From Calditrichota bacterium (GTDB taxonomy: Bacteria > Calditrichota > Calditrichia > RBG-13-44-9 > J042): a stretch of 64,000 nucleotides of DNA. The stretch covers positions 62,001 to 126,000 of the forward strand of contig JAADJD010000062.1 in the NCBI GenBank assembly GCA_013150955.1. Reading direction: 5' to 3'. A model generated the notes under the pieces. That model did no database searches. It was not told the DNA's origin and saw only the letters and a list, made by a program, of their open reading frames with translations. Positions 1 to 64,000 of this stretch are shown here, one piece after another (position 1 is the stretch's first letter; every line of letters starts with the position of its first letter). The translations under genes and the position numbers were made by a program.

Positions 1-2427
1 CACAAACTGGGAAAAGATCAACACCTTATGGCCCCGCCCCAGTATTTCTTCCAGCATATCCTCCAGCAATAGAATTTTCCCGGACTGATACAGATCCATG
101 TCCGGTTTCAAAATGGCGGGGTGACAGGCAATCTGCCGTAAATAGGTCAACGCCTCGATAATCTTCATCCGCACTTTGTTGATTCCCAGTTCGTCAATCT
201 GGCTAAAAATCTGCTGGCGGTAAGCCTCCAGCACCTGATTGTAAATGCGGCGCTGCTTCTCGGTCATCTCCACCACCTGGATAATCTCCGAAAGCGGTGG
301 CAATTGCTTTTCCACTTCCTCCTTCGTCCGCCGCAGGATAAACGGGTAAATTAATTTGCGCAACGTGTGCAGGGCATGTTCGCGTTCTTCCGGGGGAATT
401 TCAACATATTTTGCGGTAAACTGCGGCAGCGTGCCCAGAAAACCCGGATTCACAAAATTGAACTGTGCCCACAAATCCTGCAGCGCATTCTCGATGGGCG
501 TACCGGTTAGCGCCAGCCGATGCAGAGACTTCAACTTTTGCACGGCGCGGTAGGTTTTGGTCTGGGGATTCTTAATCTTTTGCGATTCGTCCAGAATCAC
601 ATACTCAAACGTGCGTTCCGCAAGATGCTTCTGATCCTGCAAAACCACTCCGTAGCTACAAAGAATCACGTCATACTGATCGAACTTTTCCAGCATCCTG
701 ACCCGATCGACCCGATTTCCGTAATAGCGCAAGACGCGCATTCCGGGTGCAAATTTCTGGAATTCTTCCCACCAGTTGAAAATCAGCGTTAACGGCACCA
801 CGATCAATGCCGGGTGTCGTAACCGGCCTTCTTCTTTCAGTTTGGTTAACAGGGCAATGACCTGAACCGTCTTGCCCAGCCCCATGTCATCGGCCAGGAT
901 GCCTCCAAACCGGAATTCGTGCAGGAAATGCAGCCAATCCAGGCCTGCCTTCTGATACTCGCGCAACTGCCCTCGAAAACCGCCGGGCACCGAAACGGGC
1001 TCGATCTCCCGAAACTCCCGATAGCGTTGAATTAACTGCCGGCTATCCTCATCAAAATTGATGTCCCCCAGGATTTCCTCCAGTTCCTGCAGCACCATCA
1101 CGCCGGCATTGGGCAGGCGGATTTTCTCATGGCCATCGCGGATGTCCAGTATTTCGGCCACCCGCAGGATCTTTTCTCGCACTTCCTGAGGCACGTAAAT
1201 GTGGGAACCATCCGACAACTTGAGATAAGGCTTCCCCGATTTCAACTGCCGTACCAGCTGGGGGATGGCCACCGAGCGATTGCCCACTCGAATCTGAAAG
1301 CGCAGTTCCAGCCAGTCCTCCAGCGCCTGTACATCCACCCGAATGCGCGGCGTTCCCCGATGCACGCGGTAGTAATGCAGCCGATCCAGCCCGTAAATTT
1401 TAAACCCAAATGCTTCCAGCCGGGGAATTTCCAGGCGCATCCAGTCCAGGGGATGGTAATCGGCGGCAATGTGCCAGTAACCGCTGCGGTAGATCAACCC
1501 ATGTTCTTCCAGGAAGTTCCGCGCCCGATCCTCTTCTTCGCGATCCCGGCGGATGATGAATAAATGACCGTTGTCGTTGGTTAAACTTTTTTCCGCCGGG
1601 GGATTGGCCGGGAATTCGAAACGGCTGTAACGGAAAAACACTTCGATTTGCAGATGCTGATTTTCTTCCGTGAACACAATCGCTTTTTCTTCCAGTGGCA
1701 GTTCGTAAGCCTTTAAATGATCCGCCAGATTCTCCCAATCCAGGATGGGCAACAGATGGGACAGGTAAATCCGGATGAAGTCATCCAGTTCACTCTTGGG
1801 AATTTCAAATTTCTCGTATACCCGGAAATAATTATTCCAGAATATGGCCGGTAAATGCGATTCAATCTTATACAGCACCTTCTGGTACAGAATGTAGATG
1901 GGATTCGAGGTCAGCACGGTTACCGGATGTTCCAGTTCCAGTGCATCGTCCTTGAATTTCAAGGTGGGTTGCAGATAGAACCCGGTTTTACCCTGTTTCA
2001 ATCGCAACACAATGCTGGCCGTCTCCGGATGAAAGGTAACCGGTTCTGGATTCCGCTGCACCATGTCCTTGATCAGCACGCTGCTATTCCGCAACCAGTC
2101 CAGCAAAAATCCCACCGGCTGAGTGTAAGTGAACACCTGGCGTCCGTCGTTACCAACGCTGGTTTGCAAATAAATCAGGCAATTCAGTTCATCTTCGGTG
2201 ATGTTCACCTTGCTGCTATCAATAACCGCAAGCGAAAGGCGCACTTCCCTGCCGGGTGAACCATCCAGCCGGGTGTAGTTGGCATAAGGTAAAATCGTCC
2301 AGTTGGTAGCGCGCAATTCAATCAAAAAATAAGGCTCGTACACTCCGGCTTTGGACTCAAAAGACTTGGGTTGCGGCGACTTTTCGATTAACCCTACCAG
2401 TTGTTCAATTTTGCCTCGCCAGCTCAT
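1..2427 (-). CDS. SNF2-family DEAD/DEAH helicase, C-terminus cut by window edge
   Basis: ATP-dependent SNF2/HepA-type motor that would translocate on nucleic acid to remodel bound protein such as stalled RNA polymerase. Translating the minus strand from ATG 2427 gives 809 residues without a stop to base 1. About 440 N-terminal residues form the accessory region usual in large bacterial SNF2 proteins. The motor follows: motif I DDMGLGKT with its lysine near residue 519, motif II DESQ near 613, LTGTPIEN a little later. The last residues, GHKVLIFSQF, are the start of the second RecA-like domain, so roughly 150-200 residues are missing beyond the edge. The start is chosen because the ATG just upstream (about 2445) runs straight into a stop. 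The ribosome binding site is weak. The family call is secure; the substrate cannot be told. Confidence 0.9.
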   Translation of the reverse strand, partial: MSWRGKIEQLVGLIEKSPQPKSFESKAGVYEPYFLIELRATNWTILPYANYTRLDGSPGREVRLSLAVIDSSKVNITEDELNCLIYLQTSVGNDGRQVFTYTQPVGFLLDWLRNSSVLIKDMVQRNPEPVTFHPETASIVLRLKQGKTGFYLQPTLKFKDDALELEHPVTVLTSNPIYILYQKVLYKIESHLPAIFWNNYFRVYEKFEIPKSELDDFIRIYLSHLLPILDWENLADHLKAYELPLEEKAIVFTEENQHLQIEVFFRYSRFEFPANPPAEKSLTNDNGHLFIIRRDREEEDRARNFLEEHGLIYRSGYWHIAADYHPLDWMRLEIPRLEAFGFKIYGLDRLHYYRVHRGTPRIRVDVQALEDWLELRFQIRVGNRSVAIPQLVRQLKSGKPYLKLSDGSHIYVPQEVREKILRVAEILDIRDGHEKIRLPNAGVMVLQELEEILGDINFDEDSRQLIQRYREFREIEPVSVPGGFRGQLREYQKAGLDWLHFLHEFRFGGILADDMGLGKTVQVIALLTKLKEEGRLRHPALIVVPLTLIFNWWEEFQKFAPGMRVLRYYGNRVDRVRMLEKFDQYDVILCSYGVVLQDQKHLAERTFEYVILDESQKIKNPQTKTYRAVQKLKSLHRLALTGTPIENALQDLWAQFNFVNPGFLGTLPQFTAKYVEIPPEEREHALHTLRKLIYPFILRRTKEEVEKQLPPLSEIIQVVEMTEKQRRIYNQVLEAYRQQIFSQIDELGINKVRMKIIEALTYLRQIACHPAILKPDMDLYQSGKILLLEDMLEEILGRGHKVLIFSQFV

Positions 2428-2507
2428 GCTTCACGTGTCTTTCATTGACTAAGTTTCACTTATCCATTATGAAAATGAATTTACGGTGTTCCTTGTTCCT
2501 GGCAATT

Positions 2508-3878
2508 TTAAATTGGTTGCAGTCCCTCTTCCACAATCTTCTTTTGATACAGATACAAAAACCAGGCCACAACCAATCCGGCACTCAGGAAATTCCCCAG
2601 CAACATGCCATACCACACCCCCACCAGTTGAAAAATAATGCTTCCCAGAAAAATGAACGGTATTTGAAAAACATACAGGCGTACCAGATTGGCCCACAAA
2701 TACTGGCGTCCCAATCCCAATCCCTGAAAACTGGCAATAATGCAAATATAAAAACTGAAAAAAACATAGCCAAACACGGAAATGCGCAATGCCTGTGCGG
2801 TAATGTTTAATACCGATGGACTTTCCGCAAACACGCCGGCAAACACCCGCGGCGCCAGTGCCACCACCACCGCTGCCAGTAACATCATGGTAAACGCCAC
2901 CTGAATGCCCCGGAACAGGATGGTTTTCAACCGATCCAATTTCCGCGCCCCAAAATTATGGCCGGTCAGAATGGTTACCGCCTGTCCCACCCCCAGGATG
3001 GGAAGGAAGGCCACCATCTCGTAGGTGAACACAATGGTGTAAGCGGCCTGAGCATCTTCGCCAAAGCGCTTAAGAATGGCAAAAACAATGCCCATGGCGA
3101 TGCTGGTTAAGAACTGACTGAGCGAGGAGGGAACCCCCACCTGAAAAATGCCTTTGACCGATTTCCAGGACAGGCGGAGCTTTCGGAAACTCAGGGAAAC
3201 CGGGATTTTTTTACCGAACAAAACCGCCAGTGTTAAAAGCACCGCCAGCACGCGGGCAATACCGGTTGCCAGTGCCGCGCCCCGGATGCCCATCTCCGGA
3301 AATGGCCCCAGACCAAAAATCAACAGGGGATCCAGTAAAATGTTCAAAACGGTTCCCGTCACCATGAAGACCATGGGATAAACCGTATCCCCCCAGCCGC
3401 GAAACACATTGTTTAAAAACATGCCCAGTAAGACGACCGGAGCAAACAGGAGAATAATGGTAAGATAATCCAGAATCATCTGCAGCAGTTCTTCCCGGGC
3501 CCCCATGGCCTCGAACAACGGCCGCTGAATCCACAATCCCCCCAGGGTTAGCCCCAGACCAATCACCCCCGCAAGGACAAACGCATGCAGTGCTGTACTG
3601 ATGGCCTGATCCACCCGGCCGGCTCCCAGATTCCGGGCAATGTAGGAATTGATGCCCACCCCGATGCCGGATCCCACCGCGATTAAAAACAACTGCACGG
3701 TAAAGGCCATTCCGATGGCCGCCGTGGCCGTATCCCCCAAACGACTTACAAAATATCGATCCAGAAAGTTGTAACTGGTCTGAAATGCAAACGCAATGAT
3801 CATCGGTAATGCCAGTTTCAGAATCAGAGGCAGGACTGCCCCTTCCAGCAATTCTTTTTCGTCAATTTTATGAATCAT
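2508..3878 (-). CDS. MATE family multidrug/Na+ antiporter
   Basis: Inner-membrane exporter of the MATE (NorM/DinF-like) class, which couples Na+ or H+ entry to efflux of organic cations and drugs. The 456-residue protein has the family's usual length and about 12 hydrophobic segments in two similar halves. The opening ELLEGAVLPLILKLALPMI and later NSYIARNLGAGR match the conserved start and the G-A-G loop after helix 3; the second-half equivalent TGHNFGARK is also present. A ribosome binding site AAGGGG lies about 11 bases before ATG 3878. It stands alone between the helicase (80 bases downstream) and a divergent cyclase gene. Substrate is unknown. Confidence 0.93.
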   Translation of the reverse strand: MIHKIDEKELLEGAVLPLILKLALPMIIAFAFQTSYNFLDRYFVSRLGDTATAAIGMAFTVQLFLIAVGSGIGVGINSYIARNLGAGRVDQAISTALHAFVLAGVIGLGLTLGGLWIQRPLFEAMGAREELLQMILDYLTIILLFAPVVLLGMFLNNVFRGWGDTVYPMVFMVTGTVLNILLDPLLIFGLGPFPEMGIRGAALATGIARVLAVLLTLAVLFGKKIPVSLSFRKLRLSWKSVKGIFQVGVPSSLSQFLTSIAMGIVFAILKRFGEDAQAAYTIVFTYEMVAFLPILGVGQAVTILTGHNFGARKLDRLKTILFRGIQVAFTMMLLAAVVVALAPRVFAGVFAESPSVLNITAQALRISVFGYVFFSFYICIIASFQGLGLGRQYLWANLVRLYVFQIPFIFLGSIIFQLVGVWYGMLLGNFLSAGLVVAWFLYLYQKKIVEEGLQPI

Positions 3879-4389
3879 GGTTTATTTTGTCCCCTTAAAC
3901 GAGAAATATAAATAAAAAAAAAGAATTTAGAAGCCAAATTTTAAGAAAAATGCACCTTTGCAGGATGCCGCGGGAAACAACCTTTTTTTCGGAGCGTACT
4001 GCCGACTTCCCGAAGCCATTCTGTCCCCGGTTTCTTCCCGAACCTTGACGCTGTAAAAAACTTCCCTAAGAAAAACCCTGCCTTTAAAAATGCATTTTAA
4101 TTCCATCGAAACTTGCGTCCTTATCCCCGGCAGTCTATATTTTGAAAAAGGAAACCGACGGAAACGGGTAACCGGGAACGGTCTCGAATAGAAAAGCGTT
4201 TCGCCACTTCAGGGAAGACGAACCCGAGGCAGACGAGGGATGTAAAAAAATGGGATGGGTGTGTGGGGAAAAATAAGGGATCGAGGCACCCATCCTTTCT
4301 CAGTTCCGGAAAAAAAGATTTGATGAATCCGGCAGGTAAATGCGATGAATAAACCCGAAATCACGATCACACAAACCTGAACAATCAGC
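3879..4389. other. 511-base divergent intergenic region
   Basis: Separates the leftward MATE gene from the rightward diguanylate cyclase gene, so it should hold promoters for both. No gene, repeat copy or strong hairpin is seen. One promoter candidate is listed at 4113-4141. The last 250 bases contain only short ORFs with no recognisable product. Confidence 0.5.
4113..4141 (+). promoter_or_regulatory. candidate sigma-70 promoter
   Basis: TTGCGT (4113-4118) and TATATT (4136-4141) are separated by exactly 17 bases. It points to the diguanylate cyclase gene at 4390 and would give a leader of about 240 bases. Pattern match only. Confidence 0.35.
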
Positions 4390-6090
4390 ATGGAAAAGAA
4401 GGCATACAAAGTTTTATATATCGAGGACGATTACGCGTCCCGCCTGCTGATCCGCAAGATATTGCGTTCCGGGGAATTCGATGTCCACGAGGCCAGCACC
4501 GGAATGGAAGGCCTGAAAAAGGCACAGGAACTGCAACCGGACATTATTTTAATGGATTTAAACCTGCCGGATATCTCTGGAACCAACCTGACCACCAAAA
4601 TTAAAAGCATGCCCGAATTGAAGGACACAGTGGTGGTCGCCATTACCGCTCGCAACAGTGTGGAAGCCCGCCAGCTCTCGCTCATTGCTGGATGCCACGG
4701 CTACATCAGCAAACCCATCGATCCCCACACCTTCCCCGACCAGATCCGTCAATTCCTGCGCGGAAAGCGGGAAGAAATTGAATTTGAGAAACGGGACTAC
4801 TACCATCAACTTTACGAAGAAGCCCTGGTCAATAACCTTACCATCAAACTGCAGGAACTGCAACGATCAAACAGTTTACTTAAGCAACGCACCAGCACGC
4901 TCAAGGACTATTCCCGAAAGCTGGAAAAGCTGTTAACCATCATCAATGACCTCCAACTCTGCCATTCTTCGGAAAAACTGAAAGAAAAGTTGATCGATTA
5001 TCTCTGCGAACTGTTTGCATTTGACCGATGCCTGTTTCTGGATGTGGACTTCGAGAACCTGACGCTAAAGGTCGCCGTTGGCAGGGGACTGGAAAAATCG
5101 CGCTGGGAAAATTTTCATCTGCCGTTTCAAACCCAACTCTTTCGCCGGCTGTTCAAGGAGCGGCAAATCCTCCCCAATCTCACAATTCAGCAAATTGAAA
5201 ATCCTCAGATTCGGCAGTTATTGGAGGAGCTGGGCAGTCAACATTTTACTCTGGCCATTCTGGGCATTCCCGCCGATGCCGCCATCCAGATGAGCAGTAA
5301 GGAGAACCTGAAGGAATTTATGAAACCCTTCCTGACCACATTAACCGCTACTGCGGATATTGACGTCCAGAACATCGAGGATCATTTGAGAGAATTCCTG
5401 CTCTCGGAAGTGTTCTACATCGGTGGCTATTTGTTTATGGACTATACCCATCCCACAAAAAAACTGTCCAGCCATGACCTGCGCATTCTGGATATGCTGC
5501 TGCGAACGTCCACTTTAATTTATCAGAATCTTCAGCTGCGGGAACATCTGAAAAAACTATTCATTCGTGCCGAGAAGGATGCCATCACCGATTACCTGAC
5601 CAATCTTTACAATCATCGCTACTTTATTCAGCAGCTGAGCCGGGAGTTCAATCGGGCACGGCGGCATAATTCTCAGTTCGCTCTGATCATGATCGACATT
5701 GATCATTTTAAGGATTTCAACGATACATTCGGTCATCAGGCAGGCGATCTGGTCTTACAAAAAATTGGTCGGATCCTGCGGGAAAACACCCGCAAAAGCG
5801 ATATTGCCGCCCGCTACGGGGGTGAGGAATTTGCCATCATCTGTCCGGAGCTAAACAAGCGCCGGGGTCAGATCCTTGCCGAAAAATTGCGGAAAATTAT
5901 CGAGGGAACGCGCCTGCCATTTTCTCAGGATACCCGGATTACCATTTCTGCCGGTGTTGCTGCCTTTCCGGAAGATGCGGACAATCCCCAGGATCTCATC
6001 CGCTGTGCCGATGTGGCCCTTTACGAAGCCAAACGGAAGGGACGCAACAGGGTACAGGCGTTTTCACCCGCGCTTCAAACCACCCCCTGA
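4390..6090 (+). CDS. response-regulator diguanylate cyclase (REC - middle domain - GGDEF)
   Basis: Makes cyclic di-GMP from two GTP in response to phosphorylation by an unidentified kinase. Residues 1-125 are a receiver domain: acidic pair in YIEDDYASR, phospho-acceptor Asp in ILMDLNLPD, conserved Lys in ISKPIDP. Residues about 160-390 contain a helical linker and a divergent GAF-like region. Residues about 400-560 are a GGDEF domain opening with DYLTNLYNHRYF, with active-site RYGGEEF. The inhibitory I-site is intact: RKSD lies five residues before GGEEF, so product feedback inhibition is expected. The architecture resembles PleD with one receiver. No kinase is adjacent. Its stop lies 3 bases from the stop of the convergent upp gene. 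No clear ribosome binding site precedes ATG 4390. Confidence 0.92.
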   Translation: MEKKAYKVLYIEDDYASRLLIRKILRSGEFDVHEASTGMEGLKKAQELQPDIILMDLNLPDISGTNLTTKIKSMPELKDTVVVAITARNSVEARQLSLIAGCHGYISKPIDPHTFPDQIRQFLRGKREEIEFEKRDYYHQLYEEALVNNLTIKLQELQRSNSLLKQRTSTLKDYSRKLEKLLTIINDLQLCHSSEKLKEKLIDYLCELFAFDRCLFLDVDFENLTLKVAVGRGLEKSRWENFHLPFQTQLFRRLFKERQILPNLTIQQIENPQIRQLLEELGSQHFTLAILGIPADAAIQMSSKENLKEFMKPFLTTLTATADIDVQNIEDHLREFLLSEVFYIGGYLFMDYTHPTKKLSSHDLRILDMLLRTSTLIYQNLQLREHLKKLFIRAEKDAITDYLTNLYNHRYFIQQLSREFNRARRHNSQFALIMIDIDHFKDFNDTFGHQAGDLVLQKIGRILRENTRKSDIAARYGGEEFAIICPELNKRRGQILAEKLRKIIEGTRLPFSQDTRITISAGVAAFPEDADNPQDLIRCADVALYEAKRKGRNRVQAFSPALQTTP

Positions 6091-6093
6091 TTG

Positions 6094-6726
6094 CTACACC
6101 CCAAAATACCGATCACCCGCATCCCCCAGCCCCGGAAGGATAAATCCCCGCGAATTCAGCTGACGATCCAGCGCCGCGGTGAAAATGGGCACTTCTGGAT
6201 GATGCTCCTGCATGACCGATACCCCTTCCGGTGCGGCGATAACCGCCAGCATCACGATCCGTTCCGCCCGATGCCGTTTAAGCTTCTCCACCGCGGAATG
6301 GGCACTGCCACCCGTGGCCAGCATAGGATCCAGTAAAAACACGTCCATCCCGCGAATGTCATCCGGCAATCGCAAATAGTAATCCACCGGCTGCAGGGTG
6401 GTTTCGTCCCGATACATCCCCAACACACCGATGCGTGCTTCGGGGAATACCTTCACAATGCCGTTTGCCATGCCCAGGCCCGCCCGTAGAATGGGCACCA
6501 GCAAAATGGGGTGCTGCAACCGGCGAACGGTCATTGATTCCAGCGGGGTTTCGATGGTTTCGTCACGGGTGGACAGTTTTCGGGAGGCTTCGTAAAATAG
6601 CAACAGGCTGATATCTTCCAGCAACGTACGAAAATCAAAAAATGGTGTGGCCTTATCCCGCAAGCGGGCCAGCTTGTCCTGAATGATCGCATGCTCAACC
6701 ACGGTGAGATTCGGAAACGACTGCAT
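6094..6726 (-). CDS. upp: uracil phosphoribosyltransferase
   Basis: Salvages uracil: uracil + PRPP gives UMP + pyrophosphate, in the cytosol. The PRPP loop is seen as LLDPMLATGGSA, and the C-terminus GLGDAGDRYFGV is the family's uracil-binding end. The chosen ATG at 6726 gives 210 residues (family usual 208-210) and has GAGG six bases upstream; the in-frame ATG at 6738 has a poorly placed site. The start lies 32 bases inside the end of the upstream plsC gene, so the two are probably translationally coupled. It is the last gene of degT-serS-plsC-upp and ends 3 bases from the convergent cyclase gene, with no terminator hairpin visible. Confidence 0.95.
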   Translation of the reverse strand: MQSFPNLTVVEHAIIQDKLARLRDKATPFFDFRTLLEDISLLLFYEASRKLSTRDETIETPLESMTVRRLQHPILLVPILRAGLGMANGIVKVFPEARIGVLGMYRDETTLQPVDYYLRLPDDIRGMDVFLLDPMLATGGSAHSAVEKLKRHRAERIVMLAVIAAPEGVSVMQEHHPEVPIFTAALDRQLNSRGFILPGLGDAGDRYFGV

Positions 6727-7441
6727 GGTGCGCCTCATACCCTTTAATGATAATGTTTCGAACCACTTCCACCAGTTGATCGCGCGTATCGAAAGTGTAG
6801 CCCGATGGATCCACCGGCGGATGGATGATCAAGGTGACCCGTCCCGGCCGGATCCACAAGCTTTTCTTCGGAAGCACCCGATTGGTGCCAATGATGGTCA
6901 GGGGTAAAATGGGGAGCCCCGTTTTGATGGCCACCACAAAAGGGCCTTTCTTAAAAGCCCGGATGGTGCCATCGGGACTGCGGGTGCCTTCGGGGAATGC
7001 CAGAAGCGAGAGATGTTTTTCCTTCAGCAACTGCTCCCCCTGGTTCAACACCTTAATGGCCTGACTGCGATCCTGCCGATCCAGCCGCAGGATTCCCGCT
7101 GCCCGAATCGCCCAGCCAAACACCGGCACCCGAAACAATTCCTTCTTCGCCACCACGGTCAAATGCAGGGGAATGTAACTGAACACCACTGGTATGTCCA
7201 TGTGACTTTGATGATTCCCCACCACCACATAATTCTGACCGGGCCGGATATGCTCGCGCCCCTTTACGGTGACGCGAACCCCGGCGGCAATAAGCAGTAA
7301 ACGCGACCAGGCACGGGCAATTTTGCTGATGATCGATGCGTAGGGATTGAACATCCCGATTAAAATCACGAAGATGGCCCCCACCACGGTGGAAACCACC
7401 AGAACGGTAACAAAAAGAATCTGGTGTAAAAAACCCAGCAT
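6695..7441 (-). CDS. plsC: 1-acyl-sn-glycerol-3-phosphate acyltransferase
   Basis: Transfers an acyl chain to position 2 of lysophosphatidic acid, making phosphatidic acid at the inner membrane. The 248-residue protein opens with a hydrophobic segment (residues about 5-30), followed by the catalytic NHQSHMDI (HX4D) motif and the substrate-binding FPEGTRSPDG motif, both in the expected order. The length is typical. Its ATG overlaps the serS stop by one base (TGATG), which implies translational coupling. Other acyltransferases of the PlsC superfamily share these motifs, so the exact acceptor is inferred from length and context. Confidence 0.92.
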   Translation of the reverse strand: MLGFLHQILFVTVLVVSTVVGAIFVILIGMFNPYASIISKIARAWSRLLLIAAGVRVTVKGREHIRPGQNYVVVGNHQSHMDIPVVFSYIPLHLTVVAKKELFRVPVFGWAIRAAGILRLDRQDRSQAIKVLNQGEQLLKEKHLSLLAFPEGTRSPDGTIRAFKKGPFVVAIKTGLPILPLTIIGTNRVLPKKSLWIRPGRVTLIIHPPVDPSGYTFDTRDQLVEVVRNIIIKGYEAHHAVVSESHRG

Positions 7442-8718
7442 CAGTATTCCCGCTTAATAATATGAAACCCGGTATATTTTCGTAACACTTCGGGAACAAT
7501 CACCGATCCTTCATCGGTTTGATAGGTTTCCAGCAGTGCCACCATCAATCGCGGTGTGGCCAGTCCGGATCCATTCAACGTATGCACAAACTCGGGTTTC
7601 GATTGTGAAGTTCTCCGGAACCGAATGTTCATGCGCCGCGCCTGAAAGTCCTCGAAGTTGCTGCAACTGGATGCTTCCAGCCAGCGCTTTTCAGCCGGCG
7701 ACCAGACCTCGATGTCGTAGCACTTTGCCGCCGCAAAACTGAGGTCGCCGGTACACAATTCTACTACCCGATAGGGGATTCCCAGCAGTTCCAGAATGCG
7801 ACACGCATCCTGAACCAGCAAATCCAGCTCCTGATAAGACGTTTCTGGTAGAACAAACTTCACCAATTCCACTTTATTGAATTGATGCAAGCGCAAGAAC
7901 CCGCGCGTCTCCTTGCCCCAGGAGCCTGCCTCGCGCCGGAAACAGGCCGAATAGGCACAATATTTCAGAGGAAGGCTGTCGCCATACAGAATCTCATCGC
8001 GATGGAGATTGGTTACGGGGACTTCTGCTGTGGGGATCAAGAATAGCTCATCCCTTTCCAGGAAATACATGTCTTCTTCCATTTTGGGCAATTGCCCGGT
8101 GCCCCGCATGCTCTCCCGATTGACCAGGAAGGGTGGGAAAATTTCCTTGTAACCGTGCTCCTGAATATGAACATCCAGCATGAAATTAATTAATGCCCGT
8201 TCCAGCTGGGCTCCCTTTCCCTTATACACCGGGAACCCGCGTCCCGCCACCTTGCTGCCCCGCGGAAAGTCGATGATATCCAGCCGCTCACCAATTTCCA
8301 GGTGATCGGAAATCTTGAAATCAAACTCCGGCAATTTCCCCCACGCCTTGACCACCACGTTGTGGGAGGCATCCTTGCCCACGGGCACACTGGGATGGGG
8401 CAGATTGGGTATCCGATCCAGTTCCTGTGCCAGTTCGGTTTCGATGCGTCGCAACCGCTCATCCAGCTGTTTAATCTGCTGACTGATCTGGCGCGTTTGT
8501 TCAATCACCTCGCTGGCATCCTGCCCGGCTTTCTTCAATTGACTGACTTTCTCGGACAGGACCCGTCGTTCGTGCTTCAACGCATCGGATTCCTGTAAAA
8601 GCTTCCGACGTTCCGCATCCAGGGCCAGGATTCGATCCACATTGCCCGTTTCGCGCTTGGCTTTAATGCCTTTCTTGACCCGTTCCGGATGTTCTCGAAT
8701 AAACTTCAGATCTAACAT
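7441..8718 (-). CDS. serS: seryl-tRNA synthetase
   Basis: Charges tRNA-Ser (and tRNA-Sec where present) with serine. At 425 residues it has the normal bacterial length. Residues about 1-105 are the long antiparallel coiled-coil arm that holds the tRNA extra arm, rich in Lys/Glu/Arg/Gln. The class II core follows: motif 2 [15 protein letters not shown] and motif 3 [18 protein letters not shown], plus the serine-binding TAEVPVTN segment. GAGAGG lies a few bases before ATG 8718. It is the second gene of its operon, 12 bases after the aminotransferase stop, and its own stop overlaps the plsC start. Confidence 0.97.
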
Positions 8719-8730
8719 ATGCGCCTCTCA

Positions 8731-9855
8731 TTATCCTGCCAGTTGGTTAAAAAACTGTTCAATGGTGTTCACAACCAGGTCAATTTCCGAATCCCGCAAA
8801 TCCGGGTGCATGGGCAGGCTCAGAACCTCCCGGGCCACCTTTTCGGCCACCGGAAAATCCCCTTCGTGAAAACCATATCGTTGTTTAAACGCGGGTTGGA
8901 GATGCACCGGGATGGGGTAATGAATGGCCGTGGGAATGCCGCGTGCATTCAGAAACGCCTGCAGGCGATCACGGTGCCGCGTGCGGATGACAAACTGGTG
9001 GTAAATATGGGTGGAACCCTCCTGCGGCTGCTGGAAGGTAACCCCCAGTTTCTGCAAACGCTCGCGGTACATTTGTGCAATCTCTTCCCGGCGACGATTC
9101 CACGCATCCAGGTACGGCAACTTCACTCGCAATATGGCGGCCTGCAGGGCATCCAGACGACTGTTCATTCCCACATATTCATGAACATAGCGCCGACGGG
9201 ATCCATGATCGGCCAGCATGCGCACCTTTTCGGCCAATTGATCGTCATGGGTCAACACCACGCCCGCATCCCCATAGGCACCCAGATTTTTTCCCGGATA
9301 AAACGACACCGCGGCCAGATTGCCCCAGGTGCCCACCTTTCGCCCCCGATATTCCGTCCCCAGTGCCTGTGCCGCATCCTCAATCACATACAGCCCATGT
9401 CTTCGGGCAATTTCCAGGATGGATTGCAAATCGGCCGCCTGTCCGTAAAGATGCACGGGAATAATTACCCGGGTGCGGGGACTGATGGCACCTTCCAGCA
9501 AATCCGGGCGCATTGTCAGGGTTCCCTCGTCGATGTCCACAAACACGGGCACCGCACCCAGCAGGGAAATGGCCTCCGCGGTGGCGATGAACGTAAACGG
9601 AGTGGTGATGACCTCGTCCCCGGGTTGAACATCCAGCGCCATCAGGGCCAGGATGAGGGCATCGGTGCCACTGGCGCAGGGAATGGCATGGGTCACGCCA
9701 ACATAGTCCGCCAGCTCCCGGGCAAAGTGCTGAACCTCTGGCCCATTTATAAACTGACAGGACTCAATGACCCGAAAAATTGCGGCGTCGATCTCTTCTC
9801 GCAATTGTAAATACTGGCGCCGCAAATCCACCATGTGCATGTTCATGGAAACCAT
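8731..9855 (-). CDS. DegT/DnrJ/EryC1/StrS sugar aminotransferase
   Basis: PLP-dependent aminotransferase that puts an amino group on a nucleotide-linked keto sugar, for lipopolysaccharide, glycan or antibiotic sugars. The 374-residue length is typical. Visible signatures are the PLP-phosphate loop ASGTDALILAL, the cofactor aspartate in VIEDAAQALGTEYRG, the Schiff-base lysine in SFYPGKNLGAYGD, and GMNSRLDALQAAIL. No other sugar-nucleotide gene is nearby, so the sugar cannot be named. Four Met codons crowd the N-terminus (residues 1, 4, 6, 8); a GGGATGG stretch overlaps the first and could serve the second at 9846, so the start is uncertain by up to seven codons. First gene of the degT-serS-plsC-upp operon. 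Confidence 0.9.
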   Translation of the reverse strand: MVSMNMHMVDLRRQYLQLREEIDAAIFRVIESCQFINGPEVQHFARELADYVGVTHAIPCASGTDALILALMALDVQPGDEVITTPFTFIATAEAISLLGAVPVFVDIDEGTLTMRPDLLEGAISPRTRVIIPVHLYGQAADLQSILEIARRHGLYVIEDAAQALGTEYRGRKVGTWGNLAAVSFYPGKNLGAYGDAGVVLTHDDQLAEKVRMLADHGSRRRYVHEYVGMNSRLDALQAAILRVKLPYLDAWNRRREEIAQMYRERLQKLGVTFQQPQEGSTHIYHQFVIRTRHRDRLQAFLNARGIPTAIHYPIPVHLQPAFKQRYGFHEGDFPVAEKVAREVLSLPMHPDLRDSEIDLVVNTIEQFFNQLAG

Positions 9856-10265
9856 CCCGATTTAAAATGAACGTTTCAACCCACTTCTGACTACCCAACA
9901 CTTTCCCTTCGCCGGCTCAAGCCCCCCAACAACCCTGTGGGTTGATCTTCAGCGCTGGAGACACGTTTCGACGTTTGATGTCTCTCCAAATCAAAAAAAT
10001 ATAATAAATGGGCCTACCCAAATCAAAAGCCAAAACCAGAACCCTGTGGACGCGATTCTATCCCCGCACAAATTTAGCCAAAAATACCCATCAAATGCCA
10101 CCGGTGAATGCAATGCCAACATTAATTTTGGAAAGGAAAATCGTTAATCCATGAGGAAAGGGATAGCATTGAAGATCGGGTATCTGTCGGGTTCGGAACG
10201 ATCCCGTATCGGCAAGTTCTTGTTCCCCCATTTTTCTTTGATGAAAACTTGCCCCGTATCAGGTA

Positions 10266-10475
10266 TGAAACCACGAATCACACGGATAAAACCAAAAATA
10301 TCCACAAAATCACGAATAAACACCGAAACAAAATTCCGTCCAGATCTAATCCAATGTACTTTTTTATTTTATTTGTGTTCATTCGCGTCATTCGTGGTTC
10401 TAATGCATAATCTGGGTTTATTATTTTTATTCGTTTTAATTCGTGTCATTCGTAGGCTATTGCATAATCTGGGTT
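10266..10475 (+). repeat. interspersed inverted-arm repeat, copy 1
   Basis: Left arm CCACGAATCACACGG, core AAAATCACGAATAAACACC and TCCAGATCTAATCCAATG, right arm TCATTCGTGGTTCTAATGCA ending AATCTGGGTT. A second right arm with the variant CGTAGGC follows directly. It lies between the degT operon start and the small gene at 10658. Confidence 0.9.
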
Positions 10476-10476
10476 A

Positions 10477-10594
10477 AAAAACGCTTCTCTGAAGAGGCCA
10501 TTCACGTCGCATTACTGGATCAGGAAGAATATGGGGATAAAAACGGGATTCTGGTGATCACGGCAGAGCGGTTTCTTGAGAGATTCATTTAATT
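10477..10594 (+). pseudogene. possible C-terminal gene remnant
   Basis: An open stretch of about 38 codons without an ATG begins where repeat copy 1 ends and stops with TAA at about 10592. It reads FSEEAIHVALLDQ, then NGILVITAERFLERF before the stop. The ending looks like that of a small cytoplasmic protein; a hydrophobic strand followed by (T/P)xxFLxRF is reminiscent of PIN-type toxins, but that is only a resemblance. The sequence upstream of the repeat (10150-10265) does not obviously supply the missing N-terminus. It could be chance. Confidence 0.25.
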
Positions 10595-10657
10595 ACCGGG
10601 GAAAATCATTATACTTTTTCCAGGGCTAAAAGCGCTGGATCCGATGCTCCATCGCGA

Positions 10658-11041
10658 TTAATATTCCAGCTCCTCTGCCTGATGAAAATATTCATAAAAT
10701 CCCATCTGCTGGAGGGGTTCTTTTAAACTCTCGGTGAGAGATTCGATCTCGATCTTCTCCAGACCAATCATGAAGTGCTGAATTTCCTTTAAAAACTGTT
10801 GCATCCAGACGGCAAAGCTCAGCAATTCCTTGTCCGTTAAAGTGTTCTTTGCAATATTCAAATGGGCGGTATCGTTAAGCTTGAAATGTTTCAGTACATG
10901 AAAATAGGGCAGGATCTTGCGGTAACTATCCTTTAAAAACTGGGTGGTCAATTCCGTTCCCAGGATGTTTAAAGCAAAGGAACGACAAAGATCAAATGTT
11001 TTTTTGATGATTTCGGGGTCAATTTCAGGATTTTTTGCCAA
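10658..11041 (-). CDS. conserved-looking small helical protein of unknown function
   Basis: I do not recognise this 127-residue protein. It is predicted cytosolic, strongly helical and charged, with no membrane segment, signal peptide or Cys motif. It starts with TTG at 11041: GGAGGAG sits five bases upstream, and no nearby in-frame ATG competes. It begins 20 bases after the stop of the cyclic-nucleotide/PATAN/receiver gene and is surely co-transcribed with it, so a role as partner or effector of that regulator is the best guess. The C-terminus ends in an acidic EELEY tail. Confidence 0.75.
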   Translation of the reverse strand: MAKNPEIDPEIIKKTFDLCRSFALNILGTELTTQFLKDSYRKILPYFHVLKHFKLNDTAHLNIAKNTLTDKELLSFAVWMQQFLKEIQHFMIGLEKIEIESLTESLKEPLQQMGFYEYFHQAEELEY

Positions 11042-11060
11042 ACGCTCCTCCAGCCGGTAT

Positions 11061-12146
11061 TCATCCTAATGCCGATTCAACGATTTTAACAATCTCTCCC
11101 ACCTCGTGGGAATTGGTCAGGTACACATTCTCGGAATTACCGACCTGAGCCTGAAATTCCTCTTTGTTGGAGGCTTCGGTAAGCAGCACAAAGGGCGCGG
11201 TGCTCACCTCGCGCACCATTTTGAGGAATTCCGTTCCCGATCCATCGGGGAGTTTGGTATCGGATATAATCAAATGGGGTTTCAGGCTCTGCACCAGATT
11301 TTTCCCCTTGGCGGCATTGTCCACCACATACACTTCATATCCCATGCTCTCGAAGGTGCGCTGCAGCATTTTTTGAACCACCAGACTGTTGTTCACGATG
11401 ACAATGCGATTGGCGGGTTGACTTTCCGGTTCCTCCACGGCTTCGGTATTTTCCAGCTGAATGGGTCGGGGTTTGATGATGAATTCTCCCTCGTCCCAGT
11501 TCAACATCTGATCCAGCGCCTCATCCTCGCTCAAATCTCCCAGGATCACCTTTTGCAAAACGCCTTTTTCGTAATGGAATTCCCCTTCCTCATCCCCGCG
11601 GCGCACGATAACCTTGCCATTCAGCGAGTTACTTTCACAGAACTTCAATACATCCACCAGCTTTTTGTCCGCCAGGCTCCCCTTTACTGCCGGTGCAATC
11701 TGCGATTTACTGCCCTTCGCTGCCTGCTGCAACGTGTCCCGCAGGCGCTGGCTCATGATTTTCCCCATGCTCAGGGTAATGGAAGGAAAACGCTCGATAA
11801 TTACTTCAAAATCAGATTTGTGCAGAATGAACATCTCCGAAGGTTCGGTGGTAATCACCGTGGCCGAACGGGGTTCACCGGTCAACAGTGCCATTTCGCC
11901 AAAATAATCTCCGCTCCCCAGGTAGGCAATGACGTGCTCCTCATCGCTATCTTCCGGGGTAACCACAACTTTCACTTTGCCATTGATGATGATGTACATT
12001 TTATCCCCGGGATCGCCTGCCTTGCAGATCACTTCGTTGGCTTCAAAGGGTTTAAATTTCAATCGTTCCACAATAAAATCGATACCATCTCTTCCCAGGG
12101 TTCGGAAAAAAGGAACCCGTTTCAATACCTCGCTAATCTGGAACAT
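11061..12146 (-). CDS. cNMP-binding - DUF4388/PATAN - degenerate receiver protein
   Basis: Three-domain cytosolic regulator of 361 residues. Residues about 10-130 form a cyclic-nucleotide-binding fold (AGDPGDKMYIIINGKVKV, then YFGEMALLTGEPRSATV, matching the phosphate-binding cassette with its Glu and Arg-Ser-Ala). Residues about 155-230 match DUF4388/PATAN (SLADKKLVDVLKFCE, GEFHYEKGVLQKVI, WDEGEFIIK). Residues about 245-360 are a receiver fold in which the first acidic pair is replaced by Asn-Asn (IVIVNNS) and the conserved Lys-Pro is lost (VYLTNS), although an Asp remains in LIISDTKLPD. Phosphorylation is therefore doubtful. There is no DNA-binding helix-turn-helix, so it is not a Crp-type repressor. 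AGGAG lies eight bases before ATG 12146. It is flanked at 18-20 bases by two small genes. Confidence 0.85.
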   Translation of the reverse strand: MFQISEVLKRVPFFRTLGRDGIDFIVERLKFKPFEANEVICKAGDPGDKMYIIINGKVKVVVTPEDSDEEHVIAYLGSGDYFGEMALLTGEPRSATVITTEPSEMFILHKSDFEVIIERFPSITLSMGKIMSQRLRDTLQQAAKGSKSQIAPAVKGSLADKKLVDVLKFCESNSLNGKVIVRRGDEEGEFHYEKGVLQKVILGDLSEDEALDQMLNWDEGEFIIKPRPIQLENTEAVEEPESQPANRIVIVNNSLVVQKMLQRTFESMGYEVYVVDNAAKGKNLVQSLKPHLIISDTKLPDGSGTEFLKMVREVSTAPFVLLTEASNKEEFQAQVGNSENVYLTNSHEVGEIVKIVESALG

Positions 12147-12164
12147 ATGCTTCTCCTATCTTCA

Positions 12165-12365
12165 TCACTTTCCGATTTGCGACAATAAGTACATCACGTA
12201 GAGCACAAACGCCAGCATGGCGATCATCCAGACCAACGAACGTCCTTTTGCCCGTTGCCGTTGGCGACGGATGCGAATTCGTTGTCTGATGCGGTCTTCA
12301 CCTTCGGGTTTGTAGTAATGAGGGGTGTACTCGAATTTTCGATGTTTGGCCAGTTTAATAAACAT
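12165..12365 (-). CDS. small FxYTPxYYKPE membrane protein
   Basis: 66 residues: a short basic N-terminus, the motif FEYTPHYYKPE at residues 11-21, a very Arg-rich stretch (RIRQRIRIRRQRQR) and one membrane span (about 46-62) near the C-terminus. Proteins with an FxYTPRYYKP motif and a terminal span recur in Bacteroidetes-like genomes, sometimes mislabelled as riboflavin synthase beta; their function is unknown. The positive stretch before the span predicts a cytoplasmic N-terminus. GGGAG lies just before ATG 12365. The gene leads the 12365-10658 operon. Confidence 0.75.
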   Translation of the reverse strand: MFIKLAKHRKFEYTPHYYKPEGEDRIRQRIRIRRQRQRAKGRSLVWMIAMLAFVLYVMYLLSQIGK

Positions 12366-12526
12366 AAACTCCCTGAATCTATGAATTTGCCAATCAATTT
12401 AAAAAAATTTCTAATGTGAGTCAACCGAACAGGTGGCAATTGACCGATATTTTATACACCCTTCCTCCAGCGAAGAATTTGCATCCGCCTTGGTAAAATG
12501 TTTATCGGTTCCTGAACCGAAATTTT

Positions 12527-12688
12527 AACCTAAATAAAGCATCAACCACGAATCACGCGAATGAATCCAAAAAAATTTCAACAAAATAACGAATTAACCC
12601 TGGAACACATCCAGTTATAAAAAAATTTATTTTGTTATTGTAATTCAGGTGAATTCGTGTGATTCGTGGGCAATGCACAATCTGGATT
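12527..12688 (+). repeat. interspersed inverted-arm repeat, copy 2
   Basis: Left end AACCTAAATAAAGCATCAAC leads into CACGAATCACGCGAATGAA. The core is eroded and AT-rich. The right arm GTGTGATTCGTGGGCAATGC ends in ATCTGGATT. It lies between the small membrane protein's promoter side and the 3' end of the MBL-rhodanese gene. Confidence 0.85.
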
Positions 12689-12812
12689 AAAAAGAAAAAT
12701 GTTCGGATATTCCTGGCGGATCCAATCAATTTAAGGAAGGTTTCAACGGAAAATGATCGAAATATGAATGGGAAGCCAGCCCTTGCAAATGAAAAGTATT
12801 ATCAGACAGCGA

Positions 12813-12833
12813 AACCAGGCTTTTTGCCTGGTT
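12813..12833 (-). terminator. hairpin without U tract, 21 bases after stop
   Basis: AACCAGGC pairs perfectly with GCCTGGTT around a five-base loop, just after the minus-strand stop at 12854. No T run follows on the minus strand. Confidence 0.5.
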
Positions 12834-12853
12834 CCGCCAATCACAAATGAGGG

Positions 12854-14263
12854 TTATCTCTGTTGTTCCTGTAAGACGTGACTATTCACCGGAAAACCTG
12901 TCTGAATCCAGTCCAGAATACCGCCTTGAACATTGTAGATTTTCTGGAAGCCATGCTGTCCCAGGACAGCGGCCGCGGCCTGACTCCGGTTCCCGCTATT
13001 ACACATCACCGCCACCGGTTTTGTGGGATCCAGTTCAGCGAGCCGATGGGGGATCTCGCCAAGCGGAATCAGGATCGCACCGGCCACATGCGCCTGAGCA
13101 AATTCCCAGGGCTCTCGCACATCCACCAGTTGCAGCGATTCCGACTGTTCCAGCTGCTGGTACAATTCCTCCACGGAGATTTCTTGAATATCCCCGCTGT
13201 TGACCGGTAATCCCATCGCCTGCCAGGCCTGTAGCCCGCCTTCCAGATATCCCAGAATGTTGTCAAATCCCACCCGGGCCAGCTCCAGCACCACTTCTGA
13301 ATAATCTTCCGGATCCTCCAGTAAAAGCACGATGGCCTCTCCTGGCTCCAGTACATATCCCGCCCGCTTGCTGATGCCTTCGTCCAGTGGCAGGTGAATG
13401 GATCGATGCGCATGCCGCTGGATAAACGCCTCCCGTGAGCGGGTATCCACCAGGGCTGCCCCGCGCACCAGATGGGGCACGGCTTCCTGCACCGTCAGAG
13501 ATCGAGGCTCAATTGTACCCAGAGGACGGGGGCCGTCCCGGTTCACGCGTTTAATGTACTGATGATTTCCGGGTTGCTCGGGTAATTCAGACGTAAAATA
13601 GTGAACAAAGGCGGATTTTTCCCGATGCAGGAACGCCGGATTGGATTGCCTTTCGTATCCCAACGAGGAAACCGAAAGCGAGCCAATTCCCTTTCCACAT
13701 AGTGAACCGGCCCCGTGTCCCGGATAAAGCACCACTCCATCAGGTAAGGACGCCAGCTTCTGGTGAATGGACTGGTACAGCTGCTCCGCAAAGCGGACAG
13801 CATCCTGGGAATTCACCAGATCCGGGCGACCCGCATCCCCAACGAACAACAAATCTCCCGTCAAAGCCAGCCAGGGTTGGTCGCTTCGGGACAGATCATG
13901 AATAACCAAGGTGATGCTTTCTGGCGTGTGGCCAGGGGTGTGTAATACCTGTACTGACACATTCCCCAGCCGCAACACTTCGCCATCCTTCAAAGGCTGA
14001 TGCGGAAATCGGGCGTTGGCCTCCTCATGCAGATAAATTGTTGCTCCCGTACGCCGGGCCAGATCCGTATTCCCACTAACATGGTCTGCGTGCAAATGGG
14101 TCTCCACAATATGCGTAATGCGCAATCCGTGGGTGCGTGCAGCATCCAGATATTTTTCCACATCGCGATCCGGATCCACCACCATGGCAACCCCGGCGGA
14201 GGGACATCCCACCAGGTACGATTGGCAGCCCAGCGTATCTATCGAAAACTGTTGAACAATCAT
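12854..14263 (-). CDS. persulfide-dioxygenase-like MBL-fold protein with two rhodanese domains
   Basis: Likely handles sulfane sulfur: the MBL domain resembles ETHE1-type persulfide dioxygenases (GSSH + O2 gives GSH + sulfite) and the rhodaneses move sulfur. Residues about 1-240 carry THLHADHVSGNTDL (metal-binding HxHxDH), further metal ligands in TPGHTPES and LTGDLLFVGDAG, and YPGHGAGS. Rhodanese 1 (about 255-355) has DTRSREAF and HLP but no catalytic Cys where one is expected (LLLEDPEDYS), so it is inactive. Rhodanese 2 (about 370-460) has the active loop CNSGNRS. The start is ATG 14263, with AAAGGAG upstream and the family-like opening MIVQQFSIDTLGCQSYLV; the reading frame stays open 438 bases further upstream but without family sequence. 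Diverges from deoC. Confidence 0.88.
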   Translation of the reverse strand: MIVQQFSIDTLGCQSYLVGCPSAGVAMVVDPDRDVEKYLDAARTHGLRITHIVETHLHADHVSGNTDLARRTGATIYLHEEANARFPHQPLKDGEVLRLGNVSVQVLHTPGHTPESITLVIHDLSRSDQPWLALTGDLLFVGDAGRPDLVNSQDAVRFAEQLYQSIHQKLASLPDGVVLYPGHGAGSLCGKGIGSLSVSSLGYERQSNPAFLHREKSAFVHYFTSELPEQPGNHQYIKRVNRDGPRPLGTIEPRSLTVQEAVPHLVRGAALVDTRSREAFIQRHAHRSIHLPLDEGISKRAGYVLEPGEAIVLLLEDPEDYSEVVLELARVGFDNILGYLEGGLQAWQAMGLPVNSGDIQEISVEELYQQLEQSESLQLVDVREPWEFAQAHVAGAILIPLGEIPHRLAELDPTKPVAVMCNSGNRSQAAAAVLGQHGFQKIYNVQGGILDWIQTGFPVNSHVLQEQQR

Positions 14264-14434
14264 TGCAAACTCCTTTCCGTTTAAAACAAAGTTTTTTGAT
14301 GGACAAAACCGCGCCGGGTTACAGAAAAATCTGTAGTAATGGCGAAAATGTTCAGGGCTTCCTTTCGGGTGGATTTCCCCTTGCTTTCCTTCGAGCCCTC
14401 TCGTATACTTTCGGGGACAAAATGCGAGGGAATC

Positions 14435-15277
14435 ATGACCACGGCACTTTCCGATACCCAGATCGAAAAACTCCGCCAGACCGTCTGGAAGGCTCTGAAA
14501 AATGCCGGAATCTCTCCACACCCTCCTGAAGGAAAGTTCTGGCAACCAATCATTGTTCAGGAAAAAAATCGTCGCCAGCGGTTTCTTTCTGCATCCCAAC
14601 CGGATGCTCGCACGCTGGCCACATTCATTGATCACACCCTGCTTAAACCCGAGGCCGGGAAATCCCGCGTCGAACAGCTTTGTCAGGAAGCGCAAAAGCA
14701 CGGATTCGCCGCCGTATGTGTGAACCCGGTTTACGTTCCCCTTGCTTCCCGGCTGTTACAAGATTCACCACCAAAGATTTGCAGCGTGGTGGGCTTTCCC
14801 TTAGGTGCCAATCTTTCGTCCATTAAAGCGCAGGAGGCCCGGCAGGCCATTTCCGATGGTGCAACGGAAATTGACATGGTGCTACACGTGGGAGCCCTGA
14901 AAGACCGGGATCTGGTGGCTGTGTATCGGGATATTCGGTCGGTGGTGGAGGTGTGTGATGAGCACGAGGTTCTCTGCAAGGTCATCCTCGAAACGGCGCT
15001 CCTGGAAGATGAGGAAAAAGTTCTGGCCTGTGAATTGTCCGCACTGGCCGGGGCGGCCTTTGTGAAAACATCCACGGGATTTGGCCCTGGCGGGGCAACC
15101 GAACAGGACGTGGCATTGATGGAGCGCGTGGTGGCGCCCTACCGCATGGGAGTGAAGGCATCCGGTGGCATCCGCAGCTGGCAGCAGGCGGTAAACATGA
15201 TCCATGCCGGCGCCATACGGATTGGAGCCAGTGCCAGCGTGAATATCGTGACCGAAGTACAGATCAAACCCAAATAA
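14435..15277 (+). CDS. deoC: deoxyribose-phosphate aldolase with N-terminal extension
   Basis: Cleaves 2-deoxyribose-5-phosphate to glyceraldehyde-3-phosphate and acetaldehyde in deoxynucleoside breakdown. The class I aldolase core has the two lysines of the family: KVILETALL and the Schiff-base Lys in AFVKTSTGFGPGGAT; VVGFPLGA and the closing KASGGIR are also present. At 280 residues it is longer than usual (220-260); about 50 residues precede the typical IDHTLLKPEA start. ATG 14435 has GAGGG five bases upstream. The last codons and stop (Lys-Pro-Lys-TAA) coincide with the outer end of repeat copy 3 (AACCCAAATAAAGC), so the native C-terminus may have been replaced. Monocistronic. Confidence 0.93.
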   Translation: MTTALSDTQIEKLRQTVWKALKNAGISPHPPEGKFWQPIIVQEKNRRQRFLSASQPDARTLATFIDHTLLKPEAGKSRVEQLCQEAQKHGFAAVCVNPVYVPLASRLLQDSPPKICSVVGFPLGANLSSIKAQEARQAISDGATEIDMVLHVGALKDRDLVAVYRDIRSVVEVCDEHEVLCKVILETALLEDEEKVLACELSALAGAAFVKTSTGFGPGGATEQDVALMERVVAPYRMGVKASGGIRSWQQAVNMIHAGAIRIGASASVNIVTEVQIKPK

Positions 15278-15628
15278 AGCGTTAAACCACGAATCACGCG
15301 AATGAATTCGAATCATATCAACAAAATAGCGAATATATTCGGGATAAACATCTTCATCCAGATAGAATCAAGTACATTTTAACCCAGATAATGCATTAAA
15401 CCGCGAATCACGCGAATGAACATAAAAAATATCAATAAAATCACTAATAAACCTCGGAGCGAATTTTCATACAGATCTAAATCAATGGATTTTATTGTTT
15501 TTATTTGTGTTAATTCGTGCAATTCGTGGTTTAAAGCATAATTTGGGTTTATAAAGCATAATTTGGGTTTAATATTTTTATTTGGTGTGAATTCGTGTAA
15601 TTCGTAGGCTATTGCATAATTTGGGATT
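15267..15628 (+). repeat. interspersed repeat, composite copy 3
   Basis: A truncated unit (15267-15380) opens with AACCCAAATAAAGC inside the deoC stop region. A full unit follows from 15381 (AACCCAGATAATGCATTAAA, then CGCGAATCACGCGAATGAA) to a right arm ending AATTTGGGTTT. Its last 18-19 bases are duplicated in tandem (AAGCATAATTTGGGTTT twice), and a further right arm with the CGTAGGC variant ends near 15628. The whole lies between two convergent genes. Confidence 0.9.
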
Positions 15629-15654
15629 AAAAAAGGCGGCTTTGCAGCCGCCTT
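15629..15654 (-). terminator. intrinsic terminator of the small secreted protein gene
   Basis: On the minus strand AAGGCGGC pairs with GCCGCCTT around a six-base loop and runs into six T. It lies 30 bases after the stop at 15684. Confidence 0.85.
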
Positions 15655-15683
15655 CAATATATGGGGACGTGTTTGCGGAAAAA

Positions 15684-15995
15684 TTACTTCTGTTGCCCAA
15701 CGGGCTTCACATCCACAGACACCTTTGTCTCGGCCTTCTTTTCCAGATCACAGCTTTTTCCGGTTTTGGCCGCTTTCTGGACGGCAGCCTTCTTTTCACC
15801 TGCCGGGCAGGCGTCTTTCTTTTCTGCCGCAGCCTTCACGGCCTTATCGCCACAGGCGTCCCCAGCCTTGGCGGATGTTTTCTCCACGGCTGCCTTTGCC
15901 TTGCCATCCTTACCCTTGCCTTCGCAGGCAAAAGCGTTCACCGAAAAAGCGGCTAACACGGCCAGCGTGACCAGAAACACCAGAACTTTCTTCAT
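15684..15995 (-). CDS. small secreted Cys/Lys/Ala-rich protein
   Basis: 103 residues. The N-terminus MKKVLVFLVTLAVLAAFSVNAFA is a clear signal peptide with an Ala-Phe-Ala cleavage site, so the product is periplasmic or secreted. The mature part of about 80 residues is almost only Lys, Ala, Glu, Gly and Asp, with four Cys in repeated small motifs (ACEGKG, DACGDK, DACPAGEKK, KSCDLEKK). It resembles no enzyme. Possible roles are metal binding, a thiol buffer or a haem-poor redox carrier; none can be shown. Start chosen at ATG 15995 (AAAGGAG seven bases upstream) over GTG 16001. It has its own terminator. Neighbouring genes handle sulfur and peroxide. Confidence 0.8.
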   Translation of the reverse strand: MKKVLVFLVTLAVLAAFSVNAFACEGKGKDGKAKAAVEKTSAKAGDACGDKAVKAAAEKKDACPAGEKKAAVQKAAKTGKSCDLEKKAETKVSVDVKPVGQQK

Positions 15996-16001
15996 AAACA
16001 C

Positions 16002-16324
16002 TCTCCTTTATTTTGGTTTAATCGCCTTATTTCCATTTCTTTGAAAAGAAGGATAGTGAAAATATTTTATTGGCGCAAGTAAATTTTTTACCTGGCTCAA
16101 ATAATCGACCATCCACACCCGAACCTGAATTTGAATAAACAATCCAACGGAAACATTCCGGGATTCCCTCCCGCATTTCGGACAAAATTCACTTCTTTAT
16201 TGTTTATTGTAACTTTTTTAACAAAATTTTCATCTGTATTTGTGTAGAATTTCACTTGCTCAACTGCGAATGGAGGCGGGAAAGTTTCCGGTGTTCCGTT
16301 AACATAAATCAGGAGGCGTGCGTC
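16002..16324. other. 323-base divergent intergenic region
   Basis: AT-rich spacer between the small secreted protein gene (leftward) and the cytochrome c peroxidase gene (rightward). It should hold both promoters, but no -35/-10 pair stands out, and no repeat copy or hairpin is seen. Confidence 0.4.
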
Positions 16325-17344
16325 ATGAAGATTGTTCGAAGCTTCATTCTTCTGGGGTTAACCCTGACCCTACTCTCCGTCTGGGGATGCACCAAGAAAG
16401 AAACTCCAGAAGTGGTTCGGGAGGAACCCATCCAGCCCATTCCTTTGAAAGTGGACTACGATCCCGAAAAAGTGGAACTGGGCAAGATGCTCTACTTCGA
16501 TCCCCGACTTTCCAAATCGGGCTTTATTTCCTGTAATTCCTGTCATAACCTGGCGACCGGTGGCGTTGACAACCTGCCGCGATCCATCGGGCACAAATGG
16601 CAATTTGGTGGCATCAACGCACCCACGGTACTCAACTCCCGCTACAACATTGCTCAATTCTGGGACGGCCGGGCGAAAGACCTCAAGGAACAGGCCGGTG
16701 GCCCGATTGAAAATCCCGTTGAAATGGCTTTTTCCCACGAGATGGCCGTCAAGGTGATTCAAAGCATTCCCCAGTACGTGGAGCGATTCAAAAAGGTGTA
16801 CGGCACCGACCAGATTGATATCGACAAAATCACCGATGCCATTGCCGCCTTTGAAGAAACCCTGATTACCCCCAATTCCCGTTTCGACCAGTGGCTGCGC
16901 GGCGATGACAACGCGCTGACGGCCGAGGAAAAGGAGGGCTATCAATTATTCAAAGAAAAAGGCTGCATTACCTGCCACAACGGAATCGGTGTGGGAGGCA
17001 ACATGTTTCAGAAATTTGGGGTGGTAAAACCGTACGAAAGGGACACCAAAACCCTGGGACGCTACGAAGTGACCAAGAATGAGGCAGATAAGTACGTGTT
17101 TAAAGTTCCCATTCTGAGAAATGTGGAGTTGACCTACCCCTACTTTCATGATGGGAGTACTTACAGCCTGAGCGAAGCGGTAAACATCATGGCTGAATAT
17201 CAGCTGGGCATTGAGTTAACCCCGGAAGAGACGCGTAAAATTGTTGCCTTTTTAAAAACCCTGACCGGTGAACAACCCCGGATCGTCTATCCAGTATTGC
17301 CACCTTCGACAGAAAAAACGCCCAAACCCACACCGGCGGATTGA
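16325..17344 (+). CDS. dihaem cytochrome c peroxidase (CcpA/MauG family), lipoprotein
   Basis: Reduces hydrogen peroxide to water with electrons from cytochrome c, outside the inner membrane. The 339-residue protein starts with a lipoprotein signal (LLSVWGCTKK, lipid Cys at about 20), so it is membrane-anchored. Two haem-attachment motifs are seen: CNSCH at about residue 69 and CITCH at about 216, in the order and spacing of bacterial dihaem peroxidases. Conserved family stretches include LGKMLYFDPRLSKSG, NAPTVLNSRYN, FWDGRAKDLKEQ and a late PYFHDGSTYSL. ATG 16325 has CAGGAGG upstream; the frame is open further back but without sense. Followed 12 bases later by a perfect hairpin. Confidence 0.93.
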   Translation: MKIVRSFILLGLTLTLLSVWGCTKKETPEVVREEPIQPIPLKVDYDPEKVELGKMLYFDPRLSKSGFISCNSCHNLATGGVDNLPRSIGHKWQFGGINAPTVLNSRYNIAQFWDGRAKDLKEQAGGPIENPVEMAFSHEMAVKVIQSIPQYVERFKKVYGTDQIDIDKITDAIAAFEETLITPNSRFDQWLRGDDNALTAEEKEGYQLFKEKGCITCHNGIGVGGNMFQKFGVVKPYERDTKTLGRYEVTKNEADKYVFKVPILRNVELTYPYFHDGSTYSLSEAVNIMAEYQLGIELTPEETRKIVAFLKTLTGEQPRIVYPVLPPSTEKTPKPTPAD

Positions 17345-17355
17345 CGCATGGATAC

Positions 17356-17389
17356 GTCCCCTGCCACAGAAAGATTGGTGGCAGGGGAC
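17356..17389 (+). terminator. perfect 12-bp hairpin without U tract
   Basis: GTCCCCTGCCAC (17356-17367) pairs with GTGGCAGGGGAC (17378-17389) around a 10-base loop, 12 bases after the peroxidase stop. No T run follows. Confidence 0.55.
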
Positions 17390-17499
17390 ATCCCTGCAAA
17401 ACATCGCTCCAAACGTCCGTTACCACAAGCCAAAGCCAACCATGGCCTCCAAAAACCTCCTCCTCCACTCAACAGGGATTTCCATCAATGGCTTATGGT

Positions 17500-18048
17500 T
17501 TACCGGGAGTCTGACTCTATCTGAATGCCAAACGCCTTCAGGACATCCCTGGCATGGTTGGTCACATCCACTTTTTCAAAAATGTGAACGATCTTGCCCT
17601 GTTCATCGATTAAAAAGGTCATCCGTCGGGGCACAAAGAATTTCATCACCCCACCGTAAGCGCCGTAGGCTTTTGCCACCTGCTTGTCGGCATCGGTCAA
17701 CAAAATAAATGGCAGATTGTACTTTTCCTTAAACTTCCGATGCGACTCGGGCGAATCGTAATTGATCCCGATGACAACAATATGGTTTTCCTCGTACAGA
17801 TCGTAATTATCCCGAAAATTGCAGGCCTCTTTGGTACAACCGGGGGTGTCATCTTTGGGATAAAAATAAACCACCACCTTCTTTCCCCGGAATTCTTTTA
17901 ACGACCGCAGGGTACCGGTGTCGTCTTTCAATTCAAAATCCGGGGCGGGATCTCCCACCTTTAGCAGCGTTTTTGTCGCACCCGCCATTCCGGGATATAT
18001 GAAAACATGCAGGATGATCATCAACGTTCCCAGACCCAGATAACGCAT
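17500..18048 (-). CDS. exported peroxiredoxin (BCP/PrxQ type)
   Basis: Thiol peroxidase that reduces H2O2 and organic peroxides. Residues 1-24 (MRYLGLGTLMIILHVFIY..) form a signal peptide, so it acts in the periplasm, unlike most BCP enzymes. The catalytic core PKDDTPGCTKEACNFRD has the peroxidatic Cys and a resolving Cys five residues later (CxxxxC), the atypical two-Cys PrxQ arrangement. The C-terminal half has NLPFILLTDADKQVAKAYGA, typical of the family. Start set at ATG 18048, seven bases after AAAGGAGG; the TTG two codons earlier abuts that site. With the peroxidase next door (convergent) it points to peroxide stress in the envelope. Confidence 0.92.
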   Translation of the reverse strand: MRYLGLGTLMIILHVFIYPGMAGATKTLLKVGDPAPDFELKDDTGTLRSLKEFRGKKVVVYFYPKDDTPGCTKEACNFRDNYDLYEENHIVVIGINYDSPESHRKFKEKYNLPFILLTDADKQVAKAYGAYGGVMKFFVPRRMTFLIDEQGKIVHIFEKVDVTNHARDVLKAFGIQIESDSR

Positions 18049-18110
18049 ACCCAATCCTCCTTTGTTTGATGGGTTCTCAGGAAAAATCTACGGAGCAAAA
18101 CATTTTCTTT

Positions 18111-18755
18111 TTACGAATTGTTGGTAAGCGCATCTTCCTCCAGGAAGGATTCGAGCAAATGTCCCGATTTTCTGGCTTTGGTGGCCAGATAAAATTGATT
18201 TACAGGATGCGGCTGGATTTCCAGGGGTAATCGGTGAACCACCTCTATACCAAACGCCTCCAATCCCGATATCTTCCGGGGATTGTTGGTCAATAACGCC
18301 ACCCGGTTCACATGCAAATGATGCAGCATGGCAGCGGCGATATCGTAGCGTCGTAAATCGTCATCGAAACCCAGGGCGTGATTGGCCTCCACCGTGTCCA
18401 GGCCCGATTCCTGTAAAGCATAGGCTCGAATCTTATTACCCAGACCAATGCCGCGTCCCTCCTGCCGTAAATACAGCACAATCCCGTAGCCCTGCCGATC
18501 GATATATTCCAGCGCTGCATGCAGCTGTTCCCGGCAATCACACTTCAGCGAACCCAACACTTCGCTGGTCAGGCATTCGGAATGAACGCGAACGGGCACC
18601 ACCGAATGGACTTCCGGCCGTCCCTGAACCACCGCCAGATGTTCCCGATCATCCTGATCATTGCGAAACACCAGCACCCGGAATTGTCCAAAGCGGGTGG
18701 GTAGGTGGGCTTCTGCGTACACCCATACGCGGGGGTGACTTTCTGATCTATTCAA
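18111..18755 (-). CDS. ribA: GTP cyclohydrolase II
   Basis: First step of riboflavin synthesis: GTP to 2,5-diamino-6-ribosylamino-pyrimidinone phosphate, formate and pyrophosphate. Zn ligands are seen in CLTSEVLGSLKCDCREQL (three Cys), the GTP-binding region in LRQEGRGIGLGNKIRAYALQ, and the closing TNNPRKISGLEAFGIEVV. Stand-alone, without the RibB domain. The start is read as TTG 18755 because AAAGGAG lies six bases upstream and the product (214 residues) has the family length; the longer open frame to 18911 adds 52 residues unlike GCH II. It lies 62 bases after the start side of the exported peroxiredoxin gene, same strand. Confidence 0.93.
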   Translation of the reverse strand: MNRSESHPRVWVYAEAHLPTRFGQFRVLVFRNDQDDREHLAVVQGRPEVHSVVPVRVHSECLTSEVLGSLKCDCREQLHAALEYIDRQGYGIVLYLRQEGRGIGLGNKIRAYALQESGLDTVEANHALGFDDDLRRYDIAAAMLHHLHVNRVALLTNNPRKISGLEAFGIEVVHRLPLEIQPHPVNQFYLATKARKSGHLLESFLEEDALTNNS

Positions 18756-19060
18756 AACCTTCTCCTTTTCCCGGTTCTTCAACCAAAACGCTAAAACATT
18801 ACGCTGTTGCCAGATCCATGTTCCCGCTTTCAAAAGAATATCGGCACCCATTCCCCATCGGGCTGTAATGTTGCTTACATAAATCCGATGGATGAGATCC
18901 GCAAAAGACACACATTCCGGAAAAATTTGAGTTGTGGATTGTGCGAATCCGGTTCTTTTTCTAACTTAAGCCGGCCTGGCGGATTGCCGATCACCCAATC
19001 CGCTAACGGATGAATGATTGAAAAATTGTCCGCAATATCAAATACCACGGAATTTACCGG
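18756..19060. other. 305-base divergent intergenic region
   Basis: Between leftward ribA and the rightward ABC-class ATPase. I see no FMN riboswitch-like conserved blocks, no repeat copy and no convincing promoter. Confidence 0.4.
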
Positions 19061-20815
19061 ATGAACGGCGAGAAATTGAGACAGATCCTGCACCGAATTG
19101 ACGGTCGGGGATACAAAGCGTATAAAGACATTCAGGGAGCGTATCGCTTTGCCCGATACACGCTGTTTATTGATCACGTGCAGGGCGATCCGTTTGCTTC
19201 GCCTTCTAAAATCCGATTGCGGGTGTCCGGGACGGTTGCAGGTTTCCCTGGTTCGCTCCACGACACCCCGGTTCGTCGCATGGCGCTGGCGGATTACCTG
19301 GCCCGTCAGGTTGCCCGAGCCATTCGTTCGGTCGCGCGGCAGCACCGTGGAAGCGGCAAAAGCGGCCTCATCGCCATCGATTCCGGTGGACAGGAAGTGC
19401 TGGAACGCACGGCGGTAAAAATCACCCCGGAATGGGTCGAAGCCCGGTTGTACGTGGGATTACCGGCGGCTGGGCGCACCGTGCTGGCCCGACAGGCTGA
19501 AGAGATTTTTTTCAAAGAACTGCCGGCCATCGTTCAACAAAGCTTATTCTGGGAATCGCTGAATCAATCGGAAGCCCGGCATTTTGTCCACACGGTGGAG
19601 AACCAGGAGTTTATCCGGGAACAACTTTCGGAACGAGGACTGGTGGCTTTTGTAGCCAATGGGGCCATCCTTCCCCGGGAAAGCGGTGCCAGCGATCGTC
19701 CCATGTCCCGGCGGGAAGCGGTGCCCTTCCAATCGCCGGCCAGCCTGGAAGTCACCTTCCAGCTGCCCCATCCGGTCGATGGCCCCGATGGGGAACAAAC
19801 CATCCTCCGCGGCATGGGCATTCCCGAAGGCATCACCCTGATTGTGGGCGGCGGCTATCACGGAAAATCCACCCTGTTGAATGCCATCGAACGGGGCGTC
19901 TATCCTCACATCCCTGGCGATGGCCGGGAATATGTGGTGACCCGAAGGGATGCGGTGAAGATTCGGGCGGAAGATGGGCGTCGGGTTGAGATGGTAGACA
20001 TCAGCCCGTTCATCAGCAATCTTCCTTACGGTCGTAGCACCTCTGCCTTCTGCACCGACGATGCCAGCGGCAGCACCAGTCAGGCCGCCAACATTCTGGA
20101 AGCCCTGGAAGTAGGTGCCCGCGTGTTACTGCTGGACGAGGATACTTCCGCCACCAACTTTATGATCCGCGATGCGCGCATGCAGGCCCTGGTGCACAAA
20201 GATCGAGAACCCATTACCCCATTCATCGATCGGGTGAAAGAACTGCATCAGCGGCTGGGCGTTTCCACCATTCTGGTCATGGGTGGCAGTGGGGACTATC
20301 TGGATGTCGCCGACACGGTCATCCTGATGCATAATTACCTTCCGGAAGACGTTACCGAATCCGCCCGCGAAGTCGCCCGCGCCTATCCCACCCGAAGGAA
20401 AACGGAAATCCCCGCCCCGATGACCTCAGTGACCGAACGCATCCCGCTGGCCTCCAGCTTCGATCCCTCCAAAGGTAAAAAGGAGGTAAAAATTCAGGCC
20501 AAAACGCTGGATGCCATTCAGTACGGGACACAGATGATTGAACTTCGGGCACTGGAACAGCTGGTGGACATCAGCCAGACCCGTGCCATCGGCTATGCCA
20601 TTCATCTGGCCACGCGAAAGTACATGGACGATCGGCGAACGTTAAGGGAGGTACTGGATTTACTGGACAATTTTTTCCAGTCGGAAGGATTGGATGCGCT
20701 GGATCCCTTCCGACGGGGAGATCAGCATCCTGGCAGCTTTGCCCGCCCCCGTCGGTTCGAAATCGCAGCCGCCATTAACCGCCTGCGTACCCTGCGCATG
20801 AGACAAAAAACCTGA
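19061..20815 (+). CDS. predicted ABC-class ATPase (COG3044 family)
   Basis: 584-residue soluble P-loop ATPase of the little-studied COG3044 group; no transporter or transport partner is nearby. Residues 1-230 are the family's N-terminal region (GYKAYKDIQGAYRF.. FIDHVQGDPFASPS). The ABC core has Walker A GGGYHGKST near 265-273, a signature-like DASGSTSQAANI, and Walker B VLLLDEDTSATNFMIRD near 355. The C-terminal part (about 470-580) is helical. A trypanosome mitochondrial relative, MRB1590, binds RNA, so nucleic-acid work is plausible, but no bacterial role is known to me. No clear ribosome binding site precedes ATG 19061. Confidence 0.85.
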   Translation: MNGEKLRQILHRIDGRGYKAYKDIQGAYRFARYTLFIDHVQGDPFASPSKIRLRVSGTVAGFPGSLHDTPVRRMALADYLARQVARAIRSVARQHRGSGKSGLIAIDSGGQEVLERTAVKITPEWVEARLYVGLPAAGRTVLARQAEEIFFKELPAIVQQSLFWESLNQSEARHFVHTVENQEFIREQLSERGLVAFVANGAILPRESGASDRPMSRREAVPFQSPASLEVTFQLPHPVDGPDGEQTILRGMGIPEGITLIVGGGYHGKSTLLNAIERGVYPHIPGDGREYVVTRRDAVKIRAEDGRRVEMVDISPFISNLPYGRSTSAFCTDDASGSTSQAANILEALEVGARVLLLDEDTSATNFMIRDARMQALVHKDREPITPFIDRVKELHQRLGVSTILVMGGSGDYLDVADTVILMHNYLPEDVTESAREVARAYPTRRKTEIPAPMTSVTERIPLASSFDPSKGKKEVKIQAKTLDAIQYGTQMIELRALEQLVDISQTRAIGYAIHLATRKYMDDRRTLREVLDLLDNFFQSEGLDALDPFRRGDQHPGSFARPRRFEIAAAINRLRTLRMRQKT

Positions 20816-20850
20816 ATCGATCACCCCGCCCATCCCGTTCGATTCATCGC

Positions 20851-21046
20851 AAATTAGGTTTTAGCTCATGAATGACACGAATTAACTCAAATACAGCGTT
20901 AAACCGCAAATCACGCGAATAAATTCGAAAAAAATCAACAAAATAGCGAATATGTCCGGGAAAACATTTTCATCCAGATAGAATCCAGTGCGTATTTTTA
21001 TTGGTGTACATTCGTGTCATTCATAGGCGAATGTATAATCCGGGTT
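20851..21046 (+). repeat. interspersed inverted-arm repeat, copy 4
   Basis: A partial outer arm (TCATGAATGACACGAATTAA) precedes the left arm CCGCAAATCACGCGAATAAA. The core has TTTTCATCCAGATAGAATCC. The right arm TTCGTGTCATTCATAGGCGA ends ATAATCCGGGTT. Fills the gap between the ABC-class ATPase and the HTH regulator. Confidence 0.88.
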
Positions 21047-21172
21047 GATCATTCCCTCTTGAGCCAATCACAGGCAATTGGCATTGATTTTGAAATATTC
21101 ATTCGGCGGAAATTGAAATCCCTGCAAAATTGACACATCAGGAAAAATTTAAAACCGAAAGGGGGTGACAAA

Positions 21173-21802
21173 ATGGTCATGGAAGTCAAACCTCGGGAAC
21201 AGGTAGACGAAAAAGTGGATCAGATGGCATTGAGGATTTTCCTTAAGGCTCTGGAACTACTGGGAGGCCCCCGAAAACTGGTGGAATACCGCAATTTAAC
21301 CTGGTTGCCTTCTTTGATGGAGGCGGCCTACACGGTGGTGCTGTTCAATGATTACATGAAAACGGAAGCCGAAATTGCCGAAATGCTGGGGTTGACCCGG
21401 AACACGGTGGCTCAGATCTTGCGTGCGGTGCCCGAAATTGTAAAAGAAAAACTGGAAGGAACGATTAAGGACTCCGTCAAAACCCACACCGCTGGTGCTC
21501 TGGCCAAAATTGCCTACCAGGAAATTAAGGAAGGTAGGGAAAACATTGATTTTCTCACTTACTTTTCTCAAAAAACCCTGGAAGCCGTGGGCTACACCTG
21601 GCCTATCGAGGTGCTGGTGCGACTGAAAGGTGTGGACTTCCCGGCCAATCGCGAGGTGCTACTGGAAAAACTATCCGATCTCTCTGTGGAAGGCAGGCCG
21701 CTACCGGAATTATTGCGCCAAATGGATGCTACCGTTTTTCCAGTTCAGAGCCCATCCCAACTGTTGCACCATATTAAAGAAATGCTGGCAGGTTCCCGCT
21801 AA
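21173..21802 (+). CDS. HTH regulatory protein of COG1318 / near-KaiC type
   Basis: 209-residue predicted DNA-binding regulator. Residues about 55-90 form a helix-turn-helix (EAEIAEMLGLTRNTVAQILRA) like that in COG1318 proteins, which are commoner in archaea and thermophiles. The rest is helical, with a C-terminal SVEGRPLPELLRQMDATVFPV segment and no enzyme motif. It has a strong purine-rich site (AAAGGGGGTGA) before ATG 21173; a second ATG lies two codons on. It is monocistronic, framed by repeat copies 4 and 5, and has its own terminator. Targets unknown. Confidence 0.75.
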   Translation: MVMEVKPREQVDEKVDQMALRIFLKALELLGGPRKLVEYRNLTWLPSLMEAAYTVVLFNDYMKTEAEIAEMLGLTRNTVAQILRAVPEIVKEKLEGTIKDSVKTHTAGALAKIAYQEIKEGRENIDFLTYFSQKTLEAVGYTWPIEVLVRLKGVDFPANREVLLEKLSDLSVEGRPLPELLRQMDATVFPVQSPSQLLHHIKEMLAGSR

Positions 21803-21810
21803 TTGACCGC

Positions 21811-21868
21811 GTCCCGGACACCGAAACCGGGATGGCATCAATCGGGTGTCCGGGACAACAATCTTTTT
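21811..21868 (+). terminator. terminator after the HTH gene
   Basis: GTCCCGGACACC (21811-21822) pairs perfectly with GGTGTCCGGGAC (21845-21856); a run of six T starts six bases later. The stem begins nine bases after the stop. Confidence 0.7.
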
Positions 21869-21928
21869 TCCGGGTAAAATTAACCTCCCACCTTTAGAAG
21901 CTGGCGCTTTTTCCAGGAGAACGGATTA

Positions 21929-22083
21929 AACCCAGAATATGCATTAAACCGCAGATCACGCGAACGAATCCAAAAAATCTCAACAAAATAATGAATAAAC
22001 CCCGGAACCTATTTTCATCCGGTTATTTTGTCAATTTTGTTCATGTGAATTCGTGTCATCCGTGGTTTACGTAAAATCTGGAT
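21929..22083 (+). repeat. interspersed inverted-arm repeat, copy 5
   Basis: Left end AAACCCAGAATATGCATTAA, arm CGCAGATCACGCGAACGAA, core AACCCCGGAACCTATTTTCA, right arm AATTCGTGTCATCCGTGG ending AAATCTGGATT. It adds a false in-frame start (22053) to the following MFS gene. Confidence 0.9.
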
Positions 22084-22160
22084 TGAATTTTTATATCCCT
22101 TTCATATTCGATGCATACGCGGTTAATTTCTTCATCGGAGCAAGACAGAGGGGATCACGC

Positions 22161-23357
22161 ATGGCGTCTTCTTCGTCCTCTTCGCAGGGCAAACATTCCC
22201 TTCCACGGAATGTCTGGATTCTGGGACTGGTCAGCCTGTTTAACGACATCGCCTCAGAAATGATCTATCCCATCGTTCCCATTTTTCTCACCCGCACGCT
22301 GGGTGCTTCAGCCGCGATTGTGGGAATCATTGAGGGTATTGCGGAAGCGACGGCCAGCGTTCTAAAGGTATTTTCCGGCTGGCTTTCCGACCGATTTCGC
22401 CACCGCAAGAAGTTTGTGATTGCCGGCTATGCGTTGTCCGCGCTGGCAAAGCTGGTGCTTTCGCTGGCCAGCATATGGTGGCACGTCCTGGGGGCTCGCT
22501 TTATTGATCGCTTTGGCAAGGGAACCCGCACCGCCGCCCGAGATGCCCTGATAGCGGATTCTACCGCCGAGCACCAGCGCGGGGCCGCGTTTGGCATGCA
22601 TCGGGCCATGGATACCCTGGGGGCCATCATCGGGCCGCTGCTGGCACTGGCCCTGCTGCATTTCCTGGGCGAACGTTTCACGCTGATTTTTCTGCTGGCT
22701 TTCTTTCCCGGACTGTTGGCCCTGGGACTGCTCTTCTGGGGCGTGAAAGAGCCTCCACGACGCAGCGACATCCAGCGGTTGACATTTCGCCTCTCCCTGC
22801 AACAATTCACCCGGCCGTTCAAACACTTTCTTCTGGTTAGCCTGGTATTTGCACTGGGCAACAGCTCCGATGCCTTCCTCATCCTGCGTGCCCAATCCAT
22901 GGGCTATACCACCACCCAGACGGTATTTCTTTACGTTCTTTTTAACCTCTTTTTTGCGGGACTGGCTTATCCCATCGGGCGACTGTCGGATCGACTGGGT
23001 GCACGGCGGGTTTTGCTGGGGTCCTTCTTCTTTTTCGGAACCATCTATCTGGGATTTGCCCTGGCTTCCGGCCCACGCCTGCTCATCGCCCTGTTTCCGC
23101 TTTACGGAATTTACATGGCCATGAGCGAGGGCATCAGCAAAGCCTACATTACCCAGATTGTACCGGAAAATATTCGAGCTACGGCGCTGGGAACCTACTA
23201 CACTTTGACGGGGCTCATCACGTTTTTTGCCAGCAGTCTGGCCGGTCTAATGTGGCACTACCTGGATGTTCGGGCTCCCTTTTATTTCGGTGCCGGTATG
23301 GCGTTTCTGGCAGGAATTTTGTTTCTGCCGGCATATGGAAGGAAAACGAGGGATTAA
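22161..23357 (+). CDS. MFS transporter
   Basis: Major facilitator exporter of 398 residues with about 12 hydrophobic segments in the inner membrane. After a Ser-rich cytosolic N-terminus it opens NVWILGLVSLFNDIASEMIYPIVPIF, and the loop-2/3 motif appears as GWLSDRFRHRKKFVI; the second-half equivalent is GRLSDRLGARRVLL. This opening resembles efflux proteins of the drug:H+ group. ATG 22161 follows GAGGGGATCACGC; the ORF can be extended to 22053 but those codons come from repeat copy 5. Convergent with the next gene, stops 7 bases apart. Substrate unknown. Confidence 0.9.
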   Translation: MASSSSSSQGKHSLPRNVWILGLVSLFNDIASEMIYPIVPIFLTRTLGASAAIVGIIEGIAEATASVLKVFSGWLSDRFRHRKKFVIAGYALSALAKLVLSLASIWWHVLGARFIDRFGKGTRTAARDALIADSTAEHQRGAAFGMHRAMDTLGAIIGPLLALALLHFLGERFTLIFLLAFFPGLLALGLLFWGVKEPPRRSDIQRLTFRLSLQQFTRPFKHFLLVSLVFALGNSSDAFLILRAQSMGYTTTQTVFLYVLFNLFFAGLAYPIGRLSDRLGARRVLLGSFFFFGTIYLGFALASGPRLLIALFPLYGIYMAMSEGISKAYITQIVPENIRATALGTYYTLTGLITFFASSLAGLMWHYLDVRAPFYFGAGMAFLAGILFLPAYGRKTRD

Positions 23358-23364
23358 ATTATTT

Positions 23365-23709
23365 TCAAGGCAATAGCTCCCATCGATGAACCCGGATGCG
23401 ATGGGTAGTGGAATCGAGGGTTCCATAGACGCGAACCCGTTTGTTCCGCAAAGATTCATCCTGCAGCAGGCGCCGGGATTCCGGTGTTTCCTCAAAATAC
23501 CAGATGTCAGCATTTTCGGTCTGTAAAACCCCAAGGTGAGGATACTCACTGTCGGAACGATCGGCATCTACCGGGCAGCTCAGCGCACAGGCCAGGCAAA
23601 TCAGTTTCCCTTCCACCACGCCATCACCCGCAAACCCTTCTGACAAAAACAGGCCCATCAATCCCAGCAAGGCAATATGAATCATCCAGAGTTTAACAAA
23701 AATTGGCAT
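23365..23709 (-). CDS. small exported CxxC protein, unknown function
   Basis: 114 residues. Residues 1-28 (MPIFVKLWMIHIALLGLMGLFLSEGFA) are a signal peptide. The mature part holds CLACALSCPVDADRSDSEYPH, a Cys-rich block that could bind a metal or a disulfide partner, then a small beta-rich region (RVRVYGTLDSTTHRIRVHRW) like the end of an OB-type barrel. AAAGGAG lies 11 bases before ATG 23709; GTG 23712 is eight bases from it and equally possible. The outer ATG 23730 is excluded because it overlaps the ribosome binding site. The family is not recognised. Confidence 0.7.
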   Translation of the reverse strand: MPIFVKLWMIHIALLGLMGLFLSEGFAGDGVVEGKLICLACALSCPVDADRSDSEYPHLGVLQTENADIWYFEETPESRRLLQDESLRNKRVRVYGTLDSTTHRIRVHRWELLP

Positions 23710-23745
23710 CACGAAGCCATCTCCTTTCAAGTTAATTCCAGTTTT

Positions 23746-23963
23746 AATCCCTAATGATGCATTAGACCGCGAATCACACGAATGAACCTTAAAATATCTA
23801 CAAAATCACGAATAACTCCCGAAACAAAACTTCACACGGATATAATCCAATGTACTTTATTATTCTTATTTGTGTTCATTCGTGTAATTCGTGGTTCTAA
23901 TGCATAATCTGGGTTTATTTGTGTTCATTCGTGTCATTCGTAGGCTAATGCATAATCTGGGTT
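23746..23963 (+). repeat. interspersed inverted-arm repeat, copy 6
   Basis: One of the best preserved copies: left arm GATGCATTAGACCGCGAATC, core AAAATCACGAATAACTCCC, right arm CATTCGTGTAATTCGTGGTT with AATGCATAATCTGGGTTT, then a second right arm with CGTAGGCTAATGCATAATCT. Confidence 0.92.
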
Positions 23964-24010
23964 AATTGGGGATTCCACGAATCCATTTTCACGCATCAGG
24001 ACAAATCGGG

Positions 24011-24901
24011 TCATGGATTCATTCCCCTGGGTAAGGCCAGTTTGAGTTTATTGGCCAGCACCTCTATTTCCAATCGTCGCCCTTCCAGGTGGGGATCGCC
24101 GTCCGTGTGAATGTAACCGGGATCTGCGCGTTCGACCACCACGGATTTGACCCGGTAAATCTCCATGGCATCCACTTCGTGGATGGTTCCCGTAAACAAT
24201 CGGTGCAAATTGATAACCGTGCGCCACAAAGGCAGGGGCGAAAGGATGCACAAATCCAGGAATCCGTCATCGGGAATGGCCTGGGGGGCAATGACCGCAC
24301 CGTTACCGTACTGGGGCGCATTGGCCACCGAGAGCAGAAGGGGATGGCGTTCGCAACGGCGCCCATCAAAAAACAATTCCACCGGACGAGGCCGGTAACG
24401 AAAATATTCCCGTACCCCCACAATGAAATAGGGTAACGGCCCTCGCATGCCGAACCGCTCAAAATTTGCGCTAATGACCGCATCCAGTCCCATTCCCGCC
24501 ACATTCACAAAAAAATGCGAATTGATCCGTCCCACATCTATCCAGCGATAATCCACCTGCAACAATCCTTCAATGGCCTTTTTCTGATTCAACGGAATGT
24601 GAAAATTGCGGGCGAATCCGTTTCCCGATCCCGCCGGGACCACCCCCAGGGCCGTATCCGTATTCAGCAGACCGCGGGCCACTTCATTGATGGTGCCATC
24701 ACCACCCACGGCCACCACGATCCGGGCTCCCTGTCGGGCCCCCTCCCTTGCCAGTTTCACTCCGTGTCCCTGATACCGGGTCTTCTGGATCTGATAGTCC
24801 ACCGACGCTTTCGAAAAAATCTCATGGATCCAGGCGATTAACTTTTCGGGCTTGCGATTGATCCCTGAAACGGGATTGACAACAAAGAGGATATGGCTCA
24901 T
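24011..24901 (-). CDS. diacylglycerol/lipid kinase family protein (YegS/BmrU type)
   Basis: Phosphorylates a lipid such as diacylglycerol, sphingoid base or phosphatidylglycerol. The 296-residue length is usual. Signatures are VVAVGGDGTINEVARGLL (nucleotide-binding GGDGT) near residue 65 and VPAGSGNGFARNF near 92, with a C-terminal TDGDPHLEGRRLEIEV that matches the family's DGE-like substrate end. Its start overlaps the miaA stop by four bases (ATGA), so the pair is co-translated. The lipid substrate cannot be told. Confidence 0.92.
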   Translation of the reverse strand: MSHILFVVNPVSGINRKPEKLIAWIHEIFSKASVDYQIQKTRYQGHGVKLAREGARQGARIVVAVGGDGTINEVARGLLNTDTALGVVPAGSGNGFARNFHIPLNQKKAIEGLLQVDYRWIDVGRINSHFFVNVAGMGLDAVISANFERFGMRGPLPYFIVGVREYFRYRPRPVELFFDGRRCERHPLLLSVANAPQYGNGAVIAPQAIPDDGFLDLCILSPLPLWRTVINLHRLFTGTIHEVDAMEIYRVKSVVVERADPGYIHTDGDPHLEGRRLEIEVLANKLKLALPRGMNP

Positions 24902-25911
24902 AAATGTTCTTCCGTTTTTACCATCCGCTCCCGAAATTCAGCGTCCACTTCTTGAAGATACAAGTCTACGATCTTCCGGGCAACTGACGAAACATCCGCG
25001 GGATGCTCCAGGGTGAACCAGCGAATGTCCGGTTCCGCGCGGAACCAGGTGTACTGGCGTTTGGCATACCGACGCGTGTTCTGCTTCACCCGTTCCACGC
25101 AGGTATACAAATCGATTTTTTCTTCCAGGAAATCAATGACTTCCTTGTAGCCTACGGTGTTCAGGGCATTCAATTTGGGGGAATATCCCATGGCCAGCAA
25201 ACGCCGGACTTCCTCCACCAGTCCCTGATCGAACATCCACTCCACGCGGGCATTGATTTGTTCGTACAGGGCCTGTCGTTCCATGGTGAGACCGAATTTA
25301 ACGCCCACGAATGGCGCGGGATCTTTTTGTGTGCGACGCACCTCCGAAGCCGGTCGCCCCGCGAGGTAAGTAATTTCCAGCGCCCGAAGGACTCGCTTTA
25401 CATTGTGGGGATGAATCCCGGCAGCGGTTTCAGGATCCCGCCTCTGCAATTCCCGATACAGGGCTTCCTCACCCTCTTCCTGTACCCGCTGCAACAATTG
25501 CTGGCGCAACTGGTCATCCCGGTAATCCTTCCCCAGAAATCCCTCCAGCAACGCCCGAATGTATAATCCGGAGCCACCCACCACCAGCGGCACCCGATTG
25601 CGAGACAGGATTTGTAAAACCACCTTTCGCGCATCTCTGGCAAATTGACCGGCACTGTATTCCTGATCCGGATTCAATATGTCGATGAAATGATGGGGGA
25701 TCTTCCGACGGACTTCGACCGGGGGTTTATCGGTACCGATATCCATGTAACGGTAAATCTGGCGAGAATCGGCAGAAATGATTTCCACTGGCAAGCGACG
25801 GGCAATCTCCAGCGAAACCCGCGTTTTTCCCACACCCGTCGGGCCAACCAGAACCAGAATTCTTGGTAAACGTGGGGTGGATTGCCGTATGTTGGAATCG
25901 TTCGTGGTCAT
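24898..25911 (-). CDS. miaA: tRNA dimethylallyltransferase
   Basis: Adds the dimethylallyl group to A37 of tRNAs that read codons starting with U. The 337 residues are slightly above the family norm. P-loop GPTGVGKT is at about 23-30, the specificity stretch EIISADSRQIYRYMDIGTDKP follows, and later GSGLYIRALLEGF and the RYAKRQYTWFR motif are intact. First gene of a two-gene operon with the lipid kinase. Confidence 0.96.
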   Translation of the reverse strand: MTTNDSNIRQSTPRLPRILVLVGPTGVGKTRVSLEIARRLPVEIISADSRQIYRYMDIGTDKPPVEVRRKIPHHFIDILNPDQEYSAGQFARDARKVVLQILSRNRVPLVVGGSGLYIRALLEGFLGKDYRDDQLRQQLLQRVQEEGEEALYRELQRRDPETAAGIHPHNVKRVLRALEITYLAGRPASEVRRTQKDPAPFVGVKFGLTMERQALYEQINARVEWMFDQGLVEEVRRLLAMGYSPKLNALNTVGYKEVIDFLEEKIDLYTCVERVKQNTRRYAKRQYTWFRAEPDIRWFTLEHPADVSSVARKIVDLYLQEVDAEFRERMVKTEEHL

Positions 25912-25988
25912 CCGTTCGAAATCATCTCTTTTTTAACCGAACATGCCACACGTTAATTTAACATATTTTCCCGAAACACTTCCATTTT

Positions 25989-26154
25989 AACCCCAATAAT
26001 ACATTAAACCGCGAATCGCGCGAATGAAACCAAATCATATCCACAAAATTTCGAGTAAACCCTGAAACAAATTTTCATCCCGATATAATCAATGGGCTCT
26101 ATTATTTTTTGTGTTCATTCGTGTCATTCATGGTCTAAAGCATAATCCGAGTTT
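25989..26154 (+). repeat. interspersed inverted-arm repeat, copy 7
   Basis: Left end AACCCCAATAATACATTAAA, arm CGCGAATCGCGCGAATGAA, core AATTTTCATCCCGATATAAT, right arm GTTCATTCGTGTCATTCATG ending AATCCGAGTT. Between the miaA promoter side and the mutL 3' end. The remaining sequence from 26155 to 26330 shows nothing else. Confidence 0.9.
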
Positions 26155-26330
26155 AACCCAACTCCATCGGATGCTACCGGATGTAAACCGCCCATCGGAT
26201 ACAAACGATCTTGTGGTAATTGTTTTAACCTGAAATATTTCTATGGCAATTTGTGAACATCATCCAGGGGCGCAACGGCCCGCGTTAAACCGGATTTCCG
26301 TTTTGCCTTTTCCTTACACGAAAGAAGGGA

Positions 26331-28127
26331 TTATTTGATCCGTTTAAACTTTTTATCCAGCTCTTCCAGGGTAAGATTGACAATCACCGGGCGGCCATGG
26401 GGACAGAAAAAGGGTTCCCGGGTGGCAAATAGCTGATCCACCAGGGCGTTCATTGCTTCCAGGCTTAATTTCTCGCCGGACTTGATGGCATTCTTACAGG
26501 CAAAAGCCGCGGCGATCTTTTCGTGCGGCTGATAATTTTTGTCCTCATTTTCCCGGTAATAGTCCAAAATCTCCAGCAAAATTTTCCCCTCGTAGCCCAC
26601 TTTCACATCCCCGGGAATGGCTTCGATTAAAATCGTTCGACCGCTGAGTTCGGTAATGGCAAACCCAATTTTCTCCAGCCACTCTTTCACTTCCGAGAAT
26701 ATCAAATAATCCTCCAGAGACAATTCCAGCGTTTGTGGAAATAGCAGCTGTTGCGAAGGCACCGATTGTTTCTTTTCCAGCGCATCCAGAATGCGTTCGT
26801 AAAGAATGCGTTCATGCGCCACATGTTGATCGATAATGACCAGGCCGCTCTTGATCTGAGAAAAAATGTAGCGATTGTGCACCTGCCAGAGATTGGCCTG
26901 AACACCAGCCTGATCTTCCACCTCCACCTCTGACCGGGTAAAGGGTAGGAGGGACGGGCCGGACTCGGTGGTTTCCGGAACGGTGTAGCTTAATGTCAGC
27001 TGGGCGTCGGATTCAACCGGAGACGATTGTCCACGAATGGGACGATTTACCGGCGGGCGATATCGCCGCATGGTCTGAAAATGCCGCTGAATTTCCTTCT
27101 TCTGCGGATCGCCCCCTGTCATGTCAAAATGGGGCACAATCTTTTGATCCTGAATGGCCTTCCTTACCGAAGACAGAAACAGGTGATACACCACCCGCTC
27201 GTTAGCGAAGCGCACCTCCATTTTGGTGGGATGCACGTTCACATCGACCAGATGCGGCGGTATGTGCAGGAACAGGATGAACTGGGGATACCGGGAACGT
27301 TCAATCAAATTGCCATAGCCCTGAAATACCGCGTGTGCCAGATTTCGGTTGATGATCGCCCGTCGATTCAGAAAGATGAATTGATTCTCGGTATTGCCCC
27401 GGGTGTGGTCGGGTTTGCACACGTAACCATCCAGACGAATGTCGTGGACTTCTTCGTTAATATAAACCAATCCCTGATAAAATTTTTCGCCAAAGACCTG
27501 GGTAATGCGTTGATCGATCTGGGTGCCTGGCAAATTGAAGACCTCTTCGCCGTTGTGAATCACCTCGAAATGTACCTCCGGATAGGCCAGAAAGAAGCGC
27601 TTAAGCACTTTCAAAATGTGGTTAAATTCCGTGTTATTGGCTTTTAGAAAACTGCGCCGCGCCGGGGTGTTGTAAAACAAATTTTTCACCGTAATGGTTG
27701 TTCCCCGGTGCATGGCTTCCTGGCCTCGAAAAACAATCCGCCCTCCTTCCAGCCGCAACACTGTTCCCGCGCCGCTGGACTCTGTGCAGGTCTTCAGTTC
27801 CAGCCGGGATACCGAAGCGATGCTGGGCAGGGCTTCCCCGCGGAATCCCAGCGTGGCAATGCGATCCAGATCCTGGATGCTCTGTATCTTACTGGTGGCA
27901 TGCCGTTCAAAGGCCAGCTCTGCATCCTTCTCATCCATTCCACACCCATTGTCGATCACCTGAATCAACTCCTTACCCGCCTGAGAAATAACGATGGTTA
28001 GCCGGGTGGCGCCCGCATCCAGCGAATTCTCCACCAGCTCTTTTACCACCGATGCCGGACGGTCAACAACCTCTCCTGCAGCAATTTTATTGGCAATGTT
28101 GGCGGGTAAAACACGAATTCGAGCCAT
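26331..28127 (-). CDS. mutL: DNA mismatch repair protein MutL, endonuclease type
   Basis: Couples mismatch recognition by MutS to strand incision. N-terminal GHKL ATPase: ELVENSLDAGAT (Asn/Glu for Mg-ATP), DNGCGM, and TLGFRGEALPSI. C-terminal region: DQHVAHERILYE, the endonuclease signature with Val for the usual Ala, ACKNAIKSG, and PFFCPHGRP, the Cys-His metal site. This marks it as a nicking MutL of the MutH-less kind. The start is set at ATG 28127 (MARIRVLP, as in the family), giving 598 residues; 18 further codons are open but unlike MutL. No mutS is in the window. Confidence 0.95.
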   Translation of the reverse strand: MARIRVLPANIANKIAAGEVVDRPASVVKELVENSLDAGATRLTIVISQAGKELIQVIDNGCGMDEKDAELAFERHATSKIQSIQDLDRIATLGFRGEALPSIASVSRLELKTCTESSGAGTVLRLEGGRIVFRGQEAMHRGTTITVKNLFYNTPARRSFLKANNTEFNHILKVLKRFFLAYPEVHFEVIHNGEEVFNLPGTQIDQRITQVFGEKFYQGLVYINEEVHDIRLDGYVCKPDHTRGNTENQFIFLNRRAIINRNLAHAVFQGYGNLIERSRYPQFILFLHIPPHLVDVNVHPTKMEVRFANERVVYHLFLSSVRKAIQDQKIVPHFDMTGGDPQKKEIQRHFQTMRRYRPPVNRPIRGQSSPVESDAQLTLSYTVPETTESGPSLLPFTRSEVEVEDQAGVQANLWQVHNRYIFSQIKSGLVIIDQHVAHERILYERILDALEKKQSVPSQQLLFPQTLELSLEDYLIFSEVKEWLEKIGFAITELSGRTILIEAIPGDVKVGYEGKILLEILDYYRENEDKNYQPHEKIAAAFACKNAIKSGEKLSLEAMNALVDQLFATREPFFCPHGRPVIVNLTLEELDKKFKRIK

Positions 28128-28211
28128 TCGAAGCTTGTCTTTCCTGATTTTCTCGTAAACAAAAAAATATAACCAACCCACTACAGGGTTTCAACTGCTT
28201 TCTGGATATTT

Positions 28212-28480
28212 AACCCAGATTAGCTTTAGACCACAAATTGCACGAATTAACACAAATAAAAATAATAAATTACATTAGACTGCGTCTGAATGAAAATTGG
28301 TTTCCGGGTTTATCCCCGATTATACATTAGCCTACGAATGACACGAATTAACACGAACAAAATAATAAAATCCGTTTGATCATATTCGGATAAAAAATGT
28401 GCTCCAGGATTTAATCACTATTTTGTTGGTATTTTTAGGATTCATTCGCGTGATTTGTGGTTTACTGTATGATTTGGGTT
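28212..28480 (-). repeat. interspersed repeat, composite copy 8 (reverse orientation)
   Basis: Outer arm AACCCAGATTAGCTTTAGAC, then a second arm with CCTACGAATGACACGAATTA, the core in reverse (TGTGCTCCAGGATTTAATCA), and the far arm ATTCGCGTGATTTGTGG ending GATTTGGGTT. Lies between the mutL start and the 3' end of the barrel gene. Confidence 0.9.
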
Positions 28481-28613
28481 AATTTCACGGGACTGGATAT
28501 CCATTTCCTGCCACTCAAACTGTCCGCATTCGTCAGTGGCTAATCCGCTATTCTGTCGAAAAGTCCACGGGAAATATTCATGAGGTGTCGAAAGAAGATG
28601 AAAGAGGTATGTT

Positions 28614-28644
28614 CCCGGGAAATGGGGGAAGCCCCATCCCCGGG
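28614..28644 (-). terminator. hairpin without U tract, 15 bases after stop
   Basis: Two-part stem: CCCGGG with CCCGGG outside and ATGGGG with CCCCAT inside. It follows the barrel gene stop at 28659 on the minus strand; no T run. Confidence 0.5.
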
Positions 28645-28658
28645 CTGAAGGTCATTGT

Positions 28659-29927
28659 TTAAAATCGAAAACGACTGGTCACCGCCAGGGTGAATCCTTT
28701 GCTCCCTCCCGGAGTAATGGCACCGCGATTCATAAATCCCACATCGATGAACCAGACTTTCAGGTCAATGCCGGCTCCGAATGCAAACGTAAAGCCGGTC
28801 TTCCCCCCCACGGAGATTCCCGCACGCAGCGGGATAATGGGAAAACCGGTGTATTCCACACCAACCGCCAATCGTGGAGTGGTGGTACCGCCCATGGAAC
28901 GGTTCAATCCCTGCTCGTATTCCCCGGTAATTAACAATTGATTGTTCCAGCGGTAGGCCACGGCCAGATCCAGCACCGCAGGCAGGCGACTGCTGAAAGC
29001 GCCGATGGTGATGCTGGTATCCGATTCGACAAACAGGCTATCAGCCATGCGATCGGGGAAGGAAAGGCTATCGGCCTTGATGGAAAAAATACGTTGAGTG
29101 GTTTCTTTATTCCATCGAATGCTACCAATGGGATTGATCAGCGCCAGACTGACCATCCATTTTTCTTCATATTGCCCAACAAATCCCAGATCGAAGGCAA
29201 TGCCATTGCCACCCCGTGCATAGCGGAGACGCATCTGGGAATCCAGTGCCAGAAAGTCGCGCCCGTTGTAAAATTCGCCGCGGGAGTCTTCCACCTCGGC
29301 GTAAACCAATCCGGCCAGATATTTAAACGCCACCCCCACCGCGAAAAAGTCAAAATAATCTTCCAGAAAATCCAGCTCCAGCGGTCGGGAAATTCCCAGC
29401 GTGGCAGCCATCCCCAACCAGGCCTCGCCGTCAAAATTTCCAATCTGGTATGTCCGGTCGATGTCGACATTCCCTTTTAACGGCAGTTCAAGCATGTCCT
29501 TGGGCGCCTCTAAAAATCCATTTCCCACAACCGCAAGGGACAGGCTCAGATTTCGGGCATAAAACGCCAGCGTATTAAATTTGGCCCAGAAGAAACCCTT
29601 CAAACCGGATTCATCAATGGCATTTAGAATCTCATTCTTATCCGCTGCGGTCAGGGAATCGCCCGTGGTAAAATAACGGTCGTATAGTCCCTTGGAAAGG
29701 CTATTGTTGAACACGCTAATATTGGCTGTCAGCAAATTGAATTCAAAATTGAATGGGCGATACAACGCCAGGGTGGCTGGATTGGTGCCCACCTGCTCCA
29801 GTCCCTTGGCATCGGCCGTGTTGCTATTGGCCATCCCGGCCGATCGCGCATCGAAGGACAATTGCGCAAACACCCCAGGCACCAGCAGCAATACACTGAT
29901 AATGGCAATTTTTCCATACCGTTTCAT
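28659..29927 (-). CDS. outer-membrane beta-barrel protein of PorV/DUF5723-like type
   Basis: 422-residue exported protein: signal peptide MKRYGKIAIISVLLLVPGVFA, then LSFDARSAGMANSNTADAKG and GTNPATLAL, the opening typical of FadL/PorV-like barrels in FCB bacteria. The rest alternates hydrophobic and polar residues in barrel-strand fashion and ends GFTLAVTSRFRF with a terminal Phe, the barrel-assembly signal. No enzyme motif. ATG 29927 is chosen (AGTAGG just upstream, seven bases after the upstream stop). Last gene of the M23-lipoprotein-barrel operon, so it probably acts with the lipoprotein at the outer membrane. Substrate or partner unknown. Confidence 0.8.
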   Translation of the reverse strand: MKRYGKIAIISVLLLVPGVFAQLSFDARSAGMANSNTADAKGLEQVGTNPATLALYRPFNFEFNLLTANISVFNNSLSKGLYDRYFTTGDSLTAADKNEILNAIDESGLKGFFWAKFNTLAFYARNLSLSLAVVGNGFLEAPKDMLELPLKGNVDIDRTYQIGNFDGEAWLGMAATLGISRPLELDFLEDYFDFFAVGVAFKYLAGLVYAEVEDSRGEFYNGRDFLALDSQMRLRYARGGNGIAFDLGFVGQYEEKWMVSLALINPIGSIRWNKETTQRIFSIKADSLSFPDRMADSLFVESDTSITIGAFSSRLPAVLDLAVAYRWNNQLLITGEYEQGLNRSMGGTTTPRLAVGVEYTGFPIIPLRAGISVGGKTGFTFAFGAGIDLKVWFIDVGFMNRGAITPGGSKGFTLAVTSRFRF

Positions 29928-29934
29928 GGGATAC

Positions 29935-32031
29935 CTACTGATTTTCATTCACGATCACTGTTAATTTCACCTGACCATTGACGGTGATGTAATCCACCGT
30001 GCGCAGGGCAACCTCCCCCGGTGTATCGGCAATTTTCAATTCGTATGCCACCCGAATTGGCGGCTGGCTCAAGATCCGCATTTCCTTACGGGTCAAATTG
30101 AACAGAACCTCGCTTTCCACCTCCTTATTGACGAATCCCGTGGCGGGATCCACCGTTGCCGCCTGCAGCTCAATTTCCTTAATAAATTCTTTATTGGGAT
30201 TGAAATAGGTGGTATCGAACAAATCGTTGCGCAAGGAATCGCGGGTGACAATCATCCGAACTTTTCCACCCAGCGGGGTATGATTCTTGACCCGAAGCGT
30301 CAGCGTTGCCTCCTGAATATCATTCTGTAAGGCATCCCGTAACTCCTGATCAATATCCTGCTCAGTTAACGTATCCACGCGGCTCTGAACGGGTTCCATA
30401 CCCTGAATGGAAAACTTCAAGGGTGTGGTTAGCTCGTAATTGGCCCAGACCTGACTTCCCAGGATCACTTCCGCTTCGCCAGAGGCGGTAATTTCGCCCT
30501 GCCCGCGAATGGAGGTTGGTAGAATGTTCACAAAATCCACCACCTCCGGGCCGGTCAATACAAATTGGGTTTGTCCTGGATTCCCCGGACGGCCGGGATT
30601 GATCGGCTGATTTAAAATCTCTATCTTTGCCGAATCGGTTACCACACCATTCTCATCTTCGTGATACCCCCACAAGGTGAGGTTTAACCGCAAATCTTCG
30701 ATATACAACTCGTTGAATAGATTAAGAATCAATTTCACATCGGCCAAACGAATTCCCCCGCCTTCCAGGCGATTGTAATCGGCAATGTTCTTTTCCTCAA
30801 AAGGCCCAAAGTCAATGGTTTCCGGGGCCAGAATACCGGTAAAGGATTTGAAGAACAGCGAGTCGGAAGAAATCTCGGTTACAATGTTGTCACTGCTCCG
30901 AACGGTTACAAACTGATCCGATTTGCTGGTCTTGGTAAAGATGAGCACCTCAATGCTATCCAGCGGCACATTGGGGTCGGTCGGATTCTGAATTTTGATA
31001 CCATCCAGAACAATCTTCTGGTTGATCGGGTCTTGATCAATAAACAAACTATCCTGGAAAGGATTGCCGTCGGGGCGGATCAGGCTTGGGATGGTGTAGA
31101 CAATTTTACCGGAAATGGCTGTCTCGTTCCGAAATGACAGGTAGAAATTGCCGCGACTGACCACCCCGCTTTTTATTTTATGCCGGCCGTTCAGGGCAAA
31201 CCGAACCTTGCGCTGAAATTCCTGGGATTCCAGCTTTGCCTTCACGGAGCTGGCTTCCATATTGGCCAGATCCACAATGATCTGAATTCCGGTTTGATTC
31301 AACACTTCATCGGTAATGGTAATAGTATCCTTCCGGGCAATGGGCACATTGTATTCCAGACGCAGGCGGTCATAAACATACATTCCCCCGGCAACGATAT
31401 CATCCCGCCCTTCACCCTGATCGCCAGAAGCCACTACCTTGTCGATCAAAATATCGCTTACCTGATTACCCAGACTATCATTCTTCAAGGTGAATTGAAT
31501 TCCCGAGGAGGAATTGTTGGGCCCCAGATCGAAAGGCAGGTTATTAATGACCCGGATGATGATCGTCCCCTGCTCCAGATAAATCCACCGGTAATCCTCT
31601 GCCGTCAGAATCTTTGCCGGTGGAACCAGGGTGGTTTCCGGGATGACCACCTGGGCTCCTGTTGGCAAACTGGCCAGTTCAGGGAAGATTTCGGCCAGGG
31701 TAATCATTCCGGTGTTCATGGCCTGCAAGGAGTCCAATCGCAGAATCCCAATTTCCAGTTGATTGGTGCTTCCCCGGGGCTGAAATGCCAGTTCACTTTC
31801 CGAAAGGGTTTCTGGATCAACCTCACCATTGACCTGAAGGGTGAGTAGCGAATCGGGATTCTGGGCCACGATGTTGGAATCGCCCAGCACCTCACTCATC
31901 TTAAACGTTTGTTCTGACAGGGGAAGAATCAGTGGAACCGCCCATCGCGGGAGTACCGGTTCCTTAAAATCGCAGGTCAGGAAGAACAATAGCGGAACCA
32001 GTACGGGAATTAACGCCTTAATTTTTTTCAT
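29935..32031 (-). CDS. large lipoprotein of unknown function
   Basis: 698 residues beginning MKKIKALIPVLVPLLFFLTCDFKEP, a lipoprotein signal with the lipid Cys at about 20. The remainder is beta-rich and acidic, with repeated strand-turn stretches reminiscent of adhesin or LEA-like sandwich domains (for example SIQGMEPVQSRVDTLTEQDI, ATLTLRVKNHTPLGGKVRMI). I cannot place it in a named family. It sits between an M23 peptidase (128 bases upstream) and the barrel gene (7 bases downstream), so an outer-membrane-anchored partner of the barrel is the best guess. AAAGG lies nine bases before ATG 32031. Confidence 0.78.
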   Translation of the reverse strand: MKKIKALIPVLVPLLFFLTCDFKEPVLPRWAVPLILPLSEQTFKMSEVLGDSNIVAQNPDSLLTLQVNGEVDPETLSESELAFQPRGSTNQLEIGILRLDSLQAMNTGMITLAEIFPELASLPTGAQVVIPETTLVPPAKILTAEDYRWIYLEQGTIIIRVINNLPFDLGPNNSSSGIQFTLKNDSLGNQVSDILIDKVVASGDQGEGRDDIVAGGMYVYDRLRLEYNVPIARKDTITITDEVLNQTGIQIIVDLANMEASSVKAKLESQEFQRKVRFALNGRHKIKSGVVSRGNFYLSFRNETAISGKIVYTIPSLIRPDGNPFQDSLFIDQDPINQKIVLDGIKIQNPTDPNVPLDSIEVLIFTKTSKSDQFVTVRSSDNIVTEISSDSLFFKSFTGILAPETIDFGPFEEKNIADYNRLEGGGIRLADVKLILNLFNELYIEDLRLNLTLWGYHEDENGVVTDSAKIEILNQPINPGRPGNPGQTQFVLTGPEVVDFVNILPTSIRGQGEITASGEAEVILGSQVWANYELTTPLKFSIQGMEPVQSRVDTLTEQDIDQELRDALQNDIQEATLTLRVKNHTPLGGKVRMIVTRDSLRNDLFDTTYFNPNKEFIKEIELQAATVDPATGFVNKEVESEVLFNLTRKEMRILSQPPIRVAYELKIADTPGEVALRTVDYITVNGQVKLTVIVNENQ

Positions 32032-32159
32032 TGGGAAAAACCTTTATTTTAAATTGCCTCACTCGTTATCGGGAAAATAAATAAATCGACACAAACGACT
32101 TAAATATGAGATAATTTTTAATTTGCAAACTTGACTTAGGTCACTCCCGGATTCGAAAA

Positions 32160-34412
32160 TCACCGTTGCAGGACAAACCGATGAACGGAACGATTGCCCA
32201 CATTATCCACCACGAAAACCTCCAGGTGTCTGGCGCCGGAAGGCAGGTGGCGGGGGTCTACCCGGATGAATTTTTCCTCCGGATCGTATTCAAACAACAC
32301 CCAGCGGCCATCCGCCCGAACGGTGATCTGTTTCTCTTTGTATATGCCGGCCATCTCATCGTACACTTCAAAAAACAACGGGCGGCGGGCATTCAACAGG
32401 GAATCGTTCCGTACGGCACTTAACACCCGAAACACCGGCGGGATGGTATCCTGAATCAGCGTAAATTTTTCCAGGCTGGTGATGCGCGCTCGTAATGTAT
32501 TCCCCTCCCAGCGGGTAGGTAAAAACAGCCATCCTTTTTTGCGATCCCAGTAGTATGCGCCCAGCCCTTTCACCCCGCGGAGCGAATCGGGTACCCGAAA
32601 GCCCATCTCGGCTCCCCGGCGAAAGGGCTGATCGAACGGTTGAACGTCGTACACCGGCGCCAACATCCGGTACGGCGATGCAACGGCGACCGTTTCATCG
32701 GGGACAATCTGTTGAATCCGGCAAAACAGGGTGTCGTATACACTCTCGCTTTCGAAACGAATCTCCAGTTGCCCATTCGACGATGCAACCCGCTGCACCT
32801 TTCCCGGCACCACCGGATGCCATTGCTGCAGCTCCGCCACCAGAAAAGGAAATTCATCCACCGGCAATTGGCTAATCCGGAAAAAATCCTCCACAGATAA
32901 AACCATCAATGCCTCTTCGCGCAGGGGATAAATGGGAATCGCCCTGAAGATGTCCGATTCCAGCAACCGGGGCACCAGATGAATGGGCACTTTTATTCCC
33001 AGCTGATTGCCACGGAAAACGATTCGTGGAGTAACACTGCTGCGGGTGGTTTGATCTTCTGGATCGACCGGATCTTCCAGTTGCGGATTCAGGTACACCG
33101 GCAACCCCGGCGATTGCGCCGTGTAGTAAGGGATGACTTTTAATTCCGGAATTTCCGGATTGGTCTTCAAGGGGATGGAAAGAAAATACCAGAAATCGCT
33201 GGCAATTTTTTGAACATCATCCAGAACGTATTGCGCGGGATCGCTAACTTTTCCAGACGCCGCCGGTTCACGAATCTCAATCCAGGTCAAGGGTTGCGGA
33301 GAGCGAACCGACAGCAGCAGTTTTTTTTGAACCACGCCCCGCGTCTCCACCTGCACCTGCAGATTTCGGTGAAAAATAATCGTCCCGCGGATCACCGTCT
33401 CATTCTGATGAAAATCCCGCAAACGGATCTCCACCGTATTTTCCCCATCATTCAGCAATCGCTCATCCAGAATGCCACCTTCAGGAGGAGTATCGGGATA
33501 AACCGGCAGAACATTCGCGGGATGACGGAAGAGATTTTGAAACTTGCCCCATCCCTTTCGCCATAACGAGAAATTTTTATCCAGCTCCACCAGGTGGGTA
33601 TGGCTGTAGCTGAAACGATCATAGCGCACATGAAAGGCCGGTACCTGATTGACCAACAATTCGGCTTCATAAAGGCCAAATTTGTTGTGCACCCCGTTGC
33701 CCATATCATATGCACGAATGGCCAGGTAGGCCGGCCCGGAAAGGTAGAGCGGTTCCGATAATTCAATGGTTTTACCTGCGTGAAGGGGAATGATGAGTGT
33801 ATCCGGTTCAAAATTAATGAATGTGCGTACCTTCAGGGGAATCACGGCCAGAAAACGTGCCCGTGGCGGGATGGTATCTTCCACCTCACCCGGATAAAAA
33901 CGCAACGGATTCATGGGACGGTTTTGCGGATCGCGAATTTCGAAATGCAGGTGGGGCACCCCGATTCCCGTTTCGCCGGTATAGCCAATGACCTGTCCCT
34001 TTTGCACCGGAAATGCAGAGGGCTCGGGGAAATAGTCCAGCACGTACTGTTGCCGCTTCATCCGCAATCGATCCGCAAACGCCTCGATTTCCGGAATGAA
34101 CCGTTCCAGGTGGGCGTAAACCGCAATGTTGCCATCCTTTAATTTCACATACAGGGCCTTTCCGTAACCATTTGCAGAGACCCGAATCCGATAAATGTAG
34201 CCATCATCGATGGCAAAGATCTTGTACCCGGTTCGATTCCAGGTTTTAATATCGATGGCAGCGTGAAAATGGCGCGGACGAAATTCGCAGAAACTGCTGG
34301 TCAGGTGTTTGCTGGCATTGGTGGGCCAGAGGTAATCCCCGGCCATAAGCCCCACCGGAACCCCCAGAAAAAAAGTAAGAAGTATCCGTTGAACGCGTGA
34401 AAATATGTTCAT
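32160..34412 (-). CDS. M23-family metallopeptidase with long C-terminal beta-rich region
   Basis: 750 residues with a signal peptide (cut near GLMAGD). The LytM/M23 fold is in the first 200 residues: HFHAAIDIK (HxxxD), VYAHLERF and PHLHFEIRD (HxH) supply the zinc ligands, so the domain looks active rather than an EnvC-type regulator. The other 550 residues are beta-rich, with MAGIYKEKQITVRADGRW near the end, similar to the C-terminal half of long M23 proteins in FCB bacteria. It likely trims peptidoglycan peptides in the periplasm. Gene order (peptidase, lipoprotein, barrel) suggests wall processing tied to outer-membrane assembly. Confidence 0.87.
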   Translation of the reverse strand: MNIFSRVQRILLTFFLGVPVGLMAGDYLWPTNASKHLTSSFCEFRPRHFHAAIDIKTWNRTGYKIFAIDDGYIYRIRVSANGYGKALYVKLKDGNIAVYAHLERFIPEIEAFADRLRMKRQQYVLDYFPEPSAFPVQKGQVIGYTGETGIGVPHLHFEIRDPQNRPMNPLRFYPGEVEDTIPPRARFLAVIPLKVRTFINFEPDTLIIPLHAGKTIELSEPLYLSGPAYLAIRAYDMGNGVHNKFGLYEAELLVNQVPAFHVRYDRFSYSHTHLVELDKNFSLWRKGWGKFQNLFRHPANVLPVYPDTPPEGGILDERLLNDGENTVEIRLRDFHQNETVIRGTIIFHRNLQVQVETRGVVQKKLLLSVRSPQPLTWIEIREPAASGKVSDPAQYVLDDVQKIASDFWYFLSIPLKTNPEIPELKVIPYYTAQSPGLPVYLNPQLEDPVDPEDQTTRSSVTPRIVFRGNQLGIKVPIHLVPRLLESDIFRAIPIYPLREEALMVLSVEDFFRISQLPVDEFPFLVAELQQWHPVVPGKVQRVASSNGQLEIRFESESVYDTLFCRIQQIVPDETVAVASPYRMLAPVYDVQPFDQPFRRGAEMGFRVPDSLRGVKGLGAYYWDRKKGWLFLPTRWEGNTLRARITSLEKFTLIQDTIPPVFRVLSAVRNDSLLNARRPLFFEVYDEMAGIYKEKQITVRADGRWVLFEYDPEEKFIRVDPRHLPSGARHLEVFVVDNVGNRSVHRFVLQR

Positions 34413-34630
34413 AAACCCTTTTTATTCATGATGATCATCTCATTCCGATGGAAGGGCAAATATAATTGCCCAACCCCCTTCAGGCAAATTACTTTCGGCA
34501 GAACCCTTCCATTTTTAAGCCGGATTCGTTCTGCGCGGGCAAATGATTATTTTTACCGGCCCACCCATCTCCGACCATCACATCCTTTTCTTACTCCCAG
34601 GCCATTCGTGCTGGCAATCATGCTCCCACC

Positions 34631-36751
34631 TTAGCGCCCCAGCCATTCCATCCGCACATCCACTACAGTCAACCGACGCCCATCATCGGATAAAATGATC
34701 GGATTGAGGTCTAACGAGGTGATCCCCGGAAAATCCACCACCAGCTGCGAAAGCCGCAACAGGATATCCACCAACCGGGATTCCTCCATGGCCTCCAGAT
34801 GCCGGGTACGCTTTAGCCAGGTGCGCAACCGGGTTTCCCGAATCATTTCACGGGCATCGCGGGGTGTAAGGGGAGCCAGACGAAAGGCCACTTCTTCCAG
34901 CGTTTCCACCAGCACGCCACCCAGCCCAACCATAATCATATGCCCCAGCTGCGCATCCTTTTGCACTCCCGCGATCAGTTCCCGACTTCCCGAGATCCAT
35001 TCCTGCACCAGACAGACAGCCGAGGTTGAGGCCGCCAGCTTTTCCTGCAATTCCTGCAATTGATCCCAGGCCTGACGGATGTCCGATTCGGTTTGCAAAT
35101 TGACCCGAACCGCTCCCACATCCGATTTATGAACAATCTGAGGAGACAGCAATTTCAACACCAGCGGACAATGCCAGGTACGGAAGATGTCCAGAACCTC
35201 TTCCAGATCCCGAACAATGGCAAATCGCGGAACGGGGAAGCCATACAACTCCAGCAACTTCCAGGCCTGTTGTTCGGCAAGGAATCCCCGGGGAGATAAC
35301 TCGGCCTGCTCAAGGATATGTTGCGCCTGATCCCGATCCACCGAAAGCGTTACCATTTCTTCCTCAGGAAGAGATTTCCAGCGGGCATATTCCCACATGG
35401 AGGCCAGTGCCCATGCGGCACCATCGGGATGAGAAAAGACGGGCATATTCAGGGAATGAAATATTTCCACGCCGGAATGCTCATCCCGGTGAGCCATCAG
35501 GACAATCATCACTGGCTTTTCGTGATCTTTGCCGATGAGTTGCTGAAATTCCCGGGCAATTTGTTCGGGAGTGGTGCTTACCGGCGGGCGCACGATGACG
35601 ACCACCACAGCATCCACGGATTCGTCTTCCAGCACAATCTTCAGCGTTTCCCGATAAGTTTCCTGAGTGGCGCTGGCGATCATGTCTACAGGATTTTCCA
35701 CCGCCGCCTCTTCCGGCAGCAGCTGGCGCAACCGCTGACGGGTGGATTCCTGGAAAGGCCTAACCTGTAATCCCACCCGTTCCAGGGCATCCACGGTGAG
35801 GATACCCGGGCCACCGGCGTTGGTCACCACTCCCACCCGTGGTCCCCGGGGTAAAGGTGCCAGCGAAAATGCCAGTGCCGTCTCCACAAATTCCTGAACC
35901 CGCTCCAGAGAAATGGCCCCACATTGCCTGAACAGGGCGTCCACTGCACGGGTGCTACCGGCCAGCGCACCGGTATGGGAAACTGCCGCCCGCGCCGCCG
36001 ATTGACTGCGACCCGACTTCAACACCAGCACCGGCTTGCGGCGGCACAGCCGATACAACCCCTCTCGAAACCTGTCGGGACGATCCAGGCCCTCCTGATA
36101 CAGCATCACCACCCGACTGTCCGCATCTTCCAGCAGGTAGGGCAAAAAGTCGGTTTCCGTCAGATCCGCTTTGTTTCCCAGACTGACAAATTTGGAGAAA
36201 CCCAGCCGCAGGCTGATGGCCAATTCCATAATGGCCACCGCAAGAGCACCCGACTGGGACAGAAACGCCACGTTTCCGGGGATCGGCTGAGTGGGCGAAA
36301 AGCTGGCATTCAAGCGAATCTCTGGATGGGTATTAAAAAAGCCCATGCAATTGGGCCCAATAAAGCGGATGCCATATTTGTAGGCTATTTCCAGCAACTC
36401 CATTTCCCGACGCCGTCCTGCTTCCCCGGTTTCTCGAAAGCCCGCCGTAATAATCACGGCCAGATGGATTCCTTTCTTTCCGCAGGACTCCAGGATTTCG
36501 GCCACCTGCTCCTTTCGGACCATAATCACGGCCAGATCCGGGGTCTCCGGCAATGTATCCAGAGAGCGGTGGCAGGCAATCCCTTCGATCTGATCCGCCG
36601 TGGGATGAATCAGGTAAATTGCTCCCTGATACCCAAAATCCATCACCGCGCGCAGAAACATGTGCCCCAGGGAGCCGGGCTTGCGGGACACACCGAAAAT
36701 CACCAGCGAACGCGGCTGGAAAAACTTGCGATCATTCCACTCGCTCTTCAT
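34631..36751 (-). CDS. ADP-forming acyl-CoA synthetase, alpha-beta fusion
   Basis: Makes an acyl-CoA from acid, CoA and ATP, or ATP from acetyl-CoA, ADP and phosphate in fermenters. 706 residues: CoA-binding Rossmann domain (about 10-130, VIFGVSRKPGSLG), succinyl-CoA-synthetase-like domains (about 150-450, including GPNCMG and FLSQSGALAVA), and an ATP-grasp domain (about 490-700). The phosphorylated His is H259 in VSHTGALAGS. In acetate-forming bacteria and archaea this enzyme yields ATP; some relatives are acetylated or regulate acetylation, but no GNAT domain is present here. Its ATG directly abuts the stop of the receiver gene, so the two are co-translated. Confidence 0.9.
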   Translation of the reverse strand: MKSEWNDRKFFQPRSLVIFGVSRKPGSLGHMFLRAVMDFGYQGAIYLIHPTADQIEGIACHRSLDTLPETPDLAVIMVRKEQVAEILESCGKKGIHLAVIITAGFRETGEAGRRREMELLEIAYKYGIRFIGPNCMGFFNTHPEIRLNASFSPTQPIPGNVAFLSQSGALAVAIMELAISLRLGFSKFVSLGNKADLTETDFLPYLLEDADSRVVMLYQEGLDRPDRFREGLYRLCRRKPVLVLKSGRSQSAARAAVSHTGALAGSTRAVDALFRQCGAISLERVQEFVETALAFSLAPLPRGPRVGVVTNAGGPGILTVDALERVGLQVRPFQESTRQRLRQLLPEEAAVENPVDMIASATQETYRETLKIVLEDESVDAVVVVIVRPPVSTTPEQIAREFQQLIGKDHEKPVMIVLMAHRDEHSGVEIFHSLNMPVFSHPDGAAWALASMWEYARWKSLPEEEMVTLSVDRDQAQHILEQAELSPRGFLAEQQAWKLLELYGFPVPRFAIVRDLEEVLDIFRTWHCPLVLKLLSPQIVHKSDVGAVRVNLQTESDIRQAWDQLQELQEKLAASTSAVCLVQEWISGSRELIAGVQKDAQLGHMIMVGLGGVLVETLEEVAFRLAPLTPRDAREMIRETRLRTWLKRTRHLEAMEESRLVDILLRLSQLVVDFPGITSLDLNPIILSDDGRRLTVVDVRMEWLGR

Positions 36752-37114
36752 TTACCGTTGCTCCAATACGTTCTCCACAATTCTTACCAGTTCCTGTATG
36801 TTTAATGGCTTCTTCAAAAAGGCTTCCACATCCAGACTTAAAACATCCTGAGGCCGGTACAGATGGGAATAGGCGGTGATTAAAATAATGGGGAAATCCG
36901 GCTTACGGTTTTTTATTTCCCGGGTCAGTTCCAATCCATTCAGCCCTGGCATTTCCACATCCACCACCGCCACATCAAAGGCGCTTTGCTTAAAAAATTC
37001 CAGCGCTTCCAGACCGTTCACTGAGGTGGTTACCGTATGCCCAAACAAAATGAACGCATCTGCCAGGGTATGTAACAGATCGGTGTCATCATCAACAATC
37101 AAAACATTCGCCAT
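36752..37114 (-). CDS. single-domain response regulator
   Basis: 120-residue receiver with no output domain. It has the acidic pair DDD at about 8-10, phospho-acceptor Asp in VAVVDVEMPGLNG, Thr in ILITAYS and Lys in FLKKPLN, so it should be phosphorylated normally. It ends exactly where the acyl-CoA synthetase begins, with no gap, and lies 180 bases downstream of a SpoIIE-type phosphatase. Candidates for the output are direct contact with either neighbour. The cognate kinase is not adjacent. Confidence 0.9.
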   Translation of the reverse strand: MANVLIVDDDTDLLHTLADAFILFGHTVTTSVNGLEALEFFKQSAFDVAVVDVEMPGLNGLELTREIKNRKPDFPIILITAYSHLYRPQDVLSLDVEAFLKKPLNIQELVRIVENVLEQR

Positions 37115-37295
37115 GCTTCCATCCGAAATTTCGTGTCCACTAAAATCTGCCCCTGCATCTGCGGGGCAATGGGATTAACAATTATCGATTGTTTCCGGGC
37201 AATTTGCAAGGTGGATTTTTTCTCGAATCAGAGGTTGCGTCATTCAATATTTTTTCCGGGGCATTCCCGGGCAATACGCGTGCATACCGTTTCGG

Positions 37296-38588
37296 TTATA
37301 TTACCCGTTTCACAATCAACAGGGTAACATCATCCTGATTGGCAGCGGTGCCGCAAAATTGAGCCACGGCGTCCAGAATTTTCTCTCCCAGCGCCCGGGC
37401 AGAAAGTTCGCCGTTGGATTTCAACAACCGGATCAACCCGTCCAGGCCAAACATGCTACCATCCGCACATTGGGCTTCCGTGATCCCATCGGAACAGATC
37501 ACCAGCACATCACCGGGTTGCATTCTGGCCTGTCCTTCCCGATAGGTTAGCGGATGCAGAAAACCCAGCGGAAGACCACCGGTTTTTAGCTGGCGGATCA
37601 GGGGGTCACCGTTTCGGTAATGGAGTAAAAGCGGTGGCACATGTCCGGCATTGATGTATGTTAAACGGTGTTTGCGGGTATCCAGTTGCACCCAGACCAC
37701 GGTCGCAAATTTGTCCTGTGCGGTGAAATCGAACAGATGCTGGTTAATCTTACGAAGCATGCGCGGGGCGGACATTCGGCTGCCCACCAGGGCATGAAAG
37801 GCTGCCTGCAAATTGGCCATCAGTAAGGCAGCGGGTATGCCCTTGCCGGATACATCCACCAGCACCAAACCCAGATTTTCATGTTGAGGGAAAAAATCGT
37901 AGTAATCTCCTCCCACAAATTTGGATGGCTTTTGAAAGGCAAAGATCTCGTACTGCCGAAGCCGGGGCCATTGTTCCGGTAGCAGATGTTTCTGAATCTC
38001 AGCCGCCACCTGAAGCTCTTCTTCCAGGCGTTTGCGCTCCAGTGCCTCGTGATAGAGCTGAGCGTTCTGAATTGCCACGGCGATATGATCCGCAAAGGCG
38101 CGCAAAAACTGAACATCACCCTCCCGAAACGGCCCCTCCTTTTTGTTCATAGACTCCACCACTCCAATGATGTGCCCATCCCGGTCCCGCACGGGCACAC
38201 ACAACACGGAACGGGTGCGGTATCCGCTGCGGCGATCCACTTCGGGATTAAACCGCGGATCCTGATACGCATCGGCAACATTCACGACCTCTCCGGTCCG
38301 GGCCACGTAGCCTGCCAACCCTCTGCCAATGGGCTGCCGGATCTCCAGGGATGCATCCCCCAGCAGCACCTTTGACCAGATTTCGCCCTTTTCCACATCC
38401 ACTAAAAACAGCGTGCTGCGATCCGCATCCAGATTGCGGTTTACTTCCCGGACAATAATGTTCAACATTTCATCCAGGTTGAGGGTGGAATTGACCAGTT
38501 GAATGGCACTGAGCAGGGCCTGCAACTGGCCTGTGGTCAAAGGAATTTCCTGCTGCCCTGCCGGGAACGATTCCGTTGTCTCAGTCAT
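37296..38588 (-). CDS. GAF - PP2C/SpoIIE serine phosphatase (RsbU type)
   Basis: 430 residues. Residues about 25-175 form a GAF sensor domain (LVNSTLNLDEMLNIIVREVNR.. RSVLCVPVRDRDGHIIGVVES). A short coiled linker (LEEELQVAAEIQKHLLPEQ) leads to a PP2C/SpoIIE domain (about 215-430): GGDYYDFF, LVDVSGKGIPAALLMA and VICSDGITEAQ carry the metal-binding Asp residues. Enzymes of this type dephosphorylate anti-sigma-factor antagonists; no STAS or HATPase partner is in the window. GGGAG lies before ATG 38588. Possible link to the downstream receiver. Confidence 0.92.
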   Translation of the reverse strand: MTETTESFPAGQQEIPLTTGQLQALLSAIQLVNSTLNLDEMLNIIVREVNRNLDADRSTLFLVDVEKGEIWSKVLLGDASLEIRQPIGRGLAGYVARTGEVVNVADAYQDPRFNPEVDRRSGYRTRSVLCVPVRDRDGHIIGVVESMNKKEGPFREGDVQFLRAFADHIAVAIQNAQLYHEALERKRLEEELQVAAEIQKHLLPEQWPRLRQYEIFAFQKPSKFVGGDYYDFFPQHENLGLVLVDVSGKGIPAALLMANLQAAFHALVGSRMSAPRMLRKINQHLFDFTAQDKFATVVWVQLDTRKHRLTYINAGHVPPLLLHYRNGDPLIRQLKTGGLPLGFLHPLTYREGQARMQPGDVLVICSDGITEAQCADGSMFGLDGLIRLLKSNGELSARALGEKILDAVAQFCGTAANQDDVTLLIVKRVI

Positions 38589-38667
38589 GCTCTGACTCCC
38601 TTATGAACGAAGCTTCACACGGAAAGCAAACACTCTCCGCAACCAATGCTCTGATGATTCTTCCCTG

Positions 38668-39126
38668 TCAGGGAACCCGGTGCAGCATCACCCCGGAACC
38701 CGAAAGTTTCATGCGGCCCCGACCGCCCCATTTTTTACCGGAGCTGTGAAAACCTCCCGTCAGGACATCATTCGAATGATCGATCAGTACATTCAACTCT
38801 TTCCGAACAATGCCCTCATCCTTTACCAAGGGGCCTTCCAGGTGAACGTGAATCACATAATCCGGATTGCCCAGCAAACGCAGCCACCAGCGATTCCAGC
38901 GCAATGCGCCGTCCCGAATCACCGCATCCCCAATTCGCCCACTAACCGTACCATCGGCCTGAATGTACAGATCGAATGGCAGGCTATCCTGCTGACACCA
39001 GCTGACGATGATTTCTCCCTTCCCCTGCCAGTGACCGGCCAATTCGCGAAACGGCATGCGAGAATCCCCGGTACCTGCCATCACCCACTGTGCGATCAGG
39101 ATCAAAAAGGTCATCTGTTTCAACAT
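38668..39126 (-). CDS. small exported lipocalin-like protein, unknown
   Basis: 152 residues with an N-terminal signal (MLKQMTFLILIAQWVMAGTG). The mature part has GHWQGKGEIIVSW, GTVSGRIGDAVI and VLTGGFHSSGKKWGGRGRMKL, an alternation of strands and glycine turns as in small beta-barrel or lipocalin-like binders, but no family motif is clear. A strong GGAGG site precedes ATG 39126. Lies between the DUF456 gene and the phosphatase on the same strand. Confidence 0.7.
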   Translation of the reverse strand: MLKQMTFLILIAQWVMAGTGDSRMPFRELAGHWQGKGEIIVSWCQQDSLPFDLYIQADGTVSGRIGDAVIRDGALRWNRWWLRLLGNPDYVIHVHLEGPLVKDEGIVRKELNVLIDHSNDVLTGGFHSSGKKWGGRGRMKLSGSGVMLHRVP

Positions 39127-39186
39127 GATCTATCCTCCGTCAATGGATATGGCCAAATCAGAAGTTCCCAAACCCGTATTCAACCA

Positions 39187-39669
39187 TCAGAAAATCAAAA
39201 AATAAAGGAAAAGAACGGCCATGATGAAACCAATGATCAATCGGAATACACTGCTGGCCAGAAATCCCAGGAACGCTCCCCAGCCGGCCTTCCAGGCCTC
39301 CTGTTGCGAACGTCCCACCAACATCTCGCCCACCACTGCGCCAACAAAGGGCCCCAGAATCAATCCCCAGATGCTCAGGATCATAAAACCCACCACCGCG
39401 CCAATGATTGCCCCCCAGACACCAGCGGATGTGGCTCCGAACTTTTTCGCCCCTACAGCACCTGCCAGATAATCCATCACATAGGTCAGTGTGGTTACAA
39501 TTCCCAGCACGACCATCGTCGTCCACCCGTAATCGCTCCAGCCGGAGACCAGTCCCCAGACCAGGTAGCCCACATAAATCAGCGCAATTCCCGGCAACAG
39601 GGGAATCAATGTGCCCACCAATCCCACCGCAATGCAGATGAGTGCAACGATCAACCCAAGGGTTTGCAT
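39187..39669 (-). CDS. DUF456 membrane protein
   Basis: 160 residues, four or five hydrophobic helices rich in Gly and Ala, with the family features IPLLPGIALIYVGYL near the start and GPFVGAVVGEM in the middle, and DYLAGAVGAKKFGATSAGVWG between. DUF456 proteins are widespread inner-membrane proteins of unknown role. AGGAAAA lies before ATG 39669. Confidence 0.88.
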   Translation of the reverse strand: MQTLGLIVALICIAVGLVGTLIPLLPGIALIYVGYLVWGLVSGWSDYGWTTMVVLGIVTTLTYVMDYLAGAVGAKKFGATSAGVWGAIIGAVVGFMILSIWGLILGPFVGAVVGEMLVGRSQQEAWKAGWGAFLGFLASSVFRLIIGFIMAVLFLYFLIF

Positions 39670-39722
39670 GGTTATTTTCCTGTTAATTTGTTCGTTTCAA
39701 TATGCATGAATTGTCCCGAAAA

Positions 39723-40487
39723 TCAAACGTCTATCTGGATGTTTATTACCGGCCCGGTGAACAACGGCAACTGCAGGTACAGGTCGGGTTGACCGGCAAG
39801 CCTTTCGAGCCAATCCTTAAGCAATCCGAACTGTAAAAACCACGGGAGCGGGTCGATGTACTCAAAGGCCAGGGCATATTTGCGACCGGGCGTGGGATTT
39901 TCCAGCAGGCGCCAGAATCGGGTGCGGGCGTCCTCGACCATGGCCGCTGCTCGTTGCTGCAGAAAGGAAGAGATGTCTGCCGTACTCGTTGACGCAGTGC
40001 TCTTCAACCACCGGTAGAAATCCTGCATAAAGGTGCTGGCCACATCGGTCATGATGTAATCCCCCAAACGCAGATTGAATTTGAGATCGGATTCATCGAC
40101 CCGAACATTTTCCAGATGAAAAATGGGGGCTTCGGTGGCAAATGTTTCCGGCACAAACCGATGGCCATAAACCGTGATAAGAGGTGCCAGATACAGGCTA
40201 CACAGAAGAACCGTTTTTGACAGGAAAGCCGCGGTTTCCGAAGGAAAATGCGATTCCGAAAAGGGAATGGGAAACGGAAATGCCAGGCGGATGAACGGTT
40301 CTTTTTCCAATTGCGGATATTGTGCGACGGCTGTGTCGTCGGCAGCCACCACTCCAATCCGGCGATACCGAAACTTGCGCACCAGTAAATTCAGAAGGAC
40401 TTCATTCACATAGGGATCGGTAACGGCAATAACACCTTTTACGTTGGCCACCAGATACAGATACTGATTCCAGGGTACGAGCGTCAT
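39723..40487 (-). CDS. protein of unknown function (254 aa)
   Basis: I do not recognise this protein. It appears soluble: no signal peptide, no confident membrane span, though residues about 95-115 (TVLLCSLYLAPLITVYGHRF) are hydrophobic. It opens MTLVPWNQYLYLVANVKGVIAVTDPYVNEVLL and has a Ser/Thr-rich turn (STASTSTADISSF) in the middle. The start is ATG 40487, with GAGAGGA upstream; an outer in-frame ATG at 40556 lacks a site. It stands alone between DUF456 and a divergent symporter gene, and composition is like its neighbours. Confidence 0.65.
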   Translation of the reverse strand: MTLVPWNQYLYLVANVKGVIAVTDPYVNEVLLNLLVRKFRYRRIGVVAADDTAVAQYPQLEKEPFIRLAFPFPIPFSESHFPSETAAFLSKTVLLCSLYLAPLITVYGHRFVPETFATEAPIFHLENVRVDESDLKFNLRLGDYIMTDVASTFMQDFYRWLKSTASTSTADISSFLQQRAAAMVEDARTRFWRLLENPTPGRKYALAFEYIDPLPWFLQFGLLKDWLERLAGQPDLYLQLPLFTGPVINIQIDV

Positions 40488-40850
40488 CCGTATTTCCTCT
40501 CCCGCTCTGTTAGAATTTAACCAATAGTGAATATCCAGCAAACAGATAATGCACAACCACCATAGGATTTTTTCGAACCATTAAGGCAGCTCCGACTACC
40601 TAAGGACACGTGCGGGAGATGTCACAGCTTTCCAGACACCGCCTAACGTTTCCATTAAGCACCGTGGACAGCCACTCGATGAGCAATTTTCCTGTCGTTC
40701 TGACAAGGCATCGAGAAAAAACCATGCAAGCGTAATCCTTCGCATTTTTATCCCTCACGGAAAGCGTTTTTCCACAGGTTTTTCAAATCGTGGTTTCATT
40801 TATTCGATATCACCCCCTAAATTCGGCCTTCAGATAACGTGAAACCATAT
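40488..40850. other. 363-base divergent intergenic region
   Basis: Between the unknown 254-residue gene (leftward) and the symporter operon (rightward). No repeat copy, hairpin or clear promoter pair is seen. Confidence 0.4.
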
Positions 40851-42395
40851 ATGGAAACACGCACACTGTACTGGATCGCTTTTGTTGCCTACAGCCTGCT
40901 GGTTCTGGGCATTGGTTACCATACCTGGCGGCGGCATCGACATCGGGGAAGCGCGGTTAGCAACCAAACATATTGGGCGGCAGACCGCCAGCTCTCTGGC
41001 TGGTCGGTGGGGCTATCCATTTCCGCAAGTATGATGTCCATAAGCTGGTCCTGTGTGTATGGCGTTCAACTATTTTACTGGTATGGTGTGGGAGCCATCT
41101 GGCTGCTCATCATTCCCTGGTTACTGACGATGGCCGGGTTTTACCTTCTATCGCCGCGGTTTCGCCGGATGGCGGTTTTTTCCCAGCCAGAGCTTCTGGA
41201 AAAACGCTTTGGCATACGATCCCGGCAATTGCTTTCGCCGGCACTGATTCTGGTGTTCACCGTCTGGGGCGGTGCCGAAATTTATGCCGCAGGGATCACC
41301 CTGCAACCCTTTCTGGGACTCCCATTGCCCTGGACACTTCTGATCATCGCCTGCATCGTTGCGGCGTATTCCTTTCTGGGCGGGTTTGGCGCTGTGGTAT
41401 CAACTGACAAAATTCAATTTTTACTGGTGGCCGGTTTTATTTCCCTGATGGCCTTTCTGGGTTTCAAGGGGTTGCAGACACACGATCAAGTGCTGGATGT
41501 GGTTCAATTAACCCGGCTGGCTCCGAAATCCCAAAGCGGCATTCCCTGGCTGTTTTCTCCGGGGCCGGCACTGATTCTCATCACCCTGTTCGTTTACCTG
41601 CCGGGATGGCTGGTCGAAACCGACGTATGGATTCGCCTGCAGGCCGCCCGCAGCAACCCCGAAGCCCGCAAAGGCATCTTTCTGGCCGCTGTGAATTCCC
41701 TGATTTTCGTTGGAATCGTACCCATGATTATCGGCCTCAGCGCTCTGGCCATCTATCCTGCAATCAACGGCGAAATTCCTGCCCGATTACAGGATGGGGC
41801 CTTCATATTTGGCGCCTTCATGCAGGATTTCTCCTCCAGCTGGCTGAATCTGATTCTGGGGATTGGCCTGCTGGCTGCATCCATGTCCACCGTGGATACC
41901 TGCGGCAACGTGGTGGCCCTGTCCGCATCCTATGACCTGCTGGAACCGCGGTTAAAGCACCGCTGGTCACCCCACCGGTTAAACCTGCTGTCGCGCTGGA
42001 TGTCTGCCGGGGCCATCTTTCTGGCGTTCTTTTATGCCCTGTTTACGGAATCGCTGTGGGATATATTCTACCTCTCTTCTGGTATTTTAACCACCACCGT
42101 TTTCCTGCCGGTGGTGGCGGCATTTCATCCAGGAACCCACTCCCGAATGATTCACGGGGCCATCCTTTTCGGTTTTGCAGGAACCCTGATTTTCTACTTT
42201 TTAGAATCCCGGGGCCACCTGTCTGTTATTGAACCACAGTGGCTATCTCAAACCGGTCTGGGTTACATCATCTGGGGATTCCTGGCCTCCATCCTGGGAT
42301 TCCTTATGGGTTCCCGGATTCCGCCTCATCCCGGAAACCTTGCCACTGAAAAAGACACCGTTCACCATTCATCCAAAGGGAGGAATCGTTCATGA
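40851..42395 (+). CDS. sodium/solute symporter (SSS family)
   Basis: Inner-membrane Na+-coupled importer, 514 residues, about 13 helices. Family features: SVGLSISASMMSISW near residue 50-65, SFLGGFGAVVSTDKIQF (the GG-x-V-x-TD-x-Q stretch of SSS proteins) near 175-190, and ASMSTVDTCGNVVALS in the Na+ site region. Substrates of the family range over sugars, amino acids and organic acids; nothing here narrows it. ATG 40851 is used; a GTG at 40839 is possible, and neither has a good ribosome binding site. Overlaps the next gene by four bases. Confidence 0.9.
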   Translation: METRTLYWIAFVAYSLLVLGIGYHTWRRHRHRGSAVSNQTYWAADRQLSGWSVGLSISASMMSISWSCVYGVQLFYWYGVGAIWLLIIPWLLTMAGFYLLSPRFRRMAVFSQPELLEKRFGIRSRQLLSPALILVFTVWGGAEIYAAGITLQPFLGLPLPWTLLIIACIVAAYSFLGGFGAVVSTDKIQFLLVAGFISLMAFLGFKGLQTHDQVLDVVQLTRLAPKSQSGIPWLFSPGPALILITLFVYLPGWLVETDVWIRLQAARSNPEARKGIFLAAVNSLIFVGIVPMIIGLSALAIYPAINGEIPARLQDGAFIFGAFMQDFSSSWLNLILGIGLLAASMSTVDTCGNVVALSASYDLLEPRLKHRWSPHRLNLLSRWMSAGAIFLAFFYALFTESLWDIFYLSSGILTTTVFLPVVAAFHPGTHSRMIHGAILFGFAGTLIFYFLESRGHLSVIEPQWLSQTGLGYIIWGFLASILGFLMGSRIPPHPGNLATEKDTVHHSSKGRNRS

Positions 42396-42847
42396 AAAGC
42401 AGTCTCCTCTTCGCAATCTTAGCCGGCACCTTCTGGGGTGTGGGTGGCTATTTCGAAAAAGCCGGATTGCAACTGTTGAAAATGCCCCCTATCGTCGGCA
42501 TTACCATCCGTACCGGCATTGCACTGATCCTGCTGGGCATCATTTCCATACCCGCCTGGCAAACGCTGGAAAAAACGTCGGCCATTTCTGGATGGGTCAT
42601 GCTGGTCATTGGCGGCGGCATCGTTGCAGGGACTCTGGGAATGTGGAGTTTTTATGCGGCGCTTTCACATTCTCAAAATCTTGGGGTAACGCTGGCCATC
42701 GCCTTTGCCTTTTCGCCCCTTGCCGGCACCATGACCGGACTTTTGAAAGGGACTCAACAGATGGACTGGAAAATTGCGCTGGGATTGATTTTTATTATTG
42801 GCGGAATGATTCTAATCCAGCTGGCTCATCAGGGCACCCGATCGTGA
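42392..42847 (+). CDS. half-size EamA-domain membrane protein
   Basis: 151 residues with a single EamA repeat: about five hydrophobic segments starting FAILAGTFWGVGGYFEKAGL and ending IFIIGGMILIQLAHQ. Full DMT exporters have two such repeats, so this one should work as a homodimer or be a partner of the symporter, with which it overlaps by four bases (ATGA). GGGAGGA lies eight bases upstream of ATG 42392. A strong hairpin begins 10 bases after the stop. Substrate unknown. Confidence 0.85.
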   Translation: MKSSLLFAILAGTFWGVGGYFEKAGLQLLKMPPIVGITIRTGIALILLGIISIPAWQTLEKTSAISGWVMLVIGGGIVAGTLGMWSFYAALSHSQNLGVTLAIAFAFSPLAGTMTGLLKGTQQMDWKIALGLIFIIGGMILIQLAHQGTRS

Positions 42848-42856
42848 GAAATGAAC

Positions 42857-42890
42857 AATCCCTTCCTGCGTCCCGGTGCAGGAAGGGATT
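42857..42890 (+). terminator. perfect 13-bp hairpin without U tract
   Basis: AATCCCTTCCTGC (42857-42869) pairs with GCAGGAAGGGATT (42878-42890), eight-base loop. Starts 10 bases after the EamA stop; no T run directly follows. Confidence 0.55.
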
Positions 42891-42939
42891 CACCCATCCC
42901 AAAGTTTTCCCGATTCGCCCCATTAATCATCGGCTATCC

Positions 42940-43016
42940 AATAAACCCTCAACAAGTTTCCATCCAAGATATAATCTTTTTATTTGTGTTCATTCGTGTT
43001 ATTCGTGGTCTCATGG
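42940..43016 (+). repeat. interspersed repeat, truncated copy 9
   Basis: Only the core end (AATAAACCCTCAACAAGTTT, CCATCCAAGATATAATC) and the right arm (GTGTTCATTCGTGTTATTCG) remain; the left arm is missing. Between two convergent genes. Confidence 0.75.
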
Positions 43017-43063
43017 ATAAATCGCATTGTGTCGCGCTCATCGTGCTCAAAACAGAATCCAGA

Positions 43064-44434
43064 TTAAAATTTGTAAGAAAGACCGATCATGACCCGCGTT
43101 ACCCGGATATCTTCCAGCGTTCCACCCGGCGTCAAGGCGTCTTCGGACTCCTGCTTCCAGGCACCATACAGATAGGTGATGTTTAACGATACGTACTGAT
43201 CCAGTTTAAAGCCCAATCCAGAGGTCAAATACACCCGATCCATCGTTTTGGGGGCACCCTGGTAAGGCGCGGGAATGTAAATGTAACCACCGCGCACACG
43301 AAGCATTTCCCCCAGTGCCCATTCACCGCCGATCTGATAGCGGATGGTCTCCCGATACTCCCGCCGGATAACGCGATTTTCATCCAGTAAAGCGGCATAA
43401 TCGGGATCGTCCATGGAATTCTCCGGGATGACAAACCGGGTTTGCGACCAATCCCGATACCGGAAACTGGCGGCCAGGGTGAACGGCTTCACCCTCAACG
43501 AAATACCGCCATCGAAATAAAACGGCGTCTGGACTTTGTACTGGAATTCTCCTCGATCCAGTTCTTGCTGGTCACTAAAACCATCGTCGTAGACCAGTTC
43601 ATCGGTTGCCAGATAGGATTCGGTTACCGTAAAGGTCACCGGCAATCCAATGGTAGCCCCCAGACGGGCAAATCCGCCCAGTTTAAACATACCCCCAATT
43701 TTCATCCCGATGGCCGAATACTGGGACTGGATGGACTCTTCGTATTTGTACGAATAAAAATCGGCTACCATTTTAGGTTCTGAGTATTCATTGTAAATAT
43801 CTTCCTGGTAAAAGAACAATTGATAATTTTCCCGTCCCCGCCAGATGTCCAGACTGACCCCGAGGTCAAAATTGGGGGACAACGCAATGGCCGCCGCAAC
43901 GCTCCAGTTCCGTAATCCACCTTCGTTGTTCACTTCCTCGGTCTGCTGGACATTCTTATCAAACGGGTAATAAACTTCCTGCCCATCTTCGATAACCGGG
44001 ATTTCCAGACCATTGCTCTGGGTATTGAATCCCTCAAAGAGCAGGGAACGATCAAAATCTTTCACCCGGTTGTAACCAAAGCCAAGCACAAAGCTGCCTC
44101 GCGTGGTAGGAAGAGGCAGGGCAAATCCAATCGCCCGCACCTGGGTAAAGCCCTGACTTTGATCGGTGGTTACACCATAAAAGGTTGCCGAATTGTTGAA
44201 ATTTATGTGAGACAATTCTCCATAAAATTCCGATTGCCGCAGGGAAGCCAGTCCCGCTGGATTCCAGTAGATGGATAAATAATTATCCGTGGTTGCGGTG
44301 AAAGCACCGCCCATGGACAGGGCACGGGCACCAAAGCCCATCTCGTCCTGCACAATCCGAACCGCATCGAACGCACTTTGACCCCACAGGTTGACACCGA
44401 GCATCAGTAACAGAGAAACAACACCCCGCCACAT
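43064..44434 (-). CDS. FadL/OmpP1-like outer-membrane protein
   Basis: 456 residues: signal peptide cut after NLWGQS, then ALSMGGAFTATTDNYLSIYWNPAGLASL, the plug/hatch opening of the FadL-PorV superfamily, followed by many amphipathic strands and the terminal VMIGLSYKF with the C-terminal Phe expected for outer-membrane barrels. Such proteins pass hydrophobic compounds or act as secretion-system anchors; the particular role is open. It follows the Tyr-rich lipoprotein by 28 bases on the same strand and shares its sigma-54 promoter, so it is the probable second output of the kinase/NtrC circuit upstream. Confidence 0.87.
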   Translation of the reverse strand: MWRGVVSLLLMLGVNLWGQSAFDAVRIVQDEMGFGARALSMGGAFTATTDNYLSIYWNPAGLASLRQSEFYGELSHINFNNSATFYGVTTDQSQGFTQVRAIGFALPLPTTRGSFVLGFGYNRVKDFDRSLLFEGFNTQSNGLEIPVIEDGQEVYYPFDKNVQQTEEVNNEGGLRNWSVAAAIALSPNFDLGVSLDIWRGRENYQLFFYQEDIYNEYSEPKMVADFYSYKYEESIQSQYSAIGMKIGGMFKLGGFARLGATIGLPVTFTVTESYLATDELVYDDGFSDQQELDRGEFQYKVQTPFYFDGGISLRVKPFTLAASFRYRDWSQTRFVIPENSMDDPDYAALLDENRVIRREYRETIRYQIGGEWALGEMLRVRGGYIYIPAPYQGAPKTMDRVYLTSGLGFKLDQYVSLNITYLYGAWKQESEDALTPGGTLEDIRVTRVMIGLSYKF

Positions 44435-44462
44435 AAATATTCACTCCCTTCTTTAACCTTTT

Positions 44463-45743
44463 TTAACGCCGTTTAATCGTTGCCCGGGAAGACGTTCCCC
44501 GGCTGGAACTGGAAGAGCGGCTGCTTCCGCTCCAGCTGCTTCGCGAAGAGGAACTGGATGAAGACCGATAACTGGGCCGGCTGGACGATCGAGACGGCGA
44601 CCGATAGCTGGGCCGACTGGAAGAACTGGATCGGCTGGATCGATAGGATGGCCGGGACGAGCTGCTCTTCCGGGCAGGCGCTACCGACTCCTGACGTGAC
44701 TTTCGATAGCTCCGGTACTTTTTAGTTTCGCTACTGCGAGTCCGTCGGATTTCCCGGGTGTGCGAAGATCCATTTTCCCGCGCGCGAACCACTTTCTTTT
44801 CCGTCCGCCGCGGGCTTTTAGTCCGAACCACCTTGCGCTCACTTCGCTTTGAAGAGCGGACGTCTTTCTTGACTCGCCTCTTTTCTTCGGTGCTCAATCG
44901 GGCGCGTTTGCGCTCCCGATCGTAAATCTTCCGGATAATGCGCTGCTTGTCCGCATTGCGATTGCCATTAGTTAACTCCTTCGGAACCCGGGTGCGGATA
45001 ATTTCTGGCGTTCGGCGCCGATTCCGTTCGCGATCAGGAACCTCCCGCTCCACCACGGTACGCTGTTTCCGCTCCGCCACCTGGCCGCGCTTACCGTTGC
45101 TGACCACCGGACTGGAAGCGACCGGTCGGACACCCCCAACCAGCGTCCGATCCGACGGTTCTCGATCACGAATCAGTGGTTTACGGCGATCCCACTCACG
45201 CCGCTTGGTCGGCGCGCGATCCACCACATATCCATAGTTGATCCATCCGCCCCAGTAAAATCCATCCCAATAATACGGCGAATATCCATAAAACCCCCAA
45301 TAGCCAGTGTAATAATAATCCCACCAGTAGTACGGATAAGACCAATACGGATAATACACCACTACCGGAGGTGGGTAATACCAGAACGGTCGACCAAAAT
45401 GCAATCCAATGTGAACACTAACAAAGGGGCCATAGAAGGGATCATAAAAGAATGGATCGTAATAAAACGGATCATAGAAAAACGGATCGTACCAGCCGCC
45501 AACAATGTAATCACGATTGTAAAAGTAATAATTTTTAACAATGGTACGACCATAGCCGTAGTCATCGTAAGCCTCTTCCTCGTAAACGGTGTCTACCTCA
45601 GCAGTGGTATACTCTTCATCCGAATACACCACTGTGGTGGAGGTGACACCCCTCGTGGTACCAAACGTGGTATAACATCCCTGAAAAAGTAACAGCGAAA
45701 CAACCGCTGTTGTTATCATCAAAATGGATCGCCAGGATTTCAT
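44463..45743 (-). CDS. lipoprotein with Tyr/Phe-rich and Arg/Ser-rich halves
   Basis: 426 residues. Lipoprotein signal ending LLLFQGCYTTFG (lipid Cys near 23). Residues about 65-180 are extraordinarily aromatic: tandem DPFFYDPFYYDPFF units, then WSYPYYWWDYYYTGYWGFYG. Residues about 180-330 are Arg/Lys-rich and charged. The last 80 residues are Ser/Arg repeats (SSSRPSYRS several times). No enzyme family fits; aromatic repeats next to a cationic tail suggest a surface polymer- or matrix-binding protein or a condensing, low-complexity protein. Start is ATG 45743, seven bases after AGGT; GTG 45752 is less well placed. A sigma-54 promoter lies 36 bases upstream. Co-transcribed with the FadL-like gene. 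Confidence 0.85.
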   Translation of the reverse strand: MKSWRSILMITTAVVSLLLFQGCYTTFGTTRGVTSTTVVYSDEEYTTAEVDTVYEEEAYDDYGYGRTIVKNYYFYNRDYIVGGWYDPFFYDPFYYDPFFYDPFYGPFVSVHIGLHFGRPFWYYPPPVVVYYPYWSYPYYWWDYYYTGYWGFYGYSPYYWDGFYWGGWINYGYVVDRAPTKRREWDRRKPLIRDREPSDRTLVGGVRPVASSPVVSNGKRGQVAERKQRTVVEREVPDRERNRRRTPEIIRTRVPKELTNGNRNADKQRIIRKIYDRERKRARLSTEEKRRVKKDVRSSKRSERKVVRTKSPRRTEKKVVRARENGSSHTREIRRTRSSETKKYRSYRKSRQESVAPARKSSSSRPSYRSSRSSSSSRPSYRSPSRSSSRPSYRSSSSSSSRSSWSGSSRSSSSSRGTSSRATIKRR

Positions 45744-45778
45744 GTCGATCACCTCACTTTAGTTCTACCCTTTTCTAA

Positions 45779-45795
45779 CTCAATATATGTGCCAA
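45779..45795 (-). promoter_or_regulatory. sigma-54 (-24/-12) promoter
   Basis: Minus strand reads TTGGCAC, five bases (ATATA), then TTGAG. This matches the consensus TGGCAC-N5-TTGC in all but the last -12 base. Transcription would start near 45768, leaving a leader of about 25 bases before the lipoprotein ATG. It lies directly downstream of a sigma-54 activator gene, which strengthens the call. Confidence 0.72.
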
Positions 45796-45893
45796 AAGAT
45801 TCTGTGGAAAAGGGAATATCACAAAACGACCGATTTTTCTTGAAAAATCAACGGGTTTGCCCATGCTCCTGAATGGCGGGACGATCAGACCAC

Positions 45894-45910
45894 TGTCAAC
45901 TTTGTTGACA
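45894..45910 (-). promoter_or_regulatory. palindrome, candidate activator binding site
   Basis: TGTCAAC-TTT-GTTGACA: perfect seven-base arms with a three-base centre. It lies about 100 bases upstream of the -24 element, the usual distance for an enhancer site, and 8 bases after the activator stop codon. A second inverted repeat, GATTTTT-CTTG-AAAAATC (45832-45849), lies between it and the promoter. Confidence 0.55.
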
Positions 45911-45917
45911 CAAGGTG

Positions 45918-47366
45918 CTAATCCAGTTTATACTTTGCCAGATCGATCCGGTACCGCTGTAGTTTTTTATGCAGTCCCATGCGACTCAAACCCAATTCCC
46001 GTGCCGTCTGGCTGATGTTTCCCCGATTTTTTTGCAATGCCCGCTCGATAAAATACCTCTCCATCTGTTCCACCCGTTCTTTTAACTGCAATGCCCCCTG
46101 ACCATTAAAAGGTGCTCCGTCTGTCGTGTGGATCTCCGGAAATTCAATCAAATCAGGTGTAATGGCCATCCCATCATCCGCCAGCACAATCGCGCGTTCG
46201 ATGATATTCTCCAGCTGACGCACATTGCCCGGGTAATCGTAATCCCGCAACCGTTGGAGCGCTTCCGGGTGGATGCCGGTGATTCGCTTGCCCATCTTCA
46301 AGGAATATTTCCGGATAAAATGATACACCAGTTCGGGGATATCCTCCCGGCGCTCCCTTAAAGGCGGCAAATGGATGGGAAACACATTCAAACGATAGAA
46401 CAAATCTTCCCGAAATTTGCCTTCCTGCACTGCCCGAGCCAGATCCCGATTGGTTGCGGAAATGACCCGGACATTCACATGAATGGCTTTTTCGGATCCC
46501 ACCGGGTGAATCTCCCCTTCCTGCAATACCCGAAGCAGGCGTTTCTGAAATTCCGGGGAGGTTTCTCCAATCTCATCCAGAAAGATGGTTCCGCCATCGG
46601 CCAGTTCAAACAATCCTTTTTTATCGCGAGTGGCCCCGGTAAAGGCCCCTTTTACGTGACCAAATAATTCGCTTTCCAGAAGGGTTTCCGGTAACGAAGC
46701 ACAATTCTGACTGACAAACATTTTATGTTTACGAGGGCCGTTGTAATGAATTGCCCGGGCGACCAATTCTTTGCCCGTGCCGGTTTCCCCGGTGATTAAA
46801 ACCGTGACGTCCGTGGGAATCACCTTTTTTAGCAAATGAAACACCTTTTGCATGGCCGGACTTTTGCCAATGATATGGTCGAAGGTGTATTCGGCCTCCA
46901 TCTCGCGTTGCAGCAGCAAGTTTTCCGCGGCCAGCCGTTCGTTGGCCTGACGCAATTCTTCCAGTAAGCGTTCATTGTCTTTTTTCAGCTGATAATGTTC
47001 AATGGCCCGACGGACGATCAGTCGCAACTCATCCGGTTCCCAGGGCTTTTGAATGTAGTAGAAAATTTGCCCCTCATTAATGGCCCGGATAGTGGCATCG
47101 ATATCGGAATACCCGGTAATCAGGATGCGCACCGCATCCGGCTGAATGTCTCTGGCCTGCCGCAGGAATTCCACTCCGGTCATTTCGGGCATCCGTTGAT
47201 CCACCAGTAAAACGGCAACCGGTTGCTTGCGGATCACTTCCAGAGCCGATAATGGCGAAGAGGACAGGATCACCTCATAGTCCCGTCGTAAAATGCGCTG
47301 AATGGCGTGCAAGATCCCCTGTTCGTCATCCACGGCCAGAACCGTGTACCGTCGATTCGTTGACAT
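45918..47366 (-). CDS. NtrC-type sigma-54-dependent response regulator
   Basis: 482 residues: receiver domain 1-120 with phospho-Asp 56 (VLLVDQRMPEM) and Lys 107 (IQKPWEP); coiled linker about 125-158; AAA+ domain about 163-395 with Walker A GETGTGKE at 193-200, the sigma-54-contacting loop GAFTGA at 240-245, Walker B TIFLDEIGE near 260 and the arginine-finger region; Fis-type helix-turn-helix at about 440-475 (GNISQTARELGLSRMGLHKKL). The intact GAFTGA predicts that it really activates sigma-54 promoters. Its ATG overlaps the kinase stop by one base (TAATG). The palindrome and -24/-12 promoter just downstream are its likely targets, so the lipoprotein-FadL operon is its likely regulon. Confidence 0.94.
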   Translation of the reverse strand: MSTNRRYTVLAVDDEQGILHAIQRILRRDYEVILSSSPLSALEVIRKQPVAVLLVDQRMPEMTGVEFLRQARDIQPDAVRILITGYSDIDATIRAINEGQIFYYIQKPWEPDELRLIVRRAIEHYQLKKDNERLLEELRQANERLAAENLLLQREMEAEYTFDHIIGKSPAMQKVFHLLKKVIPTDVTVLITGETGTGKELVARAIHYNGPRKHKMFVSQNCASLPETLLESELFGHVKGAFTGATRDKKGLFELADGGTIFLDEIGETSPEFQKRLLRVLQEGEIHPVGSEKAIHVNVRVISATNRDLARAVQEGKFREDLFYRLNVFPIHLPPLRERREDIPELVYHFIRKYSLKMGKRITGIHPEALQRLRDYDYPGNVRQLENIIERAIVLADDGMAITPDLIEFPEIHTTDGAPFNGQGALQLKERVEQMERYFIERALQKNRGNISQTARELGLSRMGLHKKLQRYRIDLAKYKLD

Positions 47367-50300
47367 TATTTCCTCTCCTCATCCCTGTTTTTCCCGGTTT
47401 CCCTGGAAAGTGGCAAATAGATCCGAAAACACGTCCCCTTTCCTTCCTGACTTTCAACTTCGATGCGCCCCCCATGATCCTGAATGATCCGGTAACTGAT
47501 ACTCAATCCCAGTCCCGTTCCCTGGCCCACAGGTTTGGTGGTAAAAAACGGATCAAAGATCCGCGAAAGCACATCGGCTGGAATGCCTTTTCCATCGTCG
47601 CGAATCTCCACGCACACTCGATCCCCTTCACTGCGTGTGGTGATCCAGATGTTTCCTTTCCCCTCAATGGCCTGAATGGCATTCAACAAAAGGTTCATGA
47701 ATACCTGATTGATTTGCCCGGGCTGACAGACAATTCGGGGTAGCTCGCCATACTTTTTGTGAACCCGAATCCGATCCCGAATTTCGTGGCGCAGAAGGGT
47801 CAGGGTCGATTCCAGGCCTTCGTGTAAATCCACCGACTTGAACGCCGCTTCGTCCAGTCGGGAAAAATTGCGTAAGTTTTGCACCACTTCTTTCACCCGT
47901 CGGCTTCCATCCAGGCTTTCCTGAATCAAACCATTCAAATCGTTTAAAATAAAGTCCAGATCGTATTGATCCTGTAATTGTTGTACCGTTTCTTTTAACT
48001 TTTCGGGCAGATCCCTGGCATCCCGTTGTTTTAAAATGACCTCCAGCAATCGCGAGAGCGCCTCGACATATTCCTGCAGGGTCTTCAAATTGGCATACAC
48101 AAAGCTAATGGGATTATTTAATTCGTGGGCAACCCCCGCGACCAGTTGCCCCAGACTGGACATTTTTTCGCTCTGGATGAGCTGGGCCTGCGCCTCCTTC
48201 AATTCCTGATACAATCGCCGCAATTCCCGGTTCTTCGCTTCCAGCTCCCGCACATATTTCTCCCGCACCTCGGCCTCAGTCACCTTCTGAATCAACCGCT
48301 TGGTCTCTTCGATATAGCGATTGTTTTCCACGGCAATGGCGGCCTGATTGGCAATAATCTGCAAAATGCTTCGATCCTCCGCATTCAATTCCCGACGTCT
48401 CTCCCCGGTTACCAGAACAATCACTGCATACAGGTTATCCTCCCGGCCAATCGGGATCAGGTAATCGCAGGGAATTCGGGTGAACTCCGGCAACTGTCTT
48501 TGAATCTCATCACAGGCCAGAATGCGCCCCCCGCTCAGAAGCGCCTGTTTAGACGGGTCGAGCGAGATTTCCGGCATTTGTGGAAGCGTTTTTCCGGAAC
48601 GGGCCACCTCACGAAACACATCGCCCTGCTTTTCCATGACCAGACAGAGCGATATTTCCAGCGCCCGGTGAATGGTGGAAGCCAGCTGGGAGAACAGCTC
48701 CTGATTGGTTTTAATTAAAATCAAATCCCGCGAAAATGCCTGCAGCAGACGGCGATAGCCAAACCGCTTTTCCTCCACCCGGCGAATTTTCTCCAGCACC
48801 ACGGTGGCCGCCCCGATCACCACCAGCAAAACCCCCAGCTGGGTGGTTAAAATTTTTCGTACCGGCTCTTCCCGATACATCCAGAACACCCCGTAAAGCA
48901 GCCCAATCATTAACAGAATGAAGGCATTAAAACTCACATTGCGCCAGTGGTAGCGCGAGCCAGCCAGGGAAAGAAAGGCCACAATGATGCCAAAAATCAA
49001 TAACGACAATCCCAGATTGATCCAGAAATCCAGTTGTTGAACCAGGCGACCCAGGGAATGCATCATTCGGTAGGACACCTTCCGCAGGCCGGTTTTTTCT
49101 TCCACGATGTACACATTTCCCGGTTTCAGCCCGGAACGCCAGCGTTCGGTGCCGGAGGGGAAGACGATTCGCGCAGTGTATTGTCCCCCGGCGTCCACCC
49201 CAAAATGGGCCACCAGTTCGCTCAGGGATAAATAACCCTGTCCCCCACTGATTTCCCGAAAACCAACCAGCACCAGGCTGTCCCGCTCATCTCGTTTATA
49301 CAACCACACCCGGGTGCCCACAGCATCGCGATTGCTCCCGACCCCTTCAAGGATCAGGCGGACATAATTTTTGTTATTTAACGGATTGAGATACAGAACG
49401 GAATGGGTGTCCTTGTTGGCCACAAATACGTCCAGATCACCATCGTCATCCAGATCCGCTACCGCCACCCCGGTGCTGTAATTCTGGTTTCGAACGGTAC
49501 CCGGGAGCCGTTCCTCAAACACCCGTTCCAGCAGCTGCCCATTTCGATTCAAATAAAATTGATTGGGGCCAATGTTGGAGAAAAAAACATCCTGCCACCC
49601 GTCGTTGTTTAGATCAGCAATGATACCGCCATACGCCGGGTAGGGATTGGCCACCTGAAACGGCCGGGGAGCTTCCTCAAATTGCCAGTTCGTGTCCCCG
49701 GCCGCTGTATGATTCAGATACAGGCGACTGTGGCCATCGCGATCCGCAACCAGAAAATCGAGATCGCCATCATTATCCACATCGCCAAAAACCACGCTGT
49801 TGCTATTCACCGCGTGTTGGAGGTGAAACAACGGCAAAGAAACCGGACGGAAGGACATTCCCCCGCGATTTTCATAAAGCGTATCTGGAGCAAACCAATT
49901 GCAAACGTAGAGATCCAGATCACCATCCCCATCCACATCGGCAAAGGCCGCACCCTGACTTACCGCACGCGAAGCCACCCCATATGCCGACGCCCGATCG
50001 CGAAAATACCGCCCATCGTAATTGATGAACAGATGATTGGCATGGTGCTCGTCCGTAACGAACAAATCCAGGTCACCATCGCCATCCACGTCTCCCCAGA
50101 TTCCCATATTGCCATCCAGGGGACGCCGCAACCCCATCTCTTCGGTCACATCCTGAAAACGAAAATGGGGCAACTGGCGAAACAATCGGGTACTGACCCC
50201 CCACCCCAGAATCAGCACATCCACCCGGCCGTCATCGTCAAAATCGACGGCCGATCCGCCAAGCTCCAGATTAACCTTTTTGCGCGGCATAAGGTTACCC

Positions 50301-50626
50301 CCCAGGCCGGTGGCGATGGTTCGATCTTCGAAGGTTTGCCCTCCCTGGTTCACAAATAACCGGTTGAGATTCCGAAATCGCACCACATAAAGATCCGGAT
50401 AACCATCATGATTCAAATCGCGAAACACCACCCCGTAACTGTCCCCAAACTCCGGTAATAGAGAATGACTCACCGGTTGGGCAAACATCCGGGCGACCCA
50501 GAGGGAATCTCCAGTTGCACCTGCAGAACTCATGAATAAAAAAATCAGGCCAATAGCCCCCAGCCAGCGCATGCTCCCGCACGGTGAAAAGCCTGGGGAA
50601 CGCTCACAGTAGGTTACTGTTTCCAT
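47366..50626 (-). CDS. sensor histidine kinase with exported FG-GAP propeller and ASPIC/UnbV domain
   Basis: 1086 residues from ATG 50626. An N-terminal hydrophobic segment (WLGAIGLIFLFMSSAGA) leads to an exported half with seven DxDxDG-type FG-GAP calcium loops starting near residues 70, 128, 179, 230, 282, 338 and 391 (for example DVDGDGDLDLFV), consistent with one seven-bladed propeller. An ASPIC/UnbV-like domain follows at about 435-510 (GYLSLSELVAHFG, VFPSGTERWRSG). Three membrane spans lie at about 534-556, 564-585 and 596-613; then a GAF domain (640-770), a coiled coil and a HisKA-HATPase core: phospho-His 834 in VAGVAHELNNP, N-box NLLLNAIQAI, DDGKGI, FDPFFTTK, GQGTGLGLS. The kinase overlaps its regulator by one base. 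A second start, ATG 50572, is also possible. This sensory half is unusual for a kinase. Confidence 0.9.
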   Translation of the reverse strand: METVTYCERSPGFSPCGSMRWLGAIGLIFLFMSSAGATGDSLWVARMFAQPVSHSLLPEFGDSYGVVFRDLNHDGYPDLYVVRFRNLNRLFVNQGGQTFEDRTIATGLGGNLMPRKKVNLELGGSAVDFDDDGRVDVLILGWGVSTRLFRQLPHFRFQDVTEEMGLRRPLDGNMGIWGDVDGDGDLDLFVTDEHHANHLFINYDGRYFRDRASAYGVASRAVSQGAAFADVDGDGDLDLYVCNWFAPDTLYENRGGMSFRPVSLPLFHLQHAVNSNSVVFGDVDNDGDLDFLVADRDGHSRLYLNHTAAGDTNWQFEEAPRPFQVANPYPAYGGIIADLNNDGWQDVFFSNIGPNQFYLNRNGQLLERVFEERLPGTVRNQNYSTGVAVADLDDDGDLDVFVANKDTHSVLYLNPLNNKNYVRLILEGVGSNRDAVGTRVWLYKRDERDSLVLVGFREISGGQGYLSLSELVAHFGVDAGGQYTARIVFPSGTERWRSGLKPGNVYIVEEKTGLRKVSYRMMHSLGRLVQQLDFWINLGLSLLIFGIIVAFLSLAGSRYHWRNVSFNAFILLMIGLLYGVFWMYREEPVRKILTTQLGVLLVVIGAATVVLEKIRRVEEKRFGYRRLLQAFSRDLILIKTNQELFSQLASTIHRALEISLCLVMEKQGDVFREVARSGKTLPQMPEISLDPSKQALLSGGRILACDEIQRQLPEFTRIPCDYLIPIGREDNLYAVIVLVTGERRRELNAEDRSILQIIANQAAIAVENNRYIEETKRLIQKVTEAEVREKYVRELEAKNRELRRLYQELKEAQAQLIQSEKMSSLGQLVAGVAHELNNPISFVYANLKTLQEYVEALSRLLEVILKQRDARDLPEKLKETVQQLQDQYDLDFILNDLNGLIQESLDGSRRVKEVVQNLRNFSRLDEAAFKSVDLHEGLESTLTLLRHEIRDRIRVHKKYGELPRIVCQPGQINQVFMNLLLNAIQAIEGKGNIWITTRSEGDRVCVEIRDDGKGIPADVLSRIFDPFFTTKPVGQGTGLGLSISYRIIQDHGGRIEVESQEGKGTCFRIYLPLSRETGKNRDEERK

Positions 50627-50770
50627 CAATGTGGACTTTTCCCCGTTGCATTAAGTGTTTAAGCATGTAACGACTCGAATTACCCTGAATACACAACGCT
50701 TAAGTAAAGATGTTCACGCAGATAAAACGAACCGCGATTTGCAAAAATTCCTCTGAAACCATTCGATTTG

Positions 50771-50935
50771 AAGCCAAGTAATGCATTGAACCGCGAATCA
50801 CGCGAATGAACACAAAAAATATCAATTAAAATCACGAATAAACCTCGAAGTGAATTTTCATACAGATCTAATCCAATGGATTTTATTAATTGGTATTAAT
50901 CCGTGCAATTCGTGGTCTAACGCAGAATTTCGGCT
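50771..50935 (+). repeat. interspersed inverted-arm repeat, copy 10
   Basis: Left end AAGCCAAGTAATGCATTGAA, arm CGCGAATCACGCGAATGAA, core AATTTTCATACAGATCTAAT with CCAATGGATTTTATT, right arm TGCAATTCGTGGTCTAACG. A more decayed fragment may precede it at 50670-50770. Nothing else is seen in 50630-51139. Confidence 0.9.
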
Positions 50936-51139
50936 AAATGATAATTCGTGCCAACTCGCATGCATTTTCGGAATCTGAGTTAACAATTTGAATGCCCTGT
51001 GCAGGGCGTTCAAGCCGGGCAATAGAAACACCTCCCCGATCCATTCAGTGTTTTTTCTGAGAATGTCATCAATATAGACCGGAACGATGGGGGATTCAAG
51101 GGTAAACTGGAGTGAATCAGGCGCTGTGGAGCGAACAGA

Positions 51140-52378
51140 CTATTCGCGAATGCGGGGCGGGGTGTATTCCCGGCAGGGATCCACCACCCGGGCATAGGGA
51201 CTGTTCCAGCTTTTTAGAAAGGTGCGCGCAATGATCCGGACAATACCCTTGCTTCTTACCACCAGGCCCAGATTCCGGGAGCGGTGAAAATAACTCTCCG
51301 CCCAGTTGGAAGTGCCCACCCACACCCATTCATCATCCACAACCATAAACTTGCAATGCTCCACCCGGGCAAAGGGGATAAATCCACCGCTGTATTCGGG
51401 CAATTCGGTAAAGCGGACTTCGATGTTCGGCACCACCTGAAGGCTTTTCAGAAAATCGATTCCGGGCTTTCGGGTGTTCCAGTTGGAAACCAGCAACCGC
51501 ACCTGCACCCCCCGGGCCGCCGCCGATCGTAACGCATTGTCCAGCACTGGATAAAACATCTTCCCATATACCGGTTCGTAATTCAATAACTGAATGAAAA
51601 TCCGTCTCTGCGCCCGGGAAATCAGATCCAGCAGGGCTGTTTCATCATGGGTTAGATTTGGAAACGTGAGCGTGTCGTTGATTGGGCTGAAGGTGGGGAA
51701 GATTTCCACCCATTCCTCTTTCCATTTCATTTGCAGCGGTTTTTGAGGAGAAATGAGGATTTCGTCTGCAACAGGGGGAAGGGGCTTCAGGGCGGCATCG
51801 GGATTTCCCGCCAGGAACCAATCGCGATCAAAAATCTGCAAAATCAGACGCGCCAGCCGTTCGTTGCGAACGCGCAATCCCAGTTCATGGATATGTTTTA
51901 ACGCCCGCCAGTCATAATTCTGGCTGCCGATGAACACGTCCCGGGCGTCAACCACAAAATATTTTGCATGCTGAACGCCACCCCGCTTGTTAAACCAGCG
52001 GATGATGCGCACTTCGATATTGGACACCCGGTCGAGCGAATCCAGCATTTGAGGATAAATCTGGTAAAACCTGCCATCGGCCAGGATACGGATCTGCACC
52101 CCACGCCCGGCCGCCTCCTGCAGCGCATGAAGAACCGTGTCCAGCGGTTCGCCTTCCTGATGGGACAGGTAAAATATTTCGATATCGATGCGCTCCCGGG
52201 CCCCCTGAATCATGTCCAACCAGACGTCCAGTGTCCGCGCGGTTTCCGGCAGCCCCAGATCAACTTCCACCGGAACGCTCTCCACCACCTCAATTGGTGG
52301 CTGCGCCAGGGCCAATCCTGTCAGAATAATCGGGATCCAAACAAAGCGTAGCAATCTGCGAAACCCGGCAATCAACAT
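51140..52378 (-). CDS. exported PLD3/PLD4-like phospholipase D family protein
   Basis: 412 residues with an N-terminal signal segment. Two HKD half-sites: HAKYFVVD (near residue 150, followed by GSQNYDWRALKHIHELG) and HCKFMVVDD (near 340, followed by GTSNWAESYF). Together these form one phosphodiesterase active site. The surroundings (IPFARVEHCKF, SQNYDWRALKHIHELGL, KSWNSPYA) track the animal PLD3/PLD4 and poxvirus K4L group more closely than bacterial cardiolipin synthases; PLD3/4 act as 5' exonucleases on single-stranded nucleic acid in lysosomes. An exported nuclease or lipid phosphodiesterase is therefore likely. Stands alone, 100 bases from rpoZ, same strand. Confidence 0.88.
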   Translation of the reverse strand: MLIAGFRRLLRFVWIPIILTGLALAQPPIEVVESVPVEVDLGLPETARTLDVWLDMIQGARERIDIEIFYLSHQEGEPLDTVLHALQEAAGRGVQIRILADGRFYQIYPQMLDSLDRVSNIEVRIIRWFNKRGGVQHAKYFVVDARDVFIGSQNYDWRALKHIHELGLRVRNERLARLILQIFDRDWFLAGNPDAALKPLPPVADEILISPQKPLQMKWKEEWVEIFPTFSPINDTLTFPNLTHDETALLDLISRAQRRIFIQLLNYEPVYGKMFYPVLDNALRSAAARGVQVRLLVSNWNTRKPGIDFLKSLQVVPNIEVRFTELPEYSGGFIPFARVEHCKFMVVDDEWVWVGTSNWAESYFHRSRNLGLVVRSKGIVRIIARTFLKSWNSPYARVVDPCREYTPPRIRE

Positions 52379-52433
52379 GTTTTCACCTTTCCATCAATGA
52401 TGGGAACAGACGATTTGGCTTCAAAAGGGGCAT

Positions 52434-52456
52434 AAAAAAACCCCGCCGGAGCGGGG
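52434..52456 (-). terminator. intrinsic terminator of rpoZ
   Basis: Minus strand GCCCCGC pairs with GCGGGG around a four-base loop and runs into seven T. Lies 22 bases after the rpoZ stop. Confidence 0.88.
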
Positions 52457-52477
52457 CGACTATCTTCGGGGAAAACG

Positions 52478-52780
52478 TTAACGTCTAACCGGTTCGTAAT
52501 GAAATTCCAGCTTTCCTTCCAGAAATTCTCGCTGGGCCGTAACCACCGGATTTTCCTCTTCTTCGATTTCGGTCTTCTCCATTTCCACCTCTTCCTGCTC
52601 CAGCTGCAGGAAATCGGTTTCAAATCCCCCTTCCAGTTCTTCCAGAATCTGGCGGTCTCGCTTCTTTTGATAGAGTTCCTCATTAATCTGTCGGGCCCGC
52701 TTGGAAATGACCATGACCGCTTCGTAGAGATTCTGGGCAATGTCCAGAAACTTTTTTAAATCCTGAGTACTTGCAGGCAT
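52478..52780 (-). CDS. rpoZ: RNA polymerase omega subunit (Rpb6-like)
   Basis: 100 residues. The opening LKKFLDIAQNLYEAVMVISKRARQINEEL matches the omega/Rpb6 fold (usual bacterial NRFELVxVAAxRARQL), in the diverged form seen in FCB bacteria. The C-terminal half is acidic (EEEVEMEKTEIEEEE). It helps assemble and stabilise the beta' subunit. ATG 52780 is nine bases after AAAGGAGG; the TTG at 52789 abuts that site. A near-consensus promoter and an intrinsic terminator frame the gene, so it is monocistronic. FCB omega proteins are often annotated only as hypothetical. Confidence 0.82.
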   Translation of the reverse strand: MPASTQDLKKFLDIAQNLYEAVMVISKRARQINEELYQKKRDRQILEELEGGFETDFLQLEQEEVEMEKTEIEEEENPVVTAQREFLEGKLEFHYEPVRR

Positions 52781-52828
52781 ACCGGACAACCTCCTTTGAT
52801 CTTATAAATTTTCAAATTCCGAGCGCCA

Positions 52829-52857
52829 AATATAACACAATATTTTTGTGAGGTCAA
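52829..52857 (-). promoter_or_regulatory. sigma-70 promoter of rpoZ
   Basis: Minus strand TTGACC, exactly 17 bases, then TATATT, 49 bases before the rpoZ ATG. A near-consensus match. Confidence 0.7.
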
Positions 52858-52947
52858 CTGTCGGAATAATTATCCGGAAAGCCGTCTTTGCTTCTTGTAA
52901 TTTTTTTTGGTAACCCTTAATTTCTTTACAAAAATTGGAGGGGCACC

Positions 52948-53541
52948 ATGCAACTCCAGCATTTCGCCCGAAAATTGGCGGCATTCGGGTTTGGAATCGC
53001 GTTTATTGTTTTCACAACCTGCTCCAGCAAGGCGGACAAATCGAATACCATACAAACCAAAAAAGGGGAGGAAACCACCATGTCCTTCATTCTGAAAAGC
53101 CCGGCCTTTGAACACGGAAAACCGATACCTCTGAAATACACCTGCGATGGCCCGGACGTCTCGCCTCCGCTGAGCTGGAGTGGCACGCCGGCGGGCACTA
53201 AAAGTTTTGTGCTCATCTGCGATGATCCCGATGCCCCCGTGGGCACTTGGGTGCACTGGGTAATCTACAACATTCCCGGAGACCGAACTGAATTGCCAGA
53301 GGGCGTGGCAAAGGAAAACATTGTGCTGGAAGACGTTCGACAGGGAATTAACGATTTTCAACGGATTGGCTATGGGGGACCCTGTCCACCGGGTGGCAAA
53401 CCCCATCGTTACTTTTTTAAACTGTATGCCCTGGATATCGAAAGCAACTGGGAAGCCGGTCTGACCAAAGAAGAGGTGCTGGAAAAAATGGAGAATCATG
53501 TGCTGGGTCAGACCGAACTGATGGGAACCTATCAACGATAA
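52948..53541 (+). CDS. PEBP-family (YbhB/YbcL-like) lipoprotein, possible second internal start
   Basis: 197 residues. N-terminal lipoprotein signal (FIVFTTCSSKAD, lipid Cys near 25), then the PEBP fold: FILKSPAFEHGKPIPLKYTCDG, SPPLSWSGTPAG, LICDDPDAPVGTWVHWVIYNIP, YGGPCPPGGKPHRYFFKLYALD. All conserved binding-pocket elements (DPDAP, GTWVHW, PPGGxPHRY) are present. Bacterial members are small ligand or phosphate-ester binders of unclear role. GGAGGGG lies before ATG 52948. A second strong site, AGGGGAGG, lies eight bases before Met 45 (ATG 53080), exactly where the cytosolic family members start, so two forms may be made. Divergent from rpoZ. Confidence 0.9.
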   Translation: MQLQHFARKLAAFGFGIAFIVFTTCSSKADKSNTIQTKKGEETTMSFILKSPAFEHGKPIPLKYTCDGPDVSPPLSWSGTPAGTKSFVLICDDPDAPVGTWVHWVIYNIPGDRTELPEGVAKENIVLEDVRQGINDFQRIGYGGPCPPGGKPHRYFFKLYALDIESNWEAGLTKEEVLEKMENHVLGQTELMGTYQR

Positions 53542-53549
53542 AAAAACAG

Positions 53550-54003
53550 CTATCCGGGGCAAATCTGTAAGCCGAATTCTGTCTCCCGTACCACGGGAGG
53601 GTGATCATTTATCTAAGCGGCCTACCCGGGAGTGGTGGGACCATTGTCCCGGCGAAGCGGGCCACTTCGCCCCTCCATTGGGAGGGTTCCTCCCCTATTT
53701 GGCCTTGCTCCGGGTGGGGTTTGTCCGGCCTGGGTGTTACCACATTCCCCTGCACGGGGGAATCTCCCTCTCGGGAGCCAGCCGGTGGGCTCTTACCCCG
53801 CCTTTTCACCCTTACCTCCTGCCCACCCGCTTTCGGGAAACGGGTGCTTCAAACGGCAGGAGGCGGTATCGTTTCTGTGACACTTTCCATCCCGAAAAGC
53901 TTACGCTTTTCGAGTCCCGGATTCTCTCCGGGCACCCTGCCCTGTGGAGTTCGGACTTTCCTCCCCGCCCCTGCGGGGCGATCACCCGATTTGCCCCGGA
54001 TAG
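53550..54003 (-). ncRNA. rnpB: RNase P RNA, bacterial class A
   Basis: The catalytic RNA of RNase P, which trims the 5' ends of tRNAs. On the minus strand the RNA begins CTATCCGGGGCAAATC (54003-53988) and ends with its exact complement GATTTGCCCCGGATAG (53565-53550), forming helix P1. Near the 5' end GGAGGAAAGTCCGAACTCC is the universal conserved block (CR I), and before the 3' end AGACAGAATTCGGCTTACAG is CR V. Length is about 454 bases, with several G/C-rich hairpins between. The RNA is followed by GCTGTTTTTTT, a terminator-like U run that overlaps the stop codon of the convergent PEBP gene. Lies just downstream of the zinc-ribbon gene, a common neighbour. Confidence 0.95.
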
Positions 54004-54063
54004 TTTGAAATTCGGGTGGATTTTCTAAACGCCAAACGCCACTCTACCAGAAAAGATCCCGGT

Positions 54064-54774
54064 TCACTCTTCGTTCATCCACACCAGAATACGTCCACAG
54101 AACTCGCAGGTGATCAATCGATTCAATTCTCGAATTTCCACAATCTTTTGCGGCGGAATGGCCGAATAACACCCTCCGCAGGAACTGCGTTTCACGGGTG
54201 CCACGGCGATGCCTCCCTTCGCACTCCGAATGCGCTCATACTGCCGATACAATCGCGGTTCAATCTGCGCCACTACCTCTTCCCGTTCAACCTTTAACCG
54301 CTCCTCTTCCGATTGGGTTTGCTGGGAAATTTCCTCCAGTTCCTGCTGATACTCATTCAATTGTTTTTGCAATTCCTGAATCTGGGTCGTCAACTCCGCG
54401 ATTTCTTTGTCCAGCTCCTCCTCGGTTTCCAGGGTCTGCAGGATCTTGTTGTCCAGTTCCTCAATCTCCAGCTTCTTGGTATCTATTTCCAGAGAGATGG
54501 CATCGTATTCCTTATTCGTCTTCACCTGGTACAGCTGTTCCTCAAATTTCTTCAATTGCTCCTTGCTGGCTTCCACTTCCAGTTCAAACATGCGCCGATC
54601 ACTAATGATCTTTTCCTTCTGCTTCTGCAACTCCGCCAGTCGTCCCTGCTTTTCGTCCAGATCTTCCTGCGTTTGTTCAATCAGGAAGGGCAAATCCCCC
54701 TTCTGCAGCTTCAGCTCATCCAGCCGTGTATCGATGGTTTGAAGTTTGACCAGATTCGCGACAATCTGTTTCAA
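54064..54774 (-). CDS. coiled-coil protein with C4-type zinc ribbon
   Basis: 236 residues. About 1-165 form a long helical hairpin rich in Glu, Gln, Lys and Leu (LVKLQTIDTRLDELKLQKG.. LYQVKTNKEYDAIS). The C-terminal domain (about 185-230) has CGGCYSAIPPQKIVEIR and ITCEFCGRILVW, four Cys that bind zinc. This is the CdsZ/zf-RING_7 type, thought to bind ribosomes or RNA. The start is TTG 54774: AGGAGG lies five bases upstream. The frame opens further to a TTG at 54807, but that lies inside the U run of the tRNA terminator. Located between the tRNA and rnpB, a frequent arrangement. Confidence 0.88.
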   Translation of the reverse strand: MKQIVANLVKLQTIDTRLDELKLQKGDLPFLIEQTQEDLDEKQGRLAELQKQKEKIISDRRMFELEVEASKEQLKKFEEQLYQVKTNKEYDAISLEIDTKKLEIEELDNKILQTLETEEELDKEIAELTTQIQELQKQLNEYQQELEEISQQTQSEEERLKVEREEVVAQIEPRLYRQYERIRSAKGGIAVAPVKRSSCGGCYSAIPPQKIVEIRELNRLITCEFCGRILVWMNEE

Positions 54775-54805
54775 TTTTACCTCCTCTTCCTTTGTACGTT
54801 CAGTC

Positions 54806-54839
54806 AAAAAAAAAGTGCACTCGTTTATCGGAGTGCACT
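54806..54839 (-). terminator. intrinsic terminator after the tRNA
   Basis: Minus strand AGTGCACTC pairs with GAGTGCACT around an eight-base loop, then nine T. It separates the tRNA from the zinc-ribbon gene. Confidence 0.88.
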
Positions 54840-54918
54840 TTCGGGTTTACAGGTTCTTGTTTCCGTTGTTGAAAGAAACGCCAAATACCTCAACAATTTG
54901 AATCTCCTCTCCATTTAG

Positions 54919-54992
54919 TGGGCCCTCCAGGACTCGAACCTGGGACCAGTCGATTATGAGTCGACCGCTCTAACCAACTGAGCTAAGGGCCC
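54919..54992 (-). tRNA. tRNA with CAU anticodon, probably tRNA-Ile2 (or elongator Met)
   Basis: A 74-base cloverleaf: acceptor GGGCCCT with AGGGCCC, D arm GCTC..GAGC, anticodon stem GTCGA..TCGAC holding CTCATAA (anticodon CAU), T arm CCAGG-TTCGAGT-CCTGG, discriminator A, no encoded CCA. The paired G1-C72 rules out the initiator. The GGGCCCTTAGCTCAG opening and the stem sequence resemble E. coli and Bacillus Ile2 tRNAs, whose C34 is changed to lysidine by TilS, more than elongator Met tRNAs. The distinction is an inference. Confidence 0.9.
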
Positions 54993-55009
54993 CAAAAAAG
55001 GCGACAAAA

Positions 55010-55038
55010 AATTTAATTTTTCAAATTTTTAAATGCAA
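55010..55038 (-). promoter_or_regulatory. candidate sigma-70 promoter of the tRNA
   Basis: Minus strand TTGCAT, 17 bases, TAAATT, ending 18 bases before the mature tRNA 5' end. AT-rich region, so a chance match is possible. Confidence 0.45.
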
Positions 55039-55129
55039 TATAATTTTATTTCCATAATCGCCAAAATTATAAACGTTAGAAGCAACCGGCATTGTTCCCT
55101 GAACCCTCATTTTTCTTTTCTTACTTTGG

Positions 55130-55466
55130 AACCCAGATTATACATTCGCCTACGAATCAAACGAATTCACACAAACAAAAATAATCAAATCCATTTGATG
55201 ATATCCGGATGAAAGATGTGTTCCGGGATTTATCCCAGATTATGCAATAGCCTACGAATTACACGAATTAAAACGAATAAAAAACAATAAAATCCATTTG
55301 ATGATATCTGGATGAAGATGTGTTCCAGGATTTCTTCGCGATTTTGCAGATATTTTTGGGTTTCATTCGCGTGATTCGCGGCTTAATGCATGATTTGGGT
55401 TTATTCGCTATTTTGAAGATGTTTTTAGAGTTCATTCGCGTGATTGGTGGTTGAATGCATGAGGTT
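55130..55466 (-). repeat. interspersed repeat, composite copy 11 (reverse orientation)
   Basis: Outer arm AACCCAGATTATACATTCGC, then a nested second arm (CAGATTATGCAATAGCCTAC), a duplicated piece of core (TGTGTTCCGGGATTTATCCC and TGTGTTCCAGGATTTCTTCG), a right arm ending GCATGATTTGGGTTT, and one more core-plus-arm piece ending near 55466. The longest reverse-oriented array in the window. Confidence 0.9.
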
Positions 55467-55797
55467 GAAACATCCACGGGGGAATCGTTTCTCTGAATGA
55501 CGCATTTACAACGTGCCGATCCCACACATGGTTTCAACCATCCAGGACCGGCAAAGCAGGTAAATAAGCGATATAGTGGGACATGGCTTTTCGGGATTGA
55601 CCGATTACGTCTGGCGGGCCTCCCCCGTGCGTGGACAGCCGTAGAACGCAACACCCGGAGTCATCGGAGTCAGGCAAATACAACAGGGCAGACGCTGACT
55701 ATCCCGCCTGCCCTGCCTGGTATCTTTCAGAAATCCACGTCCAACCATCATTATTCTGGATTCATCGGATCTGCTAACGCCCTGTTGGTTTGGCTGA
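55467..55797. other. 331-base spacer without recognised gene
   Basis: Between repeat copy 11 and the cyclase-family gene. Short overlapping ORFs exist on both strands (the longest about 118 codons, rich in Arg, Thr and Pro) but have no ribosome binding site and no family resemblance. It could be decayed coding sequence. Confidence 0.4.
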
Positions 55798-56592
55798 TCA
55801 CCCCTCCGGTACTCGCGCAACAATCCGCACCGGACCGCCACTGCCGCCTTTAATCTTCATGGGCAAAGCGATTACCCAGGCTCCCGTGGCCGGCAGCTGA
55901 TCCAGATTGGCTACATTTTCCAGGATGGGAATGTTCTGGCCATTCAGGATCTGGTGACTTTCGAAATGGGTCGACTGGCCATAATCGATGCTGGGGGTGT
56001 CCAGGCCGATCGCATCGATCGTGCGATTTTCCACCAGCCAGCGTGCGGCGTCCGGATGCAGCCCTGGAAAATGCAACTTTGGAACCGCCTGGGCGCCCCG
56101 TTCGGCCGTTCCCATATATTTTTCCCGATCCGGCCAGAATCGACCGTATCCCGTTCGCAGAAAAACAATGGCCCCGCTGGGAATTTCCCCGTGCCGGGCT
56201 TCCCAGTTCTGAAAATCCTCCACCGTCACCAGATAATCCCGGTTTTTCAACGCCTGTTCCGAAACATCAATCACCACCGCCGGCCCCATGAGTTGTTCCA
56301 GTGGAATTTCATTTACCGGCCGTTTTCCCTGGGCAAAATGCACCGGAGCATCCATGTGGGTTCCCCCATGCTCCGCGGCGCAGAACTTATTCGCCGAATA
56401 ATAAAATCCCTGATCGGTGACTCCCGAAAAAACCGTCTCCAGCTTAAACGGATCCGACGTGGGCCAGTAGATGGTCTCCTCCGAAAATTCATAACTCAAA
56501 TCAATCCAGCGCCCACCATCCAGCCCGACTTCTTTCCGGGCACATCCCAGTACCAGCAAACCCATCAATATGAATAATCCAAACCCTTTCAT
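55798..56592 (-). CDS. cyclase-family (kynurenine formamidase-like) lipoprotein
   Basis: 264 residues with lipoprotein signal LLVLGCARK. The metal-binding motif HGGTHMDAPVHF (family HxGTHxDxPxH) is at about residue 72-83, and a later FPGLHPDAARWL plus GLDTPSIDYG complete the fold of the cyclase/formamidase superfamily, which hydrolyses N-formyl-kynurenine or related amides. No tryptophan-degradation genes are nearby, and export as a lipoprotein argues against that substrate. GGGGAG lies seven bases before ATG 56592; nine more codons are open. Confidence 0.88.
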   Translation of the reverse strand: MKGFGLFILMGLLVLGCARKEVGLDGGRWIDLSYEFSEETIYWPTSDPFKLETVFSGVTDQGFYYSANKFCAAEHGGTHMDAPVHFAQGKRPVNEIPLEQLMGPAVVIDVSEQALKNRDYLVTVEDFQNWEARHGEIPSGAIVFLRTGYGRFWPDREKYMGTAERGAQAVPKLHFPGLHPDAARWLVENRTIDAIGLDTPSIDYGQSTHFESHQILNGQNIPILENVANLDQLPATGAWVIALPMKIKGGSGGPVRIVARVPEG

Positions 56593-56812
56593 GGTAACTC
56601 CCCATCCTTTTTTACCCAAATTTTAAAATAAATTAAAATACGAAATCATTTTTCGCAAATCCCCGGAACAGCAATTTTCCTTGCCTGCCCATGGATTCAT
56701 CGCCCGGCTTTTCTGAATTTTCCATATTAATGGAAAAATTTTTTTATTATTTTGGAGGTTCATGGAAAAACCAGCCAGAATGGAGAAGACGTAACGGAAA
56801 GGAGCCGGCGCT

Positions 56813-57364
56813 ATGAATCGTGAAGAAGCCTTTCAATTGTTAACGGAATACACAAAAAAGGAAAATCTAATCAAGCACGCCCTGGCAGTAGAGGCTGCCA
56901 TGCGGGCCTATGCACGCGAATTTGGTGAAGACGAAGAAACCTGGGGCATTGTGGGACTGCTCCACGATTTTGATTACGAGCGCTACCCCAGCCTGGAGGA
57001 TCATCCCTTCCGGGGAGCGGAAATTCTCCGGCAAAAAGGGGTTCCTGAAGAATGGGTGGAAGCGATTCTGGGGCACGCCAATCACACCGGCGTTCCCCGG
57101 CGGACTCGAATGGCCAAAACGCTTTACGCAGTGGATGAACTCTGTGGGTTCATTACCGCCGTGGCCTACGTGCGGCCCAGCAAAAAAATTGCCGATGTCA
57201 CCGTCAAATCGGTCAAGAAAAAACTGAAAGACAAAGCCTTTGCCAGACAGGTGAGCCGGGAAGATATTTTCAGGGGCGCCGAGGAACTGGGCGTGCCCCT
57301 GGACGAACACATCGATCGGGTCATTCGGGCCATGCAAAGCATTGCCGATCAACTGGGACTTTAG
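56813..57364 (+). CDS. HD-domain phosphohydrolase-like protein
   Basis: 183 residues. HD superfamily metal ligands: His 22 region (IKHALAVEAAMR), LLHDFDYERYP (HD pair near residue 56), HPFRGAEIL and GHANHTG. Members hydrolyse nucleotides or small phosphate esters; small ones like this are usually uncharacterised. GGAAAGGAG lies eight bases before ATG 56813. It leads a same-strand group with an ECF sigma factor 44 bases downstream, but a shared transcript is not proven. Confidence 0.85.
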   Translation: MNREEAFQLLTEYTKKENLIKHALAVEAAMRAYAREFGEDEETWGIVGLLHDFDYERYPSLEDHPFRGAEILRQKGVPEEWVEAILGHANHTGVPRRTRMAKTLYAVDELCGFITAVAYVRPSKKIADVTVKSVKKKLKDKAFARQVSREDIFRGAEELGVPLDEHIDRVIRAMQSIADQLGL

Positions 57365-57408
57365 GAATTCGATGGTGCGCAACAATTTAAATTGCCATAC
57401 GTAAACCC

Positions 57409-58005
57409 ATGTCCGACTTTAAGAAAGAAGATCGAAAAAAAGAAGATCACCAGCTGGTACACCGTGCCCGTTCTGGGGATCAAAAGGCGTTCGAAGAACT
57501 GTTAAATAAATACCGGAACCTGGTTTATCACGTCATGTACCGAATGGTCCAAAATCCACAAGAAGCTGAAGACCTGACCCAGGAAGCTTTCATGAAAGCG
57601 TTTCATGCCATTCACACGTTTAACGAAGAATTCGCTTTCTCCACCTGGCTGATGAAAATTGCCACCAACAATTGCATCGATTTTCTGAGAAAAAAGAAAC
57701 TGAAAACCTATTCCATCGATAAACCCGTTCAATACAAGGACGAGGAAATTCAGATCGACGTCCCCGACACCGACCCATCGCCGGAACGCCGTCTGCTGGA
57801 AGATGAACGCAAACAACTGCTGCAAACGGCCATCGACTCGCTCCCCACACTGTATCGCACGGTAATCCTGCTCCGCCATCAGGAAGAAAAATCCTACGAA
57901 GAAATTGCCGAGATTTTAAACATTCCCATCGGGACGGTTAAAGCACGCCTGTTCCGGGCACGGGAAATGCTCAATAAAAAAATAAAGGACATTTTGTACG
58001 GATGA
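57409..58005 (+). CDS. ECF-type RNA polymerase sigma factor
   Basis: 198 residues. Region 2: FEELLNKYRNLVYHVMYRMV, EAEDLTQEAFMKAFHAI, FSTWLMKIATNNCIDFLRKKK, contacting core and -10. Region 4: DSLPTLYRTVILLRHQEEKSYEEIAEILNIPIGTVKARLFRAREML, contacting -35. No region 1.1 or 3, so it is an extracytoplasmic-function type (RpoE/SigW-like). Its stop overlaps the next start by four bases (ATGA). No anti-sigma factor with a zinc motif or single membrane span is adjacent; the downstream gene encodes a beta-rich exported protein instead. Confidence 0.94.
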   Translation: MSDFKKEDRKKEDHQLVHRARSGDQKAFEELLNKYRNLVYHVMYRMVQNPQEAEDLTQEAFMKAFHAIHTFNEEFAFSTWLMKIATNNCIDFLRKKKLKTYSIDKPVQYKDEEIQIDVPDTDPSPERRLLEDERKQLLQTAIDSLPTLYRTVILLRHQEEKSYEEIAEILNIPIGTVKARLFRAREMLNKKIKDILYG

Positions 58006-58901
58006 ATTTCCGGCGCTTTCCTCACTGGCCTGTTTTCTGGATCATCGGACTATCCCTCTGCGGATTGCTGCTGGCGGGTCCACCGGACCGGACCAGCAAG
58101 CTGCGTCGCATTATTGATTGGTCCGGCGAAGAGGCCCTGCACGCCCGCATTTACGTGGGAACCGGCCTGTTTTACCTGATGCCCGGTAGCTCCAAACGCA
58201 TCATGGAAGGGGAGTTTCTGTTCCGAAAGATTCCCCCAAAAATCAGTTACGAAGTGGTGGGAGATAAGGGACAGCTTCGAATTCGCTTTACCGACAAACC
58301 TTCCAAAAAAAAGGAGGAAGATGAGGATCAATCGACAAACATATCCTCGCTGGATGAAATTTACGAAAACGAATGCAATCTGCGATTCACCCCGAATATA
58401 CCCATTTCCCTCATTCTGGAATTCGGGGTGGTTAAAGGCGAAGTGGAGCTGGGGGGACTCCAGATGGAAAAATTGAAGCTCAGTGTGGGTGTTAGTGGAC
58501 TGGATGTGAATTTCCAGAAACCCAATCCCATCATCATGGAAGAAATTGAGGTGGAAGCCGGGGTAGGGAAATTGCAACTGGAAAATCTGGGTAACGCGAA
58601 TTTCTCTTATTTCAAATTCGATGGGGGACTGGGGAGTTACGAAGTGGATTTGAGCGGCGATTTTCGGCAGAATGCCGACGTGGACATCAATCTGGGGCTG
58701 GGCAAACTCCTGCTGTACCTGCCCCGATCCATCGGCGTGCGGCTGAAGGTGAACAAGTCTTTTCTCACCTCCTTTAGCATTGACGACGTGTATAAAAAAA
58801 ACAACTATTACTTCAACGAAAACTGGGGCAAGGCCCCTTACAGCATGGACATCCGCATTGATGCCGGCATTGGACGCATTTCCATTGAGTGGGTGGATTG
58901 A
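58002..58901 (+). CDS. exported beta-rich protein coupled to ECF sigma factor
   Basis: 299 residues. A hydrophobic N-terminus (FWIIGLSLCGLLLAGPPD) should act as a signal peptide or anchor. The rest is beta-strand with repeated short motifs (VGTGLFYLMPGS, VKGEVELGGLQMEKLKLSVG, VEAGVGKLQLENLGN, GLGSYEVDLSGDF, LGLGKLLLYLP, AGIGRISIEW), i.e. a right-handed or toast-rack-like stack resembling LiaF/DUF2154-type proteins. It has no zinc motif of classical anti-sigma factors. The four-base overlap with the sigma gene argues for a joint role: sensor, regulator or target. Confidence 0.78.
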   Translation: MNFRRFPHWPVFWIIGLSLCGLLLAGPPDRTSKLRRIIDWSGEEALHARIYVGTGLFYLMPGSSKRIMEGEFLFRKIPPKISYEVVGDKGQLRIRFTDKPSKKKEEDEDQSTNISSLDEIYENECNLRFTPNIPISLILEFGVVKGEVELGGLQMEKLKLSVGVSGLDVNFQKPNPIIMEEIEVEAGVGKLQLENLGNANFSYFKFDGGLGSYEVDLSGDFRQNADVDINLGLGKLLLYLPRSIGVRLKVNKSFLTSFSIDDVYKKNNYYFNENWGKAPYSMDIRIDAGIGRISIEWVD

Positions 58902-58945
58902 TCCCTTCTACCCCCAATTCACAGATTTTCTCCATTCTTACATTC

Positions 58946-59350
58946 AACCCTCATAAAATGATGAACCGCGAATCACACGAATGAACACAAACAAATCCAG
59001 ATTATGCATCAGACCACGAATGACACGAATGAACACAAATAAACACAGATTATGCATTAGAACCACGAATTACACGAATTAACACAAATAAAACCAATAA
59101 AATACATTAGATTGTGTCTGGATGAAAATGTGTTCCAGGGTTTATTCGCGATTTTGTTGATATTTTTTGGATTCATTCGTGTGATTCGCGGTTAAATGCA
59201 TTATTTGGGATAAAATTTGGATTCTATTTGGATGAAAATGTTTTTCCGGAATATTCGCTATTTTGTTGGTTTTTTTCGAATTCATTCGCGTGATTCGCGG
59301 TTTAACCCATTATCTGGGTCTATTCGTGTGAATTCGTGTCATCCGTAGGC
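58946..59350 (-). repeat. interspersed repeat, composite copy 12 (mostly reverse)
   Basis: Three tandem left arms (CCGCGAATCACACGAATGAA, CCACGAATGACACGAATGAA, CCACGAATTACACGAATTAA) separated by CAGATTATGCAT, then the reversed core (TGTGTTCCAGGGTTTATTCG), two right arms (TGATTCGCGGTTAAATGC; TGATTCGCGGTTTAACCC) and a further arm with CCGTAGGC. Between two convergent genes. Confidence 0.92.
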
Positions 59351-59356
59351 AACTAC

Positions 59357-59386
59357 AAAAAAGGGTCACCCCGGGGTGACCCTTTT
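59357..59386 (-). terminator. terminator between the repeat and nrdJ
   Basis: GGGTCACCCC and GGGGTGACCC form a perfect stem flanked by A6 and T4. On the minus strand, nrdJ's, it is followed by six T, 28 bases after the nrdJ stop. Confidence 0.85.
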
Positions 59387-59413
59387 CTTTCCTGATTACT
59401 GTGACAAACGAGG

Positions 59414-62248
59414 TTACGAACATCCCGTGGTGGTTCCACATTCAATGCACTTGTAGCAGCTCCCATTGCGCACCATGATGGATCCACACATGGGGCAGTT
59501 GGGCGCATCGGCCTGGGTGGTGAAGATGACCTTTTCCCGCTCCTCCAGGGAAAGGGATTTATCGGCGAGCGATTCGGTGTGCCCACCGCTGGCATCACCG
59601 GCGTTCCCTGCCGTGGCCTGCGTACCGGAAGGACCTTCCACCGATCGCACTTCCATATACTTTTCTTTTTCTTCCTTGGGTAAAAACTTTAATGCCAGCC
59701 AGCGGAAAATGTAATCCATCACCGACTTGGCATAAGGAATATTGGGATTTCCAGTATATCCCGATGGCTCGAACCGGGTATGGCTGAACTTGTCCACCAG
59801 CACTTTCAAAGGCACCCCGTATTGAAGTGCCAGAGAGATGGCGGTTGCAAAAGAATCCATCAATCCCGAAACGACGGAGCCTTCTTTGGCCATCACAATA
59901 AAGATTTCTCCCGGCGAACCATCCTCATACATGCCCACGGTGATGTAACCCTCGTGGCCTCCCACGGAGAACTTGTGGGTAATGGCCTTGCGCTCATCAG
60001 GCAGGCGCCGGCGGTACGGCCGGCCGTATTCCTTCACCGCTTCCTTGGCAGCCGTGGAAAGCGGCTGGGTGCGTTTGGAGTTATCCCGGTAGATGGCAAT
60101 GGCCTTCACCCCCATCTTCCAGGCCTTCATGTAAATCTCCATAATTTCTTCCACGGTGGTCTCTTCCGGCACGTTCACCGTTTTGGAAATGGCACCCGAA
60201 ATAAACGGCTGCACGGCGGCCAGCATTTTAACGTGGCCCATGTAATGAATGGAACGCACGCCATTGATGGGCTTAAATGCACAATCGAAGACCGGCAGAT
60301 GTTCGGATTTTAGCCCCGGCGCCCCCTCGATGGTGTCGTGCTCGTTAATATAGTCGATGATGTCCCTGGCGGTCTTTTCATCATAACCCAGACGCTTCAG
60401 GGCACGGGGTACAGAGTTGTTCACAATCTTTAACATGCCTCCACCCACCAGCTTCTTGTATTTCACCAGGGCGATGTCCGGCTCCACACCGGTGGTATCG
60501 CAATCCATCATAAAGGCAATGGTGCCGGTGGGCGCCAGAACCGATACCTGAGCGTTGCGGTACCCATACTGCTCGCCCAGGTTCAGTGCCACATCCCATA
60601 CCGAGGTGGCAGCCTCGTAGAGATAGTCGGGCAGGTAACGCGACTCCAGTTTGTACGCCGCATCCCGATGTTTGCGGATGACCCGCAACATGGGTTCCCG
60701 GTTTTTAGGGAATTCCTCGAAGGGTCCCATATACCGGGCCAGTTCGGCTGAGGTGGCATATGCATGACCGGTTAAAATGGATGTAACGGCACCGGCATAC
60801 GCCCGACCTTCGTCGCTGTCGTACGGTAATCCCAGGGACATCAATAAGGCGCCCAGATTGGCATAGCCCAGTCCCAGCGTGCGGAATTTATGAGAATTCT
60901 GGGCAATCTCCTTTCGCGGATAACTGGAATTATCCACGATGATTTCCATGGCCGTAATCATCACCCGTACGGCCTTTTTGTAGGATTCCACATCGAAATG
61001 GCCTTCTTCATCCAGGAATTTCAACAGATTGAGTGAGGCCAGATTGCAGGCCGTATCATCGATGAACATGTATTCGGAGCAGGGATTGGACGCATTGATT
61101 CGGGCCGAATTGGGGCAGGTATGCCAGTCGTTAATGGTGGTGTCGTACTGCATGCCGGGATCCCCGCAAATGTGGGTGGCCTCGGCAATCATGTGCATAA
61201 TGTCCCGCGCGCGATAGGTATCCATGGGCTCGCCCGTGGTCACAGCGCGGGTCACCCATTCGCGATCCTCTTCCACCGCCCGCATGAATTCATCGGTTAC
61301 CCGCACGCTATGGTTGGCATTCTGGAAAAAGACCGAACTGTAGGCTTCCCCATTGATCGAACCGTCGTACCCGGCATCGATTAAGGCCCAGGCCTTCTTT
61401 TCTTCGTTGGCCTTGGAATTAATGAATTCCACAATATCCGGATGATCCACATTCAGAATAACCATTTTAGCAGCACGCCGGGTCTTTCCACCGGATTTAA
61501 TCACCCCCGCAAACGCATCGAACCCTTTCATAAACGAAACCGGTCCTGAGGCCTTCCCACCCCCCGACAGCGGTTCCTTGGAAGACCGCAAGACCGACAG
61601 GTTGGTACCCGTTCCCGATCCGTACTTGAACAACATGCCTTCGATCTTTGCCAGATCCAGAATGCTTTCCATGGTATCCTGAACCGAATTGATGAAGCAG
61701 GCCGAACATTGCGGCTTTTCTTCGATTCCCACATTAAACCACACCGGGCTGTTAAACGCGGCGTACTGATTCACCAGCAGGGCCGTCAATTCCGAATAGA
61801 ACACCTCTCCATCTTCCGGCGTGGCGAAATACCCATCTTTAATCCCCCAGTCTGCAATGGTCCGGGCGACCCGATTGATCAGTTGCTTCACACTGGTTTC
61901 CCGTTCCGGAGTGCCCGGTTTCCCGTGGAAATATTTCGACACCACCACATTGGTAGCCAGCTGAGACCAGAACTTGGGAACCTCCACATCCTCCTGTCGG
62001 AACACCACCTCCCGCTTCTCGTTGGTAATTAAAGCCTCCCTCTTCTCCCACTCTATTTCATCGAAAGGGTGAATCCCAGGTCGTGAAAAGTAGTGCTGGA
62101 ATTTCATCCCTTTCGGTTCTTGTTGTTGCCCCGAATCCTTTTGGGTATCCTTTTTCGTGGTAACCGATTGACTCGCACCTTCCTCATCCATGGGAAACAA
62201 CCATTCCTCTTTGACCGATGGACCCGACGGGGACTTCTTGCCTGACAT
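59414..62248 (-). CDS. nrdJ: adenosylcobalamin-dependent (class II) ribonucleotide reductase
   Basis: Makes deoxyribonucleotides with a radical from adenosylcobalamin, so DNA precursors can be made with or without oxygen. 944 residues. Features: N-terminal FDEIEWEKREALI; active-site region VQDTMESILDLAKIEGMLFKYGSGTG; NPCSEYMFIDDTACNLASLNL with catalytic Cys, Asn and Glu; SVLAPTGTIAFMMDCDTTGVEPDIA; and the C-terminal CPMCGS..CYKCIECGTTTGCS Cys cluster that re-reduces the enzyme. The length fits the NrdJ group with the C-terminal TSCPD-like extension. No cobalamin riboswitch-like block is seen in the 62249-62599 leader. AGGAGG lies before ATG 62248. Confidence 0.96.
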   Translation of the reverse strand: MSGKKSPSGPSVKEEWLFPMDEEGASQSVTTKKDTQKDSGQQQEPKGMKFQHYFSRPGIHPFDEIEWEKREALITNEKREVVFRQEDVEVPKFWSQLATNVVVSKYFHGKPGTPERETSVKQLINRVARTIADWGIKDGYFATPEDGEVFYSELTALLVNQYAAFNSPVWFNVGIEEKPQCSACFINSVQDTMESILDLAKIEGMLFKYGSGTGTNLSVLRSSKEPLSGGGKASGPVSFMKGFDAFAGVIKSGGKTRRAAKMVILNVDHPDIVEFINSKANEEKKAWALIDAGYDGSINGEAYSSVFFQNANHSVRVTDEFMRAVEEDREWVTRAVTTGEPMDTYRARDIMHMIAEATHICGDPGMQYDTTINDWHTCPNSARINASNPCSEYMFIDDTACNLASLNLLKFLDEEGHFDVESYKKAVRVMITAMEIIVDNSSYPRKEIAQNSHKFRTLGLGYANLGALLMSLGLPYDSDEGRAYAGAVTSILTGHAYATSAELARYMGPFEEFPKNREPMLRVIRKHRDAAYKLESRYLPDYLYEAATSVWDVALNLGEQYGYRNAQVSVLAPTGTIAFMMDCDTTGVEPDIALVKYKKLVGGGMLKIVNNSVPRALKRLGYDEKTARDIIDYINEHDTIEGAPGLKSEHLPVFDCAFKPINGVRSIHYMGHVKMLAAVQPFISGAISKTVNVPEETTVEEIMEIYMKAWKMGVKAIAIYRDNSKRTQPLSTAAKEAVKEYGRPYRRRLPDERKAITHKFSVGGHEGYITVGMYEDGSPGEIFIVMAKEGSVVSGLMDSFATAISLALQYGVPLKVLVDKFSHTRFEPSGYTGNPNIPYAKSVMDYIFRWLALKFLPKEEKEKYMEVRSVEGPSGTQATAGNAGDASGGHTESLADKSLSLEEREKVIFTTQADAPNCPMCGSIMVRNGSCYKCIECGTTTGCS

Positions 62249-62599
62249 ACGTGCCTCCTTTTGTTAAATGGAACAACAATCCCTCTAACCCATTATAAAT
62301 GCGTTAATTACGTTATCATTTTTAAATGGGGTTTTAATTTTTGATCAGCTCAAAAATATCATCCGTCCCCTAAAATGTCAAATAAAAAATGGGGCCGGGT
62401 CACATTTCATTTTTGTGGCAAAAATTGCAACCGAATTGCAAATCTCCAGCCGAATTCATCATAAATATTCTGGGACGTGTTGCCAGGCGGGATTGCCCCG
62501 CCATCTCCTTTCGTCACGATTGGCAAAAGGAAGGCGTTTTCCGGTGGGAGTCGGTCACTCCGGGGCCATCCCGAAAAAGGCCCCGGAACACCCGATGGG
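62249..62599. other. 351-base intergenic region upstream of nrdJ
   Basis: AT-rich near nrdJ, GC-rich near the small gene. Holds the hairpin at 62560-62586. No repeat copy, no cobalamin box and no clear promoter pair is found. Confidence 0.45.
62560..62586 (-). terminator. hairpin without U tract, 13 bases after stop
   Basis: CCGGGGCC (62560-62567) and GGCCCCGG (62579-62586) form a perfect eight-base stem downstream of the small gene at 62600 on the minus strand. No T run. Confidence 0.5.
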
Positions 62600-62782
62600 C
62601 TACAATTTGTCACTAAAGAAATCCTCGCTGCGCCGATGCGCCTTCTCGATTAATTTGTTCTTGTACTTTCCGTGTAATTTGGACATCTCCTTAAAGGCCT
62701 CTTCCTTGTCCTCGGGTAATTGCTTGGGATGGCAGGCGTAATAGATTTTCACAAACTCCAGGGCAATTTCATTGAAATCCAT
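62600..62782 (-). CDS. small helical protein of unknown function
   Basis: 60 residues: MDFNEIALEFVKIYYACHPKQLPEDKEEAFKEM.. followed by a Lys/Arg-rich helix and the acidic end SEDFFSDKL. No signal peptide or span. ATG 62782 has GGAGG six bases upstream; a GTG four codons earlier overlaps that site. The sequence looks like a real conserved small gene rather than chance, because it has a good ribosome binding site and its own hairpin, but the family has no known role. Divergent from the EamA gene. Confidence 0.68.
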   Translation of the reverse strand: MDFNEIALEFVKIYYACHPKQLPEDKEEAFKEMSKLHGKYKNKLIEKAHRRSEDFFSDKL

Positions 62783-62891
62783 GGCGACCTCCACTTATTT
62801 AATTCATTTTCAATTTTGTTGAATTTGCTTATTTTCCCGTTGTCCATATTAATTTAAAACGATCGGGAAATTTATAATAGCAAAATATCCC

Positions 62892-63809
62892 ATGCAAAGC
62901 AAGTCCGGCCCGGCAAAACTCACCATCTACCTGGTTCTGGTTTTTGCCGTGTTCATGACCTCCTGGGCCTCGATTCTGATCCGCTGGTGTGGCGAGACGC
63001 CCGCACTGGTGATTTCCTTCTACCGATTGCTGTGGTCGTTTGTTTTGTTTGGAATGATTGCCTCCCGTTCCGCTCGTAAGAACCTGTGGCAGCTAAAAGG
63101 CCTCTCCGGCCGCCACTTTATGCTGGTGTTGACTGCCGGAGCCATGCTGGCCCTGCACTTTGCCACCTGGATTGCCTCCCTGAAATACACCACAGTGGCG
63201 CAATCGCTGGTGCTGGAATCCACCCACCCGGTTTTTGCCGTGCTGCTGTCCTGGCTGTGGCTCAAGGAGAAAAGCTCCCTGCGCACGGGCATTGCCGTTG
63301 CCATTACGTTTGTGGGTATCCTCATCATTGGTGGGCACGATGTGACGCTGGCCCCTCGCTATTTCATCGGGGATATGCTGGCCCTGGTGAGCGCCCTGTT
63401 TGTCACCCTTTACCTACTGATCGCTCGCTATCTGCGGGGACATATCGATCTCTCCCCGTACCTGTTCGCGGTATACGGTTCGGCCACGCTGGTATTGTTG
63501 TTTATGAATCTTTCGGTGGGCCACGAACTCATCCGCTACCGCTGGCCGGTTCACCTGCTGATGTTTTTACTGGCGATGGGGCCAACGGGCATTGGACATT
63601 CATTGATCAACTGGGCAGCCCGGCACATCCCGGTTTACCGAATCAACCTCATGCTGCTGGGAGAACTGATTCTGGCTTCCATCCTGGCCTATTTGATTTT
63701 TCAGGAAGTACCCGCCCGAATGTTTTTCGTGGGGGCACCATTCATCATATCGGGTATCGTTCTCGCCCTGACGGAAACCTCCCGGACGGATGCTTTAGAC
63801 CACGAATGA
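62892..63809 (+). CDS. EamA/DMT-family permease
   Basis: 305 residues with about ten membrane helices in two EamA repeats (first: VFAVFMTSWASILIRWCGETPALVISFYRLL; second: GDMLALVSALFVTLYLLIARYL), the normal full-length drug/metabolite exporter. A Pro-rich loop and the second-repeat RINLMLLGELILASILAYLIF are typical. The last codons, Ala-Leu-Asp-His-Glu-TGA, come from repeat copy 13 (GCTTTAGACCACGAATGA), so the C-terminal tail is repeat-derived. No clear ribosome binding site. Substrate unknown. Confidence 0.9.
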   Translation: MQSKSGPAKLTIYLVLVFAVFMTSWASILIRWCGETPALVISFYRLLWSFVLFGMIASRSARKNLWQLKGLSGRHFMLVLTAGAMLALHFATWIASLKYTTVAQSLVLESTHPVFAVLLSWLWLKEKSSLRTGIAVAITFVGILIIGGHDVTLAPRYFIGDMLALVSALFVTLYLLIARYLRGHIDLSPYLFAVYGSATLVLLFMNLSVGHELIRYRWPVHLLMFLLAMGPTGIGHSLINWAARHIPVYRINLMLLGELILASILAYLIFQEVPARMFFVGAPFIISGIVLALTETSRTDALDHE

Positions 63810-64000
63810 CACGAATGAATATAAATAAAAACAAATTGTTAGAAGACAATGATTCCGTAAACAAAACTTGCCGGCACCTTAATAATAAGTTTTTTCGAAA
63901 CGGTTGGTTTTATGCACTAAACCACGAATCACATGAATGAATCATATAAACCCAAATTATGCAATAAACCTCGAATCACGCGAATGAAGCCAAAAAATAT
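63790..64000 (+). repeat. interspersed repeat, copy 13, runs off the window
   Basis: Left arm GCTTTAGACCACGAATGACA overlaps the EamA stop. Unrelated sequence interrupts at about 63835-63905, then new arms ACTAAACCACGAATCACATG and ATAAACCTCGAATCACGCG continue to the edge. Confidence 0.88.

Follow-up and report, generated by a model that had tools for sequence, protein, structure and literature searches.

What does a bacterial histidine kinase perceive, and which genes does it control, when its sensor is built like a secreted protein? This question is raised by a gene on the reverse strand of the window, a stretch of 64,000 nucleotides from a Calditrichota bacterium (contig JAADJD010000062.1, positions 62,001 to 126,000). 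An earlier note, made from the letters of the DNA, had described seven DxDxDG loops and an ASPIC/UnbV module on the exported half of the protein, joined by three membrane spans and a GAF domain to a complete HisKA-HATPase core, and indeed all of these parts were found (Table 1). The frame runs down from 50629 (TTG start) or 50626 (ATG start) to 47366, and it contains no internal stop codon. Since residues 1-18 are not conserved, M19 (window position 50572), which has a GGGAG just before it, is a plausible true start. Pfam gave the domain order FG-GAP_3 repeats, UnbV_ASPIC, GAF, HisKA and HATPase_c; FG-GAP_3 matched in five stretches (134 bits), UnbV_ASPIC with 27.6 bits (cut-off 23.4), GAF_2 with 30.7 bits (cut-off 28.6), HisKA at residues 826-927 and HATPase_c at residues 971-1075. 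FG-GAP repeats followed by UnbV_ASPIC above the curated cut-offs define a core of the CRTAC type, and HisKA with its phospho-acceptor H834 and the N, G1, F and G2 boxes, all intact in a motif check, make the protein an orthodox sensor histidine kinase. The loops follow the motif D-x-[DN]-x-D-G-x-x-D and number seven in the sensor, whereas shuffled sensor sequences contained 0.006 on average and two at most.

Table 1 Features of the receptor kinase locus. Positions are those of the window; residues and codons are those of the kinase.
Feature	Position	Strand	Basis
Receptor histidine kinase, 1086 aa	47366..50626	-	Single open frame, Pfam domains, orthologues
Signal peptide, residues 19-39	50510..50572	-	Hydropathy; seen again in most orthologues
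FG-GAP beta-propeller, residues about 60-430	49337..50449	-	Pfam, loops, fold match to CRTAC1 (9etn)
Calcium-type loops	Codons 70-78, 128-136, 179-187, 230-238, 282-290, 338-346, 391-399	-	Motif
ASPIC/UnbV domain, residues 436-504, on the propeller side of the membrane spans	49115..49321	-	Pfam; aligned with CRTAC1
Three transmembrane spans, residues 538-556, 564-582, 592-610	48797..49015	-	Hydrophobicity, charge bias
GAF domain, residues 644-768, least conserved portion of the chain	48323..48697	-	Pfam
HisKA (H834) and HATPase_c core, residues 826-1075	47402..48151	-	Pfam, motif check
Response regulator: receiver (D56), sigma-54 AAA+ (GAFTGA at 240), Fis-type HTH	45918..47366	-	Pfam, motifs
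Candidate upstream activating site TGTCAAC-AAA-GTTGACA	45894..45910	-	Perfect dyad, between regulator and lipoprotein
Sigma-54 type promoter TGGCACATATATTGAG	45779..45794	-	116 bp downstream of the dyad
Target 1: lipoprotein, lipobox followed by CYT, first half aromatic, tail rich in Arg/Ser	44463..45743 (or 45752)	-	Composition
Target 2: outer-membrane barrel, FadL/OmpP1/PorV group	43064..44434	-	PF03349, 50.9 bits

The signal-type N-terminus and the three spans (residues 538-610) are present again in most orthologues of the kinase. Positive charge is densest between spans one and two and after span three, and because of this bias the propeller is predicted to lie outside and the kinase half inside. 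The earlier note had itself named two objections, a propeller in the cytosol and a frameshift or assembly join between sensor and kinase. The first was rejected on the basis of signal peptide and charge bias, and the second was ruled out by full-length orthologues: of the 39 other genomes of the phylum, 30 encode one (frames of 1037-1176 aa, identity 39-72%). The copy number is about one per genome; pieces of an orthologue were present in G012, G020, G023, G036 and G039, and among the 39 genomes none was seen in G019 and G028. Viral contigs yielded no orthologue. Conservation, computed per domain over 23 orthologues, was 0.63 for the propeller, 0.65 for the kinase core, 0.53 for ASPIC and 0.39 for GAF.

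A sequence profile of the sensor was compared with solved structures and matched CRTAC1 (9etn) best (1.4e-33), with the ASPIC motif GYLS..E..HFG aligned. An AlphaFold model of propeller plus ASPIC was then based on ten sequences, some of them distant FG-GAP proteins encoded on viral contigs; its pLDDT of 67 and pTM of 0.76 are moderate and come from a shallow alignment, and model residues 273-314 (residues 324-365 of the protein) stayed under a pLDDT of 50. A model from two sequences (pLDDT 42) had been set aside. The ten-sequence model superimposed on murine CRTAC1 with a Z of 31.3 and an rmsd of 3.4 over 420 of 469 residues, followed by the LGI1 propeller (Z 23.9) and integrins (about 20), and Foldseek also placed 9etn first (4.0e-23), with the periplasmic domain of the heparin-sensing HTCS BT4663 (4a2m) second. 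As far as a model of this quality allows, the sensor is one compact propeller-ASPIC fold like that of 9etn, and loop count and CRTAC1 match together point to seven blades. CRTAC1 is a secreted protein without a kinase. It has FG-GAP and ASPIC/UnbV in the same order, but in the protein described here this pair is anchored via three spans to GAF, HisKA and HATPase. Pfam, sequence profile and fold match support the proposal of the earlier note that a CRTAC1-like arrangement serves as the sensor of a kinase.

Its term "new class of receptor", however, was too strong, since propeller sensors on histidine kinases are established: in the HTCS of Bacteroides (BT4663, BT3049) the inner-membrane histidine kinase likewise has a large propeller as its periplasmic sensor (PMC3243724). 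HTCS have Reg_prop propellers and a YYY domain, and their kinase and regulator form a single chain, whereas the kinase of the window has one FG-GAP propeller, ASPIC, three spans and a sigma-54 regulator encoded by a separate gene; Pfam matched neither Reg_prop propellers nor a YYY domain in it up to an E of 0.1. It thus differs from known propeller sensors by its propeller family and by the domain that leads from propeller to membrane. No paper on FG-GAP or ASPIC sensors on kinases was found in the literature searched, and as far as these papers go a CRTAC1-like propeller plus ASPIC as a kinase sensor is undescribed.

The aspartates of the metal loops have a conservation of ~0.99, averaged over the seven blades in the 23 orthologues. 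DxDxDG loops conserved in every blade are the hallmark of calcium-binding FG-GAP propellers, and calcium binding by the sensor is likely from its loops. The bound metals could even be the signal, with calcium or potassium availability being sensed and the targets remodelling the envelope, a reading that fits the near invariance of all seven DxDxDGxxD loops and the ions that CRTAC1 reportedly requires for its stability. Secreted FG-GAP proteins, however, retain these loops for structure alone, so that their conservation is no sign of sensing, and the invariant residues that are specific to the family sit in other loops; an ion sensor is therefore quite improbable. Counted from the first loop Asp, position -6 in the D-A turn has a conservation of 0.97 and positions +14 and +15 in the B-C loop of 0.88 and 0.84, compared with 0.48 for the C-D region of the blades. 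In propellers of the FG-GAP kind the D-A and B-C loops lie on one face and the A-B metal loops on the opposite one. The ligand-binding site is therefore likely to be on this conserved side, which carries the D-A and B-C loops and points away from the metal loops. Residues on it include R85, W142, E193, H194, W244, K405 and D406. Its EH and GW pairs are kept in a sigma-54 activator of another phylum (L145) and absent from a double-propeller paralogue (L025), both of which are described below.

The stop codon of the kinase and the start codon of the regulator share one base (TAATG). The regulator has an intact receiver D56, Walker A and GAFTGA, and receiver, AAA+ domain with GAFTGA and Fis-type HTH assign it to the sigma-54 dependent response regulators of the NtrC family. 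As in NtrB/NtrC-type pairs, the output is via sigma-54; in the PDB the kinase core is closest to ZraS of ZraSR (4e-36), and the regulator is closest to AtoC of AtoSC. Unlike in ZraSR and AtoSC, the sensor is unrelated, and scores lie far below the equivalog cut-offs. A regulator orthologue is adjacent in most complete kinase loci, and the order kinase, regulator, lipoprotein, barrel is kept in most loci with enough flanking sequence. The lipoprotein, which has no Pfam match, is of low complexity, tyrosine-rich and Arg/Ser-rich, and this make-up is conserved through the phylum: it was constant in 37 loci, with a CY[TS]-type lipobox, a first half with 20-35% aromatic residues and a tail rich in Lys/Arg and Ser. 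The barrel, a homologue of which is encoded in 38 of 40 genomes, passed Pfam PF03349, stayed below the cut-off of NCBIfam PorV_fam (58.1 versus 90 bits) and had no match among PDB sequences. Rfam had no match in window positions 42000-53000. Several members of one family have a small HAD-like gene between regulator and lipoprotein or after the regulator (L040:12054-12524, L043:11523-11993, L036:11289-11837). Upstream of the kinase lies a gene for an exported phospholipase-D-like protein (51140-52378; best NCBIfam match DISARM DrmC, below cut-off), which has the same position relative to the kinase in the same-genus locus L044; as a partner of the kinase it was dropped, since no such neighbour stands out in distant loci.

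These targets bear on the ligand. The receptor could be an HTCS-like nutrient sensor whose propeller binds a periplasmic oligosaccharide and whose barrel imports the breakdown products, and the earlier note had likewise suggested a glycan or another cell-surface ligand. Among bacterial receptors, the propeller domains of HTCS indeed come next when folds are compared (4a2m at rank 2; 4a2l, 3v9f), the propeller lectin PVL (4up4) is among the matches, and HTCS bind oligosaccharides (PMC3243724). However, in the locus of the window Pfam recognised neither glycoside hydrolase nor SusC/D genes, the conserved gene order has only regulator, lipoprotein and barrel, and this barrel is FadL/PorV-like. 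Moreover, a single copy in nearly every genome of the phylum with constant targets is unlike the strain-variable sensors of glycan utilisation or diet. We consider a nutrient-glycan sensor unlikely. Because of the universal single copy and the non-catabolic target, surveillance of the envelope is favoured over sensing of diet glycans.

Regulator and lipoprotein are separated by a perfect dyad that is followed by a promoter of the sigma-54 type (Table 1), and the sigma-54 gene rpoN was found in the window's genome. At up to one mismatch the dyad is the sole copy in this genome; across loci it is conserved as TGTMAAC-N3-GTTKACA. Scanning 33 target loci with the consensus TGTAAAC-N3-GTTTACA (up to three mismatches) plus a sigma-54 site revealed both together in 27 loci, at a mean spacing of 116 bp, and no such pair in six; shuffled sequences gave 0.1 on average and never more than 2 out of 33. 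The consensus was built from some of the loci on which it was scored; partly independent of this are the genome-wide counts and a case in which kinase and targets lie apart. In 40 genomes 56 dyads (up to one mismatch) were counted, compared with 30 for the reversed control. Fourteen of the 56 are within 1.9 kb upstream of a barrel, whereas simple arithmetic predicts about 0.04 upstream of the barrels by chance; two of the fourteen are immediately adjacent to the barrel match. Seven are within 130 bp upstream of a kinase; these two groups account for most of the excess over the control. The trans case is G017, a single contig of a probable Caldithrix. Its kinase is at 0.11 Mb and its targets are at 4.83 Mb, which would be a distance of about 0.26 Mb on a closed circular contig; of its only two dyads, one precedes the targets and the other the kinase.

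Dyads 17-127 bp upstream of the kinase match occur in one family (G017:C1:113657, G029:C161:6675, G033:C193:5937, G026:C266:3562, G032:C132:29862, G027:C48:45716, G030:C28:11516), and their position suggests autoregulation there; in the genome of the window, the genome-wide scan (up to one mismatch) found no dyad at the kinase gene. These dyads would also suit a feedback sensor with the lipoprotein, the barrel or secreted FG-GAP cargo as its ligand, so that the operon is switched off or on by the state of assembly. Receptor and targets are closely co-conserved, and integrins, whose FG-GAP propellers bind proteins, are among the fold matches. The contact between receptor and product is hypothetical, however, and the dyad missing at the window's kinase speaks against feedback; such feedback is possible but rather doubtful.

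The wiring from the kinase via the sigma-54 activator to the lipoprotein and barrel genes is the best-supported step of our explanation. Architecture, conservation, gene order, dyad and promoter are directly readable in the DNA, and they make this connection of receptor, regulator and targets quite probable. The kinase would be an inner-membrane receptor whose periplasmic sensor is a CRTAC1-type core, an FG-GAP propeller of seven blades that metal ions in the loops would stiffen and that ASPIC/UnbV would close off on the membrane side. A periplasmic ligand would bind to the propeller on the side away from the metal loops, with its nearly invariant D-A and B-C loops. The ASPIC domain and the three spans would relay the change inward, and the kinase would phosphorylate the co-encoded activator. 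The latter, bound to the TGTMAAC-N3-GTTKACA dyad, would switch on the lipoprotein and barrel genes from their sigma-54 promoter; its own kinase gene is probably also under its control in one family. Topology, metal binding and phosphotransfer are our inferences, as are the role of the system and the view that the regulator activates its targets and does not repress them. For this role we tentatively propose surveillance of the envelope or of surface assembly, by which the cell might adjust a lipoprotein of its surface and a barrel for transport or shuttling in the outer membrane. "Surveillance" is the weakest step of the explanation, the role of the targets being deduced from composition and family match.

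A wider sample of 385 genomes was also searched. Among the matches listed from outside the phylum, only a protein of G320 covers sensor and spans together; a second one is encoded in G399 (L178), which belongs to the same genus. The other FG-GAP/ASPIC matches examined outside the phylum were long and did not match the local kinase model, and some related proteins have secretion tails. The G320 protein (L145:4358-8707; G399 has it in L178) is a single chain of 1449 aa, a membrane-bound sigma-54 activator in the order BNR/tectonin-like propeller, FG-GAP propeller, ASPIC, three spans, GAF-like linker, sigma-54 AAA+ and HTH; it has the same sensor and spans as the kinase of the window but differs by the extra N-terminal propeller, the sigma-54 output and the absence of a kinase. 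Within the phylum a second receptor family is encoded in the window's own genome (L025:1836-5363, contig C2) and at L026, L027, L028, L029, L030 and L034. Like the kinase, these double-propeller paralogues (L025, L027, L030) have FG-GAP, three spans and HATPase, with ASPIC in some, but they have an additional N-terminal propeller (YCF48/BNR-like in some), a divergent kinase without a clear HisKA and other B-C loop residues. The block of CRTAC-type propeller, ASPIC and three spans may be a portable module, carried by orthodox kinases, by divergent kinases with two propellers and, outside the phylum, by a sigma-54 activator; it is conceivable, though we put it forward with reserve, that these form an undescribed bacterial receptor family related to animal CRTAC1 and devoted to the control of surface lipoproteins and barrels.

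In sum, the locus encodes, beyond the receptor of the earlier note, a conserved two-component system with a predicted regulon, the first linked to an FG-GAP/ASPIC sensor as far as the literature searched shows. An orphan extracellular pair, FG-GAP plus ASPIC/UnbV, which is also found in animal CRTAC1, is thereby tied to a signalling output with a nameable DNA site and targets. The question of what the propeller binds becomes accessible to experiment, as one organism with the system, probably Caldithrix abyssi, has been cultivated and the lipoprotein's sigma-54 promoter can serve as read-out.
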